A DNA stretch of 64,000 nt from a bacterium (GTDB lineage Bacteria > UBA10199 > 2-02-FULL-44-16 > JAAZCA01), in assembly GCA_021810905.1 (NCBI GenBank), contig JAJZQH010000007.1, forward strand, positions 1 through 64,000, given 5' to 3'. The notes beneath the pieces were generated by a model, which worked only from the letters and a program-made list of their open reading frames with translations, had not been told where the DNA came from and made no database searches. The position numbers and the translations under genes are program-made. Positions 1 to 64,000 of the stretch are shown here, piece after piece; position 1 is the stretch's first letter; the number at the start of each line of letters is the position of its first letter.

Positions 1-46
1 TAAATCGTATCCTCTCGTCCATTAGGTGACTCTCTTTCCAGGGCAT
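1..46 (-). CDS. IS481-family transposase, N-terminal fragment at window edge
   Basis: The first 15 codons of a minus-strand gene read MPWKESHLMDERIRF before the window ends. I recognise this as the usual opening of IS481-type (rve integrase) transposases, whose N-terminus carries a helix-turn-helix. A strong ribosome binding site (GGAGAGGAGG) precedes the ATG at 46. The repeats at 75-122 would be the matching end of the same insertion sequence. The rest of the gene is outside the window, so whether it is intact cannot be judged. Confidence 0.75.
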   Translation of the reverse strand, partial: MPWKESHLMDERIRF

Positions 47-74
47 GGAATCCTCCTCTCCATACCCTAAATAG

Positions 75-122
75 TGTCACCCATGATCCCGGTCTATTCT
101 GTTACCTATGTACCAGGTTCGG
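75..122. repeat. Terminal direct repeats of the IS481-type element
   Basis: Two imperfect copies of a ~23-bp unit occur 25 bp apart: TGTCACCCATGATCCCGG from 75 and TGTTACCTATGTACCAGG from 100. Closely similar repeated TGT-ACC-TATGT ends flank many IS481-type transposase genes, and this pair lies just upstream of the transposase start at 46. The outer boundary is probably near 125-130, but no target duplication can be defined because the other end is not in the window. Confidence 0.5.
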
Positions 123-179
123 ACCCAAGAAACTGGATCTCTAATCCCTTGATTTCATACCGCGATGTAAATCGCAGGA

Positions 180-216
180 TCAGCCCCTGCCGAGAGCAAA
201 TCCTATCTTTTCCTTT
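180..216 (-). pseudogene. Severed 3' end of the ORF6N-domain gene
   Basis: Removing the IS at 217-2015 and one target-duplication copy joins the minus-strand frame of the ORF6N gene (1999-2508) to this segment. The joined frame ends KKEKIGFALGRG followed by a TGA at 180-182. A terminal IGF motif is common at the C-terminus of ORF6N proteins, which supports the reconstruction. In the present arrangement this piece is untranslated. Confidence 0.75.
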
Positions 217-280
217 CGGAAGTATGTACTTAACGCACAGCACGAATAAGCCGACAACGTGATGTGTCGGCTGTCGCCTC

Positions 281-442
281 TCACTTCGCTTTCTTCTTAT
301 CCGGCCATCCGACCTTCGGGCGCTTCTTCTGGACGGCCTGTTTTAGGGCGTCTTTCCAATCAATCCCGTCAAGTTTGAGCCGTGACTCCTGTGGCCCAGT
401 TTTTTTCGACTCTACTTCTGCACGCGTTTTCTTCCCCGTCAC
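281..442 (-). CDS. Small basic passenger protein of the IS, unknown function
   Basis: A 53-residue, lysine-rich protein starting at a GTG that has a good ribosome binding site (GGAGG, 6 nt upstream). It reads VTGKKTRAEVESKKTG at the start and has the central motif LDGIDWKDALKQAV followed by KKRPKVGWPDKKK. There is no membrane segment. It lies inside the left part of the IS1595 element, on the same strand as the transposase. I do not recognise a family. The good Shine-Dalgarno and continuous frame argue for a real gene. Confidence 0.55.
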   Translation of the reverse strand: MTGKKTRAEVESKKTGPQESRLKLDGIDWKDALKQAVQKKRPKVGWPDKKKAK

Positions 443-508
443 AGAGCACCTCCAATTATTTCAAAAGACTACAGATTGTCTAACATATTGATATTACAAT
501 CTTATTAA

Positions 509-772
509 AAGGCAAAAAATAAGTCCATTCTGCGTGTTGACACGGACCCCGTGAAGGGCAAACACGCCCTTCGCAATCTTTCGATCTCACTTGCAAAGAA
601 CACCCAGACATTTACGCGTTTGCCGAATGGCACTTTCGGCCTCGCCGAATGGTATCCCAATGTGAAGGCACAAAAGCAAAGCAAAACCAACGCCGACGCG
701 TCGGACGAAGGTTCTAATGGAAAAGGGGGAAAAGATGAGAAGAGCGTAGGGACTGAGGAAGAAGCAGATTGA
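509..772 (+). pseudogene. HARE-HTH domain protein, 5'-truncated
   Basis: The open frame from 509 has no ATG; a GTG at 551 lacks a ribosome binding site. The translation HALRNLSISLAKNT then FTRLPNGTFGLAEWYP matches the C-terminal half of a HARE-HTH winged-helix domain, which occurs in RNA polymerase delta subunits and restriction-linked proteins. It is followed by a low-complexity Ser/Lys/Glu tail and TGA at 770-772. The N-terminal helices expected upstream are missing, so this is most likely a remnant captured inside the IS. Confidence 0.5.
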
Positions 773-802
773 ACGGTCGCTTCCCCGGTCCTTAAACAAG
801 AA

Positions 803-847
803 GCCCCTCGAAGACGCCAGCTTTGCCGGCAAACGTCTTCGAGGGGC
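803..847. repeat. 14-bp-stem hairpin upstream of the tRNA
   Basis: Arms GCCCCTCGAAGACG (803-816) and CGTCTTCGAGGGGC (834-847) are perfectly complementary around a 17-nt loop. No T-run follows, so it is not a standard terminator. It ends 12 nt before the tRNA gene and might act in processing or insulation. Confidence 0.7.
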
Positions 848-859
848 AGACCGCTCAGT

Positions 860-961
860 GCCGGTATGGCGAAAACGGTAAACGCGATAGCTTTGGAAGC
901 TATTGAGGCTTGGATGCCAAGTCCTAGAAGCCTCGTGCGGGTTCGAGCCCCGCTACCGGTA
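860..961 (+). tRNA. Class II (Leu-type) tRNA with UGG (Pro) anticodon, carried in the IS
   Basis: A full cloverleaf can be drawn. The acceptor stem is 860-866/954-960 (7 bp, first pair G-U). The D arm (GCG, loop AAAACGGTAAA, CGC at 869-885) is typical of leucine tRNAs. The anticodon stem ATAGC/GCTAT (887-891/899-903) encloses loop TTTGGAA, giving anticodon TGG at 894-896. The variable region (904-936) is 33 nt with a 6-bp stem GAGGCT/AGCCTC. The T arm is GCGGG-TTCGAGC-CCCGC (937-953). The discriminator is A961, as in Leu tRNAs; CCA is not encoded. TGG would read proline codons, but normal tRNA-Pro has a short variable loop. TGG differs from Leu anticodon TAG by one base. A bacterial LeuRS that ignores the anticodon could charge it with leucine, making it a possible missense (allo-type) tRNA. 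It could also be a non-functional variant. Confidence 0.8.
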
Positions 962-1004
962 CAGAGCATTCCTTCTATATATGAGGGGGGTGTCTTAGGC
1001 AAGG

Positions 1005-1949
1005 TCATTGTGTTGGCTGCTTATAAAGCAGCCGTTTGCCTTCGGCGGACTTAAAAAGGGCGGAAACCCTTCCGCCGTCTTCAAGTCGCCTGTTATTATA
1101 TCGGAACTCAAACTCCGAGAGATAACGATGGAGATGCTTCTTGCTCACGCAATGATAGACGCCATTGATACCTCGTTTGATGATCGCAAAGAATGACTCA
1201 ATGGTGTTCGTCGTGATGTCGCCGCGCACATATTCGTTGAGACTGTGGTTGACTGTCATATGGCCCGCGTAATCGTGGAGGCCGTTATAGGCGGGGTTTT
1301 CATCGGTAACGATGAAGGCCGACCGATCAACTGTCTCGCGAATTGCCGTTTTCAAAGTCTTGCCGCTTACGTTCGGAACAACCTGCGCCTTCACATTGCC
1401 GTTACGCTCGACCATAGCAAGCACCGGAGTCTTTCGCGTGCCACGTCCGCGCTTGCTCTGTCCCTTGAAGCGCGGTTTGCCGCCGACGTAGGTTTCATCG
1501 ACTTCAACGATGCCCGTTAAAAGGTCGCTGCCTTCTGGGGCCATAGCGTAGCGGATACGGTGCATCATAAAGAGCGCTGTCTTGTAGCTCACGCCCGTTT
1601 GCCTCTGAATCTCTAGGGCGCTGACTCCCTTCTTCGACGTGCACGCCCTCCAGAAAGCGAAGCACCAATGTTTCAACGGAACGCGGCTCTCTTCAAATAT
1701 CGTTCCGATCCGAACCGTGAATTGCTGTTTGCATCCGAGACAGCGCCAAAGATACCGCTTGCTCCGACTCCCTGCCGCATCCTGCATTTGCCGCACGTTG
1801 TCGCTTCCACAACGGGGGCAGGTGGGATGATCGCCCCAACGCTGCTTTTCTACGAATGCAACGGCCTTATCCTCATCCGAACATGCCTCTGGAAGCTGCC
1901 GGATGATCTCTGATTTACCTTCGCCTACCTTGCACTGTTTTTTCTTCAT
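1005..1949 (-). CDS. IS1595-family (ISXO2-like) DDE transposase
   Basis: A 314-residue protein, full length for the family. An N-terminal zinc ribbon (CPRCGSDNV then CLGCKQQF, residues ~45-80) precedes a helix-turn-helix (~105-130). The ISXO2-like catalytic domain follows, with VDETYVGG (~150) supplying the first Asp and TDENPAYNG (~215) the second. A C-terminal segment NTIESFFAIIKRGINGVYHCVSKKHLHRY carries the remaining catalytic-region residues. It lies 42 bp inside the right terminal repeat. The enzyme binds the inverted repeats and catalyses cut-and-paste movement. No frameshift is visible, so the element may be active. Confidence 0.95.
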   Translation of the reverse strand: MKKKQCKVGEGKSEIIRQLPEACSDEDKAVAFVEKQRWGDHPTCPRCGSDNVRQMQDAAGSRSKRYLWRCLGCKQQFTVRIGTIFEESRVPLKHWCFAFWRACTSKKGVSALEIQRQTGVSYKTALFMMHRIRYAMAPEGSDLLTGIVEVDETYVGGKPRFKGQSKRGRGTRKTPVLAMVERNGNVKAQVVPNVSGKTLKTAIRETVDRSAFIVTDENPAYNGLHDYAGHMTVNHSLNEYVRGDITTNTIESFFAIIKRGINGVYHCVSKKHLHRYLSEFEFRYNNRRLEDGGRVSALFKSAEGKRLLYKQPTQ

Positions 1950-1998
1950 ACCTTAATATTATACATAACGCACAGAATTGTCAAGGACTATCTGTGCG

Positions 1999-2508
1999 TT
2001 AAGTACATACTTCCGTTTCCTTTTTTCCCTCCCCCGGCTTCATCAACCCGCGGATCGCGTCGAAGACGATTTTGAACTGCGCGTCGTACCTTTTTTCCAG
2101 CTCCCCCAGCTTGCGCGCTAGATCTGCATGTGAGGCGATCAGCTGCCGCATCTTCACAAATATGCGCATGATCTCGATGTTCACCAGCACCGCGCGTTCG
2201 CTTTTGAGAACGCTGGAGAGCATTGCGACTCCTTGCTCCGTAAAGGCGTAGGGTGCCGCTCGCTTAAGCCACCACGGATTTAAAATCACATTTTGTGATT
2301 TTAGAACTTCAAGCTCATGATTTGTAAGCTGAAACATAAAATCTTGCGGGAACCTCTTCGAGTTACGTTTTACCGCCTGAACCAACGCCCTAGGCTCCAC
2401 GCCGTAGAGTTCCGCCAGGTCAGAGCTGAGCATGACCCTCTCACCGCGGATAATAATAATTCGCCGCTCGATCGTCTCCATCGGCATCAACGTTTCGCTC
2501 TTCGCCAT
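1999..2508 (-). CDS. ORF6N-domain DNA-binding protein, C-terminus replaced by IS insertion
   Basis: Start ATG at 2508 follows GAGGAGG. The N-terminal ORF6N domain ([20 protein letters not shown], then [15 protein letters not shown] and [17 protein letters not shown], residues ~10-110) is a KilA-N-related DNA-binding module found in phages and mobile islands. A coiled coil ([29 protein letters not shown]) follows. The IS1595 element entered near codon 165; the current frame adds TEVCT from the IS end and stops, replacing the original KIGFALGRG tail. The conserved domain is untouched, so the protein may still fold. It is an accessory gene, probably phage- or dormancy-related; target unknown. 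Confidence 0.85.
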
Positions 2509-2534
2509 AGCCCTGCCTCCTCTGCGAAAAATAG

Positions 2535-2634
2535 AGAGCAAATTGCGTGCCGTGATTTTTCTTTTATTTTTCGCGGGCGCCGGATTCCCAGCTGCACAGT
2601 TTTCGTGCAGCGCTGCTGCGTTTCGCTGCAGCTG
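2535..2634. repeat. 100-bp direct repeat, copy A
   Basis: This segment matches 3713-3812 with few differences, including the shared block GATTCCCAGCTGCACAG and a following hairpin GCTGCAC/GTGCAGC. Both copies lie just upstream of minus-strand accessory genes: this one 27 nt above the ORF6N start, the other 59 nt above the toxin start. They may carry a common promoter or be scars of a duplication. Confidence 0.8.
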
Positions 2635-2671
2635 CCCGAGCGCTCAACTCGCAGCGACGAGCGCCATGCTC

Positions 2672-2965
2672 GTGAGGCATGAGGTGAAACGCACCCTCGC
2701 AGCGTAAAGCGGCGCCAGGAGCGGAGTGTATGACCTTCCGGTGTGCCTGTTGTCTGATGCTGAAATGCCGCAGCGTGGGTATCCGCGCTGCGGCGGAGGA
2801 AGTGAAAATGTCGGTGGTTTCGCAAATTGGGAGCTGACGAAGGAAGATCCCCAATTCGCTTCCGGATAAAAGAGGCTATGATGAAGTTGAAACCACCGAC
2901 ATTTTCGCGACGAGTAACGTAGCGACTGCCGCAGCAGCGAGGGTGCGTTTCACCTCATGCCTCAC
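2672..2965. repeat. Nested palindromic element in a 490-bp gene-free stretch
   Basis: Outer arms of 29 bp (2672-2700, GTGAGGCATGAGGTGAAACG..., and 2937-2965) are perfectly inverted. Inner arms of 17 bp (2805-2821 and 2889-2905, containing TGTCGGTGGTTTC) are also inverted. A GC hairpin CCGCAGCG/CGCTGCGG sits near 2768-2792. No convincing ORF lies inside. The stretch 2535-3002 has no gene; this element fills most of it. It could be a MITE-like remnant or a structured regulatory RNA. Confidence 0.75.
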
Positions 2966-3002
2966 CTTGCTTCGCGCGAGGAACACTTGCTGCCGTGACG
3001 GT

Positions 3003-3317
3003 TCAGCCCGCCAACTTGTGTTCGACCTTGAGTTTCAATCCCATTGCCGAGAGCAGAGCTGCCAGGCTTCCAAGGCGCGGGTTTCCTCCCTCGGCAAGGA
3101 TGCGATAGAGGGTCACGCGGTTGAGCCCCGCCTTCTCTGCCAGCCTTGAAACATTCTGAGCCTCGACGACGTGCTTCAATGCGATGAGCAGAGCTTCGGG
3201 ATCGTCTTCTTCCTCTATTGACGCATTGATATATGCGGCCATCTCCTCAGGATCCTGCAGCGATTCGAGGAGGTATTCTTTATAATCACCGTTTTTTTTT
3301 GCCTTCGGCTTTGCCAT
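3003..3317 (-). CDS. HTH antitoxin of a RelE/HigBA-type module
   Basis: A 104-residue protein starting at ATG 3317, after a GGAGG site. Its C-terminal half has an Xre-type helix-turn-helix (NVSRLAEKAGLNRVTLYRILAEGGNPRLGSLAALLSAMGLKL, residues ~60-102), typical of the COG3636 addiction-module antidotes. The acidic N-terminal part (EYLLESLQDPEEMAAYINASIEEEDDPE) likely contacts the toxin. The gene overlaps the 3' end of the toxin gene by 32 nt, so the toxin comes first, as in higBA. It should neutralise the toxin and repress the operon. Confidence 0.9.
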   Translation of the reverse strand: MAKPKAKKNGDYKEYLLESLQDPEEMAAYINASIEEEDDPEALLIALKHVVEAQNVSRLAEKAGLNRVTLYRILAEGGNPRLGSLAALLSAMGLKLKVEHKLAG

Positions 3318-3654
3318 GACGCGCCTCCAGAAAATCCGACCAGTATGCCTTTGCACGATCTATATCTTTTTTCTGTCGATCTTTGGTTCCCGCGCAGAGC
3401 AGAATAACGATCCTGCCCTCTATCCTTCCATAATAAATTCTATATCCCGGGCCATAGTGAATTCGCAGCTCTTCGATTCCATCTCCAAGTGCTTTTGTGT
3501 CTCCAAAGAGCCCTCGCATCAATCTGTCGATGCGCACCTTGATCCTCGCTCTTACGTTTCTGTCGCTCAACCCCTCCAGCCATTCAATGAACGGAGCTCT
3601 GCCATTGTTTGCAATGTAATATCGTATCTCTATGTCACCAATGTATTGTCGCAT
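3286..3654 (-). CDS. RelE/ParE-superfamily toxin (Gp49-like, COG3657)
   Basis: A 122-residue basic protein with the family pattern: FIEWLEGLSDRNVRARIKVRIDRLMRG, then GIEELRIHYGPGYRIYYGR, then VILLCAGTKDRQKKDIDRAKAYWSDF. Family members are ribosome-dependent mRNA interferases or gyrase inhibitors that cause reversible growth arrest. Here it is paired with the overlapping HTH antitoxin. The lysine-rich tail (KAEGKKKR) extends past the usual end. The start codon has only a weak ribosome binding site. Confidence 0.9.
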   Translation of the reverse strand: MRQYIGDIEIRYYIANNGRAPFIEWLEGLSDRNVRARIKVRIDRLMRGLFGDTKALGDGIEELRIHYGPGYRIYYGRIEGRIVILLCAGTKDRQKKDIDRAKAYWSDFLEARHGKAEGKKKR

Positions 3655-3712
3655 ATATGCAACACCACTGTCAACGCCTCACAGGCAGGCCGTCTCCCTC
3701 TACTGAAGAGAC

Positions 3713-3812
3713 AGAGCAAGATGCGTGCCGTGATTTTTCCTTTATTTTTTGCGGTAACCGGATTCCCAGCTGCACAGTTTTCGTGCAGCGCTGCTGCGTT
3801 TCGCTGCAGCTG
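3713..3812. repeat. 100-bp direct repeat, copy B
   Basis: Second copy of the repeat at 2535-2634, in the same orientation. It shares ATGCGTGCCGTGATTTTTC-like and GCAGCGCTGCTGCGTTTCGC blocks. It lies upstream of the toxin-antitoxin pair; the two copies bracket the palindrome and the toxin-antitoxin module. Confidence 0.8.
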
Positions 3813-3939
3813 GATCTAAAGCGCTGCTGATTTTCTGACGTTTTTCCCCGGCACGATCCTTGCTCTCAAAAATGCGCGGTCCCCTGTCGATTCACTCGTT
3901 GACAGGTTCCGTGGCCGCACATAGAGAGAGGAGGCATTG

Positions 3940-4290
3940 ATGAAGGTCGGAAAAAAACGCGCGCCTGTCGCTGAAGCTCGCGCCGATACCCCAGTGGATG
4001 AGCTCGGAGAAAAGGAAACGCTGATGCATTACAACGCGGTGTTGCTGGAAGATCTCAAGTCCAAGATGGAATTGATCATCGAGTGGATGCAGGCGATTGA
4101 ACTCAGGTTCAACGTCACATTCGAGGCCATCGACAAGCGTTTTGACGCCATCGATGCGCGCTTCTTGACCCTGGAGGCGGCGGTGCGCGGGCTGAAGGGC
4201 GATATCATGATACTCGATGCCAAGTTCGATCGCCTCGTCCCCCGCGTGGACAACCACGAGCACCGCATCTCCGCGCTGGAGCAGGCGTAA
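3940..4290 (+). CDS. Small coiled-coil protein, unknown function
   Basis: A 116-residue protein; ATG 3940 follows GAGAGAGGAGG. The central part repeats a heptad-like pattern (FEAIDKRFDAIDARFLTLEAAVRGLKGDIMILDAKFDRLVPRV), predicting a long parallel coiled coil. There is no signal peptide or membrane segment. The N-terminus is basic (MKVGKKRAPVAEARAD). I do not recognise a functional family; short proteins of this shape are often annotated only as hypothetical. It is convergent with the permease gene at 4299. Confidence 0.65.
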   Translation: MKVGKKRAPVAEARADTPVDELGEKETLMHYNAVLLEDLKSKMELIIEWMQAIELRFNVTFEAIDKRFDAIDARFLTLEAAVRGLKGDIMILDAKFDRLVPRVDNHEHRISALEQA

Positions 4291-4298
4291 GAAAAAAA

Positions 4299-5351
4299 CT
4301 ACCTCGCCCCTGCGAACTCGCGCTGGTAGATGCGCAGCGAGGCGAGGAAGACCGCCAGCAGCACCGGGCCCGCTACGATTCCTATCGCGCCGAACGCGTG
4401 AACTCCTCCCAGCAGCGCGATGAAGAGAAGCACGGGGTGCACGTGCATGCGGTTGCCCATGACCATGGGCCGCAGCACGTTGTCCACGCTCGATACGATC
4501 ACCAGACCATATAACAGGAAGATCACCGCTGCCTCCCAGCGCCCCATTACCGCGAGCACCAGAGTCGCGACAAGATACGCCGCAGAAGCGCCGACTATCG
4601 GGATAAACGCGGCGAGCATGGCAATGACCCCCCACATGAGGGCGTTAGTGAACCCCGCGACCCAGATGCCTATCCCTATGAGCAGGCCCTGAACGAGCGC
4701 CGTGCCGATCATTCCGAGCAGCAGCGCGGAAATCATGTTGCGTATGTCGCGCGATATCTCCTGCTGGTAATCCTCGGAGATAGGCAGGCTGCGCACGAGC
4801 ATCGCGAAGAGGCGGGCTCCCTCGGCAAAGAAGACGACGAGGAATATCGCGATGAAGATGAGATCCACCGCGATGCCTGCGGTCTTCACCACCATGTGCG
4901 GAGAGAACTGATAGAGAAACGCGCCGATATGCTTGATCGCCTCGAGCATCGTGCCTCGAATATCGAGCGCATAGCCCGCGCCTCCCGGCAGCATGGCGAC
5001 CCAGCGCTCGATGGAATTGCCGGCGGACTGGATGAGCGGATCGAACTGGCCCGACTGGATTTCGGCCGCAAGCGAGCTTATGAAATCCACCAGCCGCGTG
5101 GCCAGCATGACTATCGCGACCGACAGAGGAAATAAGACGATGGTAAAACATATGAGCATGGTTACGACCGCCGCGGCATAGTTGTGCCGCCTGAACGCGC
5201 GCAGCAAAAGAAGGTAGAGCGGGTAGAAGAGGATCGCTACGACGAAGGCCAGAAACGCGCCGCCCATGAGCGGCGAGGCCATGTAGAAAAATAACGCCAC
5301 GAGCGCCATGAAAAATACGATGAAGGCGATGCGAGCGACTTTTGGGGTCAT
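4299..5351 (-). CDS. AI-2E family transporter (PF01594)
   Basis: A 350-residue integral membrane protein; ATG 5351 is preceded by GGAG at suitable spacing. About seven or eight hydrophobic segments are visible: a pair at the N-terminus (IAFIVFFMALVALFFYM; GAFLAFVVAILFYPLYLLLL), a long loop rich in SLAAEIQSGQFD, and a C-terminal cluster (GMIGTALVQGLLIGIGIWVAGF, MLAAFIPIVGASAAYLVATLVLAVM). The arrangement fits the AI-2E permease family, whose members export autoinducer-2 or act as Na+/H+ antiporters. The substrate cannot be assigned from sequence. It appears monocistronic. Confidence 0.88.
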   Translation of the reverse strand: MTPKVARIAFIVFFMALVALFFYMASPLMGGAFLAFVVAILFYPLYLLLLRAFRRHNYAAAVVTMLICFTIVLFPLSVAIVMLATRLVDFISSLAAEIQSGQFDPLIQSAGNSIERWVAMLPGGAGYALDIRGTMLEAIKHIGAFLYQFSPHMVVKTAGIAVDLIFIAIFLVVFFAEGARLFAMLVRSLPISEDYQQEISRDIRNMISALLLGMIGTALVQGLLIGIGIWVAGFTNALMWGVIAMLAAFIPIVGASAAYLVATLVLAVMGRWEAAVIFLLYGLVIVSSVDNVLRPMVMGNRMHVHPVLLFIALLGGVHAFGAIGIVAGPVLLAVFLASLRIYQREFAGAR

Positions 5352-5372
5352 GTGAACTCCGCGATAACTTCC

Positions 5373-5481
5373 TCAAGCAACGCCCGCAACGCGAGAAACG
5401 CCAGCAACGCTTGTGCAGCTCAGTATGTTTTCTTGTCGATCACGCGTTGCTTGCCTTGCTGGCGTTGTTTACGTTGCTGAC
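5373..5481. repeat. Paired 9-nt repeat arrays, inverted
   Basis: Four 9-nt units on one strand (TCAAGCAAC, GCCCGCAAC, GCGAGAAAC, GCCAGCAAC at 5373-5408) face four complementary-type units (GTTGCTTGC, CTTGCTGGC, GTTGTTTAC, GTTGCTGAC at 5446-5481). Together they can fold into a hairpin. The same 9-nt family recurs at 31115, 37513 and 57957. Confidence 0.75.
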
Positions 5482-5552
5482 TATTATTTACCAAGTAACT
5501 CGCCCCTCTGCAATGCTTGACTGATTCGTTCCTTCAGCCTAGTCAGTCGGGC

Positions 5553-6491
5553 ATGCGAAAAATAACCTCTCTCTCTATCATTATCCTACTGCTCTGCGCG
5601 GCGACCGCAGCCTATGCCGCGCTGCCGTCTTCGCGATACTTCCATTCCGGCGACGGGGTCATCAACATCTCCCGCGCGCGCGGCGGCGCCGCATTCAGCG
5701 GCAGATACCGCAAGGCCGACGGCGCCTACGACCCCGCGGCGATGCGCAAGATCTACGCGGTGCTCGGGGCGAGCTACGGCAACCCGATATCCGCCATCTC
5801 TCCGCGGCTGATCGAGTTCCTCGATTATATTCAGGACCACTTCAATCCGCAGGGCCGCATCAGCATAGCGTCCGGCTTCCGGAGCCCTTCGTACAACACG
5901 AACCTGCGCAACAACGGAAAGCTCGCGGCCAAGGCGAGTCTGCACCAGTACGGCATGGCCGTGGACATGTCACTCTCCGGGGTGAAGTCCGACGCGATCT
6001 GGGAATTCGTGAAGGATCTCGGTTTCGGCGGCGCCGGCTTTTATCACGGCAACCTCGTCCACGTGGACGTGGGCCCCGCGCGCTTCTGGGATGAGGAGAC
6101 ATCGGGAGTTTTCACCGATAAATCCGACGACAACAAGCTCATCGAGCTCGTGGACGACAAGGACATCTACCTCCCAGGCGAGCCCATGGAGCTGCGCTTC
6201 ATCCGCATGACCGCTTTCCCGATAGGAGTGAGCACGCAGTTCACGCTGGAGCAGGAGCAGAAGCCCGGCGAGTGGAAGAAAGCGGCCGAATTCGCACCGC
6301 AATTGGCGGTGACGACCGCGGACGCGTGCCCCAGCTTCGCCGACATCGGCCAGATGATGGGCATCAAGTGGACGTTGCCTGCTGATCTCAAGCCGGGCCG
6401 CTACCGCGTGCGAGCCTCGTTCTGCAACAAGGAGTGGGAGAAAATGCCGGATGCGGTCGCCACTCCTGAGTTCGAGGTCTTGGCGCCATGA
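5553..6491 (+). CDS. Secreted DUF882/M15-like (YcbK-type) peptidase
   Basis: A 312-residue protein with a signal peptide (MRKITSLSIIILLLCAATAAYA). The middle domain carries ISIASGFRSPSYNTNLR, then SLHQYGMAVDMSL and GNLVHVDVGP, giving the H, D and H zinc ligands of the LAS (M15/YcbK) fold that cleaves peptidoglycan cross-bridges. A ~110-residue C-terminal beta-rich extension with no recognised family follows. The ATG at 5553 is chosen because it directly begins the signal peptide. The stop overlaps the start of the downstream EamA gene (ATGA), so the two are translationally coupled. Location is likely periplasmic. Confidence 0.85.
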   Translation: MRKITSLSIIILLLCAATAAYAALPSSRYFHSGDGVINISRARGGAAFSGRYRKADGAYDPAAMRKIYAVLGASYGNPISAISPRLIEFLDYIQDHFNPQGRISIASGFRSPSYNTNLRNNGKLAAKASLHQYGMAVDMSLSGVKSDAIWEFVKDLGFGGAGFYHGNLVHVDVGPARFWDEETSGVFTDKSDDNKLIELVDDKDIYLPGEPMELRFIRMTAFPIGVSTQFTLEQEQKPGEWKKAAEFAPQLAVTTADACPSFADIGQMMGIKWTLPADLKPGRYRVRASFCNKEWEKMPDAVATPEFEVLAP

Positions 6492-7375
6492 AGCAGTCGA
6501 ATACGCTCGTGGGTATCCTGTGGCTCTCGCTAGCCGAAATCCTTTTCGTCGCCTGCTGGACCGCCATCAAATTCTTGGGAAGCCGGCTGCCGCTCTTTGA
6601 GATCGTATTCTTTAGGGCGATCATCTCCGTAGTGGTTCTGCTCCCGCTCGTATGGTGGCATATGCGTTCGTTTCGCGGCAGCAACCTGCGGCGCCTCTTT
6701 CTCCGTTCACTTTTCGGCTGGATCGCGATGTGTCTTTCGTTCTACGGCATGATCCATCTGCGCATGGGAAATGCGGCCACGCTAATCAACACTATGCCGG
6801 TCTTCGTGGCGCTCCTCTCGCCCGCGATGCTCGGCGAACCGCTCGCGCGAAAACAGTTCGTCTTCATCCTGCTCGCGTTCGCGGGCGTGGGCTTTATCCT
6901 CAAGCCGGACGCCACGATCCTCAACGCCCCCGCGATCCTCACCCTGGCGAGCGGACTGCTCACCGCGCTGGCGATGATCCAGATCCGCCAGCTCCATGCG
7001 ACCGACACCACCATGACGATCACGTTCTACTTTACCGCGATCTCCGCAATCCTCACGGCGCCCCTGGCAGTGCGCGGATTCCTGATGCCGACGATTTCGG
7101 AAGCAGGCTGGCTCATCTTTATAGGTGTGGTCATCTCATTCGCGCAGCTATTCATGACGCGCGCCTACCGCTACGCAGGCGCGGCCACTATCGCGCCATT
7201 CACGTATGTGGCAGTGATCGGGGCATTTGTGGCCGGGCTGATCTTTTTCGAGGAGATACCCGACGGCTGGTCGCTGATCGGCGCCGCAATAATCGCGGGG
7301 GGCGGAATAGGCGTCATGCTCACGGCGCCGCACCCTGAAAAGGTGCGTCAAATGCAAGCGCAGGGATCGAACTGA
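6488..7375 (+). CDS. DMT-superfamily permease (EamA repeats)
   Basis: A 295-residue protein with ten hydrophobic segments in two EamA halves (first from GILWLSLAEILFVACWTAIKFLG; second from TFYFTAISAILTAPLAV). Conserved inter-helix patterns FFRAIISVVVLLPL and AYRYAGAATIAPFTYVAVIGAFVAG are typical of drug/metabolite exporters of the RhaT/RarD group. The start overlaps the stop of the peptidase gene by 4 nt. Substrate unknown; export of an amino acid or metabolite is the usual role of the family. Confidence 0.9.
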   Translation: MKQSNTLVGILWLSLAEILFVACWTAIKFLGSRLPLFEIVFFRAIISVVVLLPLVWWHMRSFRGSNLRRLFLRSLFGWIAMCLSFYGMIHLRMGNAATLINTMPVFVALLSPAMLGEPLARKQFVFILLAFAGVGFILKPDATILNAPAILTLASGLLTALAMIQIRQLHATDTTMTITFYFTAISAILTAPLAVRGFLMPTISEAGWLIFIGVVISFAQLFMTRAYRYAGAATIAPFTYVAVIGAFVAGLIFFEEIPDGWSLIGAAIIAGGGIGVMLTAPHPEKVRQMQAQGSN

Positions 7376-7378
7376 AAC

Positions 7379-7963
7379 CTATTTATCCATCCCCTCCGCT
7401 AGGCACTGAAACGGCAGCTCGCGATAGAGATTGTTCGGCGGTGCATCGTCATTCGAGGTCGTCCACTCGGGTTCCCCGAGCGGCACGCGCACGTGGATGG
7501 CCTTCTTCGACGAGATGTCGGCGGCGCAGATCTTTTTCATACCGCTATAGAAAGGCCTGTACGCCGTGCCCTTTACCTTGTCGTCCAGCACGCCGCTCGC
7601 CAGGGCCTTCTGGTATTGTACGGAATCGACATAGCCCCACTTGTCTTCGTAGCCGGCTGCGGGCACGTATTTAGGCTTGTCCCAGTCGCCGCGGAGCGCG
7701 TACTGGCGTACCGCAAACTCGCGATAGACATAGCCTGTGGGGATGCTCGATAGCACCATGACGATCTTGTCGCCCTTGGTTGGCTTATTCTGCGGAATGA
7801 GCTGCGGACCCGGCTTTTTCATACCCTGCTCGATCTGATTCCACTGTTCATTCTGCAGCCGATGCTGTTCCTCGCTCTGATCCCACTGCGCGAGCGCCAT
7901 GAACGAAATCCCGACCACCGCGCAGAACGCGAATGCAAAGTAAAATACCGTCCTTTTTTTCAT
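7379..7963 (-). CDS. Secreted or membrane-anchored protein, unknown function
   Basis: A 194-residue protein. The second of two adjacent ATGs (7963) gives the better spacing from AGGGGG. The N-terminus KKRTVFYFAFAFCAVVGISFMALA is a signal peptide or single anchor. A Gln-rich stretch (QWDQSEEQHRLQNEQWNQIEQ) follows, then a mature domain containing IVMVLSSIPTGYVYREFAVRQYALRGDW and CAADISSKKAIHVRVPLG, with two Cys that could form a disulfide. No family is recognised. It converges on the EamA gene. Confidence 0.7.
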   Translation of the reverse strand: MKKRTVFYFAFAFCAVVGISFMALAQWDQSEEQHRLQNEQWNQIEQGMKKPGPQLIPQNKPTKGDKIVMVLSSIPTGYVYREFAVRQYALRGDWDKPKYVPAAGYEDKWGYVDSVQYQKALASGVLDDKVKGTAYRPFYSGMKKICAADISSKKAIHVRVPLGEPEWTTSNDDAPPNNLYRELPFQCLAEGMDK

Positions 7964-8120
7964 CATCTCCCCCTTGTCGATCGATAGTTCTGTCACTTTA
8001 TCATCTCTCAATTTTTTCGCAACTTCTCAGCGGGCCTGCCGATAAATCTCTGCACCTCGATATATCGCTATACGACGGTACTTGTGCTCTGAAGACAAGA
8101 GGCATAGGAGCAGACCCCAT

Positions 8121-9290
8121 ATGGACGTCAGAATTCCAGTATATCCACCGCTCGCAGACGACGCCTCTGCTTTCTCTGCAGAGGCGGACGAATCGCAGGG
8201 CTGTGATATAGATGTTGCCGCCGCCCCATCGATTGCGGAAGAGGCTGCATCGCCTTCGGCAGAGGCATCCGGCTCCTGCAAAAATGAATGCTCCCCGCGG
8301 CAAGCCGCGGGGTATCACCGGCAACATCGGCGATCACCCTCACCCTTCCCTCTCCCCTCAAGGGAGAGGGTGACGGAAACCCCGCAGCTTGCTGCGGGGA
8401 ATCATCTCATTGATGAAACGCCCTCGAGGGAAGATTTTTCCGTAGTACCTGCGGAAGAGCTCATGAGAGCGTTTAAGGATCGACTGAATGCACTGGGCAC
8501 ACCCGCTGAGAAACTGGGCTTTCTGCGCTATATACTAGTCTTTCTGGCCGGCAGGCCGACCGACTATCTGCGCTTCAGTCCATCCGGTTTGATAAGTGGC
8601 CTCTATTTCGTATCCTCATCTGCAGACAAGCTGCACAGGGAATTTCCGCTGACGAACCCTGCGACAGCCAGTCACAATGCGCTCGTCAAGCTGATATCGG
8701 ATTCATTTGAAATGGCCCACCCGCTGGAACGACAGCTCATCATGAAGGCAAATCTCACGGACGCCACGTCCATGCTCGTTGCGCAAATCCATTTGGCGCG
8801 TGCATTGAGGGTCACGTACGACAAGGCGTGGGAGGGAATTGCCCGGCAGAGCAGATCGGGAACAGCATACCTCGCAATGATGATGCTGCAGCTGCATGAC
8901 ACCGCGTGGAGGTATCAACGTCTTTTTGACAAAGACAAGGATTCCCTGGCATGGCACGAAAGTACTCTGGAACGCATCCGAGAGATAAAGCTGCGCCACG
9001 CGCTGCCTGAAGACGATCTCGCCTGGGCGCTGGGGCAGGTTCAGAGATTGGTGACGGCAGGCGCGGAGAGGGTATCTTCGTTTCACCCCGGCAACGCAGA
9101 AATTTATCGTGCGTCTAAAGAGTATATGGCAATGATGGAAGAGATATCGAAGGGACTTTATCTGTTTTCGACTCGAATTTATCAATCAGGCGCGGAATCG
9201 CTCTCCGCTCATGACATGCCTGGCCTTGCCAGGATATTCGCCATGCGCGCGGCCGAGGAGAGCGTGGCGGCTAAACGGCTGGGGCTTTAA
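8121..9290 (+). CDS. Helical protein of unknown function with in-frame repeat insertion
   Basis: A 389-residue protein from ATG 8121 (AGGAG ~10 nt upstream); a TTG further upstream is less likely. Residues ~1-55 are acidic and low-complexity. Residues ~56-95 (SPRQAAGYHRQHRRSPSPF through TPQLAAGNHL) are entirely encoded by dispersed hairpin repeats at 8291-8402, with the reading frame kept. The remaining ~290 residues are alpha-helical (LMRAFKDRLNALGTPAEKLGFLR; SHNALVKLISDSFEMAHPLERQL; EEISKGLYLFSTRIYQ). There is no signal peptide and no recognised family. The C-terminal domain looks like a genuine folded protein; the N-terminal third looks like a dispensable linker. Confidence 0.7.
   Translation: MDVRIPVYPPLADDASAFSAEADESQGCDIDVAAAPSIAEEAASPSAEASGSCKNECSPRQAAGYHRQHRRSPSPFPLPSRERVTETPQLAAGNHLIDETPSREDFSVVPAEELMRAFKDRLNALGTPAEKLGFLRYILVFLAGRPTDYLRFSPSGLISGLYFVSSSADKLHREFPLTNPATASHNALVKLISDSFEMAHPLERQLIMKANLTDATSMLVAQIHLARALRVTYDKAWEGIARQSRSGTAYLAMMMLQLHDTAWRYQRLFDKDKDSLAWHESTLERIREIKLRHALPEDDLAWALGQVQRLVTAGAERVSSFHPGNAEIYRASKEYMAMMEEISKGLYLFSTRIYQSGAESLSAHDMPGLARIFAMRAAEESVAAKRLGL
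8291..8402. repeat. Composite dispersed hairpin repeat inside a coding region
   Basis: Three hairpins in series: CCCCGCGGCAAGCCGCGGGG (8293-8312), CCCTCTCCCCTCAAGGGAGAGGG (8348-8370) and CCCCGCAGCTTGCTGCGGGG (8380-8399). The last two and their spacer recur almost identically at 47663-47731. Confidence 0.9.
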
Positions 9291-9379
9291 CAATGATCGG
9301 ACAGAGAAAATCAACTAAGCCTTGAATCGTCCCCCTCCACCGTGTTACTCATCTGTAAACTCTAACAGGAGGATGAGAA

Positions 9380-9982
9380 ATGACACACACGCTCATGAAG
9401 CTTCCATTTGGAAACGATGCGCTTGCGCCGAGCATCTCAGCCGAGACCATCGAGTACCATTACGGCAAGCACCATCAGACATACGTAACCAACCTCAACA
9501 ACCTGCTCACTGGAACCGGACTCGAAAATATGCAGCTGGAGGAGCTGCTGGTAACCGGCCTCGAACGCTCCCCCTCCGACAAGCGCACCGGCCTCTTCAA
9601 CAACGGTGCGCAGGTCTACAACCACAACTTCTACTGGTACACAGTTACGCCGGGCGGGGCGAAGACGCCCACGGGCAAACTCGCAAAGGCCATCGACGAG
9701 ACGTTCGGCAGTTTTACGAACTTCAAGGAGCTCTTCACCAAGACCGCGGTCGGCACCTTCGGCAGCGGGTGGTGCTGGCTGGTGAAGACGCGCGACGGAA
9801 AGCTGGAGGTCGTATCCACTTCCAACGCTAATACCCCGATCATCGAGAAAAAGACGCCGCTCATCACCTGCGACGTGTGGGAGCACGCCTATTATATCGA
9901 CTATCGCAACGCGCGGCCGAAGTACGTTGAGGCGTACTGGAATCTCGTGAACTGGGATTTCGCTGCGAAGAACTTCGGCTGA
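9380..9982 (+). CDS. sodB: Superoxide dismutase (Fe/Mn family)
   Basis: A 200-residue protein, standard length; ATG 9380 follows AGGAGG. Metal ligands are visible in order: His in EYHYGKHHQTYV (~27), His in NHNFYWYTV (~79), and Asp/His in DVWEHAYYIDYRNARPKYVEAYW (~160-165). The pattern GSGWCWLV is typical of the iron-type subgroup, though metal choice cannot be settled by eye. It disproportionates superoxide in the cytoplasm. It is followed directly by the 3' end of a group II intron on the opposite strand. Confidence 0.95.
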   Translation: MTHTLMKLPFGNDALAPSISAETIEYHYGKHHQTYVTNLNNLLTGTGLENMQLEELLVTGLERSPSDKRTGLFNNGAQVYNHNFYWYTVTPGGAKTPTGKLAKAIDETFGSFTNFKELFTKTAVGTFGSGWCWLVKTRDGKLEVVSTSNANTPIIEKKTPLITCDVWEHAYYIDYRNARPKYVEAYWNLVNWDFAAKNFG

Positions 9983-9999
9983 TACCAAAGTATGAGGAA

Positions 10000-11589
10000 A
10001 TCGGGATAGGGGCGGCGGGACAAATCATAATTGAGCTTGTCCCGCCGTGCCCCTCCCACACCACCGGACATGCGGGTCCGCATCCGGCGGTTCGGACGGT
10101 TGAGGTCACGCGCCGAGCTGCGGTAATCCCAGCTCGGCGTAGTAACGATTTGGCAGTGCGATGTGGATCGCCATCTTCGAGTTCTTCCACCAGCAATTAG
10201 TGTAGGCAGCCACTCGAGCCGCTGCGTCCGCGCTCATTCCGCGGGCCCGCAGCTTCCGAAACACCGTGCGCCCCTGCTTCCATTGCTTGAGTTGACAGGC
10301 TCTCAATCGATGCCGTATCCATTCGTCCAGCCCGCGAAAGACCTTCGGCGTATCTGCCAGCTTGTGATACTCCTTCCAGCCGAATAGATACTCGCGCAGT
10401 TCTTGCACGATCTGCCGGACGCTCCTTCCACGACTGCGTGACGTAATCTCTCGCACTCGCTCCTTCATCGCCTTCAAGGCATTGCCGGCTACTCGCCGCT
10501 TGATCGCGCCTCCTGCCGCCACCCAGAAACTGTAGCCCAGAAATTTGCGCTTTCTCGCTGGCGCTATCGCACTCTTCTCCTCGTTTATGCGCAGCCGGAG
10601 CTTCTTATACGTCCGGCGCATCGATTTCATCACGCGCTCACCGGCTCGCTTCGACCGTACATATACATTGCAGTCATCCGCGTACCGCACAAACGCATGC
10701 CCGCGCCGTTCCAGCTCCTTGTCCACTTCATCGAGAAGCACATTGGCCAGCAATGGCGACAACGGCCCGCCTTGAGGCGTTCCCTCGCCGCGCTCCGTCA
10801 CTACCCCGTTTGCCATTATCCCGGCTTCGAGGTAGCGCCGGATCAATCCCAGCATCCGCTTGTCGCAAATCCGCTTCGACACCCTTCCCATCAGAACATC
10901 GTGGTTCACTCGATCGAAAAATTTCTCCAGATCGATATCCACCACCCATCGCCTCCCGCCCTGCACGTACTGCTGTGCCTCGCGTATCGCATCATGCGCG
11001 CTCCGCTTTGGCCGGAATCCGTGGCTGTGCTTCGAAAACGTCGGATCGAATATCGGCTGCAGCACCTGCAACAACATCTGCTGGATGACTCGGTCAAGCA
11101 CCGTGGGAATGCCGAGCTCTCGCATTCCTCCGCCACTCTTTGGGATCTCCTGCCGTAATATCGCCTCTGGTCGATAGCTCCCGGTGATTAGTGCCTCTTG
11201 AATCTCCGGCCATCTCTCCTGCCGGCTTCTGTCTCACTACTACGGCCTCTGCTGACTTCTCGCTCCCCATTCCAACGGGTCGCCCTTTCAGGCGCTAGGC
11301 GAGTCCTCCCCAGGTAAGAATCACTGCCTTCACCGCATGATCGCCGAATTTACGCTGCCGCCCCTTGGTTGCTGGACCTTCGCGATCAGTTGCCCGCTCG
11401 GCCCGGTCGACCTCGCCTCTTATCCGGTTCTTGTTCATCGACCCGCGGCTTCGCTATGCGCTTCTTTCAGTGCCGGCCTCACGGCCGTGCCGAGTTCCCT
11501 CGGCGCTTCACCTTGCGCTTCGCTTGGATCGGTGCAACCTCCTCTCCGAGGGACTTTCACCCTCTAGCTGTGATTCATGCTGGGCACAC
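10000..11589 (-). mobile_element. Class C-like group II intron, internally deleted
   Basis: On the minus strand the 5' end reads GTGTGCCCAGCATGAATC (11589 down), then GAGGGTGAAAGTCCCTCGG and GAAGTCAGCAGAGGCCGTAG, all typical of bacterial group II introns. Domain V is at 10058-10094 (ACCGCCGGATGCGGACCCGC). Domain VI is a long hairpin (GGCGGGACAAG/TTTGTCCCGCC, 10011-10040) followed by a 3' end CTATCCCGAT near 10000. The intron sits immediately downstream of the terminator of the gene at 11637; inserting after intrinsic terminators is a hallmark of class C introns. Domain III and the 5' part of the encoded reverse transcriptase appear deleted near 11231, so it is probably no longer autonomous. 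Confidence 0.85.
10106..11233 (-). pseudogene. Group II intron reverse transcriptase/maturase, N-terminally truncated
   Basis: The open frame runs from just after a TGA at 11234-11236 and has no start codon before M at 11125. It begins within RT motif 1 (QERWPEIQEALITGSYRPEA, IPKSGGGMRELGIPTVLDR). It continues through VDIDLEKFFDRVNHD, GTPQGGPLSPLLANVLL, the catalytic YADD (FVRYADDCNVYV) and KFLGYSF. Maturase domain X and the usual ending IALPNRYYAELGLPQL are present, with no endonuclease domain, as in class C introns. About 60-80 N-terminal residues are missing. The catalytic residues remain, so a shortened protein from M11125 is conceivable, but I regard it as a decaying gene. Confidence 0.9.
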
Positions 11590-11592
11590 AAC

Positions 11593-11623
11593 AAAAAAGC
11601 CCCGCACGCCGCGGGGCTTTTTT
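11593..11623 (-). terminator. Rho-independent terminator of the M49-type gene
   Basis: Stem GCCCCGC/GCGGGGC (11599-11605/11611-11617) has A-runs and T-runs on both sides, so it can work in both directions. It directly follows the stop of the gene at 11637 and is the likely target motif for the adjacent group II intron. Confidence 0.92.
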
Positions 11624-11636
11624 ATACGCGCCGCTG

Positions 11637-13289
11637 TTATTTGTACGAATAGATCGGCCTGATATCCACCGGCACCGACTTGAGCCTGGCTATGGCCTCA
11701 TCCGCCTCAGGCGGCATGACACGATACTTATCGACGAAGCTCTTTGCCGCGGCGTAATCGCCCATAGCCTCTATCATGAGCACGTCCCGCGCGAGTCCGG
11801 CCAACGCTGATTCTATTTTGTTTCTGTTGATCCCGAAGAGGCCGGAGTTACGGTCGTATTCGATGCCGCCCTTCTCGCGCAGATAATTAAATTGCAGCGC
11901 ATTGCCGCCGCCGTGCGCCTCCTTGATTCCGAACCTCATGGAGCGGAAGAGTCCTGCCAGGTACGTAGGCCAGACTTTATCCGCAAACGCCTTCGGATAC
12001 AGTCCCTTCTCCGAGAGATAGAGCACGTTGTAGACCCCCAGAGCATCCGCCTTGCACTCCTCGACGATGGAATACAGGTCCGCGAGTTCTTTATTGACCG
12101 TTGTATCGCGCCCGCCTTTTTTTATCTTGCCGGGACCGATGCCGTGCGAGATCTCGTGCAGAAGCGTGTGCGCGAAGAAAGCCTCGAAATCCACGCCCGA
12201 CGCGTCCTGCGGCCGCATGACCAGCCGCGCTATGGGCTTGAGGATCTTGTCGAACTTGGCGGCCTGCACGTTCTTGAGCATCACCTTCTTGCTTCCCTCG
12301 CGCTCGCGCACGCGCTCGTCGTTGGGGAGGTTGAAGGCGAGGGTCTGCACGCCCGCCTTTGCCTCACCGCCGGAATAGATGAGATGAGCGACGACTATCG
12401 GCGAAGACAGGGAGCGGCCGATCCCCTTGTATTTATCTTCGATAGGAAGATGGCGCTCGAGTTCGTCCAGATACGCGACCACCTTTGAGAGGCGTTCGCT
12501 CTCCTTTGGATCGACGCGTGTGACGAAGGATTCGAACGCCGCCTTGTAACCGAAAAGGTTGTCTTCGTAGACTTCATACGGCCCTATCACGACCTCGATC
12601 GCGTGGTCCGTCAGGCGCACCCAGTCCACGTCGCTCTCGTAATAATCGTTTGTGAGAAACGCGTCAGCGCGGCTTCGCAGGAATCTGGCCAGGCTTTCGT
12701 TGTCGGAGAGCTTTGCGGCTTTGCGTAAATGAAGCGCGGCGGGTTCAAGAAATTCGCGATACTCCTCGGAATAAGGGATTGCCGCCAGTGCGCCGCCTTT
12801 TCGCCTGATGACGGTAAAATTGCTCTCAAACGATTCGCGATCGTCTCGATGCCCCTTGATCCAGGCCTGAAACTCTTCCTTGCTCATATCCGCAGGATAG
12901 AACGCTGCGCCCGCGGGCTTTGGCGGCGCCCCGGCGACAAACGGCTTGTCGTGATCGAGCCGGTCGTAAGGACCGGAGTTGATCAGGAAATATTCGTAGA
13001 GCAACGGCTCTTTTTTATCTCTTTTGAGTTCGCTTCTCAGCGCCACGTTGCCATCATAGACTTGGCGCAGGAATATCTCGTCCATGAGCCTCGATGCGTC
13101 GATCAGCTCACGCACGAGTTTCTTCTGTTTCGCGTCCAGGAGTTTCGGGTCGACCGCTATCTTCACCGGCGCAAACTTCGCGAATTCTTCCTTAATTTTC
13201 ATGACGTCTCCAGTCGGCGCAGAACCCGATGCAGCGATTGAAACCGCGCAAAGAGCCGCAGAAACGAGAACTGCCGCCGCCATTTTCAT
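11637..13289 (-). CDS. M49-type (dipeptidyl-peptidase III-like) zinc metallopeptidase
   Basis: A 550-residue protein; ATG 13289 has GGAGG 6 nt upstream. The N-terminus (MKMAAAVLVSAALCAVSIAASG) is a signal peptide. The zinc motif HEISHG lies at residues 378-383 and the second motif EECKAD at ~410-415, the arrangement of the M49 family; here the first motif is HEXXH rather than the eukaryotic HEXXGH. Long helical regions and the pattern LPNDERVREREGSKKVMLKN fit bacterial M49 relatives, sometimes annotated as Zn-dependent hydrolases. It probably cleaves dipeptides from peptides in the periplasm. The terminator at 11593 ends its transcript. Confidence 0.85.
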   Translation of the reverse strand: MKMAAAVLVSAALCAVSIAASGSAPTGDVMKIKEEFAKFAPVKIAVDPKLLDAKQKKLVRELIDASRLMDEIFLRQVYDGNVALRSELKRDKKEPLLYEYFLINSGPYDRLDHDKPFVAGAPPKPAGAAFYPADMSKEEFQAWIKGHRDDRESFESNFTVIRRKGGALAAIPYSEEYREFLEPAALHLRKAAKLSDNESLARFLRSRADAFLTNDYYESDVDWVRLTDHAIEVVIGPYEVYEDNLFGYKAAFESFVTRVDPKESERLSKVVAYLDELERHLPIEDKYKGIGRSLSSPIVVAHLIYSGGEAKAGVQTLAFNLPNDERVREREGSKKVMLKNVQAAKFDKILKPIARLVMRPQDASGVDFEAFFAHTLLHEISHGIGPGKIKKGGRDTTVNKELADLYSIVEECKADALGVYNVLYLSEKGLYPKAFADKVWPTYLAGLFRSMRFGIKEAHGGGNALQFNYLREKGGIEYDRNSGLFGINRNKIESALAGLARDVLMIEAMGDYAAAKSFVDKYRVMPPEADEAIARLKSVPVDIRPIYSYK

Positions 13290-13468
13290 CAACGCCTCCG
13301 CTTTCTGGCCGCGAGAATTGCCTCACGCCGTGGTCGAACGCAAGCGGATTAAGTGTCTTGCCTTCAGCAGGCTCATGTTTTATTGGGTTCTCCATCTGAA
13401 GCCCCTTCTTATCTCTTGATTTAAGTGCCTTCAGATGGCAGTTAGACCTTTCAAGGAGGAATTCAGCT

Positions 13469-13924
13469 ATGAAGAATCGGGTAAAGATCATCGTTCTTTC
13501 AGTCATATTTCTCGCGCTTCCCGTGTTCGCCTCATGCACTGGCGCACGGTGCGAGCACTGCGGCGAAACCGTCAAGATCGACAAGCTCGAAGGCGTGTTC
13601 TTCGACTTCGACAAGGCGACCATCAAGCCCGAGGGCAAAACGATCCTCGACAAGGACGTTGCACTCATGAAGAAGGACAAGTCGCTGGACGTCTCAATCG
13701 AAGGGTACTGCGACTACATCGGCTCCGACGAATACAACCAGAAGCTCTCCGAGCGCCGCGCGAATTCCGTGCTCGACTATCTCGCACAGAACGGCATCGA
13801 CAAGAGCCGCATGCGCGCCGTAGGTTTCGGACGCACCAAGCCCATAGCGCCTAACACGACCGAAGAAGGCCGCGCAAAGAACCGCCGCGTGGAGCTGCAC
13901 ATAATCAAGGCGCGGGCGAAGTGA
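13469..13924 (+). CDS. OmpA-family lipoprotein (Pal-like)
   Basis: A 151-residue protein; ATG 13469 follows AAGGAGG. The signal peptide ends in ALPVFASC, a lipobox whose Cys (~23) would be lipidated. The C-terminal OmpA domain (VFFDFDKATIKPEGKTIL, EGYCDYIGSDEYNQKLSERRANSVLDYL, GFGRTKPIAPNTTEEGRAKNRRVEL) binds peptidoglycan non-covalently. A short Cys-containing linker (CEHCGE) precedes it. It tethers the outer membrane to the wall and is distinct from the tol-pal cluster pal at 53243. Ten nt separate it from the M32 gene. Confidence 0.92.
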   Translation: MKNRVKIIVLSVIFLALPVFASCTGARCEHCGETVKIDKLEGVFFDFDKATIKPEGKTILDKDVALMKKDKSLDVSIEGYCDYIGSDEYNQKLSERRANSVLDYLAQNGIDKSRMRAVGFGRTKPIAPNTTEEGRAKNRRVELHIIKARAK

Positions 13925-13934
13925 TTGCGTTTCC

Positions 13935-15443
13935 ATGAACCCCACTTACAAAAAACTCCTCGCCCGCTGGAAGGATATATCCGCGCTCGCCTCGGCCTCG
14001 GGGCTTTGCGGCTGGGATCAGGAGACGATGCTCCCGCCGCGAGGTATCGAAGCTCGTTCCGAGCAGGAATCGGCGCTCTCCGGCGTGATCCATGAGAAAG
14101 TGATCGATCCGGAACTCGGAAAGATGCTGCGCGATCTGACGGAACATCCCGCAGGTCTCACGGCTGATCAGCGCGCGTGCGTACGCGAATGGGTGCGCGA
14201 CTACGAGCATTCGGTCAAGCTACCGCCGGAGCTCGTGCGCGAGATGGCCAGGGTGACCTCACTCTCGCAGGCCGCATGGATAAAGGCCCGCAAGGCGTCC
14301 GATTTCAAGGCATTCGCTCCGTGGCTCGAGAAGGTGATTGCGCTCAAGCGCCGGGAGGCGGATGCTCTGGGCTACAAGGGCGAGCGCTACGATGCACTGC
14401 TGGATACCTACGAACCTGAAATGACGGTGGCGCAACTCGACCCGATAGTCCAGCAGGTGCGCGAAGGCCTAGTGCCCATCGTCCACGCCATCAGCAGGTC
14501 TAAGGCTAAGATCAGCGATGAGCTGCTCAGGCGCAGATATCCGGAGGCCGATCAGGAGGCGCTCTGTAAGGAGATCATGACCATCGTCGGCCTCGATACG
14601 GAGGCCGCGAGGCTGGACAGATCAGCGCATCCGTTCTGCTGCGGGATTGCGCCCACCGACGTGCGCATTACAACCCGCTACGACGAACACTGGTTGCCTG
14701 GGTCGCTCTACGGCGTGATCCACGAGTCGGGGCACGCGCTCTACGAGCAGGGGCTGCCGGCAAAGCACTACGGCACGCCGCTTGCGGAAGCAGTGTCGCT
14801 CGGCATCCACGAATCGCAGTCGCGCTTCTGGGAGAACGTCATAGGCAGGAGCAGGCCGTTCGTAAGGTTTATATTCCCGAGGCTCAAGAAGCGTTTCCCC
14901 CTGGCGCTCGGCCGCGCGGACGCGGAGGCCTTCTATCGCTCCATCAACCACGTCATGCCCTCGGCCATCCGCGTGGAGGCCGACGAAGTGACGTACAACA
15001 TGCACGTGGTGCTGCGCTACGAGCTGGAAAAAGGACTCATGGCCGGCAGGATCAAGGTACGCGAGCTGCCCGCACTGTGGAACGAACGGATGAAGGAGTA
15101 TCTCGGCGTCACTCCCAAAAACGACGCCGAAGGCGTATTGCAGGACACTCATTGGCCGCAGGGCCTGGTCGGTTACTTCCCCACGTATCTCCTGGGCAAC
15201 CTCAACGCGGCGCAGCTATGGAACGCCCTCAAGAAGGACGTAAGAGGGGCGGAGGCGCAGGTCGCCAAAGGCGAATTGTCGCAGATACTTGGCTGGCTCA
15301 GAAAGAACGTCCATTGCCACGGCAGGCGCTACGGGCCAGCGGAGCTGATTGAGCGGGCCACGGGCGAGAAACCTACTCCTCGCTACTTCCTGGAATACCT
15401 GAAAGAGAAATACGGCGAAATCTACCAAATCGACCAATTCTGA
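13935..15443 (+). CDS. Carboxypeptidase Taq (M32) metallopeptidase
   Basis: A 502-residue protein of family-typical length. The zinc site HESGH lies at residues 263-267 (GVIHESGHALYEQGLP), followed by GIHESQSRFWEN, which supplies the downstream Glu ligand. The conserved C-terminal signature TYNMHVVLRYELEKGL and the ending GYFPTYLLGNLNAAQLW are also family features. M32 enzymes remove C-terminal residues from peptides in the cytoplasm; no signal peptide is present. It starts 10 nt after the OmpA lipoprotein gene. Confidence 0.95.
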   Translation: MNPTYKKLLARWKDISALASASGLCGWDQETMLPPRGIEARSEQESALSGVIHEKVIDPELGKMLRDLTEHPAGLTADQRACVREWVRDYEHSVKLPPELVREMARVTSLSQAAWIKARKASDFKAFAPWLEKVIALKRREADALGYKGERYDALLDTYEPEMTVAQLDPIVQQVREGLVPIVHAISRSKAKISDELLRRRYPEADQEALCKEIMTIVGLDTEAARLDRSAHPFCCGIAPTDVRITTRYDEHWLPGSLYGVIHESGHALYEQGLPAKHYGTPLAEAVSLGIHESQSRFWENVIGRSRPFVRFIFPRLKKRFPLALGRADAEAFYRSINHVMPSAIRVEADEVTYNMHVVLRYELEKGLMAGRIKVRELPALWNERMKEYLGVTPKNDAEGVLQDTHWPQGLVGYFPTYLLGNLNAAQLWNALKKDVRGAEAQVAKGELSQILGWLRKNVHCHGRRYGPAELIERATGEKPTPRYFLEYLKEKYGEIYQIDQF

Positions 15444-15457
15444 ATCTAAACTAACCA

Positions 15458-15482
15458 AGCCGGATGCGTGACATATCCGGCT
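15458..15482. repeat. Small hairpin between M32 and glgP
   Basis: AGCCGGAT (15458-15465) and ATCCGGCT (15475-15482) form an 8-bp stem in the leader of the phosphorylase gene. No T-run follows. It overlaps an upstream ATG at 15464, which argues for the glgP start at 15503. Confidence 0.6.
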
Positions 15483-15502
15483 GCATGATATATCCTCCCG
15501 CC

Positions 15503-17998
15503 ATGTCTACAAAAGAACAACCACCCAAAACTAACGGCATCGATTATTCGATCTTCTTCACGGACAAGAAGACGCCCGACACCTATTCGCTGGAAAATCA
15601 GATCAGCGAACATCTGGAGCTGTCGCTCGTTAAGGACCGCTACACCGTCACCAAGTCCGACGCCTACAACGCGCTGGCGATGTCGATCCGCGACAGGCTC
15701 ATCCGGCGCTGGCTGCGCACGCAGCATAAATACCGCATCCACGACGCAAAGCGCGTCTATTACCTCTCGCTCGAATTTTTGATGGGCAGGCTCCTGGGCA
15801 ACGCCCTCATCAACATGGGCTATTACGAGGAATGCGCGCGCATCCTTGATTCGCTGGGCTACGAGCTGGACGAAATCCGCGAGATCGAAGAGGACATGGG
15901 CCTTGGAAACGGCGGCCTGGGGCGGCTCGCGGCCTGCTTCCTCGATTCTATGGCCACGATGGGGCTGCCCGCGTTCGGATACGGCATCCGTTACGAATAC
16001 GGAATCTTCGACCAGGAGATCGAAAACGGCTGGCAGGTGGAGGTGCCGGACAACTGGCTCACGTATCGTAATCCCTGGGAAGTCATCAGGGCAGAGCTCA
16101 CCTTCCGCGTGAAATTCGGCGGCACGGTGCATAAGGTGATGGAAGGCAACGGGGAAACCGTGCACCGCTGGGCCGAGACCGATGACGTGCTCGCGGTTGC
16201 GTACGACGTGCCGATCCCTGGCTACGGAAACTTCACGGTCAATAACCTGAGGTTGTGGCAGGCCAAGTCCACGCACGAGCTCGATTTCAAAACATTTCAC
16301 GGCGGGGACTATCTCGCCGCGGTGCGAAAAAAGAGCCTCTCGGAAGCTATTTCAAAATTCCTGTACCCCAACGACGAGAATTACTCCGGCAAGGTGCTGC
16401 GCCTGAAGCAGCAGTATTTCTTCGTATCAGCGACTCTACAGGACATCATCCGCAAATTCCGCGTGCAGCACGACGATCTTGAAGAGTTACCGGACAAGGT
16501 CGCAATTCAGCTCAACGACACGCATCCGGCCATAGCTATTCCCGAGCTCATGCGCATTCTCGTCGATGAAGAGCGCATGACGTGGGAGAAGGCGTGGAAG
16601 ATCGTCACGCGCACTTTTGCCTACACGAACCATACGGTGATGGCGGAGGCGCTCGAGACCTGGCCCGTGTCGATGCTCGAAACGATTCTGCCGCGGCACA
16701 TGCAGATCATCTACGAGATAAACCACCGCTTCATCAATGAAGTGAAGGCGAGATATACGGGTGACGCCCAGCGAATGGCCCGTATCTCGATAATCGAGGA
16801 GGGTCCGGAGAAGCGGGTGCGCATGGCCAATCTCGCCATAGTCGGCAGCCACGCCGTTAACGGCGTTGCGGAGCTCCACACGCAGATACTCAAGAATGCC
16901 ATCTTCAAGGATTTCAACGAAATCTATCCAGGCAAGTTCATCAACATCACGAACGGAATAACTCAGAGGCGTTGGCTCAAGAAGGCCAATCCGATTCTGT
17001 CGAGCCTCATAACCACCCGCATCGGTGAGGCGTGGGTCACGGACCTGGAGCGGCTCAAAGAAATTGAGCAGTTCGTCGATGACGATGAATTCCGCGAGGA
17101 CTGGGATAACGCCAAGTGGTCGAACAAACGCCTTCTTGCCAGCTGTATTAAGGATATGACCGGAATATCCGTAAACGAGGAATCGATCTTCGACGTGCAG
17201 ATCAAAAGGTTTCACGAATACAAGAGGCAGATGCTCAACGTCCTGCACGTCATAACGCTATACAACGCCATCCGTGACGGAAAAACTGACAACCTATTGC
17301 CTCGAACGGTGATCTTCTCCGGGAAGGCGGCGCCTGGCTACCAGATGGCGAAACTCATCATCAAGCTCATCAATTCGATAGCATCCGTCATAAACGCCGA
17401 CCCGCATGCATCGGAGCTGCTCAAGGTCGTATTCCTCAAGAACTATTCGGTTTCGCTCGCTGAGAAGATCATACCCGCGGCCAATCTCTCCGAGCAGATA
17501 TCCACCGCAGGCACCGAGGCATCCGGCACGGGCAATATGAAACTGGCCCTGAACGGCGCTCTGACCATCGGAACGATGGACGGCGCCAACATCGAGATCG
17601 CCGCCGCGGTAGACCGCGAGAACATGTTCATCTTCGGCAATACGGAGCCGGAGATAGCGGAACTCAAGCGCCGCGGCTACAACCCTCACGCTTACTACGA
17701 AGCAAGTCCTCAGCTTCGCCACGCCCTGGACATGCTCCGCGAGGATTATTTCAACCCGAGCGAGCCGGGAATCTTTCGCCCCATCTTCGACGCACTTGTG
17801 GGCGGAGGCGACCGATTCTTTCTGCTGGCCGATTATCAGTCCTATTGCGATACCCAGCGGCGTGTTGCAGAGCTCTTCCTGGAAAAACGGGAATGGACGC
17901 GCAAATCGATTCTCACGGTCGCCAGGATGGGAAAATTCTCCAGCGACCGCACGATAGGCGAATACGCGGCAAAGGTCTGGGATGTTCAACCTGAGTGA
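15503..17998 (+). CDS. glgP: Glycogen/alpha-glucan phosphorylase
   Basis: An 831-residue cytoplasmic enzyme that releases glucose-1-phosphate from alpha-1,4-glucans. Family blocks run the whole length: YLSLEFLMGRLLGNALINMG, LGNGGLGRLAACFLDSMAT, GYGIRYEYGIFDQ, QLNDTHPAIAIPELMRILVD, NITNGITQRRWL and KRFHEYKRQMLN. The pyridoxal-phosphate lysine is K680 in EASGTGNMKLALNGALTIGT. The start at 15503 (MSTKEQPPKTNG) is preferred over an ATG at 15464 that lies inside a hairpin. No other glycogen genes lie nearby. Confidence 0.95.
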   Translation: MSTKEQPPKTNGIDYSIFFTDKKTPDTYSLENQISEHLELSLVKDRYTVTKSDAYNALAMSIRDRLIRRWLRTQHKYRIHDAKRVYYLSLEFLMGRLLGNALINMGYYEECARILDSLGYELDEIREIEEDMGLGNGGLGRLAACFLDSMATMGLPAFGYGIRYEYGIFDQEIENGWQVEVPDNWLTYRNPWEVIRAELTFRVKFGGTVHKVMEGNGETVHRWAETDDVLAVAYDVPIPGYGNFTVNNLRLWQAKSTHELDFKTFHGGDYLAAVRKKSLSEAISKFLYPNDENYSGKVLRLKQQYFFVSATLQDIIRKFRVQHDDLEELPDKVAIQLNDTHPAIAIPELMRILVDEERMTWEKAWKIVTRTFAYTNHTVMAEALETWPVSMLETILPRHMQIIYEINHRFINEVKARYTGDAQRMARISIIEEGPEKRVRMANLAIVGSHAVNGVAELHTQILKNAIFKDFNEIYPGKFINITNGITQRRWLKKANPILSSLITTRIGEAWVTDLERLKEIEQFVDDDEFREDWDNAKWSNKRLLASCIKDMTGISVNEESIFDVQIKRFHEYKRQMLNVLHVITLYNAIRDGKTDNLLPRTVIFSGKAAPGYQMAKLIIKLINSIASVINADPHASELLKVVFLKNYSVSLAEKIIPAANLSEQISTAGTEASGTGNMKLALNGALTIGTMDGANIEIAAAVDRENMFIFGNTEPEIAELKRRGYNPHAYYEASPQLRHALDMLREDYFNPSEPGIFRPIFDALVGGGDRFFLLADYQSYCDTQRRVAELFLEKREWTRKSILTVARMGKFSSDRTIGEYAAKVWDVQPE

Positions 17999-18010
17999 TT
18001 GAAACGGGAC

Positions 18011-18050
18011 AAAAAATCGCCGAAGCCTGCCGTAAGGAAGGCTTCGGCGA
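18011..18050 (-). terminator. Terminator of the ParA-family operon
   Basis: Stem TCGCCGAAGCCT/AGGCTTCGGCGA (18017-18028/18039-18050); on the minus strand it is followed by ATTTTTTG. It lies 40 nt after the last gene of the minus-strand operon (18090). Confidence 0.88.
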
Positions 18051-18089
18051 AAATATTCAGCGACTGCGGTTCAAGCCTGCACGCGCGAA

Positions 18090-18356
18090 TCAACAGCTCG
18101 GATAATTCTTGTTCAGCTCCAGGTAGCGCCCGATGAGTTCCTGCCCCTTCGGCGTATCTATGAGGTCGCTGTAACCCCTCTCCCTCAGATCGGACAGAAG
18201 ACACAGCCAATCCTCATGGTTCCAGCAGTTCCTGGTCTGCAGCCACGTATTCAACTGCTCCTTGAGGGCCTGTGCGCTAGGCACCGGCAGGCGTACATCC
18301 GCAGGCCTTGCTATACGTCGTCTTGCGCTTCTAGTGGTGATCTTCTCGATAGTCAT
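18090..18356 (-). CDS. Small protein of the ParA-family operon, unknown function
   Basis: An 88-residue protein; ATG 18356 follows GGGGAGGG. The basic N-terminus (TTRSARRRIARPADVRLP) is followed by a helical segment with conserved-looking tryptophans (EQLNTWLQTRNCWNHEDWLCLLSDLRERGY) and ends in KNYPSC. There is no signal peptide. It is the last gene of the operon that starts at 20880 and lies 24 nt after the ParA gene. A ParB-like or cargo-adaptor role is possible but only inferred from position. Confidence 0.65.
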   Translation of the reverse strand: MTIEKITTRSARRRIARPADVRLPVPSAQALKEQLNTWLQTRNCWNHEDWLCLLSDLRERGYSDLIDTPKGQELIGRYLELNKNYPSC

Positions 18357-18380
18357 CGTTGTCCCTCCCCTGAAACGTGT

Positions 18381-19181
18381 TTACCGTGGATTCGCGACCA
18401 GACTCTTAATATCCTCTATGCCCTGAACTATCTTGCCGAGGAGCTCGTCCGTGAGCGCGCGATAATCGTCGGCGCCGCGCGAGGTGTGGGCGTAAGAGAA
18501 TATCGACTCGCCATGGCTTGACGATTCCTTGAGCCTGACATTCTGGCGGATAACCGTGGACATCATCATCTCTTCGAAATAGCCGCGCATGTCCTCAAGA
18601 ACTTCGTGCGAAAAAGAGGTGCGGCCGTCGAACATCGTGGCCACGGCAAAGACGCGAATCGCATGTTTGGCGCGGACCTCCTGGATGAGATTGAGTAATT
18701 TACCCACTCCGTGGAGCGCCAGGAAACTCGTCTCTATCGTGAGCAGCACTGCGTTGGACGCTATAAGCGCGTTGCGCGTAAGAACGCCGAGCGTAGGCGG
18801 GCAGTCGATCACCGCAAACTCATGATCCTTCTTCGCGTGGTTTAGAATCTCGCGCAGGCGCGTCTCGCGGTTCGGCTGCGAATTGAGCCTGGATTCGTCG
18901 TCGCACGAGATGCTCTCGGAAGGAAGAAGGTTCAAGCCCGTGTCGATGGGGACGTAGATATCGTTTATGTCGCGGGGTTTGCGCGTCTCAAGTATCATGT
19001 CAAAGACGGTCCCCTTTGGATTGCGATCCTCCACGCGCAGATACGTGGACGCCTGCGCCTGAGGATCGAGGTCCACCAGCAGCACCCGGCATCCCTTGGA
19101 CGCAAGGCCGGCCGCCAGATTCACTGCAGTTGTCGTCTTGCCTGATCCGCCCTTCTGGTTAGCCACGGCGATCGTATACAT
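18381..19181 (-). CDS. ParA-family partition-type ATPase
   Basis: A 266-residue protein with deviant Walker A ANQKGGSGKTTTAVNLA (residues 8-24), switch I DLDPQAQASTYL (~40) and Walker B FAVIDCPPTLGVLTRNAL (~125). This matches plasmid/chromosome ParA and Soj-type ATPases that form dynamic dimers on DNA. GTG 19187 is an alternative start; ATG 19181 has better spacing from AGGGGGTGG. The C-terminal region (TSFSHEVLEDMRGYFEEMMMSTVIRQNVRLKESSSHG) is typical of Soj. No ParB is next to it, so it probably positions a cargo other than the origin, working with the second ATPase upstream. Confidence 0.92.
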   Translation of the reverse strand: MYTIAVANQKGGSGKTTTAVNLAAGLASKGCRVLLVDLDPQAQASTYLRVEDRNPKGTVFDMILETRKPRDINDIYVPIDTGLNLLPSESISCDDESRLNSQPNRETRLREILNHAKKDHEFAVIDCPPTLGVLTRNALIASNAVLLTIETSFLALHGVGKLLNLIQEVRAKHAIRVFAVATMFDGRTSFSHEVLEDMRGYFEEMMMSTVIRQNVRLKESSSHGESIFSYAHTSRGADDYRALTDELLGKIVQGIEDIKSLVANPR

Positions 19182-19190
19182 ATCCACCCC

Positions 19191-19874
19191 CTATCCCTGT
19201 TTGTGCGAAAAGGCGCTGTCGTTCGTGACCACTTCCTCTGAAGCAGCGCCGAAGAATCCGTTCACCTCATCCGACGTGAGCACCGAATGCAGCTGTATCG
19301 GGTGCTTGTCCGAATGCGACTCATGGGACTTGCAGGTTTGTGCAGCGGATTTGCGCACCGGGATTTCGGCGTGCGCGGCGCGTGCGCTCCGCACCACAAG
19401 CCACTGCTCGCTGCCGAGTCCAACGCCTTCGCAGATGTAGGCGCCGATCGAGCCTCCATCCGTAAGGCGAAGCAGGGCCTCCGCCTCCGCAAGAAACTTC
19501 TCGGCGAAGATCCACGTTCGAACCCCTTCCGGCGGCAGCGGCCTCGCGTAGATGTGCTCCATGAGTTCCCTGTTCTCCTCGACCCATCGGGAGCGCATGA
19601 TCGCCGAGGCGAGCCCCAACGCATCCAGCTCGTTGGCAAACGCAATCGCAACGAGCCTGCCCTTCCCGTCGTCGGCCAGGAGATCTATCTTTCCCAGCCC
19701 CGGCACCGGAAGGCCGGAATCCAGAGCTACGACGCCGGACTCGATGGACGAAAGACCATGCAGGATGGCAGCGACGGCTTCCGTGCGATCGAGCGAAAGT
19801 CTGGATTTCGCCACGCAGAGACGTAATGCCGCAGTCTCCTTGTCGGTCATCTTTCTGGGCTGAATGAGTTTCAT
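19191..19874 (-). CDS. Protein with degenerate nuclease-like core between two ParA ATPases
   Basis: A 227-residue protein whose ATG (19874) lies 4 nt after the stop of the upstream ATPase, indicating coupling. Residues 61-82 read GKIDLLADDGKGRLVAIAFANE, which resembles the D...ExK beta-hairpin of PD-(D/E)XK nucleases, but the E-x-K pair is replaced, so catalysis is unlikely. The middle (RSRWVEENRELMEHIY, WIFAEKFLAEAEALLRLT) is helical. The C-terminal ~60 residues are hydrophilic. There is no signal or membrane segment. I cannot name a family; the context suggests a partner of the two ATPases. Confidence 0.7.
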   Translation of the reverse strand: MKLIQPRKMTDKETAALRLCVAKSRLSLDRTEAVAAILHGLSSIESGVVALDSGLPVPGLGKIDLLADDGKGRLVAIAFANELDALGLASAIMRSRWVEENRELMEHIYARPLPPEGVRTWIFAEKFLAEAEALLRLTDGGSIGAYICEGVGLGSEQWLVVRSARAAHAEIPVRKSAAQTCKSHESHSDKHPIQLHSVLTSDEVNGFFGAASEEVVTNDSAFSHKQG

Positions 19875-19878
19875 ATTC

Positions 19879-20880
19879 TCAAGCGTAAACCGTACTCTCC
19901 AGAATAGACGAGAATGATGGCGAAGGAATTCCGCCCTCGGAAGCGGCGGCCGCCTCCGACGCCCGCTTCCACGTACGATAATCCACAGCAATGCGCGCAG
20001 CCATAGACTGGAAAGAGCGCGTCACAAAACTCTTCGGATGTAGCGTCACTACAGGCTGGCGCATGTTGACCGAATTCTGGATGTACCAGTTATGCGGTAT
20101 CCATTCGAAGAGCGAAACCGTAATGCCGGGCATGTGCCTTGCGGTGACAGCCCTGATCTTCTCGTATGCTTCGCGGGCGTCCTCTTCGTTCCTCGCGCGG
20201 TTCACTATGAGCTTCACGGCAAAATCGCCGCGTGCCTTCGCCATCATCTTGATCGTAGCGTATGCATCGAGCAGTGCGGTGACGTCCGGCGTGGTTACGA
20301 TTATGGCGTCGTGGGCGTTCGCCAGGAACCTCATGACCTGCGGGCTTATCCCGGCGGAGAGATCCACGATTACGATATCCGCGTCTTTCTCGAGGGCCTT
20401 GAGCTGCGACGCGAGATTGCGAAGCTGCCAGTCCCTCAGCTCGGCGAGCTCGCTGAAACCCGAGCCGCCCGCTATGAGCCTTACGCCTTCGGGGCATTCG
20501 ACTACGATCTCGGCGAGTTTGCGCTCGCCTGAGATCACCGACGAAATATCGTACGAAGGAGTGACGCCCATGAGCAGGTGCGCATTGGCGAGTCCCAGAT
20601 CCGCGTCGAAGAGCAAAACGCGCAGACCTTCCTTCGCGATCGCAACCGAGATGTTCGTGCTCACCACGCTCTTGCCTGTGCCGCCTTTGCCGCTTGCAAT
20701 GCAGATCACCTGACAGGTTGCGGGTTCGGGCTTGGGAACTTCTACGGGATAAGGAACCAGATGCGGATATGTATTGTTGGAACGAAGGTCATCCGGCGCG
20801 ACTTCGGTCATGTCGCGGAGCGATCTTCCCAGAAATTTTCTGATGACGGATGGCATTTCTATTGTGCGAATATTTAGCAT
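19879..20880 (-). CDS. MinD/FlhG-type ATPase
   Basis: A 333-residue protein. Deviant Walker A SGKGGTGKSVVSTNISVA is at ~63-80, FDADLGLANAHLLMGVTP at ~95 and Walker B DADIVIVDLSAGISPQVMRFL at ~165. This matches FlhG/FleN and MinD-like ATPases, which set flagellar number or place other structures. A ~55-residue N-terminal extension is variable. The C-terminus lacks an obvious amphipathic membrane helix. The start ATG 20880 lacks a clear ribosome binding site; M at 20856 is an alternative. No flagellar genes are in the window, so the cargo is unknown. It is the first gene of the 18090-20880 operon. Confidence 0.88.
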   Translation of the reverse strand: MLNIRTIEMPSVIRKFLGRSLRDMTEVAPDDLRSNNTYPHLVPYPVEVPKPEPATCQVICIASGKGGTGKSVVSTNISVAIAKEGLRVLLFDADLGLANAHLLMGVTPSYDISSVISGERKLAEIVVECPEGVRLIAGGSGFSELAELRDWQLRNLASQLKALEKDADIVIVDLSAGISPQVMRFLANAHDAIIVTTPDVTALLDAYATIKMMAKARGDFAVKLIVNRARNEEDAREAYEKIRAVTARHMPGITVSLFEWIPHNWYIQNSVNMRQPVVTLHPKSFVTRSFQSMAARIAVDYRTWKRASEAAAASEGGIPSPSFSSILESTVYA

Positions 20881-20974
20881 TTAATGCGACGCGAAACAAG
20901 AAAATGTTGTTAGATGTTGCAGAAATACAAAGGGCGACCTCAGTTCATTCGAGGTCATCCCCCTCCCCCGCAGC

Positions 20975-22621
20975 TCACTGCGCGGAGCAGAACTGTTTTT
21001 CCAGGGAGCGGTCGCGGCCGTAGACGTCGTCGCGGAATTCAGGAGTGCCGTCGTCATCGGACCATGCGGTGATGTAGACGATGTGGATAGGTACCGGCTC
21101 GTCGAGGTTCACATAGAGGGGGTCCTTGCGCTCCATTGCCGCCTCGATATGGCCGCGATCCCACTCCCCCTTTCCCTTGAGGAGGTATTCGGCGAGATCG
21201 GTCGGATTTTCGATACGGACGCAGCCGGAGCTGAAGGTGCGCACCGCATTCTGGAAGAGCCCCTTGGTCGGCGTATCGTGGAGATAGACGCTATCCTTGT
21301 TCGGGAAGAGAAATTTCACGCGGCCCAGGGCATTGTCGTCGCCCGAACGCTGTACGATGTGATATGAGAAGTTGCTCGAATCCACGGCGGTCCAGTCCAC
21401 TTCTTCCGGCGGGATCTCGGCGCCTTCGCTGTAGATCTTCATTCCGTGCCGCTCCAGGAATGAGGGGTCTTTCTTGATCTCAGGGAGCTTGTCCTTGACC
21501 GCGATCGAGACCGGCACGTCCCACCTCGGGCTGAAGACGATGATGCGCACTTTATTTGACATCATAGGAGTCTTGCGGTCGCGCCTTCCTACGATCGCCT
21601 TTATGACAAGGGCCTCTCTGCCCCCTTCCATCACTTTAACACGATAGTCCGGGACGTTTACGGCGATGTATTTCGGTTCGGAGAAATCCGCCGCCAGAGC
21701 GCGCATCCTGTCGAGGTTGATCCGCGCCTGGCACGCGCGCCAGCCCGCGGTCGCGTTCATCGCGGCAAAGGTTCCCCTGCCTATGATCCCGTCGGGCGTG
21801 AGGCCGTGCCGCTGCTGAAAGCGTATGACCGCATCCTTGAGCGCGTCGTCGTAGAGGGATTCGTCCGGGCCCGCGGCAGTTACGGCGATTCCCTCGGCGG
21901 CAAGCCGCCTGCGCACATCGACGATGCGCGGATCGGAAGCGCCCGGTTCGATCTTCTCCCCTTCGAGCCCCGAAGACCAGCCTCCCTTTGCCGCAAGGTC
22001 TTCATAACGGGCGAGCACCTTCTCAAGGCGTGAGTACGAATCGAGCTGCGGCGCAAGCCCTTCAAGCGCCTTGCCCACAGCGTGGGCTCCGAGCGTTTTT
22101 TCAAGCAGGGCCACAACGTCAACGCCGCCGTCCGGCTTGAACCATACGACCTTGAACGAATACGGATCGGCAAGACCGAGAGCCAGATTCGAGGCCAGGG
22201 TCATGAAGGAATCGGTAAGCAGGATATCCAGATCCGCCTTTGAAGAGGGCTCGTCGGAGCCGCCGGCCTTGTCCATGAGTTCCGCTATTCGCAATGAGTG
22301 ATATGACCGCGGATCAAGGCCGTGCCTGGAGGCACGCTCGATTGCGGAGAGCATCTCCTTCGCATCCTGCGATGGCCGCCCGGCGTTCATCCACGCAGGA
22401 GAAAAAATCCGATCGCGGTAAAAACGAAACAGCGTACTGCCCGCGCGGATCGGATCTCCGGCGATTCGAGCGGAAGAAGCCTTTGCGCGTATAGCGGCTT
22501 CAAGCGGATCAGGGGCTATCGAAACCTGCGCTGCTGCCGCGGCCGCTGGAGCGGGACAGAAGCCTCCCGCCGATACGCATATCATGGCCGCAAAGGCCCA
22601 TGAGATCCATCCGCGCTTCAT
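20975..22621 (-). CDS. L,D-transpeptidase (YcbB/LdtD type)
   Basis: A 548-residue protein with a signal peptide (MKRGWISWAFAAMICVSAGGFCPAPAAAAA). A peptidoglycan-binding domain (DDALKDAVIRFQQRHGLTPDGIIGRGTFAAMN, ~265-295) precedes the YkuD catalytic domain. That domain contains YIAVNVPDYRVKVMEGG and the motif HDTPTKGLFQNAVRTFSSGCVRIEN with nucleophile Cys (~475). The layout, with a long N-terminal scaffold, matches YcbB enzymes that form 3-3 peptidoglycan cross-links in the periplasm. Its ATG shares one base with the stop of the upstream nuclease gene (TGATG). Confidence 0.94.
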   Translation of the reverse strand: MKRGWISWAFAAMICVSAGGFCPAPAAAAAAQVSIAPDPLEAAIRAKASSARIAGDPIRAGSTLFRFYRDRIFSPAWMNAGRPSQDAKEMLSAIERASRHGLDPRSYHSLRIAELMDKAGGSDEPSSKADLDILLTDSFMTLASNLALGLADPYSFKVVWFKPDGGVDVVALLEKTLGAHAVGKALEGLAPQLDSYSRLEKVLARYEDLAAKGGWSSGLEGEKIEPGASDPRIVDVRRRLAAEGIAVTAAGPDESLYDDALKDAVIRFQQRHGLTPDGIIGRGTFAAMNATAGWRACQARINLDRMRALAADFSEPKYIAVNVPDYRVKVMEGGREALVIKAIVGRRDRKTPMMSNKVRIIVFSPRWDVPVSIAVKDKLPEIKKDPSFLERHGMKIYSEGAEIPPEEVDWTAVDSSNFSYHIVQRSGDDNALGRVKFLFPNKDSVYLHDTPTKGLFQNAVRTFSSGCVRIENPTDLAEYLLKGKGEWDRGHIEAAMERKDPLYVNLDEPVPIHIVYITAWSDDDGTPEFRDDVYGRDRSLEKQFCSAQ

Positions 22622-24000
22622 CAGAGTTCAACCTTCTCGAGGTATTTGGGGATCATTACGTGCCAGTTGAGTTCACGCTCTATGCGCTGCTTGAGCGCCT
22701 CCGCGGCCTTGGGTTCTCCGTGCACGAGGAACGTAGTCTTCGGCGGCTGGTGAAAACCGCGGAGCCAGCGAAGGATGTCGCCGTAATCGCCGTGCGCGGA
22801 AAGCGACTCTATGTACTCGATCTCCGCGTTCACCTTCACCGGCAGGCCGTGGATTTTGATCGCCTTGGCGCCGTCGAGGAGGAGGCGGCCGCGAGTCCCT
22901 GCGGCCTGAAATCCGGTGATCACGAGTGTGGAATTGTGATCGGGCAGATACGCCTTGAGGTGGTGGAGAATTCGGCCGCCTGTCATCATGCCGGACGATG
23001 AGATGATTATTGCCGGTTCGGCGAGATAGTTGAGGTGTTTGGATTCTTCCGAGCCCTGCACGAGTATAAGCCGCGAGGGTTGGAACGCCTGCGTAGGGCT
23101 GATGCCGTTCTTGAAGAAATTATGTTCGCTTGCGTACTGTACGTAGATCGTCGTGGCGTCTATTGCGAGAGGGCTGTTGAGGAAGATCGGAACGTCCGGC
23201 AGCCTGCCCTGCTCTTCCAGTTTCTTGAGAATGTAGAGGACTTCCTGCGAGCGCCCAACTGCAAACGACGGTATCACTACCTTTCCGCCGCGCGAGATGG
23301 TGCGGTTGATGATCGCCTCGAAGCGGTCGAGCACGTTCTCCACTGGATGGAGCCTGTCGCCGTACGTCGATTCGAGCACCAGGTAGTTGACTGACTTCAC
23401 CGCGCCCGGATCGACCGAGATGAGTGCGTCGTATCCGCCGATATCGCCCGCGAACATGATGTTGAACGAGTGATGAGGCTTCTTGACCGATACGTTGATG
23501 ACGCGCGAGCCGAGGATGTGGCCCGCGGGCCGGAGCATGATGCGGACGTGATCCGAAAGGCTGCGCCACGATCTGTCAGGTATCGGCTTGAGGGTCTTGA
23601 GCGATTCGACTGCGTCCGCGTATGTGTAAAGAGGCAGCGGGTTGGCGTGCTTTGAAAAGCCCTTCTTCGCGGCGAACTTCGCGTCTTCCTCCTGTATGTA
23701 GCCCGCGTCCGGCAGGAGGATCTTGCACAGCTCGACCGTTGGCACCGAGGCATATACGGGTCCGGAGAAGCCGTTCTTCACTATCAGCGGGAGATAGCCC
23801 GTGTGATCGATGTGAGCGTGCGTGAGGATGATGGCGTCAAGGCGCTTGGGGTCCACAGGGAGCGGTTGCCAGTTGCGCAACCTGAGCTCCTTGAGGCCCT
23901 GATAGAGGCCGCAGTCTATCAGCCAGGAGTTGTGTCCGTCGGTAAGATTGAATTTGGAGCCGGTGACAGTCTCAGTTGCTCCGAGGAATTGTAGTCTCAC
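22621..24000 (-). CDS. MBL-fold beta-CASP ribonuclease (RNA exonuclease/CPSF-like)
   Basis: A 459-residue protein with all expected motifs: ILTHAHIDHTGYLP (metallo-beta-lactamase motif 2, ~60), RPAGHILGS (~165), FAGDIGGYD (~185), ESTYGDR (~210), then the beta-CASP part with VVIPSFAVGRSQEVLYIL, SSSGMMTGGRILHHL and SAHGDYGDIL. Bacterial relatives process RNA 3' ends or degrade RNA. It is cytoplasmic. It overlaps the small membrane-protein gene upstream by 29 nt and the L,D-transpeptidase gene downstream by 1 nt, so the four genes 20975-24857 form one tight cluster. Confidence 0.94.
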   Translation of the reverse strand: MRLQFLGATETVTGSKFNLTDGHNSWLIDCGLYQGLKELRLRNWQPLPVDPKRLDAIILTHAHIDHTGYLPLIVKNGFSGPVYASVPTVELCKILLPDAGYIQEEDAKFAAKKGFSKHANPLPLYTYADAVESLKTLKPIPDRSWRSLSDHVRIMLRPAGHILGSRVINVSVKKPHHSFNIMFAGDIGGYDALISVDPGAVKSVNYLVLESTYGDRLHPVENVLDRFEAIINRTISRGGKVVIPSFAVGRSQEVLYILKKLEEQGRLPDVPIFLNSPLAIDATTIYVQYASEHNFFKNGISPTQAFQPSRLILVQGSEESKHLNYLAEPAIIISSSGMMTGGRILHHLKAYLPDHNSTLVITGFQAAGTRGRLLLDGAKAIKIHGLPVKVNAEIEYIESLSAHGDYGDILRWLRGFHQPPKTTFLVHGEPKAAEALKQRIERELNWHVMIPKYLEKVEL

Positions 24001-24301
24001 GTGTATCCCGCGTCCCCCTCTCGTTTTCGATTGCGCGGACCTTATTCGCTTTGCGCCTGGAAGGCAACAGCAGGTTTTTCAACCACAAGACCGCCTTTGA
24101 ATCTTTTATCTTTTTCCAGACGGAGGCGCCGACCATCGCGCTGCCCGCCCAGAAGGTGATCTCCGCAAGCGCGAGAATCGCAACTGCGACGGTCCCCTTC
24201 CACCAGTTCGAGAGAGGCAGAAAAGGAATTCCAGGCAGCGCTAGCCACAACAGGCCTGAAAGAACGATGAGCCCGATCCCCACCGTCTTCATGTTCTTCA
24301 T
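23972..24301 (-). CDS. Small two-helix membrane protein (transporter-suffix-like)
   Basis: A 109-residue protein with two hydrophobic segments: VGIGLIVLSGLLWLALPGIPFLPLS (~6-30) and GTVAVAILALAEITFWAGSAMVGASVW (~36-62). The W-x-x-PxxPFLPLS and AEITFW pattern resembles the short transporter-suffix domain membrane proteins. A basic cytoplasmic tail follows. It starts 1 nt after the upstream stop and overlaps the nuclease gene. Function unknown. Confidence 0.7.
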   Translation of the reverse strand: MKNMKTVGIGLIVLSGLLWLALPGIPFLPLSNWWKGTVAVAILALAEITFWAGSAMVGASVWKKIKDSKAVLWLKNLLLPSRRKANKVRAIENERGTRDTRETTIPRSN

Positions 24302-24302
24302 G

Positions 24303-24857
24303 CTATTTCAGGAGCTCAAGCACGGACTGCGTCGTGTCGATCATCATCGCCTTGCGAGAATTCTCGTTGTTGAGCGCATTGACGAGTTTGTCCTTCGCAT
24401 CGTTGATGATCAGTCCGCCGGCTACCGCCTGACCAAAGGCCTGCGTGATCTCATTAACCTTCGGCTGCGGTATGCGATATCTGGTCGAGATGACGTAGAT
24501 GTCGTCCAGCGCGCGATCCCTGTCCGTGACCCATATATTCTGCTTGTTCTTGTCCCACTTCGCCCATCCCGGGGGATATGGCATGCCGTGCCAGCCGGTC
24601 TTCTTGCCATGTGACCAACCGGGAGGTGTGCCTGTAGTAGTCACAGCGGCGTCATGCTCATGCCCTTTATGCTCGTGAGCTTCATCACCATGATGATCTT
24701 CATGACCTTGTGATTCGTGCGTCGCAGCCTCGGCCTTTTTCGCCTGCCCGGGTGGGACATTGTCGCCGCCCTTCTTTGCCGAGGCATTCGGCGGTACGAG
24801 CAACAGAATAGATGCGACTGCGAAGACGACCGCCAGCTTGTTAAGCAGAACCTTCAT
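24303..24857 (-). CDS. Secreted His-rich protein, possible metal binder
   Basis: A 184-residue protein; ATG 24857 follows AAGGAGG. A signal peptide (LAVVFAVASILLLVPPNASA) is followed by a His/Glu cluster (HESQGHEDHHGDEAHEHKGHEH, residues ~46-67) able to bind Zn, Cu or Ni. A Trp/Gly-rich part follows (PPGWSHGKKTGWHGMPYPPGWAKWDKNKQN). The C-terminal half is helical (DRALDDIYVISTRYRIPQPKVNEITQAFGQAVAGG). Likely periplasmic; no family recognised. First gene of the 20975-24857 cluster. Confidence 0.75.
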   Translation of the reverse strand: MKVLLNKLAVVFAVASILLLVPPNASAKKGGDNVPPGQAKKAEAATHESQGHEDHHGDEAHEHKGHEHDAAVTTTGTPPGWSHGKKTGWHGMPYPPGWAKWDKNKQNIWVTDRDRALDDIYVISTRYRIPQPKVNEITQAFGQAVAGGLIINDAKDKLVNALNNENSRKAMMIDTTQSVLELLK

Positions 24858-25008
24858 GATGGCCTCCTTTGTTCATTCATTCCTAATTTTGTGACGGCAA
24901 TTGTGCAAGCGGCATATTGATTTTCTTGAATGAACGTGTCGTATAACATATCGGTCGCCATATAAAGCAATATTTTCAATGTCCTCGAATTTCACACAAC
25001 AAATCAGA

Positions 25009-25116
25009 TCAAGGAATATCGCGGTTGCGGATTTCATCCGCCCTCTCCTGAGTCACGACGTAGAACGCGGGCTTGTGGTGAGTGCAAACGCCCACGATGC
25101 CCTCAATATTTTTCAC
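25009..25116 (-). pseudogene. Antitoxin C-terminal fragment (StbD/Phd-like), tentative
   Basis: A GTG 2 nt after the hemW stop opens a 35-codon frame reading VKNIEGIVGVCTHHKPAFYVVTQERADEIRNRDIP. The KPAFYVVTQER stretch resembles the NRPAFYVVSPE segment near the C-terminus of StbD/Phd-type antitoxins. There is no Shine-Dalgarno and no N-terminal DNA-binding part, so it looks like a remnant. It could equally be a chance frame. The rest of 24858-25118 holds nothing I can name. Confidence 0.3.
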
Positions 25117-25118
25117 AG

Positions 25119-26426
25119 CTAGGCGAAAAATTTTTCAAAGACCTGATTTGAAATCTCAACGCCCTTCTGCGTGAGCGCCATTCGATCGCCGGAGACGACG
25201 GCGAGCCGGCGTTTGACCAGGCACTCGATCTCGGCGCCGAATATGGAATGTAACTCCACGCCGAATTCATGTTTAAATGATGACGCGGAAATTCCCTCCA
25301 TAGTCCTGAGCCCGAGAAAGCAGTACTCGGCCATGGCCGTGCGCACGTCTATGTCCTCGGATTCCGCCAATGTCGCATTTCCTTCCATGTAGGCGTGGAC
25401 GTTGCGGGCCTGGGTGAAGCGCCGGGCAAAAACGGGACTCGGAACTCGGGATCCGGGATTCGGAAAACCGTCACCACGAGGAAAGCCTGAGGGCGAAGTC
25501 CCGTTTATCCCGAATCCCGAGTCCCGAATCCCGAGTCCCGTAGTCACAAACGACGCAGCCCCAGCGCCCAGCCCCAGATATTCTCCGTATCTCCAGTAAT
25601 TCAGATTGTGCCTGCATTCGCAGCCTGGCTTGGCGAAATTGGAGATCTCGTAGCGCTGCCATCCTCCGCGAGAGAGCATGCGGTCAACAGTGCGCATCTG
25701 ATTGAGCTGATCACTCTCGGACAGCGCTTCCCCTCCTTTGTAAGGAGGGGATAGGGGAGGTAGATCATGGTCTACCCCACCCATCCTCCCCTCACAAAGG
25801 GGAGGAGCGTATTGTTCAGAGAGCGGCGTGCCCTCCTCTATCGTGAGCTGATACGCGGAGATGTGATCCGGCTGAAACGTCATCGCCGTGCGCACGTCCT
25901 CCTCAAGCTCCTGCATGGTCTCCGAAGGAATCGCGTACATGAGATCCATGCTGATGCCAGTGAAGCCTGCGTCCTGCGCCTCGGCTATGGCGCGCATCGC
26001 CTCGTCGGCCGCGTGAATGCGGCCGAGGTCGCGCAGCAGGCGATCCTGAAACGACTGTACTCCGATCGAGCAGCGCGTGATTCCCGCATCGCGCGCCGCG
26101 CGAAACCAGGCTGCATCGGCGGTGGCCGGGTTAACCTCGCAGCTCACCTCCAGCTCCGCCGAAAAAGAAAAATGGCGTGCAAGCGCTTCTATGAGTTTCG
26201 AGAAAAACTCCGGCGGCATGATGGAGGGAGTGCCCCCGCCGAAGTAGATCGAAGCGATCTCGCGCCCGGAGAGGCCCAACTCCGGGGCATCGCGATCGAG
26301 CTGGGCGAGGAGCGCCTTGAGATACGGGCCGTGAGGCGCCTCCTCGCGAGAAAACGGCACGGAATAAAAATCGCAGTAGTCGCACTTGCGCAGGCAGAAG
26401 GGGACATGGACGTAGATGCCGAACAT
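25119..26426 (-). CDS. hemW: HemW-like radical SAM protein with two in-frame repeat insertions
   Basis: A 435-residue protein of the HemN/HemW group (usually ~380). The N-terminus FGIYVHVPFCLRKCDYCDFYSVPF holds the CxxxCxxC cluster site. IYFGGGTPSIMPPE, GVQSFQDRLLRDLGRIH and SMDLMYAIPSETMQELEEDV follow. HemW proteins are heme chaperones rather than coproporphyrinogen oxidases. Two stretches absent from the family come from dispersed repeats that kept the frame: GGVDHDLPPLSPPYKGGEAL (25729-25806) and GLGIRDSGFGINGTSP...PGSRVPSPV (25432-25544). Both fall in or near loops of the second half. ATG 26432 is an alternative start. Confidence 0.9.
   Translation of the reverse strand: MFGIYVHVPFCLRKCDYCDFYSVPFSREEAPHGPYLKALLAQLDRDAPELGLSGREIASIYFGGGTPSIMPPEFFSKLIEALARHFSFSAELEVSCEVNPATADAAWFRAARDAGITRCSIGVQSFQDRLLRDLGRIHAADEAMRAIAEAQDAGFTGISMDLMYAIPSETMQELEEDVRTAMTFQPDHISAYQLTIEEGTPLSEQYAPPLCEGRMGGVDHDLPPLSPPYKGGEALSESDQLNQMRTVDRMLSRGGWQRYEISNFAKPGCECRHNLNYWRYGEYLGLGAGAASFVTTGLGIRDSGFGINGTSPSGFPRGDGFPNPGSRVPSPVFARRFTQARNVHAYMEGNATLAESEDIDVRTAMAEYCFLGLRTMEGISASSFKHEFGVELHSIFGAEIECLVKRRLAVVSGDRMALTQKGVEISNQVFEKFFA
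25432..25544. repeat. GGGATTCGGGACTCGGG-type repeat inside hemW
   Basis: Tandem GGGACTCGG/GGGATTCGG units at 25432-25472 are inverted relative to CCGAATCCCGAGTCCCG units at 25510-25544, so the segment can fold into a hairpin. It is translated in hemW. A related array of similar style lies between genes at 32452-32530. Confidence 0.8.
25729..25806. repeat. CCCCTCC/GGAGGGG hairpin repeat inside hemW
   Basis: CCCCTCCTTTGTAAGGAGGGG is followed by TAGGGGAGGTAGATCATGG and an inverted CCTCCCCTCACAAAGGGGAGG. The same family is found at 36957-36993 between thiE and thiD. Here it is in frame inside hemW. Confidence 0.85.
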
Positions 26427-26537
26427 GATCATCCGCTATCAGCTTAAAGAGACTAAGACAATGGAACTTGGTCATTTTGCATATGGACATGAATCCATCG
26501 ACAGTATATTTTTTACATCCTTCAATGGGGGTGACGC

Positions 26538-27743
26538 ATGCAGGATCGATTCTATAAATACGTAATCGTGGGCGCCGGCCTTGCCGGCGCATCTGCTGCA
26601 GAGGGAATAAGGGAGGTCGACAGGCAATCACCCATCCTGCTCATAGGCGAAGAGCCCCATCTCCCCTACGACCGCCCGCCGCTCTCCAAAAAGCTATGGT
26701 TCGGGCAGAAAAAGGTCGAAGAGATATTTCTCCACGATCAACATTTTTACGACACTAACGGAATAACCGTCGAAAAGGGCGCCAAGGCCGTGGAGCTCAA
26801 CACCGTGCTCAAGCAGCTCTCCGACGATAAGGGCGCGAAGTATCGCTATGACAAGCTGCTCCTCGCCACCGGAGGCGAGCCGCGACGACTTGCAATCCCC
26901 GGAGGAAATCTCGAAGACGTCTCCTATTATCGCTATCTCGACGATTTTCACGCGATCAGGGCGAAGGCCGGGGATGGAAAAAAAGCCCTGATCGTGGGCG
27001 GCGGGTTCATAGGTTCGGAGATGGCCGCGGCGCTGAACAAAAACAACCTCGATGTCACCATGATCTTTCCTGATGAGTACCTCGTGCGCAGGATATTCCC
27101 TGAACAGCTGGGCCGGGCGTTGCAGAATCACTACATCGGCAAGGGGGTCAAGATCATCGCCGGCGATATTCCAACCACAATTGAAAGGCGCGGGAGCACG
27201 TTCGTGACGCGCACGAAAAACGGTGAAGAGCTAGAATCCGATATCCTTATTGTGGGAATCGGCATTCGTCCAGCTATCGAGCTCGCACAATCGGCGGGCC
27301 TTGCTACCGGCAACGGCATCGTTGTCAACGAATACCTCCAGACATCCGGTCCGGACATCTATGCCGCCGGAGACGCAGCTGAATTTCCGTATGAGGCGCT
27401 TGGCATCCGGACGCGCATAGAGCACTGGGACAATTCTCTCACGCAGGGAAAATTCGCGGGCCGCAACATGGCCGGCGCCAAAGAAGCGTATACGCACATG
27501 CCGTACTTCTTCTCAGATCTGTTCGAGTTCGGATATGAAGCGGTGGGAGAGATCAATTCCGAGCTCACTACATATGCGGATTGGCAAAAGGAGAACGACA
27601 CCGGCGTCATCTACTACATGAAGGACAAGAAGGTGCGCGGCGTGATGATGTGCAACGTATGGGATAAAGTTGAAGCCGCTCGAGCGCTCATACGCAAGGG
27701 CGGGAGCTTTGAATCCGGTTCGCTCAAGGGAGCGATCGGCTGA
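26538..27743 (+). CDS. FAD-dependent NAD(P)H oxidoreductase (ferredoxin reductase/AIF type)
   Basis: A 401-residue flavoprotein. The FAD site VIVGAGLAGASAAEGIRE is at ~9-26, with LIGEEPHLPYDRPPLSKKLW at ~35. The NAD(P) site ALIVGGGFIGSEMAAALN is at ~150, and the second FAD motif DIYAAGDAAEFPYEALG at ~275. This layout matches BphA4/AIF-like reductases that pass electrons to a ferredoxin, rubredoxin or quinone. It lies 22 nt upstream of the pterin dehydratase, so it may supply electrons for dihydropterin recycling; that is inferred from position only. Confidence 0.9.
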   Translation: MQDRFYKYVIVGAGLAGASAAEGIREVDRQSPILLIGEEPHLPYDRPPLSKKLWFGQKKVEEIFLHDQHFYDTNGITVEKGAKAVELNTVLKQLSDDKGAKYRYDKLLLATGGEPRRLAIPGGNLEDVSYYRYLDDFHAIRAKAGDGKKALIVGGGFIGSEMAAALNKNNLDVTMIFPDEYLVRRIFPEQLGRALQNHYIGKGVKIIAGDIPTTIERRGSTFVTRTKNGEELESDILIVGIGIRPAIELAQSAGLATGNGIVVNEYLQTSGPDIYAAGDAAEFPYEALGIRTRIEHWDNSLTQGKFAGRNMAGAKEAYTHMPYFFSDLFEFGYEAVGEINSELTTYADWQKENDTGVIYYMKDKKVRGVMMCNVWDKVEAARALIRKGGSFESGSLKGAIG

Positions 27744-27765
27744 TCGCAATCGCAAAGGAGGAATC

Positions 27766-28110
27766 ATGACGTTCGTCGAAAAAAAATGTCAGCCGTGCGA
27801 AAAGGGAACCGCACCGATGTCGACGGAACAGGCCCAGCTAAACGTCCGGGAGATTCCGGGCTGGGCCCTGAAGGATAATTCCATAGAGCGCGATTTCAAG
27901 TTCAAGGATTTCCGCGCTGCAATGGTTTTCGTGAACGCAGCGGCGCGCGTCGCAAACGAAGAGGACCACCATCCCGATATCTTTATCTCGTACAATAAAG
28001 TGCGCATCACGCTCACCACCCACGCAATCGGCGGACTGTCGATAAACGATTTCATAGTAGCGGCCAAGGTCAACCGAATCGCCGGAGAGGCGCAAACAGG
28101 GGAACTCTAA
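27766..28110 (+). CDS. 4a-hydroxytetrahydrobiopterin dehydratase (pterin carbinolamine dehydratase)
   Basis: A 114-residue protein; ATG 27766 follows AAAGGAGG. The signature EEDHHPDIFISYNKVRITLTTH (~70-90) contains the catalytic His residues, and IPGWALKDNSIERDFKFKDF (~30-50) matches the family N-terminus. It regenerates quinonoid dihydropterin from the 4a-carbinolamine made by aromatic amino acid hydroxylases. Cys residues at the N-terminus (KKCQPCEKG) are an addition to the minimal domain. It lies in the pterin operon. Confidence 0.94.
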   Translation: MTFVEKKCQPCEKGTAPMSTEQAQLNVREIPGWALKDNSIERDFKFKDFRAAMVFVNAAARVANEEDHHPDIFISYNKVRITLTTHAIGGLSINDFIVAAKVNRIAGEAQTGEL

Positions 28111-28170
28111 GAACCGCCCATCTGCTGCGCCTGCCGGCAGGCAGGTTGCCCTAATTTCAGGAGAGACAAG

Positions 28171-28917
28171 ATGACCCAGGCAAACCTTGCGGGAAAGACT
28201 GCGCTGATCACCGGTGCGGCAAAGCGCATAGGACGCGGAATTGCAGAGGCGCTGGCGGGCCAGGGAACCAACGTCGTCGTACATTACAACAGCTCGGCGA
28301 AGGAAGCGGAGGAATTTGCCGCCTCGCTCAAGTGCCGCGGTATTTCCGCGTGGACGCTCAAGGCGGATCTGGAAGATCCCTCGCAAAGCGCTTCTGTCGT
28401 CAAGCGCGCTATCGAAATCGCGGGCTCCCTCGACGTGCTCGTCAACAGCGCCTCCATCTTCGTGCCCGATACCGTGAAGGACATGGAGTTCTCATCGCTC
28501 ATGAAGCACATGCAGGTGAACGCCTGGGCGCCGTTCGTGCTGAGCCGCGAGTTCGCGCGAGCAACAGTACGCGGGAAGATAATCAATATCCTCGATACGA
28601 GGGTCACAAGTCTCGACTTCGCGCACGTGGCCTACATCCTCAGCAAACAGGTGCTTGCGGCGCTCACGCGCATGACCGCGCTTGAATTTGCGCCGGACAT
28701 CACGGTCAACGGAATCTCGCCCGGCCTCATCCTCCCGCCGCCGGGCTTTGATCAAAGCTATCTGGACAAACTTGTGAGCAGCGTGCCGCTCAAGCGCCAT
28801 GGCGATCCTTCGGACATCGCGGATGCCGCTATCTATCTGCTCAAGAGCGATTTCATCACCGGAGAGGTGATCAGCGTGGATGGTGGAAGGCACCTGAAGG
28901 GAACTACACATGGATAG
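28171..28917 (+). CDS. Short-chain dehydrogenase, pteridine reductase/FolM-like
   Basis: A 248-residue Rossmann-fold enzyme; a good AGGAGAG site precedes ATG 28171. TGAAKRIGRGIAEALAGQG (~11-29) is the NADP site; the Arg after GAAK is typical of pteridine reductases. The catalytic Tyr and Lys are in VAYILSKQVLAALTR (~150). DGGRHL closes the protein. The start of folB overlaps its stop by 8 nt. The family reduces dihydropteridines to tetrahydro forms (dihydromonapterin reductase FolM, PTR1), which fits the operon. Confidence 0.88.
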   Translation: MTQANLAGKTALITGAAKRIGRGIAEALAGQGTNVVVHYNSSAKEAEEFAASLKCRGISAWTLKADLEDPSQSASVVKRAIEIAGSLDVLVNSASIFVPDTVKDMEFSSLMKHMQVNAWAPFVLSREFARATVRGKIINILDTRVTSLDFAHVAYILSKQVLAALTRMTALEFAPDITVNGISPGLILPPPGFDQSYLDKLVSSVPLKRHGDPSDIADAAIYLLKSDFITGEVISVDGGRHLKGTTHG

Positions 28918-29272
28918 AATCATAATCAGCGACCTCAAGGCGCGCTGCATCATCGGAATCGACGCGGACGAACGGCGTGAGAAGCAGGACGTGGTCATCA
29001 ACGTCTCGCTTGCCTCCGACATCGAGGATGCGTGCAGAAGCGACAGGTTCGAAGACGCGCTGGATTATCGCGCCTTGAAAAAACAGATACTCGCTATGGT
29101 GGAGGGTTCACAGTTTCACCTCATCGAGGCGCTTGCGGAGGCAGTTGCGCACATATGCCTCGATCACCCGCGCGCGCGTGAAACCACGGTCAGGGTGGAC
29201 AAGCCCTCGGCGCTTCGATTTGCCAGGAGCGTGGCAGTTGAGGTAACGCGCTCTCGCGGGGAGAAGAGATGA
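28910..29272 (+). CDS. folB: Dihydroneopterin aldolase
   Basis: A 120-residue protein with the family start DRIIISDLKARCIIGIDADERREKQDVVINVSL, the catalytic Glu region, DALDYRALKKQILAMVEGSQFHLIEALAEAVA and RVDKPSALRFARSVAVEV. It converts dihydroneopterin to 6-hydroxymethyl-dihydropterin plus glycolaldehyde, and may also epimerise to dihydromonapterin. It overlaps both neighbours by a few bases, so translation is coupled with folK. Confidence 0.94.
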   Translation: MDRIIISDLKARCIIGIDADERREKQDVVINVSLASDIEDACRSDRFEDALDYRALKKQILAMVEGSQFHLIEALAEAVAHICLDHPRARETTVRVDKPSALRFARSVAVEVTRSRGEKR

Positions 29273-29793
29273 CGCGGGCATTCGTCGCAGTCGGGTCGAA
29301 CATCGATCCAGCCTCCAACGTGGCGGAAGCGCTGCGCCGCCTGGCGCGGGCGGCACGGGTGCTTGACATCTCAACGGTGTATCGCACCGAACCGATAGAC
29401 AGGCCGGAACAGGATCATTATTACAACTGCGTCTGGGAGCTCGAAACCGATCTACAGCCGCTCGATCTCATAGAAATGCTGCAGCGAATCGAGAATGAAC
29501 TCGGCCGCGTGCGAAGCGCCGACAAATACGCGCCGCGCACCATCGACCTGGATCTCATCGCATACGGAAATTTCGCCATGCAAAGCGAGACGATCACGCT
29601 CCCCGATCCCGACATAGCAACGCGCCCTTTTCTCGCCATTGGGCTAGCGGAGCTCGCTCCAGAGATGAAGCTGCCGGGATCGGAGAAGTGTCTGCGGGAT
29701 ATAGCATCCGCAATGTCGCGCAAAGGGATTGAAGCGCTGCAAGAATACACAGAACTCCTGAGGAGGAAAATTCGTGAAAGAGATCAATCTTGA
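29269..29793 (+). CDS. folK: 2-amino-4-hydroxy-6-hydroxymethyldihydropteridine pyrophosphokinase
   Basis: A 174-residue protein. [22 protein letters not shown] opens the HPPK fold. [26 protein letters not shown] (~40-65) and the signature [16 protein letters not shown] (~88-103), with two metal-binding Asp, are conserved. It transfers pyrophosphate from ATP to hydroxymethyl-dihydropterin in folate synthesis. It overlaps folB by 4 nt and folE by 20 nt. Confidence 0.95.
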
Positions 29794-30349
29794 GAAGATA
29801 GAGATGCTGGCAAAGGAACTGCTCATCGAACTCGGTGAAGACCCCGAGCGCGAGGGGCTTATGAAAACTCCAAAGAGGATAGCTGAGAGCCTGCATTTTC
29901 TCACGTCCGGCTATCGCACCGATCCTGTCGATACGATCAACGGCGCCTGCTTCAAATCAGACACGAGCGGAATGGTGATCGAGAAGAACATAGAGGTCTA
30001 CAGCCTCTGCGAACACCACATGCTCCCCTTCTACGGCCGATGCCACATAGGCTACATACCTGACGGCAAGGTCTTCGGCGTCTCAAAGCTGGCGAGGCTC
30101 GTGGATCTCTATGCGCGCAGGCTGCAGATCCAGGAGCGGCTCACGGATCAGATATCTCAGGCGATCATGGATTCGATAGGCGCGCTGGGCGTCGGAGTAG
30201 TGATCGAGGCGCGCCATCTGTGCATGATGATGCGCGGAGTTGAGAAGCAGAACTCTCAACTTATGACTTCTTCGGTACTTGGTGTTTTCCGCGATTGCGC
30301 GATGACGAGGCAGGAGTTCCTCACGCTCATCAACAGGCCGTGCGTGTGA
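29774..30349 (+). CDS. folE: GTP cyclohydrolase I
   Basis: A 191-residue protein. Zinc ligands are in [20 protein letters not shown] (~77-96) and [25 protein letters not shown] (~150-172). [27 protein letters not shown] is the conserved core helix. It makes dihydroneopterin triphosphate from GTP, the first step for folate and tetrahydropterins. It is the last gene of the pterin operon and has a GAGGA site inside the end of folK. folP is not in the window. Confidence 0.96.
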
Positions 30350-30447
30350 AACAGGATATGAAGGGCGATCAGCTTTCAGAGTATTCGAGCTCCCTCATTG
30401 ACGAATAATTTTGAATAATATAGAATAATAAATATTCAGGAGGTCTT

Positions 30448-30696
30448 ATGGCCAAGACGGTGACCATACGGGTGGAAGATGACGTCTATGAGGATTTTGC
30501 CCGCCACGCCGAGGAAGAGAAGCGGTCGCTCAGCAAATTCATCGAGCATGCCGTCATCCAGTACACCACACGCTCGTCATTTGCAGACGACGAAGAACTT
30601 CGGGAGATCGTCGAGGATGAGGGATTGGTCCGCCGGATAAAGCAGGGCGTGAAAGACGCAAGAAAAGGGAGGGGGCGCTTTGTCCCGCAAATATAA
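30448..30696 (+). CDS. Ribbon-helix-helix-type antitoxin
   Basis: An 82-residue protein; ATG 30448 follows AGGAGG. The N-terminal stretch KTVTIRVEDDVYEDFARHAEEEKRSLSKFIEHAVIQYT is a CopG/MetJ-like ribbon-helix-helix. The acidic tail (FADDEELREIVEDEGLVRRIKQGVKDARKGRG) would cap the toxin. Its stop lies 17 nt inside the toxin gene. Two sequence repeats AATAATTTTGAATAATATAGAATAATA just upstream (30405-30432) are AT-rich and may hold the promoter. Confidence 0.85.
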   Translation: MAKTVTIRVEDDVYEDFARHAEEEKRSLSKFIEHAVIQYTTRSSFADDEELREIVEDEGLVRRIKQGVKDARKGRGRFVPQI

Positions 30697-30973
30697 ACTC
30701 TTCGAGACAAAGCGTTTTTCTACGGACCTCGATCTCCTGGCCAGACATCGCAAAGGTATCCTTGAGGAGAAACTGTGTGAATATGTGTATCCTCAGCTGA
30801 TCCACGAACCTCACTTCGGAGCCAATATCAAGCGCCTCAAAGACTGGCAACCGCCGACCTGGCGCTACCGCATCGGCGACTGGCGGTTCTTCTACATCAT
30901 CGATGAGGGGACAAAAGTCGTGTCGATGATTGCAGCCGCGCATCGAAAAGAGGCATATCGGAAGAAGCGTTGA
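30680..30973 (+). CDS. RelE/ParE-superfamily toxin
   Basis: A 97-residue basic protein starting at TTG 30680, behind GGGAGGGGG inside the antitoxin gene. The pattern YKLFETKRFSTDLDLLAR, then HFGANIKRLKDWQPPTWRYRIGDWRFFYIID and ISAAHRKE-like ending (MIAAAHRKEAYRKK) matches RelE mRNA interferases, including the basic catalytic surface. The non-ATG start and overlap keep it below antitoxin levels. A strong terminator at 31067 ends the unit. Confidence 0.9.
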   Translation: MSRKYKLFETKRFSTDLDLLARHRKGILEEKLCEYVYPQLIHEPHFGANIKRLKDWQPPTWRYRIGDWRFFYIIDEGTKVVSMIAAAHRKEAYRKKR

Positions 30974-31066
30974 GACGATAGTAGCAGCGCGCGGCGAGAA
31001 CGACAGCGTTGGCGACCGCGCGAAGAGGCTGCTCAATTCGCGGAAATGATATCAGTACTCTAGAGA

Positions 31067-31105
31067 GACGGGCCGCCGGGATTTCCCGGCGGCCCGTCTT
31101 TTTTT
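31067..31105 (+). terminator. Rho-independent terminator after the toxin-antitoxin pair
   Basis: A 14-bp GC-rich stem GACGGGCCGCCGGG/CCCGGCGGCCCGTC with a 4-nt loop, followed by seven Ts. It ends plus-strand transcription before the convergent gdhA gene. Confidence 0.95.
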
Positions 31106-31114
31106 CCATCACGC

Positions 31115-31141
31115 CTTGCTGGCGTTGCTTGCTTTGCTTGC
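31115..31141. repeat. 9-nt repeat array
   Basis: Three units CTTGCTGGC, GTTGCTTGC, TTTGCTTGC lie between the terminator and gdhA; same family as 5446, 37513 and 57957. Confidence 0.75.
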
Positions 31142-31146
31142 CGCCG

Positions 31147-32403
31147 TTATACCCACCCTCGCAGTTTCATCGCCTCGGCCACACGCTGTACTGCGACGAG
31201 ATACGCCGCCAGTCTCGTGTGGACCTTCTGCTGTTCGCGCATCTTGTGCACGGCCTGGAACGCGGAGGTCATCTTCTCGTCGAGGCGTTTGTGCACCAGC
31301 GGCAGCTCCCAGTAATAATTGTACGCGTTCTGCACCATCTCGAAATACGAGACCGTCACGCCGCCCGCGTTGCAGAGGAAATCCGGGATGACGTAGGCGC
31401 CCCTCTTATAGAGTATCACGTCAGCCTCAGGAGTCGTGGGGCCGTTGGAGAGCTCCGCAATAATTCTGGCCTTCACGTTGCCGGCGTTCGCAGCGGTGAT
31501 GCAGTGTTCCAGCGCTGCCGGGAAAAGGATGTCCACGTCCAGTTCAAGGAGCGCTTCGTTCGTGATCGGCTTTGTGCCCGGAAAGCCCTCGACCTTGCCG
31601 GTATCGAGTTTGTACTTCACGATCTCTTCGGCGTTGATGCCTCCTGGATTCGTCACGCCGCCGCGCGAATCGGAAACAGCTACGAGTTTCCCGCAGCCGA
31701 GGATCTCCTTCATGAGCGTAGCCGCGTACTGGCCCGCGTTGCCGAAGCCCTGGATCGCGTAGCTCGATTTGCAAGGATCGAGACCGATCGCCTTGGACGC
31801 CTCGCGCACGCAATAGACGCCGCCGCGCGCGGTGGCGTCGTTGCGGCCGCGCGAACCGCCGAGCGGCAGAGGCTTGCCAGTGATCATGCCGAAGTCATTA
31901 TACCCCTTCTGCCAATAGAACTCGTCCATCATCCACGCCATGATCTGCGGAGTCGTGTAGACGTCCGGCGCAGGGCAATCTTTTTCCAGTCCGAGTATCC
32001 TGCCCACCTGGCGGATGTACTGCCGCGAGAGTCGTTCGAGCTCACCCGGGCTCATCTCCTTGGGATTACAGATGATGCCGCCCTTGCTGCCGCCGAGCGG
32101 AATATCGACCACCGACGTCTTCCACGTCATCCACGCGGCCAGCGCGCGAACCGTGTCGATCGTCTCGTCCGGATGGAAGCGGATGCCGCCCTTGGTGGGG
32201 CCGCGCGCGTCGTTGTACTGCACGCGGAAGCCTTTGAATACGCGCACCGCGCCGTTGTCCATGCGGACCGGAAGAGATACGTGCATCTCGCGCATCGGCT
32301 CCCGCAGTGCCGCGTGCGTGCCCGCATCGAGGCCGAGCATCTTCGCCGCCTCGTCGAGCTGTTGCTGTGCGATCTTGAATGGATTGTGAGCTTGGGATGC
32401 CAT
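31147..32403 (-). CDS. gdhA: Glutamate dehydrogenase (Glu/Leu/Phe/Val family)
   Basis: A 418-residue enzyme; ATG 32403 follows GAGGAGG. PTKGGIRFHPDETIDTVRALAAWMTWKTSVVDIPLGGSKGGI (~65-105) carries the substrate-binding and catalytic lysines. VQGFGNAGQYAATLMKE-like sequence (IQGFGNAGQYAATL, ~210) is the dinucleotide-binding turn. The ending (YFEMVQNAYNYYWELPLVHKRLD) is typical of the ~420-residue hexameric enzymes. It interconverts glutamate and 2-oxoglutarate plus ammonia. Coenzyme preference is not clear by eye. Monocistronic. Confidence 0.94.
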   Translation of the reverse strand: MASQAHNPFKIAQQQLDEAAKMLGLDAGTHAALREPMREMHVSLPVRMDNGAVRVFKGFRVQYNDARGPTKGGIRFHPDETIDTVRALAAWMTWKTSVVDIPLGGSKGGIICNPKEMSPGELERLSRQYIRQVGRILGLEKDCPAPDVYTTPQIMAWMMDEFYWQKGYNDFGMITGKPLPLGGSRGRNDATARGGVYCVREASKAIGLDPCKSSYAIQGFGNAGQYAATLMKEILGCGKLVAVSDSRGGVTNPGGINAEEIVKYKLDTGKVEGFPGTKPITNEALLELDVDILFPAALEHCITAANAGNVKARIIAELSNGPTTPEADVILYKRGAYVIPDFLCNAGGVTVSYFEMVQNAYNYYWELPLVHKRLDEKMTSAFQAVHKMREQQKVHTRLAAYLVAVQRVAEAMKLRGWV

Positions 32404-32451
32404 GTGATACCTCCTCATTTTGTTACGGAAATCGTGTAAAGTAGCTTTGGC

Positions 32452-32530
32452 GTGGATCGGGGTTCGGGGTTCGTGAATCGTAACCCCATCAGGTTTTTAC
32501 GATCCACGAATCACGATTTACGATCCACGG
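32452..32530. repeat. Dispersed repeat with inverted units upstream of gdhA
   Basis: GGGTTCGTGAATCGTAA-type sequence faces TTACGATCCACGAATCACG and a further ATTTACGATCCACG copy. The segment can form a hairpin and fills most of the gap between gdhA and the antiporter gene. Confidence 0.65.
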
Positions 32531-32533
32531 CCT

Positions 32534-34243
32534 TTAGAAGAAATCCGCGCTTCCGAACGCCCTCAGCTCATCGATGATCTTGTCCACTTCGTCTTCCGCC
32601 ACGCCCAGTGTTTCAAGCACATAGCGGCCCATCTCTATCCCCGCCTCCAGCTCCTCACAGACCACGACGTCGGCGCCTGCATTATAGAAGCGCGGGACCT
32701 GGTCGCGATACCTGCTTCGCACCACTATGAAGAGAGAGGGGTTCATGCGCCTGGCCTGAGTGACGATTGAAAGCGCGTTTATGTGGTCTGGCACCGCGAT
32801 TGCGAGCATCCTCGCGCGCGTGACGCCGCTGTGCATGAGCAGCTGCGAACTCGCCCCATCGCCTATGAAGACGCGGCGTCCCTCGCTCCTGATGCGGCCG
32901 GCTGTGACGGGGTTGAGCTCCAGCACGACGTATTCCACGCCCTTCTTTTCCAGAAGCCCGCCCACCGTCATACCCAGCGGACCGAACCCGCAGATGATGG
33001 CGTGATTTTCCAGGTGCTCGATGGATTCCTTGGGCAGCGACTCGCTCAAGGGTTTACCCTCGCGCCCGATCCGCCAGGGCACGCGGGCAAGACGCTCGCC
33101 GAGCTTCGGAGCAGCGGCAAGGATGAACGGCGCCAGTATCATCGTGATGGCCGCGGCATCGACGATTAGGTTGTAGTAATACTCGCTCATGGCGCCCGCC
33201 GCGTGGCCGTAGAAGACGAGCATGAACGAAAATTCCCCTACCTGCGCCAACATCAGCGCGCCTATGGCAGCCACGCTCAGCGGATACCCGAAGCCGAGGA
33301 TCGTGCCGCCGGCTATCGCGGCCTTCACGATGAGGATGAACGCGACGAGCACAGCGACCGCCTCCCAGTTCACAACAACAAACGATGGGTCCACGATCAT
33401 GCCGAGCGCCACGAAGAAGAGGCCGTTGAAACAGTAGCGGAACGGCGCGATCTCTGAGAGCGCGTGAAAGCGGAATTCAGTCGTGGAGACGAGCAATCCG
33501 GCGAGGAACGCACCGAGGGCGAAGGACAGGCCTATATGCTTTGTGACGTATGACGCACCTATGGCCAGGCCCACCACCACCACCACGAAGAGCTCCTTGC
33601 TTCTCGGCAGCGCAATATGATGGAGAAGAGGAGTGAGCACCCAGCGTGAGAGGAGCCAGAAAGCCAGCGCAAGCCCCGCAAGATTGAGCGCCGCGTACCC
33701 GAGCGCATACAGCGGATCGGAGCCCGCGCTTCCCGTGAAAAATTGCAAGGCCACGATCATCGGAATGACCGCGAGATCCTGGAATATGAGTATGCCGATG
33801 ACGATGCGTCCGGCCGGAGCATCGAACCAACGTTTCTGCGAGAGGATCGCCATCACTATCGCCGTGGAAGAGAGCGCTATGGCGCAGCCCATGAACGCGC
33901 CTTCAACTCCGGTCCAGCCCACTACCCACCCCACCGCCGCGCCCGCGGCTATAGTAACAAGAACCTGCACCGAGCCCATGCCGATTACGGCGACGCCCCA
34001 CCCCTTGAGCCTCTCAAAGCTGAATTCGAGGCCGATCGAAAAGAGCAGGAGCGCCACACCGACTTCGGCCAGAAGCTGAATTTCGGCGACATCTGGTATG
34101 AACTTCAAGGCCTGCGGGCCGATGAGCATGCCCGTAACAAGAAATCCTACTATGGAGGGAAAGTTCAACCGATGCGCCAGCAGCACGACAGGAACGGAGA
34201 CGAGAAATATTATCAGGATGTCACGAAGAATAGCATCGCCCAT
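32534..34243 (-). CDS. CPA2 cation:proton antiporter with RCK domain (KefB/YbaL type)
   Basis: A 569-residue protein. The N-terminal ~390 residues form about twelve membrane segments with NFPSIVGFLVTGMLIGPQALKF, LLFSIGLEFSFERLKGWG and GAFLAGLLVSTTEF, typical of Kef-type antiporters. A C-terminal TrkA-N (RCK) domain starts at HAIICGFGPLGMTVGGLLEKKGVEYVVLELNP (~420) with its GxGxxG nucleotide site. There is no TrkA-C domain. It likely exchanges K+ or Na+ for H+ at the inner membrane and is gated by nucleotide or redox signals. Divergent from the gene at 34337. Confidence 0.92.
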   Translation of the reverse strand: MGDAILRDILIIFLVSVPVVLLAHRLNFPSIVGFLVTGMLIGPQALKFIPDVAEIQLLAEVGVALLLFSIGLEFSFERLKGWGVAVIGMGSVQVLVTIAAGAAVGWVVGWTGVEGAFMGCAIALSSTAIVMAILSQKRWFDAPAGRIVIGILIFQDLAVIPMIVALQFFTGSAGSDPLYALGYAALNLAGLALAFWLLSRWVLTPLLHHIALPRSKELFVVVVVGLAIGASYVTKHIGLSFALGAFLAGLLVSTTEFRFHALSEIAPFRYCFNGLFFVALGMIVDPSFVVVNWEAVAVLVAFILIVKAAIAGGTILGFGYPLSVAAIGALMLAQVGEFSFMLVFYGHAAGAMSEYYYNLIVDAAAITMILAPFILAAAPKLGERLARVPWRIGREGKPLSESLPKESIEHLENHAIICGFGPLGMTVGGLLEKKGVEYVVLELNPVTAGRIRSEGRRVFIGDGASSQLLMHSGVTRARMLAIAVPDHINALSIVTQARRMNPSLFIVVRSRYRDQVPRFYNAGADVVVCEELEAGIEMGRYVLETLGVAEDEVDKIIDELRAFGSADFF

Positions 34244-34336
34244 GAGCCTTATCTATCATAGCAACAGCGTTTTGCAATCGCTGCGATCCGCGATTGTCGA
34301 TTGACGACCGCGCCTGCGCTGTGTTTGTATCGCGGC

Positions 34337-35572
34337 ATGGCTACCCTTCCCCTTGTGATCCCGCTTGATGGCGTAACGTTTGAATCCGCTGTTATGGCGC
34401 TTTCTGAGGAACCTGGCTTTGCGTGCATCGACGCGCGAAGCGCGCGCACCGGCGCCGGTCGATATTCCTTCGTCACGGCGCTGCCGATACATACGTTTGG
34501 GCTCTCCGGCGGATTCGTCACCGTGGACGGACGCACTACCATAGAGAGACCGTACGCCGCGTTCTCGCGCTTTTCCGCCAGGATTCGGGAATTCGGATCA
34601 GATCCCTATCTCCCGTTCAACGGCGGGATGCTGGGGTACGTGGGTTTCGAGGGCGCACGCGCGCTGCGCGGCTTCGAGCCGGCGCGCGGTTTCTCGCGCC
34701 TGCCGCAGCTGTGGTTCGGCATGTACGACTCAGCTGCGATATTCGACCATGTAGAGGCAAGGGCATTCATCGTGGCAAACGCCGCATGCGCGTCAGAATC
34801 TGAAACCAGGGCGCATGCCTTCATGGGCCGCATCTCGATGGAGCGGCCGGGCAATACGGCCGGTCGCGACTCAACGACCAGTCGCGGCGAGCTCAGGATG
34901 TCGCCCGCTGATTGCGAATTCCTGCGTACGCTCGACGCCGCGCGTTCATGGGTGCGCGCAGAGCGCGCAGAGCGCATCCATATCGCAAGACACGGCCTCA
35001 CCCCCGTTGCCGATCGGACACCGATAGAATTCTTTTTTGAAAAGCGCGCAGAGGACGAAGTGCGCGCCATCTTCGTGCGCGAAGGTGCGGCCTGCATAGC
35101 GTCTTCATTTGAAGGCCTGCTCGAAGTAAAAGGCAGAGAGCTTCGTCATATCCCGAGCTTCTGCCGCGCGGCCGCATCCGACGTGGAACGCGAGATCGAG
35201 GAGGAACTCAAGCGACTCTGTGCAGATAATGAAGTTACGCTCTCCAAATCCGATTCGGGCGTTTCCGTCTTCACGGGCAGGCTGCGCCACGAGATGTCTC
35301 CCATAGACGCGCTGGTCGGGCTCATGCCGGCGCACTCCATGACCGGAGCGCCCTACGACCGCGCCATGGATTTTATTAACGGCAACGATGAAACGCACCG
35401 CACGCTCTACGGCGGTGCATTCGGGATCGCAGATGCGTCGGGGCTATGGTTCAGGACGGCGGAAGCGGTGCGCACAATAGCGGACGGCGCTCTATCGACA
35501 ACCGCTGGCGCCGACATCACGGCCAACATCGACTCGCGTTCTTTTGTCGATCAGCTGAACGCGAGGCTTTAG
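34337..35572 (+). CDS. Degenerate chorismate-binding (TrpE/PabB-like) protein
   Basis: A 411-residue protein. The N-terminal part has the anthranilate synthase component I pattern PFNGGMLGYVGFEGARALR (~95-113). The C-terminal part keeps HSMTGAPYDRAMDFINGNDETHRTLYGGAFG and AEAVRTIADGALSTTAGADI, matching the GAPK...R.YxGaxG and AIRT...AGaGI blocks of chorismate-utilising enzymes. The middle lacks the conserved PIKGT, the ExxENLMIVDLLRND helix and the catalytic His. The protein is ~70 residues shorter than usual and may be a non-catalytic relative. ATG 34337 is preferred over a TTG at 34301. No trp or pab genes flank it. Confidence 0.75.
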   Translation: MATLPLVIPLDGVTFESAVMALSEEPGFACIDARSARTGAGRYSFVTALPIHTFGLSGGFVTVDGRTTIERPYAAFSRFSARIREFGSDPYLPFNGGMLGYVGFEGARALRGFEPARGFSRLPQLWFGMYDSAAIFDHVEARAFIVANAACASESETRAHAFMGRISMERPGNTAGRDSTTSRGELRMSPADCEFLRTLDAARSWVRAERAERIHIARHGLTPVADRTPIEFFFEKRAEDEVRAIFVREGAACIASSFEGLLEVKGRELRHIPSFCRAAASDVEREIEEELKRLCADNEVTLSKSDSGVSVFTGRLRHEMSPIDALVGLMPAHSMTGAPYDRAMDFINGNDETHRTLYGGAFGIADASGLWFRTAEAVRTIADGALSTTAGADITANIDSRSFVDQLNARL

Positions 35573-36021
35573 CTTATCTCTTCAAACGGATCCATCTTCT
35601 TGAATCCTTCCGGCGAGCCCTGCGCGAGTTCGAACATATGCCTCGCGCCCTCGATGAGCGCAAGATCCGCGCGCGCCAGTTCCGGATCGATATCAGCTTC
35701 GGCCGGAGCGCCGAAGCGATCGGCGCGAAGTCTCTCCTGATATGCGACGTCCGGCCCTGCAGGGCTTCCGCGCAATTCGTAGAAACGCAGATCGCCCTCC
35801 GGGCTCGACACCATGGCGCTCTCACCTTGTATGATGATCTCTGAACCGTCCGGCTCCTGCACGTGGTACGTGACGTCCTCCACGTGCCCCGATGGATCGA
35901 GCGACACTGTCATCGTCTCCGGACCCTCCCTGCCTTCGCGGCGGAACATCACCGTCGAATCGCCCGGCTCTCCATTTTCTTGGACAAAGCTCTCCAGCCG
36001 CTTCATGGAATCAACTCCCAT
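35569..36021 (-). CDS. Acidic protein, unknown function
   Basis: A 150-residue protein; ATG 36021 follows GGAGGGGAGG. It reads MGVDSMKRLESFVQENGEPG and is rich in Glu/Asp, with beta-strand-like stretches (TMTVSLDPSGHVEDVTYHVQ, SEIIIQGESAMVSSPEGDLRFYEL) and a helical C-terminus (ELARADLALIEGARHMFELAQ). No signal peptide or family is recognised. It is convergent with, and overlaps by 4 nt, the chorismate-like gene. The gap 36022-36154 upstream holds no feature I can name. Confidence 0.7.
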   Translation of the reverse strand: MGVDSMKRLESFVQENGEPGDSTVMFRREGREGPETMTVSLDPSGHVEDVTYHVQEPDGSEIIIQGESAMVSSPEGDLRFYELRGSPAGPDVAYQERLRADRFGAPAEADIDPELARADLALIEGARHMFELAQGSPEGFKKMDPFEEIS

Positions 36022-36154
36022 AGGACCTCCCCTCCAGGCACCATGGATATATATCAGCAAGTTGCGTGCCACAAAAAACGCTTTGAAATGTGGATGATGT
36101 GAGTACCACTTTGAGAAAACAGGCGGGAGATGACAGAATTATGACGCCTTGAAT

Positions 36155-36934
36155 TTACTGCGCAGCCTTTTCTATGTACCACGCGAGATAATCCTTTGCG
36201 CGTGAGACGGCCGTGGAGAGATTCTCTCCCTTGGCGAGGTGCGCGGCAATAGCGGATGCAAAGCGGCAGCCGGTGCCGCGAGGCGAACGTCCGGCGAGCG
36301 CTATGCGGGGCGCAGTGAACGAATGATATTTCTCGCCGTCAAAGAGCACGTCCACGGCGTCGCCCTCCAGGTGTCCTCCCTTTACGATTACAGCGAGGGG
36401 CTTTGTTGATTTCTCGCGCATGCGGATCGTCTCGCGGTGTATCACCTCCGCCGCCTTCTGCATCGTATCGAGGCCGGCAACCTGCATGCCCGCGAGCGCG
36501 GACGCCTCGGGTATGTTCGGCGTGATGACTGTTGCGAGTGGAAGCAGATGCTGTCGATAAAATGGCAGCGCGTCGGCCTCGAGCAGCGCGCTGCCGGAGG
36601 AAGAGTGCAGCACCGGATCGATCACCACGTGTAGCGCGTCAATGCGCTTGAGAAACCATGCGATAGCGCGCGCGTTCGCCTTCGTGGCCACCATGCCGAT
36701 TTTGACCGCCGCTATCTCGCGGCCGTTGCATGCGGTGGAGAGCTGCTGTGTGAGCACGTCGGCTGGAGTCGGATGTATCGCGAGTACATGTTCCTCGTCC
36801 TGCGCGGTGATGGCTGTGATCGCGGATATTCCTTCCACGCCCAGATCGGAGAAGGTCTTGAGGTCCGCCTGAACGCCAGCGCCGCCCGAAGGATCCGAAC
36901 CCGCTATTGCAAGTATCACTCTTTTGGAAGTCAT
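36155..36934 (-). CDS. thiD: Hydroxymethylpyrimidine (phosphate) kinase
   Basis: A 259-residue ribokinase-fold enzyme. The start MTSKRVILAIAGSDPSGGAGVQADLKTFSDLGVEG is diagnostic. ITAQDEEHVLAIHP, KIGMVATKANARAI, VIDPVLHSSSGSALLEADAL and the anion-hole motif SPRGTGCRFASAIAAHLAKG follow in order; Cys after GTG is typical of ThiD. It phosphorylates HMP and HMP-P for thiamine synthesis. The start at 36934 is chosen because the upstream frame is translated repeat DNA. It lies downstream of thiE on the same strand. Confidence 0.95.
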   Translation of the reverse strand: MTSKRVILAIAGSDPSGGAGVQADLKTFSDLGVEGISAITAITAQDEEHVLAIHPTPADVLTQQLSTACNGREIAAVKIGMVATKANARAIAWFLKRIDALHVVIDPVLHSSSGSALLEADALPFYRQHLLPLATVITPNIPEASALAGMQVAGLDTMQKAAEVIHRETIRMREKSTKPLAVIVKGGHLEGDAVDVLFDGEKYHSFTAPRIALAGRSPRGTGCRFASAIAAHLAKGENLSTAVSRAKDYLAWYIEKAAQ

Positions 36935-36956
36935 CTGTTCCTCGTGCTCTCCACGT

Positions 36957-36993
36957 CCCCTCCCCTTTGTAAGGGGAGGGTCAGGGTGGGGTA
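36957..36993. repeat. CCCCTCCCCTTTGTAAGGGGAGGG hairpin repeat between thiE and thiD
   Basis: Stem CCTCCCCTT/AAGGGGAGG, followed by GTCAGGGTGGGGTAGAT. This widespread hairpin family also occurs inside hemW. It lacks a T-run, so it is not a typical terminator, but may stabilise the mRNA between the two genes. Confidence 0.85.
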
Positions 36994-36999
36994 GATCTT

Positions 37000-37716
37000 T
37001 CAACCAATCGCCTCCACAAACCATCTCGCCTCCGCTGTTACGTCATCCGCCAGAGCAAGGGCGCTGATCATTGCAACCGCACCGGCGTCTGCCTTTATCA
37101 CGTCATCGAGATTTTTCCGTCCAATCCCGCCTATAGCAACTACCGGAACGCGCAGGGCGCCCGTGACCTCTGAAAGCCTGGTCAGCCCCTGCACCGGATG
37201 TCCCGGGCCCTTGGTCTTCGTGGGAAAGATGGCGCCAAATGCCACGTAATCCGCACCCTCCTGTTCGGCGCGCATTGCCTCTTCCATCGAATGCGAAGAA
37301 TAGCCTATGAGCAGGCGATCGCCCGCGCGCGCCCTTATCGATTTAACAGGTTCGTCATTCTCTCCCACGTGCACGCCGTCGGCTCCGAGCTCAAGCGCCA
37401 GATCCGCATGATCGTTGATGATGAAGGTGAAATCAAACTCCGACTTGAGCCGCATGATATCCGCGGCAACCCTCTTCATCTCATCATATCCCGCGTTACC
37501 GAAGTGCTGTTCGTTGCTTGCATTGCTTGCAGTGCTGGCGTTGCCTGCCTTCATGCGCAGTTGCACAACTCTGCACCCGCCCTCCAGCACGCACCTGACG
37601 AACGCGGGCAGCCGCTCGATCGCGACAAATCCACTGTCTGCAATGGCGTAGAGGCCTGAAATCAACGTCGTACGATGGTACGATGGTACGTTGGTACGTT
37701 GGTTAAAATCTCTCAT
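37000..37716 (-). CDS. thiE: Thiamine-phosphate synthase with in-frame 9-nt repeat insertion
   Basis: A 238-residue TIM-barrel enzyme that joins HMP-PP and THZ-P. ISGLYAIADSGF begins the domain. CRVVQLRMK, TFIINDHADLALELGADGVHVGENDEP, LIGYSSHSMEEAMRAEQEGADYVAFGAIFPTKTKG and VVAIGGI are the family blocks. Between QLRMK and the next helix lie about 12 extra residues (AGNASTASNASNE) encoded by the repeat at 37513-37548. The first ~20 residues (MRDFNQRTNVPSYHRTTL) are partly encoded by the TACGTTGG repeats. ATG 37716 has GAAGGGG upstream. No TPP riboswitch is visible. Confidence 0.92.
   Translation of the reverse strand: MRDFNQRTNVPSYHRTTLISGLYAIADSGFVAIERLPAFVRCVLEGGCRVVQLRMKAGNASTASNASNEQHFGNAGYDEMKRVAADIMRLKSEFDFTFIINDHADLALELGADGVHVGENDEPVKSIRARAGDRLLIGYSSHSMEEAMRAEQEGADYVAFGAIFPTKTKGPGHPVQGLTRLSEVTGALRVPVVAIGGIGRKNLDDVIKADAGAVAMISALALADDVTAEARWFVEAIG
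37513..37548. repeat. 9-nt repeat array inside thiE
   Basis: Units GTTGCTTGC, ATTGCTTGC, AGTGCTGGC, GTTGCCTGC on the plus strand; translated on the minus strand as Ala-Ser-Asn-type tripeptides. Same family as 5446-5481, 31115-31141 and 57957-57992. Confidence 0.85.
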
Positions 37717-37782
37717 CGCGTTGCCCCTTCGTTTTCCACGATGTTGTACTATCGTACGATCGTACCAGAGTACCATCGTACG
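37668..37782. repeat. TACGATGG/TACGTTGG tandem and inverted repeats at the thiE 5' end
   Basis: Block 1 (37668-37702) has 8-nt units TACGATGG twice and TACGTTGG twice, inside the first codons of thiE. Block 2 (37745-37782) has TATCGTACGATCGTACCAG and ACCATCGTACGG upstream of the start. The blocks are palindromic in part. Their presence in both leader and coding region suggests repeat insertion or slippage growth. Confidence 0.7.
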
Positions 37783-38065
37783 GTTTTCAGACGGGGACAA
37801 TGGCCATAGAAGAATATGATATATTTATCAATGGATTCCTTTTCCTCATCCCCTTCGAATGACGGCAAAACGGAGGAAACAGAACAAACCCACTCCGAGC
37901 AGAATCGGCGGACAGGACAGGTTCGTTGAAAACCGCATCGTCAATAAAATGACTCATTTTGTGCAAATCAGGCATTCTTCACCCATCTGACAGAAAAAAC
38001 CACATTCACCTGTCCGATTGTCATTATATTTTAAACCCTTAGAAGCGGGAAAACCGCAGGAATAA

Positions 38066-38081
38066 TGGCACAATTCCTGCT
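38066..38081 (+). promoter_or_regulatory. Sigma-54-like (-24/-12) promoter candidate
   Basis: TGGCACAATTCCTGCT matches the consensus TGGCACG-N4-TTGCW at the essential GG and GC, spaced 10 bp apart, with one main deviation (CTGC for TTGC). Transcription would start near 38092, about 37 nt before the lipoprotein start at 38129. The rest of 37783-38128 shows no other feature. Confidence 0.5.
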
Positions 38082-38128
38082 CATCTGAATGTATGGTGAA
38101 TACCACCCAATCCGGGGAGGAAAATGCG

Positions 38129-39415
38129 ATGAGCCCCCTTCTGAAAAAGAGTTTATTTGCGTTGCTGCTCCTGTTTTTTGCGCTTCCATTTTTCAACATG
38201 GCCTGCGTCGGAGGAAATCCTGCGACCTCGCCCTCTGCGCCAGTCGAAGCGCCAGTGCCCGTGTCCCTCAAGTTCATCGAGTATCAGGAGATGAAGGTCG
38301 ATCTCTCCTCGATCGGCGGCTCCAAGGCCTTGTTGCAGATGGCGCTCTCCAAGGTCGTGGGTGATAACGTTTCCGGAATTATTGTTTCAGGACCCACGCT
38401 CATCTCGACGCTGGAGCAGAAATTCTTCATTCCCTCGATCAACAGCTTGAGCGAACTCGAAGTCCCCACGTATGTGCCGAGCGCGTGCGTCAATGTGACG
38501 ACCCGCAGGACGGATCCCGATTGCCTTGCAACCTATGCAGCGGGCTACTGCTTCCTTGCCGATGGAACGGCCAACCCCGCCTGTCAGCCTGCGGAGACCT
38601 ATGTGAAAAGCATGGTATTCAGCGCGGCATCGGGGCTTTTGGCGGGAAGTCATCTCGTGGAAATCGATTTTGCGAAGTACGACTATAACAACGACGCCCA
38701 GCTGGAAAATTGCTCCGGCAACGCGGCCAATCTTCCGATCTGCGTGCGCTTCTGGCTGGACGGCAACAAGTATTCCGCGTGGATCTTTGATTCCTATCCG
38801 GTGGCGGACGATCCGGCGACACCCGATGTGAATGAAGCCAATATCGGGCAGGGAAAATTCAAACTCTTCATCGCGGATATGGAGGGCTACGAGGTCACGA
38901 TGCAGTATATCTACGCGCAGCAGCTTGCAGATGCACAGGCCGCGACCGTGGATCAAAAAGGCATCGAGCATTTCATGAAGGCCGTATTCGTGTACGACGC
39001 GAGCACGTGCCATGGAATCGGATGCGTGAACCTCAATTTTGATGAGATCGACTGGCATTCGCAGACATCCCAGGAAGGTCCGGCTGCGACCGCGTTCAAG
39101 AGCGTCAATCTCACTGCGGGCCTTCAGCAACAAAACGTCGCTCCGCCTATTGACTGGATCACGTCGCAGTACTTGAGCCAGTTCGTCGAGGGCTTTGATT
39201 TCTGGAGCGGTTCGGTTTCATCTTCAGATACCCAGACGACGATTGCAAAGACCGACATCTGCGCGATGATCTCCACCGGCCTTGAGGTAGACAACAGCCT
39301 GTGCGCGAACGTGAACGGCCGCGACATCCGCGTGGACGGGTTGCCGTTTGTCCCTGCCATGACGAATGCGGACGTCGCCTTCCCCATCGATTTCCCGGCC
39401 ACGCCGACGTTCTGA
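38129..39415 (+). CDS. Large secreted lipoprotein, unknown function
   Basis: A 428-residue protein; ATG 38129 follows GGGGAGG. The signal peptide (KKSLFALLLLFFALPFFNMAC) ends at a Cys suited to lipidation, although the lipobox is not ideal. Mature parts include YQEMKVDLSSIGGSKALLQMALSKV, a Cys-containing segment (YVPSACVNVTTRRTDPDCLATYAAGYC) and LENCSGNAANLPICVRFWLDGNKYSAWIFDSYP. The ending DIRVDGLPFVPAMTNADVAFPI is beta-rich. It resembles in style the two lipoproteins on the other strand (39696, 41717) but no repeats are present. Family unknown; likely outer-membrane or surface located. Confidence 0.75.
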   Translation: MSPLLKKSLFALLLLFFALPFFNMACVGGNPATSPSAPVEAPVPVSLKFIEYQEMKVDLSSIGGSKALLQMALSKVVGDNVSGIIVSGPTLISTLEQKFFIPSINSLSELEVPTYVPSACVNVTTRRTDPDCLATYAAGYCFLADGTANPACQPAETYVKSMVFSAASGLLAGSHLVEIDFAKYDYNNDAQLENCSGNAANLPICVRFWLDGNKYSAWIFDSYPVADDPATPDVNEANIGQGKFKLFIADMEGYEVTMQYIYAQQLADAQAATVDQKGIEHFMKAVFVYDASTCHGIGCVNLNFDEIDWHSQTSQEGPAATAFKSVNLTAGLQQQNVAPPIDWITSQYLSQFVEGFDFWSGSVSSSDTQTTIAKTDICAMISTGLEVDNSLCANVNGRDIRVDGLPFVPAMTNADVAFPIDFPATPTF

Positions 39416-39689
39416 GCTTGATGAGATGTTCGGCATCGCAGCTCAAAGGGGGCGCCAGGGCAAGGCGCACGAGGCGCGTGATACCGCGATGTATCTCATG
39501 CGAAAACTTGGCGGCACTGTGTATGCGGCGATCGGCTCGGAACTCGGCGGGCTCAGGAGTCCCGCCGTAGCGCAATCTGTCCGGCGGTTTGCGCTGCATC
39601 TCAAGAATGACGAAGCCCTGCGAGAGACGCCGCGACGTGCTCGCCGGGCACATCTTGTCGCTTGTCAAGACTTGACCCCTTTGGTGTGA
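39414..39689 (+). pseudogene. C-terminal remnant of a REP-associated/IS200-like transposase (DnaA-like HTH)
   Basis: The frame reading LDEMFGIAAQRGRQGKAHEARDTAMYLMRKLGG then AIGSELGGLRSPAVAQSVRRFALHLKNDEALRE matches the DnaA domain-IV-like helix-turn-helix found at the C-terminus of some REP-associated tyrosine transposases. The N-terminal Y1 nuclease domain is absent. The fragment begins right at the end of the lipoprotein gene and stops at TGA 39687. It is a relic that left no downstream gene. Confidence 0.6.
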
Positions 39690-39695
39690 ATTTTG

Positions 39696-41462
39696 TTATT
39701 GCAAGTTGGCGCAGGCCTCGTTCGTCTCAATACAAATGGGTTCGCTGCAGCAATCGATATCCTCGCAGTCGATCGCGCCGTTGCTGGTGGAGCCAATGCC
39801 CGCATCGTGATCGTTGTCGATGCCGTCGGTGCAGCTATTCGCCGGATAGAGGACATGGTTTGCCTCGTTACAGATATTGGCGTCACCCATATCCTTATAA
39901 TAATTGTAGCAGTCGAGATCAGCACAGTCGATATATCCGTCGTGATCGTTGTCGATCCAGTCGTCGCAAATGACCTCGGCCGGCTGATCCTGGCAGAACG
40001 TCCGCCACTTGCAGGAGTAGTCCATGCAATCGCTTCGCCCATCCGCGTTGTCATCGACGGTGTTCGAGCAGTTTTCAACGCCGCCGCAGTCCACCCTCTC
40101 CGGGGCGGCAAGACAGGAGCAATCGCGCTGGGTTGTCACCGTGCAGGACGGGTCGTCCGCGCAGTCAGGATCGTCGCAGTCGATTTTGCCGTCGCCGTCG
40201 TTATCCATGACGTCATTGCAGATCGTCTCCGTCCCGCCGCAGGCGTAATAATTGCTGCAGCAGGAGACGGGGTCCAGAGGGCAGATATCGCTGCAATCCG
40301 CGAGCCCGTCGCCGTCGTCGTCGATGCCGTTGTTGCAGATCTCAACTGTGGCAGCGGCGCTCTCTGTGCAACGCAGGGCTCCTCCCCCGTACAGCACGTT
40401 CATGTAGCATTCCTGCACTTTTCCCTGCCAGGTGAATTGGATGAAATAAGTTTCAAAGACGATGTTCGTGATCCCCTTCTCGTCCAGTTGCAGCGTCCCC
40501 TCTGCCGAGAAATAGAGGAGCTTTTCGGCGAGCAGATTACCGAGTGCCGCCTCGGCCGCCTGCGAGAGGTGGACATCGAAACCGGATGCCAAGAAGGGGA
40601 TGTAAAACCGGTTTTTGCCCTGATCGTCGGCAAAGACCGAGATCCAAGACTGCATGCCGAGGCCCGCTCCCGTGAATCCGAGCGTCCCCGTGTCAAAGGC
40701 GTTCAGGTCTGCAACCGCCCTGGTCATAATGCCGGAGGCAAGGCGCCATTCTTCCACATCCTGTTTGATGCGAAACTCATTCGTCCCTTGAATAAAATCA
40801 TAGTCGCCGAGGTGATCCATCGCGGCGATCATCATCGGCGAAACCTGATACGGGAGAAAATGCGTCTCAGGCAGGCCCGGCATCATGGCATCTTCCTGAG
40901 GTTTCAGGTGCGCGGGCCACCCCAGGACAACCGCCTCGAGCCACGCCCTGCAGTTCGTATCGTCAAAGGCGCTGAGCCCGTCGCCGTTGAGATCCACGAG
41001 CGAGGCGATGACGCTGCAATTGTTGCCGTCCCACCATGCCTCGACGCACGACGGGGGCTTCGGAAAGCCGCAGTTGCAGACTTCAGGATCCGGGGTCCTG
41101 GAAGAGACGATGGAGATGGCGGAGGCATCGAAGCTCGGCAGCGCCATGATATCCGCGGAGAGCGAGGGGTTGGCGTTGAGCGCGGAGAAGAGTTCGAGCT
41201 GCGGGGTGAGCAGGCCTTGCACGAGTTCCGTCGAGGCGAGGGTCGCCATCTCAGCCGGCGTCGTGGGGAGCGTGAACTGCTCCGAGGTTCCGCCATTATC
41301 GACAGGAGATGAACCCCCTCCGGCATCCCCGCCCGTATCGCCAGTGTCCGCGATCGTGGCGTCGGTCCCTCCGCCCCCTCCACAGCCCGTGGTCGTCCCA
41401 TAGAAGACGGCCACTCCCGTAAGGAGCAGGCATACGAGAATCGCCTTCAAGAGGGTCTTCAT
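39696..41462 (-). CDS. Lipoprotein with five Cys/Asp (MYXO-type) calcium-binding-like repeats
   Basis: A 588-residue protein; ATG 41462 follows GAGGTG. The lipobox YGTTTGC gives a lipidated Cys, then a Gly/Thr/Asp-rich linker. The central ~300 residues have no recognised family but include a Cys pair region (EVCNCGFPKPPSC) and an EF-hand-like DLNGDGLSAFDD. The C-terminal ~190 residues hold five repeats of the form C-x-n-x-I-D-x-D-x-D-G-x-x-D-C (NNGIDDDGDGLADCSD, NDVMDNDGDGKIDCDD, DDWIDNDHDGYIDCAD and others). Such repeats are common on surface proteins of Myxococcota and relatives and probably bind calcium. Confidence 0.85.
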   Translation of the reverse strand: MKTLLKAILVCLLLTGVAVFYGTTTGCGGGGGTDATIADTGDTGGDAGGGSSPVDNGGTSEQFTLPTTPAEMATLASTELVQGLLTPQLELFSALNANPSLSADIMALPSFDASAISIVSSRTPDPEVCNCGFPKPPSCVEAWWDGNNCSVIASLVDLNGDGLSAFDDTNCRAWLEAVVLGWPAHLKPQEDAMMPGLPETHFLPYQVSPMMIAAMDHLGDYDFIQGTNEFRIKQDVEEWRLASGIMTRAVADLNAFDTGTLGFTGAGLGMQSWISVFADDQGKNRFYIPFLASGFDVHLSQAAEAALGNLLAEKLLYFSAEGTLQLDEKGITNIVFETYFIQFTWQGKVQECYMNVLYGGGALRCTESAAATVEICNNGIDDDGDGLADCSDICPLDPVSCCSNYYACGGTETICNDVMDNDGDGKIDCDDPDCADDPSCTVTTQRDCSCLAAPERVDCGGVENCSNTVDDNADGRSDCMDYSCKWRTFCQDQPAEVICDDWIDNDHDGYIDCADLDCYNYYKDMGDANICNEANHVLYPANSCTDGIDNDHDAGIGSTSNGAIDCEDIDCCSEPICIETNEACANLQ

Positions 41463-41652
41463 CTGCACACCTCAAAGAGGGTCAAAAACATCCTCATTTA
41501 CCAACGATTATAATCTGCATATCCGAGGCCAGCGAAAGGATGGCTGAAAGGCATCTAACTCCGCGAAAAATGGCGATATAAAGCCAGACCTGTTGCCCCG
41601 GAGGGTACATATCGACTCATTTTTTCCAAAAACCGTCAAAGATCCGAAGCAC

Positions 41653-41692
41653 GAAAAAAAACCAACCCCCTTCGAAGACCGAAGGGGGTTGG
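41653..41692 (-). terminator. Rho-independent terminator of the tandem-repeat lipoprotein
   Basis: Stem CAACCCCCTTCG/CGAAGGGGGTTG (41663-41674/41680-41691) with loop AAGAC; on the minus strand it runs into TTTTTTT. It lies 24 nt past the stop at 41717. Confidence 0.95.
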
Positions 41693-41716
41693 GTCATACC
41701 TCTGTTTTCACTTCAA

Positions 41717-44700
41717 TCACTGCGGCGCGACGGCGCAGCAATCGGTCACAGCGCTGCCGTTGAAGGTCAAGCTGCCCCATCCAAACGTCGTGCCGAGAGT
41801 GGCGCATGCAGTGACGCAGTCCGTAGTCGGGTCATTGATGGGGATGCTCAGAGCAGCGCTCGCGTAGGCGCAGGTGAGCAGACCGCCACATCTGTTGGCG
41901 CCGCAGCAACCCGAGGAGCCATCGCAGCCTCCACCCTCCGTTCCAAACCCGACGTCATAACAGGTCATACCTGGCACGGGCGGAGCTGGCACACTACTCC
42001 AATCGATAGCGCAACTCGCATCGCAACCAGGAATTCCGTCGGCGCAACTCGGCGCTGGCGCACCGCAGTCAGCAGGGCAGTTGCTTGAATCTTCGATGCC
42101 GGGTTCGCAAATGGTGTCGCCGCAAGACTCTATGCAGTTCCCGTTAGGATCAGAGATGAGCGCGACCGGGCAACTGATGCCCAGAGGTACTACGTACTGC
42201 TGGTATGCGGCCAAGCAGCAATCGGGAGCCGGATCGGTGTAGGGGCCTATGAACCCGTCGCATGAAAGCGCTGGATCAAGGCCTGCCAGGAACGCGCTTG
42301 CTGCGGCACTTGTCGGAATCACGGGCAGGACATCGGCACACGTCGGTCCGCCGCCGCCGCCGCAGTCAGCAGGGCAGTTGCTTGAATCTTCGATGCCGGG
42401 TTCGCAAATGGTGTCGCCGCAAGACTCTATGCAGTTCCCGTTAGGATCGGAGATGAGCGCGACCGGGCAACTGATGCCCATAGGTACTACGAACTGCTGG
42501 TATGCGGCCAGGCAGCAATCGGGAGCCGGATCGGTGTAGGGGCCTATGTACCCGTCGCATGAAAGCGCTGGATCAAGGCCTGCCAGGAACGCGCTTGCTG
42601 CGGCACTTGTCGGAATCACGGACAGGACATCGGCACACGTCGGTCCGCCGCCGCCGCCGCAGTCAGCAGGGCAGTTGCTTGAATCTTCGATGCCGGGTTC
42701 GCAGATGGTGTCGCCGCAGGACTCTATGCAGTTCCCGTTAGGATCGGAGATGAGCGCGACCGGGCAACTGATGCCCATAGGTACTACGAACTGCTGGTAT
42801 GCGGCCAGGCAGCAATCGGGAGCCGGATCGGTGTAGGGGCCTATGTACCCGTCGCATGAAAGCGCTGGATTAAGGCGTGCCAGGAACGCGCTTGCTTCGG
42901 CACTTGTCGGAATCACGGGCAGGACATCGGCACACGTCGGTCCGCCACCGCCGCCGCAGTCATCCGGGCAGCTGTTGTCATTTTGTTCAGCCGAATCGCA
43001 GAAGCTGTCGTGGCAATAGCAGTCGTTGTTGCAGTTCTGGTAGGTTTCACCGGAACCAACGTCGCACGTGCTATCATAGTTGCAGCTTCCGCCGCAATCC
43101 TGCGGACAGGTCTGCGCTGTTTCGCCGTTATCGACATCGCAGTGATTATCGCCGCAATACGGCCCAGGCGGGAGACAGCAGTCGCTGGCTTGATCGCAGG
43201 TGGCCATGGGATTGCCTTGATAAAAGACCGACTGGCAAGCGGCATCGTTGCTCAGCCCGGAGAACCGCTGAGCCACATCGCAGCTATGGAGCTCATCGTT
43301 GCAACGCCGGGTCTGATCGCAGATAGGATCGCCTTGTGCATTGTGAGCCGTACAGGCATGGGCAGGCGCCGAATCCACCAGACCAAAACCGAGTTGGTAG
43401 CAGGTCAAATCAGATATCGAAATCGGCACCGTGAGGTTTGCTAATCCCGAACCTGGATCGCATGAGACCTCCATGGACGAACAATCCATCGAACAGGTTG
43501 CGTTGCTTTCATTCGCGTCGCAATTGCCATCGCCGCAGGAGCCTCCTCCGCCGCTACAGTCAATCGGACAATTCGTCGCATTTTCGTCCGGATCGCATCG
43601 CTGATTGCCGCAATTGGGCAATGATGAACCCTCAACGAAGCAACAGCTCCCGTCGCAGAATGATGACTGATCGCCGCTCGTATCCTTGCAATAGTTGTTG
43701 GCCCCGTCATCCGCGCTCGGGTCGCCGGTTCTCGGGTACATGTTGCACGGCATATTGTTCTCGCAGGTCGCCGGCGTACAGCCGTTTCCATAGCACGTCT
43801 GATCATCAATGATCGCCTGGAAGTTCGTCACGTTCGCGCCGCTCACGTCGCCATTGGCATCGACCAGGAGATCGCCCTCAATCGTGATGCCCTTGAAGGT
43901 AACTGCGGGATCAACGCCGTTATTCGCCGTGATATTTCCCGCCATCTTGAGCACGAAGTGCACGGAGCCATTGACCGCGGGATCGAGACTTATATTGAGG
44001 GTGCTCTGCCCGTCGCCCGAGAAAGTCCAGTTATCTACGAACTCGTTCTGGAGCATGAGATTGATCCAGAGTTTGAGCACCGGCACTTCAACAGTGCCCT
44101 CATGCGAGCAGGTGGCGGAGAGTTCGGGGACAAGATCCGAGCCGATATTGTAAATCCCCGTGCACTTGTACATGTCAAATCCATTGGTTTTTGGGCAATC
44201 CGCAGGGCAGTTGGTCGCATCCTCACCACTATTACATATTTGATTTCCACAGTAGGAGACAGAGGAACAGTCGGCTGGACAATTATATTCATTTTCACCA
44301 GCAAGCCCTTCACATTGACCATTGGGACACGTGGCGTGGCAATCGTTCGTGCAATTCTGAAAATTTTCGCCCATCTGATATTCACAAATCCCATTGCCGC
44401 AGGTCTCAGTCCCCACTGCCTTCAGCAATTGATTGATGGATGCAGCCGCCGGGGCAAGCGAGAACCCGCTGTCAAAGGAAGCGATGCCCAGGCCATTGAC
44501 GCCGGACTGGATCATCCATTGTCCCAAGGCGTACGACGCCGCAGTGGTGAGAGTCTCCGGGCTGACGACCTCAGTACCGCCGCCCCCGTCGCCCCCGTCG
44601 CCGCCGCCGACGTCGACCGGACCGCTCGGCGTTTCAACGCCGCCTGTCTGGTCCCCGGCAAATTGTCCGTCTATGTTGGCCGAACATCCCGAAACAAAGA

Positions 44701-44752
44701 TAAAGGCCGCAGCCAGCATGACCAGCATCCAGCTACAGTGTGTGATCTTCAT
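41717..44752 (-). CDS. Giant Cys-rich surface lipoprotein with three 99-residue tandem repeats
   Basis: A 1,011-residue protein; ATG 44752 follows GGAGGGG. The lipobox AFIFVSGC precedes a Gly/Asp-rich linker. Many motifs of the form CGDGxCDxxE-x-CPxDC recur (CGNGICEYQMGENFQNCTNDC, CGNQICNSGEDATNCPADC, CGDNHCDVDNGETAQTCPQDC). These are short disulfide- or metal-binding modules known from Myxococcota-like surface proteins. Three near-identical 99-residue blocks (CADVLPVIPTSA-ASAFLA, then DPALSCDGYIGPYTDPAPDCC, QQFVVPMGISCPVALISDPN) form the C-terminal third. The protein must be exported and oxidised. Function unknown; adhesion or predation-type surface roles are guesses. Confidence 0.85.
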   Translation of the reverse strand: MKITHCSWMLVMLAAAFIFVSGCSANIDGQFAGDQTGGVETPSGPVDVGGGDGGDGGGGTEVVSPETLTTAASYALGQWMIQSGVNGLGIASFDSGFSLAPAAASINQLLKAVGTETCGNGICEYQMGENFQNCTNDCHATCPNGQCEGLAGENEYNCPADCSSVSYCGNQICNSGEDATNCPADCPKTNGFDMYKCTGIYNIGSDLVPELSATCSHEGTVEVPVLKLWINLMLQNEFVDNWTFSGDGQSTLNISLDPAVNGSVHFVLKMAGNITANNGVDPAVTFKGITIEGDLLVDANGDVSGANVTNFQAIIDDQTCYGNGCTPATCENNMPCNMYPRTGDPSADDGANNYCKDTSGDQSSFCDGSCCFVEGSSLPNCGNQRCDPDENATNCPIDCSGGGGSCGDGNCDANESNATCSMDCSSMEVSCDPGSGLANLTVPISISDLTCYQLGFGLVDSAPAHACTAHNAQGDPICDQTRRCNDELHSCDVAQRFSGLSNDAACQSVFYQGNPMATCDQASDCCLPPGPYCGDNHCDVDNGETAQTCPQDCGGSCNYDSTCDVGSGETYQNCNNDCYCHDSFCDSAEQNDNSCPDDCGGGGGPTCADVLPVIPTSAEASAFLARLNPALSCDGYIGPYTDPAPDCCLAAYQQFVVPMGISCPVALISDPNGNCIESCGDTICEPGIEDSSNCPADCGGGGGPTCADVLSVIPTSAAASAFLAGLDPALSCDGYIGPYTDPAPDCCLAAYQQFVVPMGISCPVALISDPNGNCIESCGDTICEPGIEDSSNCPADCGGGGGPTCADVLPVIPTSAAASAFLAGLDPALSCDGFIGPYTDPAPDCCLAAYQQYVVPLGISCPVALISDPNGNCIESCGDTICEPGIEDSSNCPADCGAPAPSCADGIPGCDASCAIDWSSVPAPPVPGMTCYDVGFGTEGGGCDGSSGCCGANRCGGLLTCAYASAALSIPINDPTTDCVTACATLGTTFGWGSLTFNGSAVTDCCAVAPQ
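42064..42954. repeat. Three tandem 297-bp coding repeats
   Basis: The same sequence starts at 42064, 42361 and 42658, exactly 297 bp (99 codons) apart, with only scattered differences. Near-identity of the DNA suggests recent duplication or ongoing gene conversion, so the copy number may vary between strains. Confidence 0.95.
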
Positions 44753-45456
44753 AACCCCTCCAGATCCAATGAATATAATGAATATAATGATGAGTAAAAT
44801 CCCGATCTCTTTCTTCCCAGTGGCTTTAATAGCATATATCGTACCAGCTCTCACATTATACGATTCTCGACATAACGTATTGAAAAATAATAAAGTTTAT
44901 AGCTGAATCCTTGAGATCGGGTCCAGATATTTCGTTGGAAACATTGACAGTGCGTCAATAAATTGGCGATAACCGATAAAATAACCCCTTCAATTACAAA
45001 TTGTTGGAGTATTTTTTTCTCTTGTCTGGAATTGATAGACCAGAAATTTTTTAATTATTTGTTTTATAAGAAGAAAATGATGGGTAAAAAATGCTCCACG
45101 AAAAGGGTTAAAAGTGACGCACCTTTTTTACTCATTTTCGCTGACATCGGCAAAAATAAAATTTTCGACCTTTGTTCTGAGGTCAATTCAATCCGAAGTC
45201 TTCACGGAATTCTTCAGCAAGCGGATCATTTTTCAGGGCTCAGGGGGATCAGACCGGAAAGCCTCATTTGAAAAGGGTCGGGCTGGATTCCCGCTTACGG
45301 CACGCGGGAATGACAAGACGTGAAAATCGGGGTTTTTAGAAATGCCCATATTCACAGCAATATCCGTGAATTTCACGGGCGTCGCTCTGACATCATGAAT
45401 GCGCACGATCATGGATTATAAATTTTGAGAAAATCCGTCAAAGAGAGCTGCAAAGG
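44753..45456. other. AT-rich 700-bp gene-free stretch
   Basis: No plausible CDS is present. The side next to the lipoprotein gene contains AATATAATGAATATAATGATG repeats and should carry its promoter. The part 44880-45100 is markedly AT-rich compared with its neighbours. A dispersed repeat lies at 45281-45318. Confidence 0.6.
45281..45318. repeat. Dispersed hairpin (GGATTCCCGC/GCGGGAATGACA family)
   Basis: GCTGGATTCCCGCTTACGG is followed by CACGCGGGAATGACAAG; the stem is TTCCCGC/GCGGGAA. This family is widely scattered in proteobacterial genomes. Confidence 0.75.
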
Positions 45457-45966
45457 CTACCGCACCACAATACCCAGCGCCTTGATCTTCGCGTGCAGGG
45501 TGTTGCGGTTGATGCCGAGTGCGCGCGCGGCCTTCAACTGATTGCCGCCCGCCCATGCGAGGCAGATCTCGATGAGCGGCTTTTCCACCTGCGCGAGCAC
45601 GGCATCATATACTCCTTCCACGCCCACGTCCCCCAGACGTTCGAAGAAATGCGCGACCTTCTGCCGCACCGCCTCCTCCAGAGAGAGCGCTTCGAAGCTC
45701 GACTGTGCAAACGCCTCGCAGTCGCGCAGGTTGCGCGGCGGGAAGTGAGCGGCTTCGATGATATCGCCGGGCGCAGCGAGCGCAGCGTAATAGACGAGCT
45801 GGCGCATCTCGACCGGATCGTCCGTCCAGCGGCGCCGCCCAATCCATTCGCGCGCGCCCTTTGCGAACGATTTTTCCGGAAGGTCGAGGCGCTGACAGCA
45901 CTCGCGAAGAAGATCGTCGGCCTGCTTCAGCACCTCACGACGCTTGAGCCATTGGATGACGGCCAT
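45457..45966 (-). CDS. Fis-type HTH protein, resembling a sigma-54 activator lacking its ATPase core
   Basis: A 169-residue protein. The C-terminal ~45 residues (VEKPLIEICLAWAGGNQLKAARALGINRNTLHAKIKALGI) form a Fis-type helix-turn-helix, as at the end of NtrC-family activators. The part before it (FAKGAREWIGRRRWTDDPVEMRQLVYYAALAAPGDIIEAAHFP) resembles the four-helix C-terminal ATPase subdomain of those activators. No Walker motifs or receiver domain are present. It may be a truncated activator that now acts only by DNA binding. Its relation to the sigma-54-like promoter at 38066 is speculative. Confidence 0.8.
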   Translation of the reverse strand: MAVIQWLKRREVLKQADDLLRECCQRLDLPEKSFAKGAREWIGRRRWTDDPVEMRQLVYYAALAAPGDIIEAAHFPPRNLRDCEAFAQSSFEALSLEEAVRQKVAHFFERLGDVGVEGVYDAVLAQVEKPLIEICLAWAGGNQLKAARALGINRNTLHAKIKALGIVVR

Positions 45967-46038
45967 AGACTCGCTCGCTTAATCTTTGCTCACGGTCATT
46001 GCAAGGCTGAAGCGGATATGCAAGACAGCAAAATACCT

Positions 46039-46138
46039 TCCCCTCTCCCCTTGCGGGAGAGGGACAGGGAGAGGGGTAATGCACTTGCGGTGAACCTGGT
46101 TCCAATTGCTCCCCCTCTCCCCTCAAGGGAGAGGGGGA
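46039..46138. repeat. Two CTCCC/GGGAG hairpin repeats upstream of the radical SAM gene
   Basis: CCCCTCTCCCCTTGCGGGAGAGGG (46040-46063) and CCCCCTCTCCCCTCAAGGGAGAGGGGG (46111-46137) are both strong hairpins of the family seen at 8348 and 47674. They fill most of the gap between the Fis-type gene and the next start. Confidence 0.9.
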
Positions 46139-46178
46139 TGACAGCAATTTTTTTACCGAATCAGAGTTTGATAAAATC

Positions 46179-47636
46179 ATGTCCTGGAAACTCAAAAAAG
46201 GGCTGAAGGCTCTGCTCGCGCGCGAGCATGGCGCCGTGGTCAAGGACTGGGGCGGCAAGGCCTCCGTGGCGCTTCTCTATCCCAACACTTACCGCATCGG
46301 CATGGGAAACCTCGCGGTGCATTCCCTCTACCGCATGCTCAACTCGCGGCCCGGCATCGTCTGCGAGCGGGCGTTCCTTCCTGATAAGCGCGATATAGCC
46401 GAGCACGCGAGGAGCGATACTCCCATACTCTCCATCGAATCGCAGCGGCCGCTCTCCGAATTTGACTGGATCGCGATCAGCGTTTCATTTGAAAACGATT
46501 ACCTCAACATCCCCGGTATCTTCGAGATGTGCCGCATGCCCATTCACGCAGAGGGGCGCGGCAGCGAGATGCCGATAGTGATAGCAGGAGGCGCCGCGCC
46601 GACGCTCAATCCCCTGCCCCTCTCGCTCATCGCCGACGCCGTGGTCATGGGCGAGATGGAGGCGTATGTCTCCGATCTGATCCCGCTGATCGAATCGCAA
46701 TATGCTCGTCAGGATGTATTCGCCGCGCTCGATGAAATGAACGGGGTGCTGAGGCGCTCTGCAGGGTTTACGCCTCTGCCTGCGGCGCTCCGGCCACGAC
46801 ATGTGGCCGATCTCGATCCGATAAAGACACAGACTTCGATCTACGCACGCGACGCGGAATTCGGAGACATGCACCTCATCGAAGTGGAACGCGGATGCCC
46901 GCGCCGCTGCCTCTTTTGCGCAACGCCCGTCATATACGGCGCGCACAGGCGCCGCTCGGCCGCTGCGGTGATCGCGATGGTGGAAGACGGGATCGCGCAA
47001 CGCAGGCGCATGGGGCTCATCGGCGCGGACATCCTCTCGCATCCCAAGTTCGCCGAGATCGCGGAAGCGATACATTCGCGCGGCGCCACGTTCTCGCCCT
47101 CTTCGGTGCGCGCTGACGCGATCGACGAAGAACGGGCGCGGCTGCTCGCCGCGTCGGGCCACAAGTCGGTAGCACTCGGCGTAGAGGCCGGAAGCGAGCG
47201 GCTGAGAAAGACGCTCGCCAAAGGGCTCTCGGACGATCGCCTCCTCTCCTCCATCGCAACGCTCGCACGCGCTGGCGTTACGAGACTGCGCCTCTATTTT
47301 ATGATCGGCCTCCCGGACGAGACCGATGGCGACATTGCCTCGATAGCGGCGCTCGCATCCCGTGCGCGCGACGAGCTTCGCGCCGCGGCTCCCAGATCGA
47401 ACCGCGCCACTTCAGTCGATCTCACCGTGACTCCCTTTGTCCCCAAACCCTCGACGCCGTTCGCGGGAAAGCCGTTCGCCGGCGAGGCCGAACTCAAACG
47501 CAAAGTAAAGGAGCTCCGCCGCGCCATCGGAAAATCGAAGGGGATCTCGGCTAGATTCGATTCGATCAAGGATGCGCGCATCGAATGGCGTCTTGCGAAC
47601 GGCGGCGCCGACGCGATCGAAAGAGCGCTTGAATGA
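46179..47636 (+). CDS. Radical SAM protein with B12-binding-like N-terminal region
   Basis: A 485-residue protein. The N-terminal half (VALLYPNTYRIGMGNLAVHSLYRMLNSRP, IVIAGGAAPTLNPLPLSLIADAVVMGEMEAY) resembles cobalamin-binding-type domains that precede radical SAM enzymes. The cluster motif is CPRRCLFC (~240) in LIEVERGCPRRCLFCATPVIYG. The core continues with GVEAGSERLRKTLAKGLSDDRL and RLRLYFMIGLPDETDGDI. The C-terminus (TPFVPKPSTPFAGKPF) is typical of the TIGR03960-like family. Substrate unknown. The start at 46179 lacks a strong ribosome binding site. Confidence 0.88.
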   Translation: MSWKLKKGLKALLAREHGAVVKDWGGKASVALLYPNTYRIGMGNLAVHSLYRMLNSRPGIVCERAFLPDKRDIAEHARSDTPILSIESQRPLSEFDWIAISVSFENDYLNIPGIFEMCRMPIHAEGRGSEMPIVIAGGAAPTLNPLPLSLIADAVVMGEMEAYVSDLIPLIESQYARQDVFAALDEMNGVLRRSAGFTPLPAALRPRHVADLDPIKTQTSIYARDAEFGDMHLIEVERGCPRRCLFCATPVIYGAHRRRSAAAVIAMVEDGIAQRRRMGLIGADILSHPKFAEIAEAIHSRGATFSPSSVRADAIDEERARLLAASGHKSVALGVEAGSERLRKTLAKGLSDDRLLSSIATLARAGVTRLRLYFMIGLPDETDGDIASIAALASRARDELRAAAPRSNRATSVDLTVTPFVPKPSTPFAGKPFAGEAELKRKVKELRRAIGKSKGISARFDSIKDARIEWRLANGGADAIERALE

Positions 47637-47662
47637 AAGCTACCCGCGGCAAAAGCTGCGAC

Positions 47663-47731
47663 CACCCTCACCCTTCCCTCTCCCCTCAAGGGAGAGGGTG
47701 GCGGAAACCCCGCGGCAAGCCGCGGGGTATC
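47663..47731. repeat. Composite hairpin repeat, second copy
   Basis: The sequence CACCCTCACCCTTCCCTCTC, then CCTCAAGGGAGAGGGTG and the CCCCGCGGCAAGCCGCGGGG hairpin, repeats the order and spacing seen at 8335-8402. Here it is intergenic, 45 nt before the phosphodiesterase gene. Confidence 0.9.
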
Positions 47732-47775
47732 GTCAGATTGACGCGTGCGTGCGCCGATGATACAGGGCGCCCTTC

Positions 47776-49695
47776 ATGAGACGCATCCTTGCCATCGCGG
47801 TTTCGATTGCCGCCCTTCTCTCCGCAGCAGGCTACGCGGCCGCGGATCCCGGCAAGCGTGCGGCAATCAATGACGTCTACGTCATCCACTTCATCATCGA
47901 CGGCACAAACCTTGAGGCGTTCAATAAGGCAATGACCGACGGCAGAATGCCGACGATAAAAAAACATTTCATCGACAACGGCGCGTCGTTCACCAAAGCC
48001 ACTTCGCTCTTCCCCTCTACTTCGACGGACGTCTATCAGGCGTACGCCACCGGCCTCCTGCCGGGCCATTCTGGAATACCGCATCTGGAGCGCTTTGACC
48101 GCGACCATGAAAAGGTAATCGGCTATCTGACATCCAGCGGCTACGACATGGTCAACTCCGACCTGATAAACCTGCGCGCACTCATGAATCCGGACGCGGC
48201 GGAGCTCGAGCCGCCCACTACGTTGTTCGAGCTGCTGAAGGGGCATCCCACCGCGGCAGTATATTCTTCATTCTCAAGGGGTGCGGCCGAGCGGTTTCCG
48301 AAGATCGCTCCGATCGCGGCGCTGTGGTCGAGCTTCGTATCCGAGCGGCAGGAAAACGTAAACGTGCTCACACTCAAGCGCGTGCAGCAGCTCTTCAAAA
48401 GGCCAACCGAGCGCATTCCGCGCTACACTCTGGTGGGAATGCTCTCTACCGATCTCATGGGACACAAACACGGCCCTCAGAGCACGGAAGTTGCGGAGGT
48501 CCTGCAGGGTTTCGATCTCTTCATGCGCGATTTTCTTGCACTGCTTGAAAGACAGGGCATTGCGGGCAAGACCTATATCATCATCTCCGCTGATCACGGC
48601 ATGCACGATACTGGAAGGCTTTTTCATTTCACGGAGGAACTGGAAAAGGCGGGCATCGCCGTAAAACCGAGTGATCCCAGGGATCATGAATACACGCTCT
48701 ATTCCGCAAACCGCGGCGTGGTTTCGTCGCACATTTACGTGCGTCATGACGGAGGTTTCAAACCTCTTGACGATCCGGCGATTCTGCATCGCTTTCCCAC
48801 CGTGGCCGGCGGCTCGGTAGACCTGATCGAATTAATAAGAGGGCTGGACGCAACGGGCCTCGTGATCGTGCGAGCCGGTGAACGGAGGACCAGGATCTAC
48901 GACCGCGACGGCGATTGGGCTGATGTGGCGTGCTACACCGTGGAGCAAAGGGATTATTGCAGTTACGGAGCCGGAGGCGGCAGCGGCGACCCGCTTGGAT
49001 ATCGCTCGGATGCTGCGGCGGCGAAGCTGCTCGACGGCCAACCTCACTCGATTTTTGCGTGGCGTGACGCTACTGCAACGATGCCATATCCCGACGCGGT
49101 AATAGAACTCGCCCAGATCTTTCACGACGGCCGCGCCGGAGACCTATTCATCACGACCAGCGATCATTACGGCTTCAGGAAGGTGAAAGCGGGAAATCAC
49201 GGCGGGGCTCAGGAGGGCGACATGCGCGTCCCTCTGCTTATAGCCGGGCCATCAGTGCCGCACGGCGAATTCGGCACAGCCCGGCCCGTCGATCTATATC
49301 CGCTGGCGCTCGAATGGTTCGGTCTCTCGGCGCCAGCTGTGAACAACGACGGCATGAATCCGTTCCTTCATTATAAGGGTGACGATCCAAAGCTGCAGAG
49401 GCTTGCTCTGCTGGATCAGATGTTCGACGGAGGCGCGCCTCATCTGAAGCAGAGGGATTATGCCGGGCTCAAGCCCGTCGCTGCACGCGAGGTCGAGTTC
49501 CGCAGGGAACTCGTGCAGAAACTCGACGCGCTGCTCGCGCGGCTCAACGCGCAGAAGTCCTCAAAAAAAGCACCTCGCGTTGCTGACCCGGACTATCTGG
49601 ACGATCACATCGGAATCGTTGAGAGGACGCTTGACTGGGCGAAGCAGAGACTCGCGCGCATGGAGCTGATCGAATCGACGCTGCAGGGGAAATGA
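47776..49695 (+). CDS. Alkaline-phosphatase-superfamily phosphodiesterase (type I PDE/NPP-like), secreted
   Basis: A 639-residue protein with signal peptide MRRILAIAVSIAALLSAAGYAAA. Metal ligands of the superfamily appear in order: HFIIDGTN (first Asp), LFPSTSTDVYQAYATG (nucleophile Thr/Ser), DLMGHKHGPQS (Asp and His), SADHGMHDTG (Asp-His pair) and GNHGGAQEGDMRVPLLIAGP (last His). A second TSDHYGFRKVKAGNHGG block is consistent with the sulfatase/NPP fold. It would hydrolyse phosphodiesters or pyrophosphates in the periplasm. It is followed after 1 nt by a small membrane-protein gene. Confidence 0.9.
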   Translation: MRRILAIAVSIAALLSAAGYAAADPGKRAAINDVYVIHFIIDGTNLEAFNKAMTDGRMPTIKKHFIDNGASFTKATSLFPSTSTDVYQAYATGLLPGHSGIPHLERFDRDHEKVIGYLTSSGYDMVNSDLINLRALMNPDAAELEPPTTLFELLKGHPTAAVYSSFSRGAAERFPKIAPIAALWSSFVSERQENVNVLTLKRVQQLFKRPTERIPRYTLVGMLSTDLMGHKHGPQSTEVAEVLQGFDLFMRDFLALLERQGIAGKTYIIISADHGMHDTGRLFHFTEELEKAGIAVKPSDPRDHEYTLYSANRGVVSSHIYVRHDGGFKPLDDPAILHRFPTVAGGSVDLIELIRGLDATGLVIVRAGERRTRIYDRDGDWADVACYTVEQRDYCSYGAGGGSGDPLGYRSDAAAAKLLDGQPHSIFAWRDATATMPYPDAVIELAQIFHDGRAGDLFITTSDHYGFRKVKAGNHGGAQEGDMRVPLLIAGPSVPHGEFGTARPVDLYPLALEWFGLSAPAVNNDGMNPFLHYKGDDPKLQRLALLDQMFDGGAPHLKQRDYAGLKPVAAREVEFRRELVQKLDALLARLNAQKSSKKAPRVADPDYLDDHIGIVERTLDWAKQRLARMELIESTLQGK

Positions 49696-49696
49696 A

Positions 49697-50140
49697 ATGA
49701 TCAAATTCTTCTTCAACCGCTTCAGCCGGATGGTCCTGGCGATGGAGATCGCGGGTGCGGCTTTCCTGATAGCCGCTGCGTTGCGCATCTTCCCGAGCAG
49801 CAAATCGGCGGCGCTGGCCATCCTCTTTTCGATCGTCACGGCGCTTTACGCCTTCATCCGTTATTGCGCGAGCGCAAGATGGTACAAGGGGACGCCTCGC
49901 TATTTTGGAATCGAGCTCCAGTTCCAAAAGGCGCTCGTGCCCACGAGCTACATCATGGCGATATCGCTTGCGTGGTTCTCTCTCTCGCCCTCGGCGTTCC
50001 CACTCGCCATCGCGGCCTTGCTGCTCGCTGTTGTCGCTCACGTCAATGTCATCCTCATCTATCTGCGCAGTCGGGATCGCGATCCGATACCGGTAAATTT
50101 TTATTCGAGCGGCGAATTTCTGAATGCGACTCATCAATAA
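49697..50140 (+). CDS. Four-helix membrane protein, unknown function
   Basis: A 147-residue protein with hydrophobic segments MVLAMEIAGAAFLIAAALRIF, AALAILFSIVTALYAFIRYC, YIMAISLAWFSLSPSAFPL and AIAALLLAVVAHVNVILIYL. The start directly follows the stop of the phosphodiesterase gene, so the two are probably co-translated. The tail RSRDRDPIPVNFYSSGEF is hydrophilic. No family recognised; it may anchor or assist the exported enzyme. Confidence 0.75.
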   Translation: MIKFFFNRFSRMVLAMEIAGAAFLIAAALRIFPSSKSAALAILFSIVTALYAFIRYCASARWYKGTPRYFGIELQFQKALVPTSYIMAISLAWFSLSPSAFPLAIAALLLAVVAHVNVILIYLRSRDRDPIPVNFYSSGEFLNATHQ

Positions 50141-50184
50141 AAAGGCCTCTAGACATCCATCTCGCGTACTGTTACTTTTTGACC

Positions 50185-50325
50185 ATGCCTACATGGAGCG
50201 AATTCGCAGCGAATTTCGGGCTCAAGGAAGCACTCCTGCTCTTCTTCATAGTGGCCGTCATCGTGGTGGCGCGTGAGGAGAAGCGCATATTCCGGAGGGG
50301 GAAGAATGAAAAGCCGACACTCTGA
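50185..50325 (+). CDS. Single-pass membrane micro-protein
   Basis: A 46-residue product starting MPTWSEFAANFGLKEALLLFFIVAVIVVAREEKRIFRRG: one transmembrane helix with a basic cytoplasmic tail. The ribosome binding site is weak. Its end overlaps the next gene by 20 nt, and the codons of the overlap make good sense in both frames. Moderate confidence because of the small size. Confidence 0.5.
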   Translation: MPTWSEFAANFGLKEALLLFFIVAVIVVAREEKRIFRRGKNEKPTL

Positions 50326-50728
50326 ATGCAGTTGCAAAGAATGCGGGCCGGACATCGAAGAGACAAAGGGACACATACTCGCGGCAGGAAGGGAGCTGAT
50401 GCTTGCGGCGCAGGGCGCACTCCGCTTTTGCAGCGAATACGCCGCTGTGACGGCTTCGCCTCCCACCCGAATCCAGCTCATGAACTTCTTCGGCAAGGCG
50501 ATGGCCGTGGCTGACGAGCTCTCCCGAGGCCTCGCGTCCGCCGCATCCGTCACCCAGAAGGCTCATAACGTCGCCGCGCCGTTCTTCGAAGCGGTCGGCA
50601 AGGAGATGAGGGTTTCGGAGCGCATGGCTCACAGGCATACAAAAGCGAAGAAACCCGCGAAGGCCGGAAGAAAAGCCGCTGCCCGCAGGAAATCGGCCGC
50701 AGCCGGACGTTCTGCCCGCCGGTCTTAA
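50306..50728 (+). CDS. Ala/Lys-tailed helical protein upstream of phaR (phasin-like?)
   Basis: A 140-residue protein; ATG 50306 follows GGAGGGGG. A short Cys-containing start (SECSCKECGPDIEETKG) is followed by a helix-rich core (GRELMLAAQGALRFCSEY, QLMNFFGKAMAVADELSRGLA) and a C-terminal tail KKPAKAGRKAAARRKSAAAGRS. This histone-like Lys/Ala tail is seen on PhaF-type phasins that link polyester granules to DNA. With phaR 15 nt downstream, a granule role is plausible but unproven. No polyester synthase is in the window. Confidence 0.65.
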   Translation: MKSRHSECSCKECGPDIEETKGHILAAGRELMLAAQGALRFCSEYAAVTASPPTRIQLMNFFGKAMAVADELSRGLASAASVTQKAHNVAAPFFEAVGKEMRVSERMAHRHTKAKKPAKAGRKAAARRKSAAAGRSARRS

Positions 50729-50743
50729 GAAAATGGAGGACGC

Positions 50744-51193
50744 ATGACCGAAAAACATCCCAAGGTCATCAAGCGTTATCAGAACCGCAAGCTCTACGAC
50801 ACCTCCGACTCCTGCTATGTCACGCTCGACGACATAAGCGACATGATAAAGCAGGGCGAAGAAGTCCAGATCGTGGACAACACGACCAAAGAAGACCTTA
50901 CGGGAGTGACGCTCGCCCAGATAATCTTCGAGGAACAGAAAAAGAAGACTCACGTGCTGCCGCTAGGTACGTTCAGGGAGATGATCCAGGGCGGCGGAGA
51001 GGCCCTGCGCGAACTCGTGACCCGCGGCGCCAGGGAAATCGGCCACGTAAGGGAGTTTGTGGACGACAAAGTCATGCCCGCAGTGAAGGACATCCAGGAG
51101 ATCCCCACGGTACGCAGCGACATTGAGGCGCTCAAGAAGCGGCTCGCGGCGCTGGAACTCAAAATGGCAGCACTCGACCGCAGCCGCCGCTGA
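50744..51193 (+). CDS. phaR: Polyhydroxyalkanoate synthesis regulator PhaR
   Basis: A 149-residue protein; a GGAGGA site precedes ATG 50744. The N-terminal PHB/PHA accumulation regulator DNA-binding domain (VIKRYQNRKLYDTSDSCYVTLDDISDMIKQGEEVQIVDNTTKEDLTGVTLAQIIFEEQ, residues 8-65) is diagnostic. The C-terminal ~80 residues include a coiled coil (TVRSDIEALKKRLAALELKMAALD). PhaR proteins repress phasin genes and bind polyester granules. The homologous domain is common in deltaproteobacterial genomes even where polyester storage is not obvious. Confidence 0.92.
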   Translation: MTEKHPKVIKRYQNRKLYDTSDSCYVTLDDISDMIKQGEEVQIVDNTTKEDLTGVTLAQIIFEEQKKKTHVLPLGTFREMIQGGGEALRELVTRGAREIGHVREFVDDKVMPAVKDIQEIPTVRSDIEALKKRLAALELKMAALDRSRR

Positions 51194-51198
51194 GCAAA

Positions 51199-51939
51199 AT
51201 GACCAGACGAACACTTCTGATACTTGCGTTTGCCCTGCTTATATCCGCACCTGCCGCGACCGCAGTGGCTTACCTGCTGCCTGCGTACAAGATTACGGCC
51301 GAACAACGCGCAATGCCCGCCGAAGAGACGCTCGATCAGTACGAACAGAAGCTGGGTGATATCCGGGCAATAGTTCCGCTCACCGTTCTGGCAGACCGTC
51401 GACGCGATTACAAGGCGCGAGGCGAACGCCGCGAACGCGCTGCACTGGCTTCTTACGACGAACTGCAGGAACCGCTTATTTTCTGGCGCGCGGTCGTTGA
51501 TCTCAAGCAACGCCTCGTGGCACTGCAGGGCGGGCAACCTCCAAAGGAAGCGGTCGTCGAGGCGGACGAAATGGCCAAGCTGGTGGTTCAACGCATCTAT
51601 GACCTGTCTCAGGAATACAGGGTCGCGTTCACCGCGCTCTTCCAGAACTTCCTGATTAACATCGGCGCAAAAACCAGGGGCTTGTGCTATCACTATGTGG
51701 AAGACCTGCTCAAAACGCTCTCGCAGCATCAGTGGCGCTTTTTCGAACTCCGATGGGGCAAGGCATGGGCGGAGAGCTGGCTTGAAAATAACGCCCTCGT
51801 CGTCACGGCAAAGGGAGCTACGTTCGAAAGCGGCCTCGCGATCGACAGCTGGCGCTCCGCGGGAAAACCTTTCTGGACCGCGGTCAAGGGCGACAGTTAC
51901 CCGTGGAAGGAAATCGTGGACGTTGACCTCGCGCCATAG
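51199..51939 (+). CDS. Exported or membrane-anchored protein, unknown function
   Basis: A 246-residue protein starting 5 nt after phaR. The N-terminus RRTLLILAFALLISAPAATAVAYLLP is a signal peptide or anchor. The mature part is helical (EETLDQYEQKLGDIRAIVPLTVLADRRRDYKARGERR; RIYDLSQEYRVAFTALFQNFLINIG) and ends with WKEIVDVDLAP. No motif recognised. It probably belongs to the same transcript as phaR. Confidence 0.7.
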   Translation: MTRRTLLILAFALLISAPAATAVAYLLPAYKITAEQRAMPAEETLDQYEQKLGDIRAIVPLTVLADRRRDYKARGERRERAALASYDELQEPLIFWRAVVDLKQRLVALQGGQPPKEAVVEADEMAKLVVQRIYDLSQEYRVAFTALFQNFLINIGAKTRGLCYHYVEDLLKTLSQHQWRFFELRWGKAWAESWLENNALVVTAKGATFESGLAIDSWRSAGKPFWTAVKGDSYPWKEIVDVDLAP

Positions 51940-51945
51940 CAGGCG

Positions 51946-52272
51946 TCAATCACCCTTGGAAAGAAATTCCTCTATCCTGTTTCGCGCCAGTTCCGTAAGC
52001 CCTACGAAACGCACGCCCATGCCGCCGGCCTGAGGACGGCGCACGACCTCACCCGTGACGCGCACAGGACGCTTGTGTCCGGGCAGCACGAACGAGAGGA
52101 ACATCAGCGTTCCGACCAGCACTGGGACTTCTGACGCAAGGAATACGCCGCCAAGGCTTATGTCTTCAGAGAAGACGTAGAAGAGCCCATCGCCGAATTC
52201 GTCTTCAAAGACGACCTTAGTACGCAGTGCGCCGCGCGGATGCACGCGCCTCTCTGAAGTCGATGCGTTCAT
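51946..52272 (-). CDS. PilZ-domain protein
   Basis: A 108-residue protein; ATG 52272 follows AGAGGGGGG and overlaps the stop of the upstream gene (ATGA). The N-terminal R-x-x-x-R-like motif (ERRVHPRGALRTKVVF) and the D/N-x-S-x-x-G motif (SEDISLGGVFLAS) are the two c-di-GMP contact sites. VRVTGEVVRRPQAGGMGVRFVGL is the conserved strand ending. The domain is minimal and likely signals to the co-encoded receiver-like protein or another partner. Confidence 0.9.
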   Translation of the reverse strand: MNASTSERRVHPRGALRTKVVFEDEFGDGLFYVFSEDISLGGVFLASEVPVLVGTLMFLSFVLPGHKRPVRVTGEVVRRPQAGGMGVRFVGLTELARNRIEEFLSKGD

Positions 52273-52661
52273 TGCCCCCCTCTTTGAAGGAGCGCCCCGA
52301 CATGCGCCAGGAATTCCTGCGGATGGAACGGCTTGATGACGATCGAAGCATTTGAAACCGCCGATAGCACCTTTCCCATCTCCGACTCCGCGTCTTCTTC
52401 TTTGCAAAGAAATATCTTGGGCACTTCCGCGGACGCGGACTCTGACTCCATGCGCGCCGCAACATCCACATATGTTTTCCCCATGGAGTTGCAATTGAAG
52501 ATGATCAGCTGAACGGAACCTCGGCGGATCATATCCGGCCTCGCATCCGCAAACCTTCGACGCAACGCAAGCAGCGCGCCGAGGGGCGCAAGCAACAATC
52601 GATAGAGGTTTGGAGCAAGTTCTGAACGGTCGATTATCACTATGCGGGGAGCCGATGCCAT
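52269..52661 (-). CDS. Receiver-like protein lacking the phospho-acceptor Asp
   Basis: A 130-residue protein with the CheY-like outline: RIVIIDRSELAPNLYRLLL at the N-terminus, SVQLIIFNCNSMG where the acceptor Asp is normally found, KIFLCKEED, and SIVIKPFHPQEFLAHVGALL with the conserved Lys-Pro. The site Asp is replaced by Asn-Cys-Asn, and the N-terminal acidic pair is reduced to one Asp. It is probably a pseudo-receiver that does not take phosphate. It is translationally coupled to the PilZ gene, suggesting a two-part c-di-GMP output unit. Confidence 0.75.
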   Translation of the reverse strand: MASAPRIVIIDRSELAPNLYRLLLAPLGALLALRRRFADARPDMIRRGSVQLIIFNCNSMGKTYVDVAARMESESASAEVPKIFLCKEEDAESEMGKVLSAVSNASIVIKPFHPQEFLAHVGALLQRGGQ

Positions 52662-52725
52662 GAGTCCATCTTATCGAAGATGCGTTGTCCTGACAAGAAC
52701 GGGCATGAATCGTAACTTCAGCACT

Positions 52726-52794
52726 CAGCCGTCAGCACTCAGTTTAAAACTTGTGAGATCACAGGTTTTAGCTGAAAGCTGAGTGCTGACAGCT
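52726..52794. repeat. Dispersed palindrome (AGCACTCAG/CTGAGTGCT family)
   Basis: AGCCGTCAGCACTCAG faces CTGAGTGCTGACAGCT, with an inner AAAACTTGTGA/TCACAGGTTTT pair, giving a nearly complete ~69-nt hairpin. The element separates the receiver-like gene from the zinc-ribbon gene. Confidence 0.8.
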
Positions 52795-52850
52795 ATATGT
52801 TGACGGCTGCCAACTGAATAGTTACGTATGAATGACAATTCGGAGATCAG

Positions 52851-53099
52851 ATGCCTATTTATGAATACGATTGTAACGCCTGCGGGAAGCGCTCGGAGAT
52901 ATTTCAACGTTCAGCGGATGAACAAATAAGCTGTCCCAAGTGCGGCAGCAAACAACTCACTCGACTGCTCTCCACCTTCAGCGCTCACGGAGGATTGAAG
53001 TCCGCCGATGGCTGCGATTCCTGCGAAATCGGAGGTTCTTGTCCCTCCTTCGGAGGTGGAGGCGGCGGTTCGTGCTGCGGCGGAAAATGCAATCACTGA
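52851..53099 (+). CDS. FmdB-type zinc-ribbon protein
   Basis: An 82-residue protein starting MPIYEYDCNACGKRSEIFQ. Two CxxC pairs (CNACG, CPKCGSK) form the zinc ribbon of the FmdB family (residues 8-42). The C-terminus is Gly/Cys-rich (GCDSCEIGGSCPSFGGGGGGSCCGGKC). Family members are putative regulators in many bacteria; the target is unknown. It may also bind extra metal through the C-terminal Cys cluster. Confidence 0.92.
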   Translation: MPIYEYDCNACGKRSEIFQRSADEQISCPKCGSKQLTRLLSTFSAHGGLKSADGCDSCEIGGSCPSFGGGGGGSCCGGKCNH

Positions 53100-53242
53100 G
53101 CGCGCTACGGATCTGCGCATTGCAATAATGAAAAAAAAAGAATCACGCTTGACTTTTGGGGGACCATCATTTAATTTCACGACAACTTGCGGATTTACTT
53201 TAATAAAATCCGAAATTAACCTTTTTCCAAGAGGGGGAAAAT

Positions 53243-53671
53243 ATGAAGAAACTGTCGTATCTGTTGGTCGCTGCGGTGTGCACAGTGATGGTTTTCGGCT
53301 GCGCACAGCAGCAGAAGAAGCCGAAGGCGGCAGCGCCGACGGCGGGTCTGCAGAGAATTAATTTCGATTTCGACAAGTCCAACATCAAGCCTGAGTTCGA
53401 GCCGGTACTCAAGGGCAACGCCGACTGGATGAACGCGCATCCCAAGAGCAAGGTCACCATCGAAGGGCATTGCGATGAGCGTGGCTCCATCGAGTACAAC
53501 ATCGGCCTGGGCGACCGTCGCGCCAACTCCGCGAAGAGCTATATGACAAAGCTCGGGATCGGCGCAGACAAGCTTTCCACGATCAGCTACGGCAAAGAGC
53601 GTCCCCTTTGCACAGAGCACAACGAAGGTTGCTGGTGGCAGAACCGCCGCGCCGAGTTCGTGGGCCAGTAA
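53243..53671 (+). CDS. pal: Peptidoglycan-associated lipoprotein Pal
   Basis: A 142-residue protein; ATG 53243 follows AGAGGGGG. The lipobox VMVFGC gives the lipidated Cys (~20). The OmpA-like domain (INFDFDKSNIKPEFEPVL, VTIEGHCDERGSIEYNIGLGDRRANSAKSYM, YGKERPLCTEHNEGCWWQNRRAEFV) is the Pal type, with the diagnostic GHCDERGSIEYN. It anchors the outer membrane to peptidoglycan within the Tol-Pal system. tolB and tolQRA are not in the window. A terminator separates it from cpoB. Confidence 0.95.
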   Translation: MKKLSYLLVAAVCTVMVFGCAQQQKKPKAAAPTAGLQRINFDFDKSNIKPEFEPVLKGNADWMNAHPKSKVTIEGHCDERGSIEYNIGLGDRRANSAKSYMTKLGIGADKLSTISYGKERPLCTEHNEGCWWQNRRAEFVGQ

Positions 53672-53707
53672 GTTACAGGTTTGACCTTTAAAAAAAGTTG
53701 TTTTACT

Positions 53708-53746
53708 CACAGCGCGTTTCTAATATGAAACGCGCTGTGTTTTTTT
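53708..53746 (+). terminator. Rho-independent terminator after pal
   Basis: A 13-bp stem CACAGCGCGTTTC/GAAACGCGCTGTG with a 6-nt loop followed by seven Ts. It lies between pal and cpoB; it may attenuate rather than fully stop the transcript. Confidence 0.95.
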
Positions 53747-53780
53747 AAGCGGCTCCTTCGCGGCGCCGCAGGAGGAGAGA

Positions 53781-54713
53781 ATGTATAAAATCGTTTCCCT
53801 GTCGTTCGCCGTCATGTTCGCCATGGCGATCATCGCTTCGACCGCATCAGCGGGCGCCACTGAGGATCGGGTCTCCGCACTTGAGAAGCAGGTGGCCACG
53901 ATACAAAGCACGCGCATCAACAACAACGCGGAGGTCGCATCGTCGCTCTCGCGCATGCAATCGATTCAGGACGACTTCACTGCCGTCAAGGGACAGGTCG
54001 AAGCGAGCGAAGTACTCGTCAAGCGCCAGTATGAGGAACTCAATAAGAGGCTCACGGATATAGATCAGCGCGTCCAGGCTATAGAAGACCGCCTCTCCAT
54101 CTTCTCAACGCAACTCACAAAAGCCCTCGGCAAGGTTGCGCCCGAGGCCGCGGCGGAGGGCGATATGTATCAGAAAGCTCTCGATCTCGCTTCCGGAGGT
54201 CAATATCTGGAAGCGGCTGCCGCTTTTTCTGCGTTCATAAATAAATTTCCCAAGAGCACGTATCTGCCTTCCGCCCAATACTGGATCGCGGAATGCTTCA
54301 ATTCGATGAGAGATTATCAGAGGGCGATAAAGGAATATCAGAACTTCATTCAGAAGTTCCCGCGGGATGAAAAGGTTGCAGAGGCGACCCTGAAGCAGGG
54401 AAACGGTTTCTTTGAGCTGGGCATGCCGGATGACGCGCGTATTTTCTACGACAAGGTGATTTCAGCTTATCCAAAAAGTGCGGCAGCTGCGCAGGCACAG
54501 GCGCAGATAGCGAAGATCGAAAAACGCAAGGCCGGAGGGGCGGCGCAGGCGCCAAGCGGCGGTCTGGGTTCGTATCCCACTGAAACGCTCGAGCAGAAGA
54601 TGCAGCGCAATTCAGGCGCGCCGACAGACCTCGCGCCTGAGCCCCAGCAGGGGGCCAACAAGGCCGGCCAGAAGGCGCCGAGCAACGCCCGCCCGCCTGT
54701 GCGCGACTTCTGA
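53781..54713 (+). CDS. cpoB: Tol-Pal system protein CpoB/YbgF
   Basis: A 310-residue protein with a signal peptide (MYKIVSLSFAVMFAMAIIASTASA). An N-terminal coiled coil (VSALEKQVATIQSTRINNNAEVASSL...) is followed by a TolA-binding TPR domain: MYQKALDLASGGQYLEAAAAFSAFINKFPKSTYLPSAQYWIAECF, QRAIKEYQNFIQKFPRDEKVAEATLKQG and ARIFYDKVISAYPKSAAAAQAQA (residues ~130-245). A Pro/Gly/Gln-rich tail ends the protein. It coordinates wall synthesis with outer-membrane constriction. It directly precedes tsaD by 7 nt. Confidence 0.92.
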   Translation: MYKIVSLSFAVMFAMAIIASTASAGATEDRVSALEKQVATIQSTRINNNAEVASSLSRMQSIQDDFTAVKGQVEASEVLVKRQYEELNKRLTDIDQRVQAIEDRLSIFSTQLTKALGKVAPEAAAEGDMYQKALDLASGGQYLEAAAAFSAFINKFPKSTYLPSAQYWIAECFNSMRDYQRAIKEYQNFIQKFPRDEKVAEATLKQGNGFFELGMPDDARIFYDKVISAYPKSAAAAQAQAQIAKIEKRKAGGAAQAPSGGLGSYPTETLEQKMQRNSGAPTDLAPEPQQGANKAGQKAPSNARPPVRDF

Positions 54714-54720
54714 CGATCAG

Positions 54721-55734
54721 ATGAGAATCCTAGGCATAGAGAGTTCCTGTGACGAAACCGCGGCCGCCATCGTGAGCGAAGGCCGCGTGCTCTCGAGCCT
54801 CGTGGCCACGCAGCACGACGTACATGCCCGCTTCGGCGGCGTCGTTCCCGAACTCGCGTCCCGTCGTCACATGGAAAATATCGTTCCGCTCATCCTTACC
54901 GCGCTTGAAGAGGCGGATCTCACTCTCGACGATCTTGACGGCATTGCCGTAACGTATGCGCCGGGGCTTCTCGGGTCTCTGCTCGTAGGGCTCTCGGCTG
55001 CAAAGGCCATAGCATACGCACGAAATCTACCGATCATAGGCGTGAATCACCTCGAAGGTCACCTGCACGCAGCGGAGTTGGAATACGGCGCGATACCTTC
55101 GCCGTACGTGGGCCTCGTGGTATCCGGAGGACACACGAGCCTCTACCTCGTGCACGGATTCGGCAATCTCAAGCTCCTCGGGGCGACGCGCGACGACGCA
55201 GCCGGAGAGGCATTCGACAAGGTCGCAAAGCTTCTGGAACTGGGCTATCCCGGCGGCCCGGCAATCGACCGGGCATCGCTCACTGGAAACCCCAAGGCCT
55301 TCCGCTTCACGAAGCCCAGGTTCTCTTCAGACGATTCTCTCGATTTCAGCTTCTCCGGGATAAAGACCGCATGCCTGCTCATTCACCGCGGCGCAGTTGC
55401 GAAGGGAGACGTAAGCGAACAATTCACCGCCGATCTCGCAGCTTCTTTTCAGGAGGCGGTCGCTTCTATCCTTGTAGATCGGACGCTGGATGCTGTGCGC
55501 CGCCATGGCGCGCGCGCGTGCGTGCTGGCAGGCGGAGTTGCCGCAAACAGGCGGTTGCGCGAACTGCTCAAACAGAGGGCGGACGACGCCGGAGTGCCCT
55601 GCTTCATTCCGCCGATGGCCCTCTGCACGGACAACGCCGCCATGATCGCATACGTGGGAGCGCGTCATCTCGAAGCAGGAAGGCGCAGCGATTACACACT
55701 CAACGCGGTTGCGAATCAGGAAATCGGGATATAG
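54721..55734 (+). CDS. tsaD: tRNA N6-adenosine threonylcarbamoyltransferase
   Basis: A 337-residue protein of standard length. ILGIESSCDETAAAIVSEG begins the ASKHA fold. NHLEGHLHAAEL (~115) provides the metal-binding His pair. GLVVSGGHTSLYLV, GATRDDAAGEAFDKVAKLLELGYPGGPAIDR and the C-terminal LAGGVAANRRLRELL and CTDNAAMIAYVG are all conserved. With TsaB/E/C (not in the window) it makes t6A37 in ANN-reading tRNAs. It is contiguous with rsmA (0 nt gap). Confidence 0.96.
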   Translation: MRILGIESSCDETAAAIVSEGRVLSSLVATQHDVHARFGGVVPELASRRHMENIVPLILTALEEADLTLDDLDGIAVTYAPGLLGSLLVGLSAAKAIAYARNLPIIGVNHLEGHLHAAELEYGAIPSPYVGLVVSGGHTSLYLVHGFGNLKLLGATRDDAAGEAFDKVAKLLELGYPGGPAIDRASLTGNPKAFRFTKPRFSSDDSLDFSFSGIKTACLLIHRGAVAKGDVSEQFTADLAASFQEAVASILVDRTLDAVRRHGARACVLAGGVAANRRLRELLKQRADDAGVPCFIPPMALCTDNAAMIAYVGARHLEAGRRSDYTLNAVANQEIGI

Positions 55735-56601
55735 ATGGCCATACCCTCCGTTTACTCCCTGCTCAAGAAATACGGAATCTTTCCCAAGAAACGGCTTGGG
55801 CAGCACTTTCTCGCTGCAATGCCCACGATCGAGAAGATCGTTGCCGCACTCGACATTTGTCAGGACGACGTGGTGATAGAGATCGGGCCCGGCCTCGGCG
55901 TCATGACCGGCCTGGTAGCCGCGCAAGCGCGGCATGTGGTTGCGATAGAGCGCGACGCCGCCGTGCTCGATATAGCGAAGGCCGAGCTCGCTGAACGCGC
56001 GAACATCACGTGGATACATGGGGACGTACTCGAACAGACTATGGAGGGCGTATCGGCTGCGGCCGGAAGAAAAGCCACCGCGCGGTATAAAATTATCGGC
56101 AATCTCCCGTACAACATCTCTTCTCCAATCCTCTTCTGGATGCTGGACAACAGAGAGCGGCTTGAGTGCGCGGTCGTGATGCTGCAGAAGGAAGTAGCCG
56201 TGAGGATCGCGGCCAAACCGGGCGGCAGGGACTACGGAATTCTCTCGGTTCTCACTCAGGCGTTTGCAAAACCTTCGCTGCTCTTTCACGTATCCGCAAA
56301 GAGTTTTGTCCCGCCGCCGGAGGTCACCTCTTCGGTCCTGCGCCTCGATTTCTACGCAAAATCCGGCCTCGATGCCGCGAGAGAGACGCGCTTCCGCGAG
56401 CTCGTGCGCGCTGCATTCGGCAAGAGGCGCAAGACCATCCGCAATGCGCTTCTGGGCGCGCGCGGAATGAAGATCGAACCTTCGCGGCTCGACATGGCGC
56501 TAGCAGATGCCGGCATAGACCACAAACGCAGGCCGGAGACACTCTCCGTGGACGAATTCTTCCTATTGACCGACGCGCTGAACGACTCATGCGACCAATA
56601 A
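55735..56601 (+). CDS. rsmA: 16S rRNA adenine-dimethyltransferase (KsgA)
   Basis: A 288-residue SAM enzyme. PKKRLGQHFLAAMPTIEKIV opens the family. VVIEIGPGLGVMTGLVAAQARHVVAIERD is the SAM site. The catalytic NLPYNISSPILFWML (~123) is the NLPY motif. The C-terminal PPPEVTSSVLRLDF and FGKRRKTIRNAL are typical. It dimethylates two adenosines near the 3' end of 16S rRNA. The start lies one base after the tsaD stop. The N-terminal QHFLAAMP differs slightly from the usual QNFLxD. Confidence 0.95.
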   Translation: MAIPSVYSLLKKYGIFPKKRLGQHFLAAMPTIEKIVAALDICQDDVVIEIGPGLGVMTGLVAAQARHVVAIERDAAVLDIAKAELAERANITWIHGDVLEQTMEGVSAAAGRKATARYKIIGNLPYNISSPILFWMLDNRERLECAVVMLQKEVAVRIAAKPGGRDYGILSVLTQAFAKPSLLFHVSAKSFVPPPEVTSSVLRLDFYAKSGLDAARETRFRELVRAAFGKRRKTIRNALLGARGMKIEPSRLDMALADAGIDHKRRPETLSVDEFFLLTDALNDSCDQ

Positions 56602-56680
56602 ACACTTTGAATTGATATAGGTGTTCACTTCCAGTATTTACTATTTACCAATAACGATTTACGTTTGTTGAGGGTTCGTT

Positions 56681-57220
56681 ATGCGAAAGATATTACTTTT
56701 CATATTGTCCACAATGACAGCGGCAACGATCCTGATAATTACAGGAGGCAAGGCCATGGCATTCGAACTAAAGAGCAGCGCGTTCGCAAACGGCTCGTCC
56801 ATCCCCGCAAAATACACGTGCGACGGAGACGATATCGCACCGCCGCTCTCATGGAGCGGTTCCCCGGCCGGAACGAAGTCTTTCGCGATCATCGCGGATG
56901 ATCCTGACGCGCCGGCGGGGACGTGGGTGCATTGGGTGGCTTGGAACATCCCGGCGTCCGCAGTTTCTTTTGCGGAGGGACTTGCGAAGAGCGCGCAGCT
57001 CTCCGACGGGACGAAGCAGGGAATAACGGACTTCAGGAGGCCGGGCTACGGAGGTCCATGCCCCCCATCCGGCACGCATCGCTATTTTTTCAAACTCTAC
57101 GCGCTCGACGCAATGCTTGATCTTCCGCTCAGCGCGGGCAAGGCCCAGCTGGAGGCAGCCATGCAGGGGCACGTACTTGGACGGACCCAGCTGATGGGCA
57201 CGTACACCCGGCAGCGATAG
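56681..57220 (+). CDS. YbhB/YbcL (PEBP) family protein, probably exported
   Basis: A 179-residue protein; a GAGGG site precedes ATG 56681. The N-terminus KILLFILSTMTAATILIITGGKAMA is a signal peptide. The PEBP domain follows with SIPAKYTCDGDDIAPPLSWSG, FAIIADDPDAPAGTWVHWVAWNIPASA (DPDxP and HW motif) and GPCPPSGTHRYFFKLYALD (GxxPPxGxHRY). Bacterial members are of unknown biochemical role, possibly ligand binding in the periplasm. Confidence 0.93.
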   Translation: MRKILLFILSTMTAATILIITGGKAMAFELKSSAFANGSSIPAKYTCDGDDIAPPLSWSGSPAGTKSFAIIADDPDAPAGTWVHWVAWNIPASAVSFAEGLAKSAQLSDGTKQGITDFRRPGYGGPCPPSGTHRYFFKLYALDAMLDLPLSAGKAQLEAAMQGHVLGRTQLMGTYTRQR

Positions 57221-57268
57221 ACTTCCTGCATGCTGGACAACGCGCGGGCGCTCTGTTATAGGCGGCTC

Positions 57269-57913
57269 GTGAGCAACGCTTCAATCCCCAAATATATAGC
57301 CGTAGACGGGCCCATAGGAGCGGGAAAGACAACGCTCGCCCGGATGCTGGCCGAGCAGATGGGCGGCCATCTATGCCTGGAGCCGGCCGAGAAAAACCCG
57401 TTTCTCTCGGAGTTTTACAAGGACAGGTCCAGGAACGCATTCAAGACCCAGCTTTTCTTTCTGCTCAACCGTTACCAGCAGCAGCTTGAACTGAGACAGC
57501 GCGACCTCTTTGCCCAGACGCTCGTCTGCGACTACACCTTTGCCAAGGATCTCATCTTTGCAAAGGTGAACCTCTCTGAGGATGAGCTTGCGCTCTACAA
57601 TACGGTATTTGACCTCCTGCGCGAAAGGCTGCCGAACCCCGATCTAGTCATCTACTGCCGCGCTGAGCCGCGCGTGCTGCTTTCGCGGGTCAAAAAACGC
57701 GGGTTCGACTATGAGCGGGCGATCAACGAGGAATATCTGGAAAATCTCACCGACAGTTACAACCGTCATTTTCTGAACTACGATGAGACGCCCCTTCTGG
57801 TAGTCGACACGTCGGAGCAGGACTACATGGAGCGCCCTGAAGATTTCGAGAACATAAAGCGCGCAATCCTCTCCCATCGCGGCGGCACTGTGCACTTGAT
57901 AGCGAGGTCGTAA
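57269..57913 (+). CDS. Deoxynucleoside kinase (dGK/dCK family)
   Basis: A 214-residue protein from GTG 57269 (AGGCGG upstream); ATG 57230 is an alternative. The P-loop is IAVDGPIGAGKTTLARMLAEQ (~8-28). The Glu-containing LCLEPAEKNPFLSEFYKD, VCDYTFAKDLIFAKVNLSEDEL (DR-x-like motif with substrate Asp) and PNPDLVIYCRAEPRVLLSRVKKRGFDYERAI (lid Arg) complete the family set. It phosphorylates deoxynucleosides for salvage; substrate preference is not clear. Downstream lie panB and panC, separated by a 9-nt repeat array. Confidence 0.92.
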   Translation: MSNASIPKYIAVDGPIGAGKTTLARMLAEQMGGHLCLEPAEKNPFLSEFYKDRSRNAFKTQLFFLLNRYQQQLELRQRDLFAQTLVCDYTFAKDLIFAKVNLSEDELALYNTVFDLLRERLPNPDLVIYCRAEPRVLLSRVKKRGFDYERAINEEYLENLTDSYNRHFLNYDETPLLVVDTSEQDYMERPEDFENIKRAILSHRGGTVHLIARS

Positions 57914-57956
57914 TAAAATCCGCAAGCAACGCGTGCTAAAACAGGTATTGATTTTC

Positions 57957-57992
57957 GTTGCTGGCCTTGCTTGCGTTTCCTGCGTTGCTGGC
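57957..57992. repeat. 9-nt repeat array between the kinase and panB
   Basis: Units GTTGCTGGC, CTTGCTTGC, GTTTCCTGC, GTTGCTGGC in perfect 9-nt phase; a short inverted partner GCAAGCAACGCG lies at 57922-57933. Confidence 0.8.
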
Positions 57993-58019
57993 AGCTGTTA
58001 AGTTTACTTGCTCTGCCTT

Positions 58020-58826
58020 ATGAAAAAAATACGCATCACCGACATAGCCGACAAATACCGTCGGGGCGAGCGGCTCACGATGATCACCGCCTATGACGCC
58101 ACGTTTGCGAGGCTCGTGGACGACGCGGGCATAGACATGATACTCGTCGGCGATTCGCTCGGCATGGTGATCCAGGGACACGAGACCACGCTCCCGGTCA
58201 CGATCGACGAACTCATCTACCACACGCGGTGCGCAGTCCGCGGCGCCGCTCGCGCCATGGTAGTCGCCGACCTCCCCTTCATGAGCTACCAGGCGAGCCG
58301 TACGCAGGCCATGCTCGCCGCCGGCCGCGCGATGAAGGAGGGAGACGCCGGAGCCGTCAAGCTCGAGGGCGGAGTCGAGATGGCGGAGACGGTGCGCCTG
58401 CTCGCGGCCGCTGGCATCCCCGTGATGGCGCACATCGGGCTCAGGCCCCAGCGGTTTCATCAGATGGGCGGTTACAAGATGCAGGGAAAGAATTCCGTCG
58501 AAGCTTCTGAGTTAATATCTGAGGCAAAGGCGTTTGAGGAAGCGGGGGCGTTTTCAATCTTGATCGAGGGCGTGGCCATTGAGACCGCTCGGGAGATAAC
58601 CGAGGCCGTGAAGATCCCCACTGTCGGCATTGGCTCGGGTCCTTACTGTTCCGGACAGGTGCTGGTGATTTACGATCTCATGGGATTCAATCCCGATTTC
58701 AAACCGTCGTTTCTCAAGACCTACGCGGATGGATACAAGCTCGTCACCGATGCGGTAAAGGATTACATTGCAGATGTTCGCGACGGCAGCTTTCCTTCCG
58801 AACGGCACGGCGTTCACAGAAGTTGA
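58020..58826 (+). CDS. panB: 3-methyl-2-oxobutanoate hydroxymethyltransferase
   Basis: A 268-residue protein. KIRITDIADKYRRGERLTMITAYDATFARLVDDAGIDMILVGDSLGMVIQGHETTLPVTIDELIYHTRCAVRG covers the metal site (Asp in GDSLG). AGAVKLEGG, GIPVMAHIGLRPQRFHQMGGY (HIGLxPQ) and VPTVGIGSGP-like TVGIGSGPYCSGQVLVIYDLMG follow. It makes ketopantoate from 2-oxoisovalerate and methylene-THF, linking it to the folate genes upstream. ATG 58020 is preferred over TTG 58008. panC follows 18 nt downstream. Confidence 0.95.
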   Translation: MKKIRITDIADKYRRGERLTMITAYDATFARLVDDAGIDMILVGDSLGMVIQGHETTLPVTIDELIYHTRCAVRGAARAMVVADLPFMSYQASRTQAMLAAGRAMKEGDAGAVKLEGGVEMAETVRLLAAAGIPVMAHIGLRPQRFHQMGGYKMQGKNSVEASELISEAKAFEEAGAFSILIEGVAIETAREITEAVKIPTVGIGSGPYCSGQVLVIYDLMGFNPDFKPSFLKTYADGYKLVTDAVKDYIADVRDGSFPSERHGVHRS

Positions 58827-58844
58827 ATCATATTCCCATCTGAT

Positions 58845-59693
58845 ATGCAGATATTCCATACGATAAGCGAGATGCGCGCGTGGTCGAACGCTGAAAAGCT
58901 CGCCGGCCGCAGGATCGCGTTCGTGCCCACAATGGGCGCCCTCCATGAAGGCCACCTCTCGCTCCTGCGTGAAGGCAGGATGCGCGGCGATCGCCTCGTA
59001 CTCTCCATCTACGTCAATCCGACTCAGTTCGCGCCCGCCGAAGACCTGGCGAAATACCCGCGCGATTTGGAGGGAGATCTCGCAAAGGCGCGCGCAGAGG
59101 GAACCGACGCAGTATTCGTTCCGAACGACGCGATGATGTACCCCGAGCGATTTCAGACGTACGTGACCGTCGAAGAGGTGACAAAATCCCTCTGCGGAGC
59201 ATCGCGCCCTAAGCATTTTCGCGGCGTCTCGACCGTGGTGGCCAAGCTCTTCAATATCGTCCAGCCGGACACGGCTATCTTCGGAGAAAAGGATTTTCAG
59301 CAGCTCGTCGTGATCAGGAGGATGGTGCTGGATCTGAATATGCCGGTGGATATCGTAGGATGTCCGATCGTGCGCGAACCGGACGGCCTGGCCATGAGCT
59401 CGCGCAATAAGTACCTCTCCGCGGAAGAACGCGCGGCGGCGCTGTCCCTGAACAGGTCCCTGATCGAAGCTGGGCGCATGATCGAAAGCGGCGAGAAACG
59501 CGCGGATTCGATCCTCGCCAGGGTGCGCTCGTTTATCGAAGATGAGGGTAAGGGGCTCATGCGAATAGATTACGCGAGTATCGTAGACGCGGAGACGCTC
59601 CGCGATCTTGCGCAAATAAAACAGCCGGCGCTTCTTGCGCTGGCCGCGTTTGCAGGCAAAACCCGCCTCATCGACAATCGCTGTTTCCGCTAA
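58845..59693 (+). CDS. panC: Pantothenate synthetase
   Basis: A 282-residue protein. IAFVPTMGALHEGHLSLLREG holds the HIGH-like motif. VLSIYVNPTQFAPAEDLAKYPRDLEGD, FRGVSTVVAKLFNIVQPDTAIFGEKDFQQLVVIRRMV and REPDGLAMSSRNKYLS (KMSKS-like) complete the set. It condenses pantoate and beta-alanine using ATP. It forms a two-gene pathway unit with panB; panD and panE are not in the window. Confidence 0.96.
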   Translation: MQIFHTISEMRAWSNAEKLAGRRIAFVPTMGALHEGHLSLLREGRMRGDRLVLSIYVNPTQFAPAEDLAKYPRDLEGDLAKARAEGTDAVFVPNDAMMYPERFQTYVTVEEVTKSLCGASRPKHFRGVSTVVAKLFNIVQPDTAIFGEKDFQQLVVIRRMVLDLNMPVDIVGCPIVREPDGLAMSSRNKYLSAEERAAALSLNRSLIEAGRMIESGEKRADSILARVRSFIEDEGKGLMRIDYASIVDAETLRDLAQIKQPALLALAAFAGKTRLIDNRCFR

Positions 59694-59798
59694 ACTCCTT
59701 AGACCCTCTACTTTTCGTTGCCCCGGGTCCCCTCTTCTGTTAAATTCGCTAAATATAAGGCTGCCACGCACTTTAACCGGCAGCCCATCACATAACCT

Positions 59799-61094
59799 AT
59801 GGAAATCATTACAGCTTCTCTTGCACTCCCCATGACCGTCGACTGCCCCGTGATTGATGACGGTGCGATAGCCGTTGAGATGGGGCGCATCCATGCATTC
59901 GGCACGCTGGCCGAGCTCAAGGAGAAGTTTGCCGGCGCAGAGATAAAGGAACATCCCGAGGGCGTGCTCATGCCCGGCATCGTAGACGCGCACTGCCACC
60001 TCGATCTCGTGTCATTTCATAACCCTCCTGTTTTCGGGGAATCTGACACCCTCGACGAAGAGCCTGGCGACTTCGCGTCCGTTCTCGCCGACACGATCGA
60101 TTTCAAGCACGATGCAAAACCGGAAATCGTCATCGAGGGGATACAGCGCGGCATCAACCGCCTCATCGAGACGGGCGTGACCTGCGTAGGCGACATGACG
60201 CACTTCGAGGGGACCTTCCGGCTACTGCGCGAGATCGGACTGCGCGCGGTGGTATTCCCGGAGGTGCTGGCCGGACGCGGCGAGGCGGCGCAGCAGAAGT
60301 TCGAGATCGCGCTGGCGCTGCTTGAGAAATATTCCGACGCTACGCACGATAGAGTCCGCGTGGGGCTCGGGCCATATGCTCCGTATCTGCTCTCCCGCAA
60401 TCTGCTCAAGATAATCAGCCAGCACGCGCGCGACGCCTCGATCCAGCTCATGATCCACGCTGCCGAGTCGTTCGCGGAGATGGAATTCTTCTTCGATTCG
60501 CAGGGCCCCATAGCAAACGAAGTATGGCCGAATCTCGGCTGGTCCGAGCTGCCGCCTGCACAGCGCAAGACGCCGATCGCATATCTCGCCGAAATCGGTT
60601 TCTTTGAAGCGCCCACGACGATCGTCGGAGGACTCCATCTCTCGGCCAAGGACTTTCCGCTGCTCGCGCGCCACCTCGTGCGCGTCGTCTGGTGCCCCAG
60701 CTCCAACAAGCTCATGAAGCACGGTCAGTTCCCGTACGCGAAGCTGCAGGAGCACGGCATACCGACCGGAATCGGCACTGAATCCTGGGTCGGCAGACTG
60801 GGCTTCAATATGTGGGACGAGATGAAACTTGCGATCACCGAAGGCGCCAATCCCGCGCCCACGCCAAAAGAGACGTTGCGCATGGCCACGGTGGGAGGGG
60901 CGCGCGTGCTCGGGCTGGATCACCTGATAGGTACGCTCGAAGAGGGCAAGAAGGCCGACTTCATCGTGGTGCACAGGCCCTCCTGGAACCGCGACGAAGG
61001 CGAGGACTCGCTCTACAAGAAGCTGATCACACACACCGAACCGCAGCACATCCGCCACGTGGCCGTAGGCGGCAACATCCTCAAGTCGATATAA
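59799..61094 (+). CDS. Amidohydrolase of the TRZ/ATZ (cytosine deaminase-like) family
   Basis: A 431-residue protein. The first metal motif is VDAHCHLD (~62-69), preceded by VLMPGIVDAH. LMIHAAESFAEMEFF (~205) supplies the second His. HLSAKDFPLLARHLVRVVWCPSSNKLMKHG is the pattern around the third His. IPTGIGTESWVGRLGFNMWDEM takes the place of the usual GTDxxxSN motif, with GTE for GTD. It is similar to S-adenosylhomocysteine or guanine deaminase relatives. The substrate cannot be read from sequence. Confidence 0.88.
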   Translation: MEIITASLALPMTVDCPVIDDGAIAVEMGRIHAFGTLAELKEKFAGAEIKEHPEGVLMPGIVDAHCHLDLVSFHNPPVFGESDTLDEEPGDFASVLADTIDFKHDAKPEIVIEGIQRGINRLIETGVTCVGDMTHFEGTFRLLREIGLRAVVFPEVLAGRGEAAQQKFEIALALLEKYSDATHDRVRVGLGPYAPYLLSRNLLKIISQHARDASIQLMIHAAESFAEMEFFFDSQGPIANEVWPNLGWSELPPAQRKTPIAYLAEIGFFEAPTTIVGGLHLSAKDFPLLARHLVRVVWCPSSNKLMKHGQFPYAKLQEHGIPTGIGTESWVGRLGFNMWDEMKLAITEGANPAPTPKETLRMATVGGARVLGLDHLIGTLEEGKKADFIVVHRPSWNRDEGEDSLYKKLITHTEPQHIRHVAVGGNILKSI

Positions 61095-61159
61095 CCAAGC
61101 ATCACTCTACACGTGAGTGCGGAGCGGCCTGCCGGTGCTACGCCACGGAGCATGCGAGA

Positions 61160-61510
61160 GCTACGTGCCACAGAGTACGCGCGGCTCCCGCCCTCCCGGC
61201 GAATGAGTCGACACGGAGTAAAAAACAAATTTTAAGGCTAACGGTGAATCCTGAGCCATCGCGTTCCCGATCATTCGGCGGGAGGGCGGAATCCACGCTT
61301 GCTACGTGCCTCTTCGCAGGGTGTTTCCGTATGATAACAGGTTGTTCTTTCTGCGCAGTGGTACATAGCAAGCGCTGGTCCTGTCCCCTCGCCGGACGAA
61401 CGGGAACGCTTTGATGCATGCTCCGCCGTTAGCCGCATGAACTGATAATTATTCGGTGTCGACTCGTCCGCCGAGGGGACAGGGCCGGCGCGTACTCTGT
61501 GGCACGTAGC
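61160..61510. repeat. Two inverted ~155-nt units with covarying stems
   Basis: Plus-strand unit 61160-61319 and minus-strand unit 61510-61360 share the same order of blocks: GCTACGTGCCACAGAGTACG, a GC stem, GAGTCGACAC, GGCTAACGG, GCGTTCCCG and CGCTTGCTACGTGCC-like ends. The GC stems differ in sequence but stay paired: CCGCCCTCCC/GGGAGGGCGG in unit 1 and CCTGTCCCCT/AGGGGACAGG in unit 2. This is covariation expected of a conserved hairpin. No ORF is convincing in 61095-61630. It may be a structured RNA or a palindromic mobile repeat. Confidence 0.75.
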
Positions 61511-61630
61511 CCGCAAGCCTGGCGTGGAGTCGATTAGCGGCACATCACGCAGCACCCCACGCGGCACCCCACGCTTGCCCTGGCGCTTCAGCTGTAGTAC
61601 GACCGGCCGCAACGCTTGAGGATTGGCTTT

Positions 61631-62101
61631 ATGAAAAAAGAACCGTCGGACATCAAAGTGATCGCAAAGAACAAGAAGGCGTTCTTTGATTATCATATCG
61701 ACGAAAAGTTCGAGGCAGGGATCGTTTTGATCGGCAGCGAGGTGAAGAGTTTGAGGGACGGACAGGCGTCGCTCGCGGATTCATACGCTTTTGTGAAAAA
61801 CGGAGAGATGTTTCTGCTGCACGCACATATTGCCCCTTATGCACCTGCCTCCATCTTCAATCACGAACCGAGGCGGCCGCGAAAGCTCCTGCTGCATAAA
61901 GAGGAGATCGGGAAGCTCATCGGCAAATTGAGGGAAAAGGGATACACGCTCGTACCGCTCATGCTCTATTTCAGGCGCGGCCGTGCAAAGGTGGAACTGG
62001 GGCTTGCGAGAGGCAAGCGCAAGTACGACAAGCGGGCCGCGATAAAAGAGCGCGAAACAAAACGGGAGGTGGCCTCCGCCCTGCGGAAGAGAAACAGATA
62101 A
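61631..62101 (+). CDS. smpB: SsrA-binding protein SmpB
   Basis: A 156-residue protein from ATG 61631 (GAGG upstream). IAKNKKAFFDYHIDEKFEAGIVLIGSEVKSLRDGQASLADSYAFVKNGEMFLLHAHIAPY is the OB-fold core. LVPLMLYFRRGRAKVELGLARGKRKYDKRAAIKERETKRE is the conserved C-terminal part that enters the A site. It binds the tmRNA encoded just downstream for ribosome rescue. The upstream 530 bp hold only the inverted structured units. Confidence 0.96.
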   Translation: MKKEPSDIKVIAKNKKAFFDYHIDEKFEAGIVLIGSEVKSLRDGQASLADSYAFVKNGEMFLLHAHIAPYAPASIFNHEPRRPRKLLLHKEEIGKLIGKLREKGYTLVPLMLYFRRGRAKVELGLARGKRKYDKRAAIKERETKREVASALRKRNR

Positions 62102-62105
62102 CGCG

Positions 62106-62133
62106 CTTGCTCCGCCGCCCCGCGTGCTATAAT
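62106..62133 (+). promoter_or_regulatory. Sigma-70-type promoter of ssrA
   Basis: A perfect TATAAT (62128-62133) lies 72 nt before the tmRNA 5' end. An upstream CTTGCT/TTGCTC hexamer (62106-62112) is a weak -35 at 15-16 nt spacing. It lies directly after the smpB stop. Confidence 0.65.
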
Positions 62134-62170
62134 AGAGATGCGTTCTTTGATAATTGAATACGGTGGCGCT

Positions 62171-62208
62171 CCCCGCGGGCCCGTTTGTTTGCAAGCGGGT
62201 CCGCGGGG
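62171..62208 (+). other. GC hairpin overlapping the tmRNA 5' end
   Basis: CCCCGCGGGCCCG (62171-62183) pairs with CGGGTCCGCGGGG (62196-62208), with one mismatch. The right arm covers the first three Gs of mature tmRNA. In the precursor this hairpin competes with the acceptor stem and may guide or delay 5' processing. Confidence 0.7.
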
Positions 62209-62556
62209 GGCGACTAGCTTTCGACGCGGACGATAGAGTACGCGCGGCATGCCGGCCTGTCAGCAAGCCGTAAAACTGTTGGCACAAAACTTAATTGCCA
62301 ATAACGAATTGGCTCTCGCTGCCTAACTAAAGGTGGCGCGTCAACCAGCCGACGCCCGCTGAGCTGGAAGACGCCGCTAGCGGGCTGGCTGTCCCAAGTT
62401 CTCCCTGGCGAGGGACAGCAAGAACCAGCAGGGATAGTCTCCGAATAATCCTGTCTCCGGGAGTCTTTGGAGATGAAACTCAAAACAGGGACTAAGCATG
62501 TAGAAGCGCGCATGAAGTCTTCGCGGACGAGGGTGCGAATCCCTCCGCCTCCACCA
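62206..62556 (+). ncRNA. ssrA: tmRNA (transfer-messenger RNA)
   Basis: One-piece tmRNA of ~351 nt. The acceptor stem GGGGGCG (62206-62212) pairs with CGCCTCC (62546-62552), followed by A and an encoded CCA. The 5' tRNA-like start GACTAGCTTTCGACG is diagnostic, as is the T arm near 62527-62545 (GAGGGTGCGAATCCCTC). The tag reading frame at 62282-62326 is GCA CAA AAC ... GCC TAA and encodes AQNLIANNELALAA, ending in the ALAA degradation signal. It lies next to smpB, and a terminator follows. It rescues stalled ribosomes. Confidence 0.98.
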
Positions 62557-62559
62557 AAG

Positions 62560-62595
62560 AAAAGGGTTCCCGCAAGGGAGCCCTTTTCTTTTTTC
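62560..62595 (+). terminator. Rho-independent terminator of ssrA
   Basis: A 12-bp stem AAAAGGGTTCCC/GGGAGCCCTTTT (one G-U-type pair) with a GCAA tetraloop, followed by CTTTTTT. Confidence 0.95.
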
Positions 62596-62612
62596 CGCAG
62601 ATGCTGTAGCTG

Positions 62613-62698
62613 GAGTGTCATTGCGAGGGCGAAGCACGAAGCAATCCCCCGGACTCCATGGGATTGCCACGTCGCTGTCGCTCCTCGCAATGACACTC
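62613..62698. repeat. Dispersed GTCATTGCGAG/CTCGCAATGAC hairpin
   Basis: Arms GAGTGTCATTGCGAGG and CCTCGCAATGACACTC (16 bp) enclose a GCAATCCC...GGGATTGC inner stem. This repeat family is scattered in many genomes. It lies between ssrA and the next gene. Confidence 0.9.
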
Positions 62699-62711
62699 AG
62701 GAGGAATTTCT

Positions 62712-63134
62712 ATGATCAGGCTCGGCTGGCCCAAATCACCAAAGGCGCTTCTGGAGGCGCGCTACAAGGCGTTCGTTGACGGCGACGTGGACTTCATCAT
62801 CGCGAGCTGTCACCCGGATGTGCGCGACAAGCAGGACCGCGACGAGATCGAGAGATGGTCAAAAACAGCCAAATGGCAGGGACTCGAGATCGAACAGGAT
62901 CACGAGGAAGACGACGTCGGCTTCGTGCAGTTTATCTGCCGCTACGTGGAAGACGGCCAGGAAGTGGAGCACAAAGAGGTCGCGGAATTCCGCAAGGCGG
63001 ACGACGAGAAGTGGTATTACTACGATTCCAAGCGCCCCTACGCGACCGTGCAGCGCGAGGGCCCCAAGATCGGCCGCAATGATCCGTGCCCGTGCGGCTC
63101 CGGCAAGAAGTACAAGAAGTGCTGCGGGAAGTGA
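62712..63134 (+). CDS. YchJ-like protein with SEC-C zinc motif
   Basis: A 140-residue protein; AGGAGG precedes ATG 62712. The NTF2-like YchJ domain ([89 protein letters not shown]) is followed by a C-terminal SEC-C motif, [20 protein letters not shown]. The order NTF2-like then SEC-C matches the shorter YchJ relatives. Role unknown; SEC-C motifs bind zinc and often ribosome or secretion partners. Confidence 0.9.
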
Positions 63135-63138
63135 GCCC

Positions 63139-63504
63139 TCACGCGGCCAGATGGAACTCGACGGTATCGTATTCGACAGTCGGCACCTTGACGACCCGGC
63201 CTGACACCCGATGCGTCTTCACCGTCACAGCGCCCACCTCCTCGAAAAAGAGGATCACCTTATTGAGATTCGACACATCCATTCGTGCTATCCGGGCAAG
63301 CTCATAGACCGATTTCGGTTTGAACAGGAGGATGTATTTCAGAATGGAGAGATTCCGCACAAAGCGATCGAAATCCCTCTTGTTGTCGAAGCTGATCTCG
63401 AAGTGGGGCGCCCTCTGCCGCCTCTTCTTTGCTTTGCGAAGGGCGCGTTTGAAATCGTCCAGCACTTCATCTGCGGTTTTCAATGAGACCACGAGGTGTT
63501 TCAT
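63139..63504 (-). CDS. HVO_A0114-type winged-helix protein, likely antitoxin-like regulator
   Basis: A 121-residue protein. The C-terminal winged helix ([48 protein letters not shown], ~50-100) matches the HVO_A0114/COG4190 group, many of which act as antitoxins to TumE-type toxins. The N-terminal part ([36 protein letters not shown]) is the usual strand-helix lead-in. No toxin gene is next to it; only a 16-codon frame precedes it with an ATGA overlap. It converges on the YchJ-like gene (4-nt gap). Confidence 0.8.
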
Positions 63505-63551
63505 ATCTTCACCCCCATGTTTTCGCGCACCAGGGCGAGGGCGGCCTTCAT
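63501..63551 (-). CDS. 16-codon leader-type ORF coupled to the regulator
   Basis: Reads [16 protein letters not shown] and ends in TGA that overlaps the regulator's ATG. The good coupling suggests a leader peptide or the end of a lost upstream gene. No family can be assigned. Confidence 0.35.
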   Translation of the reverse strand: MKAALALVRENMGVKI

Positions 63552-63646
63552 ATTGGTTTATTATTACCTATATCATCCGTAATGTCCAACCTTTCTTTGC
63601 GTCAACAGGCTTATAGGTCGATTCCCTGCAGCATGCGTCAGTAACG

Positions 63647-63674
63647 AAAAGACCTCCCGCGAGGGAGGCCTTTG
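63647..63674 (-). terminator. Terminator of the partial gene at the right edge
   Basis: On the minus strand GCCTCCCTCGCGGGAGGTCTTTTCG forms a 7-bp stem with a tetraloop followed by TTTT. It lies 30 nt after the stop at 63704. Confidence 0.8.
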
Positions 63675-63703
63675 TAGTCATGTACTGAAAAATCGCGCCG
63701 CTA

Positions 63704-64000
63704 TTATTTCCAGGCAATCGTGCCGTCGGCGCCGAGGAAGAGCTCGGTGGCTCCCTGCTCCATCGCCGTGCGGATCTGCCGGCGCTGCTGGTCCGAAAGC
63801 ATGACATCTCCGGAATATTTGAGCTCTCCATTATATCCAGTGGCACGATAGACGGCTTCATGGGTCCTGTAGCGCAGCATGGCCACATCTGGATCGCGAA
63901 CATCTTTCTCAGAGTATCTCCCTCTCCGATATTTCGAAGCATCATCGCAGTCTTCGGAAGAAATAGTCTCATCTCTCCACTTATAATCGCCATCAGCATA
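63704..64000 (-). CDS. C-terminal part of an unidentified protein, cut by the window edge
   Basis: The frame is open from the edge: ADGDYKWRDETISSEDCDDA, then YRRGRYSEKDVRDPDVAMLRYRTHEAVYRATGYNGELKYSGDV, ending LFLGADGTIAWK and TAA. It is hydrophilic and rich in Arg/Asp/Tyr, without a membrane segment. The YRTHEAVYRATGYNGELKY stretch looks like a genuine fold core. No family recognised; the start lies beyond the window. Confidence 0.6.
   Translation of the reverse strand, partial: YADGDYKWRDETISSEDCDDASKYRRGRYSEKDVRDPDVAMLRYRTHEAVYRATGYNGELKYSGDVMLSDQQRRQIRTAMEQGATELFLGADGTIAWK

Follow-up and report, generated by a model that had tools for sequence, protein, structure and literature searches.

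tRNAs with mismatched body and anticodon in a clade of IS1595-family transposons

Introduction

Why should an insertion sequence carry a tRNA whose body is of the leucine type and whose anticodon belongs to proline? Only a few natural mistranslating tRNAs are known, and what selective value they have is under debate. The gene that raises this question, a class II tRNA with a leucine-type body, the anticodon UGG (Pro), a 33-nt variable region and no encoded CCA, lies at positions 860-961 (+) of the window, the whole 64,000-nucleotide stretch of bacterial DNA analysed here. An earlier note had described it as a complete tRNA within a mobile element that could insert leucine at proline codons.

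The tRNA gene

The tRNA at 860-961 is real and complete. A match to Rfam RF00005 spans exactly these positions (+) with 57.1 bits (gathering score 29, E 5e-11), a good score where a pseudo tRNA by covariance model would have counted against the note. Its stems are fully paired, as had been claimed (acceptor 7/7, D 3/3, anticodon 5/5, T 5/5), and it is the sole cloverleaf with at least 19 pairs detected in the 64-kb window. The anticodon loop TTTGGAA (891-897, +) places UGG at positions 34-36 in the cloverleaf parse. Fold prediction returns the cloverleaf (z -3.1) with no competing folding, and the pairs of the anticodon stem ATAGC/GCTAT have predicted probabilities of at least 0.96, in support of the anticodon originally read. 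A73, the first pair G1-U72 and the length of the variable region are likewise as described. ARAGORN does not report a tRNA at 860-961, a miss that the long variable arm presumably explains, and calls similar tRNAs tRNA-Pro from their anticodon; tRNAs of this kind are missed, or misnamed, by a standard annotation tool.

In E. coli, leucine identity depends on A73, A15-U48, G18G19 and A20a and not on the anticodon or the long variable arm, while C2-G71 repels SerRS (PMC9976931); the premise that LeuRS is independent of the anticodon thus agrees with the literature. All of these leucine determinants are found in the window tRNA, which fails the tRNA-Leu criterion of a leucine anticodon. Two criteria for a bacterial tRNA-Pro, anticodon NGG and A73, are met (UGG, A73) and two, C1-G72 and G15-C48, are not (G1-U72, A15-U48). 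The leucine determinants were worked out in E. coli and Aquifex rather than in the hosts of the elements described below.

The insertion sequence and its host

The tRNA lies, as the note had it, inside an insertion sequence: a complete IS1595-family element of 1799 bp (217-2015), present in one copy in the genome. The left terminal inverted repeat, CGGAAGTATGTACTTAACGCACAG (217-240, +), is 24 bp long and 100% complementary to the right one (1992-2015, -), and an exact 8-bp target-site duplication, TTTCCTTT, flanks the element at 209-216 and 2016-2023. The IS1595-family (ISXO2-like) transposase of 314 aa (1005-1949, -) matches PF12762 (155 bits), PF12760 (43 bits) and NF033547 (213 bits; cut-off 75 bits). 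When the flanks are joined without the element, an ORF6N-domain (phage antirepressor-like) gene (1999-2541, -), the 3' end of which is broken by the insertion, is restored with a frame ending in KKEKIGFALGRG and a stop. Beyond this gene the window contains a 32-nt inverted repeat (2672-2703 / 2934-2965, 97% complementary) with a nested 18-nt inverted pair (2804-2821 / 2889-2906).

The tRNA and the transposase gene are convergent, the tRNA lying 43 bases beyond the transposase stop. A promoter-like site of the transposase, TTGACA-17-TAATAT, is found at 1955-1984 (-), and a terminator-like hairpin (1014-1034, +) lies 53 nt downstream of the tRNA; six terminator-like hairpins were found in the region, with 2.8 expected by chance. 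Just 5' of the tRNA lies a 14-bp perfect hairpin (803-847). Its tail, rich in T on the minus strand, gives it the look of an intrinsic terminator of leftward transcription, opposite to the tRNA. Judged by eye, similar hairpins precede the tRNA by 10-40 nt in most related elements, with the T-rich side on the opposite strand.

Two other passengers accompany the tRNA. A small conserved ORF of 53 aa (281-442, -), of the family GPxPxRLKIDGDWExAVxKALxKKKPxxGWP, had no match in Pfam and NCBIfam searches; by blastp clustering, a small basic protein (about 50-66 aa) accompanies the transposase in 17 of 18 delimited elements. The C-terminal fragment of a putative coiled-coil plus winged-helix gene (551-772, +), with a truncated start and no match in a Pfam search, is represented by an intact gene in the relative L167, the relationship being judged by eye (...NGTFGL... 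in the window, ...NTFGL... in L167). A gene of this type is often the immediate upstream neighbour of the tRNA and shares its strand (L167, L049, L180, L181, L182, L185, L223), and in some elements an HTH/ImmA-like gene is the same-strand upstream neighbour instead. These genes and the upstream hairpins may regulate the element tRNA.

The host genome (2.98 Mb in 21 contigs, 99.5% complete) was searched with Rfam for its other tRNAs. Ordinary tRNA-Pro genes with UGG, CGG and GGG are present elsewhere, so that the element tRNA is not needed as a proline tRNA, as are ordinary tRNA-Leu genes with UAG, CAG, CAA and GAG; tRNA-Leu(UAA) was not found in this search. A tmRNA with the tag peptide ANNELALAA lies in the window at 62206-62556 (+).

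The transposase clade

When the transposase was used to scan 84,980 species genomes, three close relatives emerged (L048, L049 and L050; 54-66% identity), all three with a class II tRNA whose anticodon does not fit its body. Another 20 members came from searching the phyla to which these genomes and the window belong. In a maximum-likelihood tree with 15 other IS1595 transposases, the 24 nearest transposases group together as a single clade (support 100/99), drawn from several phyla; several of the genomes are metagenome assemblies. In most clade elements the terminal repeat is GGAAGTATGTACTT or differs little from it, and an 8-bp duplication is present; L048 likewise has AAACGTTT on both sides as its target duplication. 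In these repeats and duplications, and in PF12762 and PF12760, the elements resemble IS1595-family insertion sequences with passenger genes.

A search for the same tRNA beside IS1595 transposases of other genomes, as the note had suggested, showed that 18 of the 24 clade members carry a tRNA. Nor are homologous elements shedding it, since the tRNA is conserved and the single decayed remnant is a 3' half in L168; none was detected in the other five members, three of which lack both ends defined. In contrast, a cloverleaf scan of IS1595 loci outside the clade (transposases of about 40-46% identity) found no credible tRNA passenger except at L120, where an ordinary-looking tRNA-Tyr lies nearby.

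The linkage was also approached with a pattern independent of the transposase, consisting of the leucine-like D arm of the element tRNAs plus UGG. Among 397 planctomycete-class genomes it matched 13 places: nine known elements, two places (L190, L195) that adjoin partial transposases of the clade, and two chance matches. In the window's phylum it matched only G000 and G037, the two genomes that have the transposase. The tRNA type is thus found in the 397 genomes only beside this transposase clade, which indicates that it travels with the transposon. Virus contigs gave 38 matches, 34 without a cloverleaf in the scan (many of them one phage gene) and four real tRNAs, three of which have remnants of this transposon next to them. 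The four virus tRNAs and L190/L195 were left out of the anticodon statistics, UGG being part of the pattern that found them. DNA-similarity searches found no copy of the element in plasmids and none of the tRNA in phages. Separately, a phage-borne leucine-like D arm (TGGCGAAA..GGTAAACGC) occurs in virus contigs L201, L216, L217, L222, L231 and L237, several of which have a T-arm-like stretch, with no normal cloverleaf between the two.

The element tRNAs compared

The element tRNAs were collected by Rfam and cloverleaf scan regardless of anticodon; three (L182, L183, L185) were parsed by eye because the cloverleaf scan required U33. Seventeen are leucine-type, with A73 and A15-U48 in 17/17, C2-G71 in 16/17, and G18G19 and the T-loop bases kept in all. 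Stem pairs are maintained in 287 of 289 cases (acceptor 119/119, anticodon 83/85, T 85/85), with many compensatory changes and different pair types. There are about 10 G-U pairs to 2 A-C mismatches, which identifies the sense strand as the product; the antisense strand was considered and rejected because these counts and the T-loop and D-loop bases favour the sense strand.

No leucine anticodon occurs among the 17, although the collection was blind to anticodon: thirteen have UGG and one AGG (Pro), two have UGC (Ala) and one UUA (stop). The eighteenth tRNA, in L050, has a serine-type body (G73) with the leucine anticodon UAG, so that all 18 have a non-cognate anticodon. The combination proposed from a single locus, a leucine-type body and a proline anticodon on a mobile element, is therefore conserved across the clade. 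In L050, a malformed tRNA-like RNA (3968-4052, -), which has either an anticodon loop of 4 nt or, in a five-stem form, an additional hairpin, occupies the usual place behind the transposase, which suggests that this lineage swapped its original tRNA for the serine-type one. A second tRNA-like RNA is also found behind the UUA tRNA of L172 (L156 2666-2739, -, the same element), with a weak match to the tmRNA family and an abnormal anticodon region.

The anticodon loop is 7 nt long in 17/17, and the triplet is its best-kept part, positions 34, 35 and 36 being identical in 16, 16 and 14 of 17 tRNAs and positions 33, 37 and 38 in 13, 12 and 10. U33 is replaced by C, A or G in four (L170, L185, L182, L183), and most UGG forms have A37 rather than G37 beside G36. 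Two features had been called unusual for the window tRNA. The first pair G1-U72 is indeed atypical, as 14 of the 17 tRNAs have G-C; the 33-nt variable region falls within the range of the group, 5 to 34 nt. G1 is present in 16/17, and the lone C1-G72 tRNA has the anticodon UGC.

Proposed function and alternatives

We consider it fairly probable, judging from sequence, that the elements carry a missense (once nonsense) tRNA that would be charged by LeuRS and read non-leucine codons; both charging and decoding are inferred. The element tRNA would be transcribed and normally processed, receive its CCA from the host, and be charged with leucine through A73 and the core formed by the D loop and variable region. 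In the window's host it would then compete with the host tRNA-Pro(UGG) in reading CCA and perhaps further CCN codons, imposing low-level proline-to-leucine missense decoding; a few relatives would cause alanine-to-leucine misreading or readthrough of UAA instead. CCA is the rarest proline codon in the long ORFs of the window (5.2 per 1000), and damage from misreading could therefore be limited. The UGC forms lack G3-U70, making charging by AlaRS unlikely, and we know of no synthetase cognate to UUA; leucine is thus the only identity common to all the leucine-type tRNAs.

Certain observations count against the miscoding reading. Efficient decoding needs U33, and its loss in 4/17 leaves open a weakened or non-decoding role; evolution may have dampened a toxic tRNA in this way, or the function may be one other than decoding. 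A37 next to G36 is unusual for a reader of CCN. Nor is there a clear benefit to the element; our guess is that the most plausible one would be to perturb, in a regulated way, host translation or the regulators of the element itself.

A tRNA-like RNA with no part in decoding, whether charged or merely folded, might instead have a regulatory or structural role for the element, for example as a ligand of a host tRNA enzyme or as a partner of the small passenger protein or the winged-helix protein. The missing U33, the variable region ranging from 5 to 34 nt and the additional tRNA-like RNAs of L050 and L172 with their abnormal anticodon arms would suit such an RNA, and some transposon-linked allo-tRNAs failed in E. 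coli translation (PMC7609411). We nevertheless regard it as rather unlikely, since a structural RNA has no obvious cause to keep UGG yet avoid leucine anticodons, to conserve the triplet best within the loop, or to retain a 7-nt loop throughout. It is improbable, too, that these are merely odd proline tRNAs, charged by ProRS through G35, G36 and A73 and decoding correctly. The predominance of UGG, the single AGG, the presence of A73 and the name given by ARAGORN all point that way, but the bacterial ProRS determinants are missing: 16/17 have G1 in place of C1-G72, the pair found in the host tRNA-Pro, and all have A15-U48 in place of G15-C48. The UGC, UUA and serine-type UAG forms would be left unexplained, and the host already has its three normal Pro tRNAs.

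A private code, in which the element's own genes use an altered codon and their proteins are correct only with the tRNA present, would account for the conserved linkage of tRNA and transposase; the data give it hardly any room. The transposases of UGG/AGG elements contain 162 CCN codons, none of which falls at a column that is mostly leucine in other members, so private recoding of the transposase was rejected, a rejection that covers the transposase only. The same holds for 0/57 GCN codons at leucine columns in UGC-element transposases, no in-frame readthrough of UAA was seen in the UUA element L172, and the small ORF retains its prolines in elements with other anticodons. Equally hard to credit is a decaying host tRNA-Leu, captured by chance and altered by random anticodon mutations. 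Some nearby transposases are indeed broken (L169 by TAA, L173 by TAG, L190, L195), yet the stems are near-perfect, with compensatory changes, in 17 divergent elements, even beside broken transposases. The anticodons are not random, most element tRNAs share the D-loop bases AAA..AAA where host tRNA-Leu has GAA..AGA, and tRNA and transposase distances are weakly correlated (Mantel r 0.28, p 0.017). The nonsense codons of L169 and L173 were also considered as targets of suppression and dismissed; their own tRNAs would read CCN, and so these stops look like ordinary decay.

Relation to known systems

Allo-tRNAs are natural bacterial tRNAs with non-cognate anticodons (Mukai et al. 2017, reviewed in PMC7609411), and one allo-tRNA(UAU) pseudogene overlaps a transposon-related ORF (PMC7609411). 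The element tRNAs are likewise natural and bacterial, with a non-cognate anticodon and, by inference, an identity independent of it. However, allo-tRNAs have a 12-bp acceptor branch divided 8/4 or 9/3 and mostly serine identity, whereas all 18 element tRNAs have a 7-bp acceptor and a 5-bp T stem (7/5) and the inferred identity is leucine in all but the serine-type one; the label allo-type, which the note had offered, does not hold in its strict sense for the window tRNA. Another difference is that the element tRNAs are intact and belong regularly to a single transposon clade. Evolution has also kept dedicated bacterial tRNAs of mismatched body and anticodon in Streptomyces, where the tRNA-Pro variants that serve encoded mistranslation combine a proline body with a different anticodon and typically have a ProRS gene as neighbour (PMC11415595); in contrast, the element tRNAs have leucine bodies and mostly proline anticodons, and lie in a transposon with no synthetase gene. 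The yeast tRNA-Ser(UGG) mistranslation constructs, which misdecode proline and are charged regardless of anticodon (PMC6827378), resemble the element tRNA in being class II with a proline anticodon, but are laboratory constructs with serine identity.

Implications

None of the open-licence papers searched describes a tRNA gene as a passenger of an IS1595 element, and a widespread transposon group with its own, presumably miscoding, leucine-type tRNA is apparently unreported. We propose, stopping a little short of calling it probable, that a selfish element present in several phyla lowers or rewires the accuracy of host translation for its own benefit through a core misreading tRNA, the anticodon (Pro, Ala, stop) and class (Leu, Ser) of which may change provided that the body does not match the anticodon. 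Such an element could let errors in host proteins, leucine for another residue and usually for proline, spread by transposition. A mobile element that repeatedly keeps such a tRNA, and in one lineage has apparently replaced it, would show that miscoding is selected and spread horizontally, and the clade offers 18 natural tRNA variants for direct tests.
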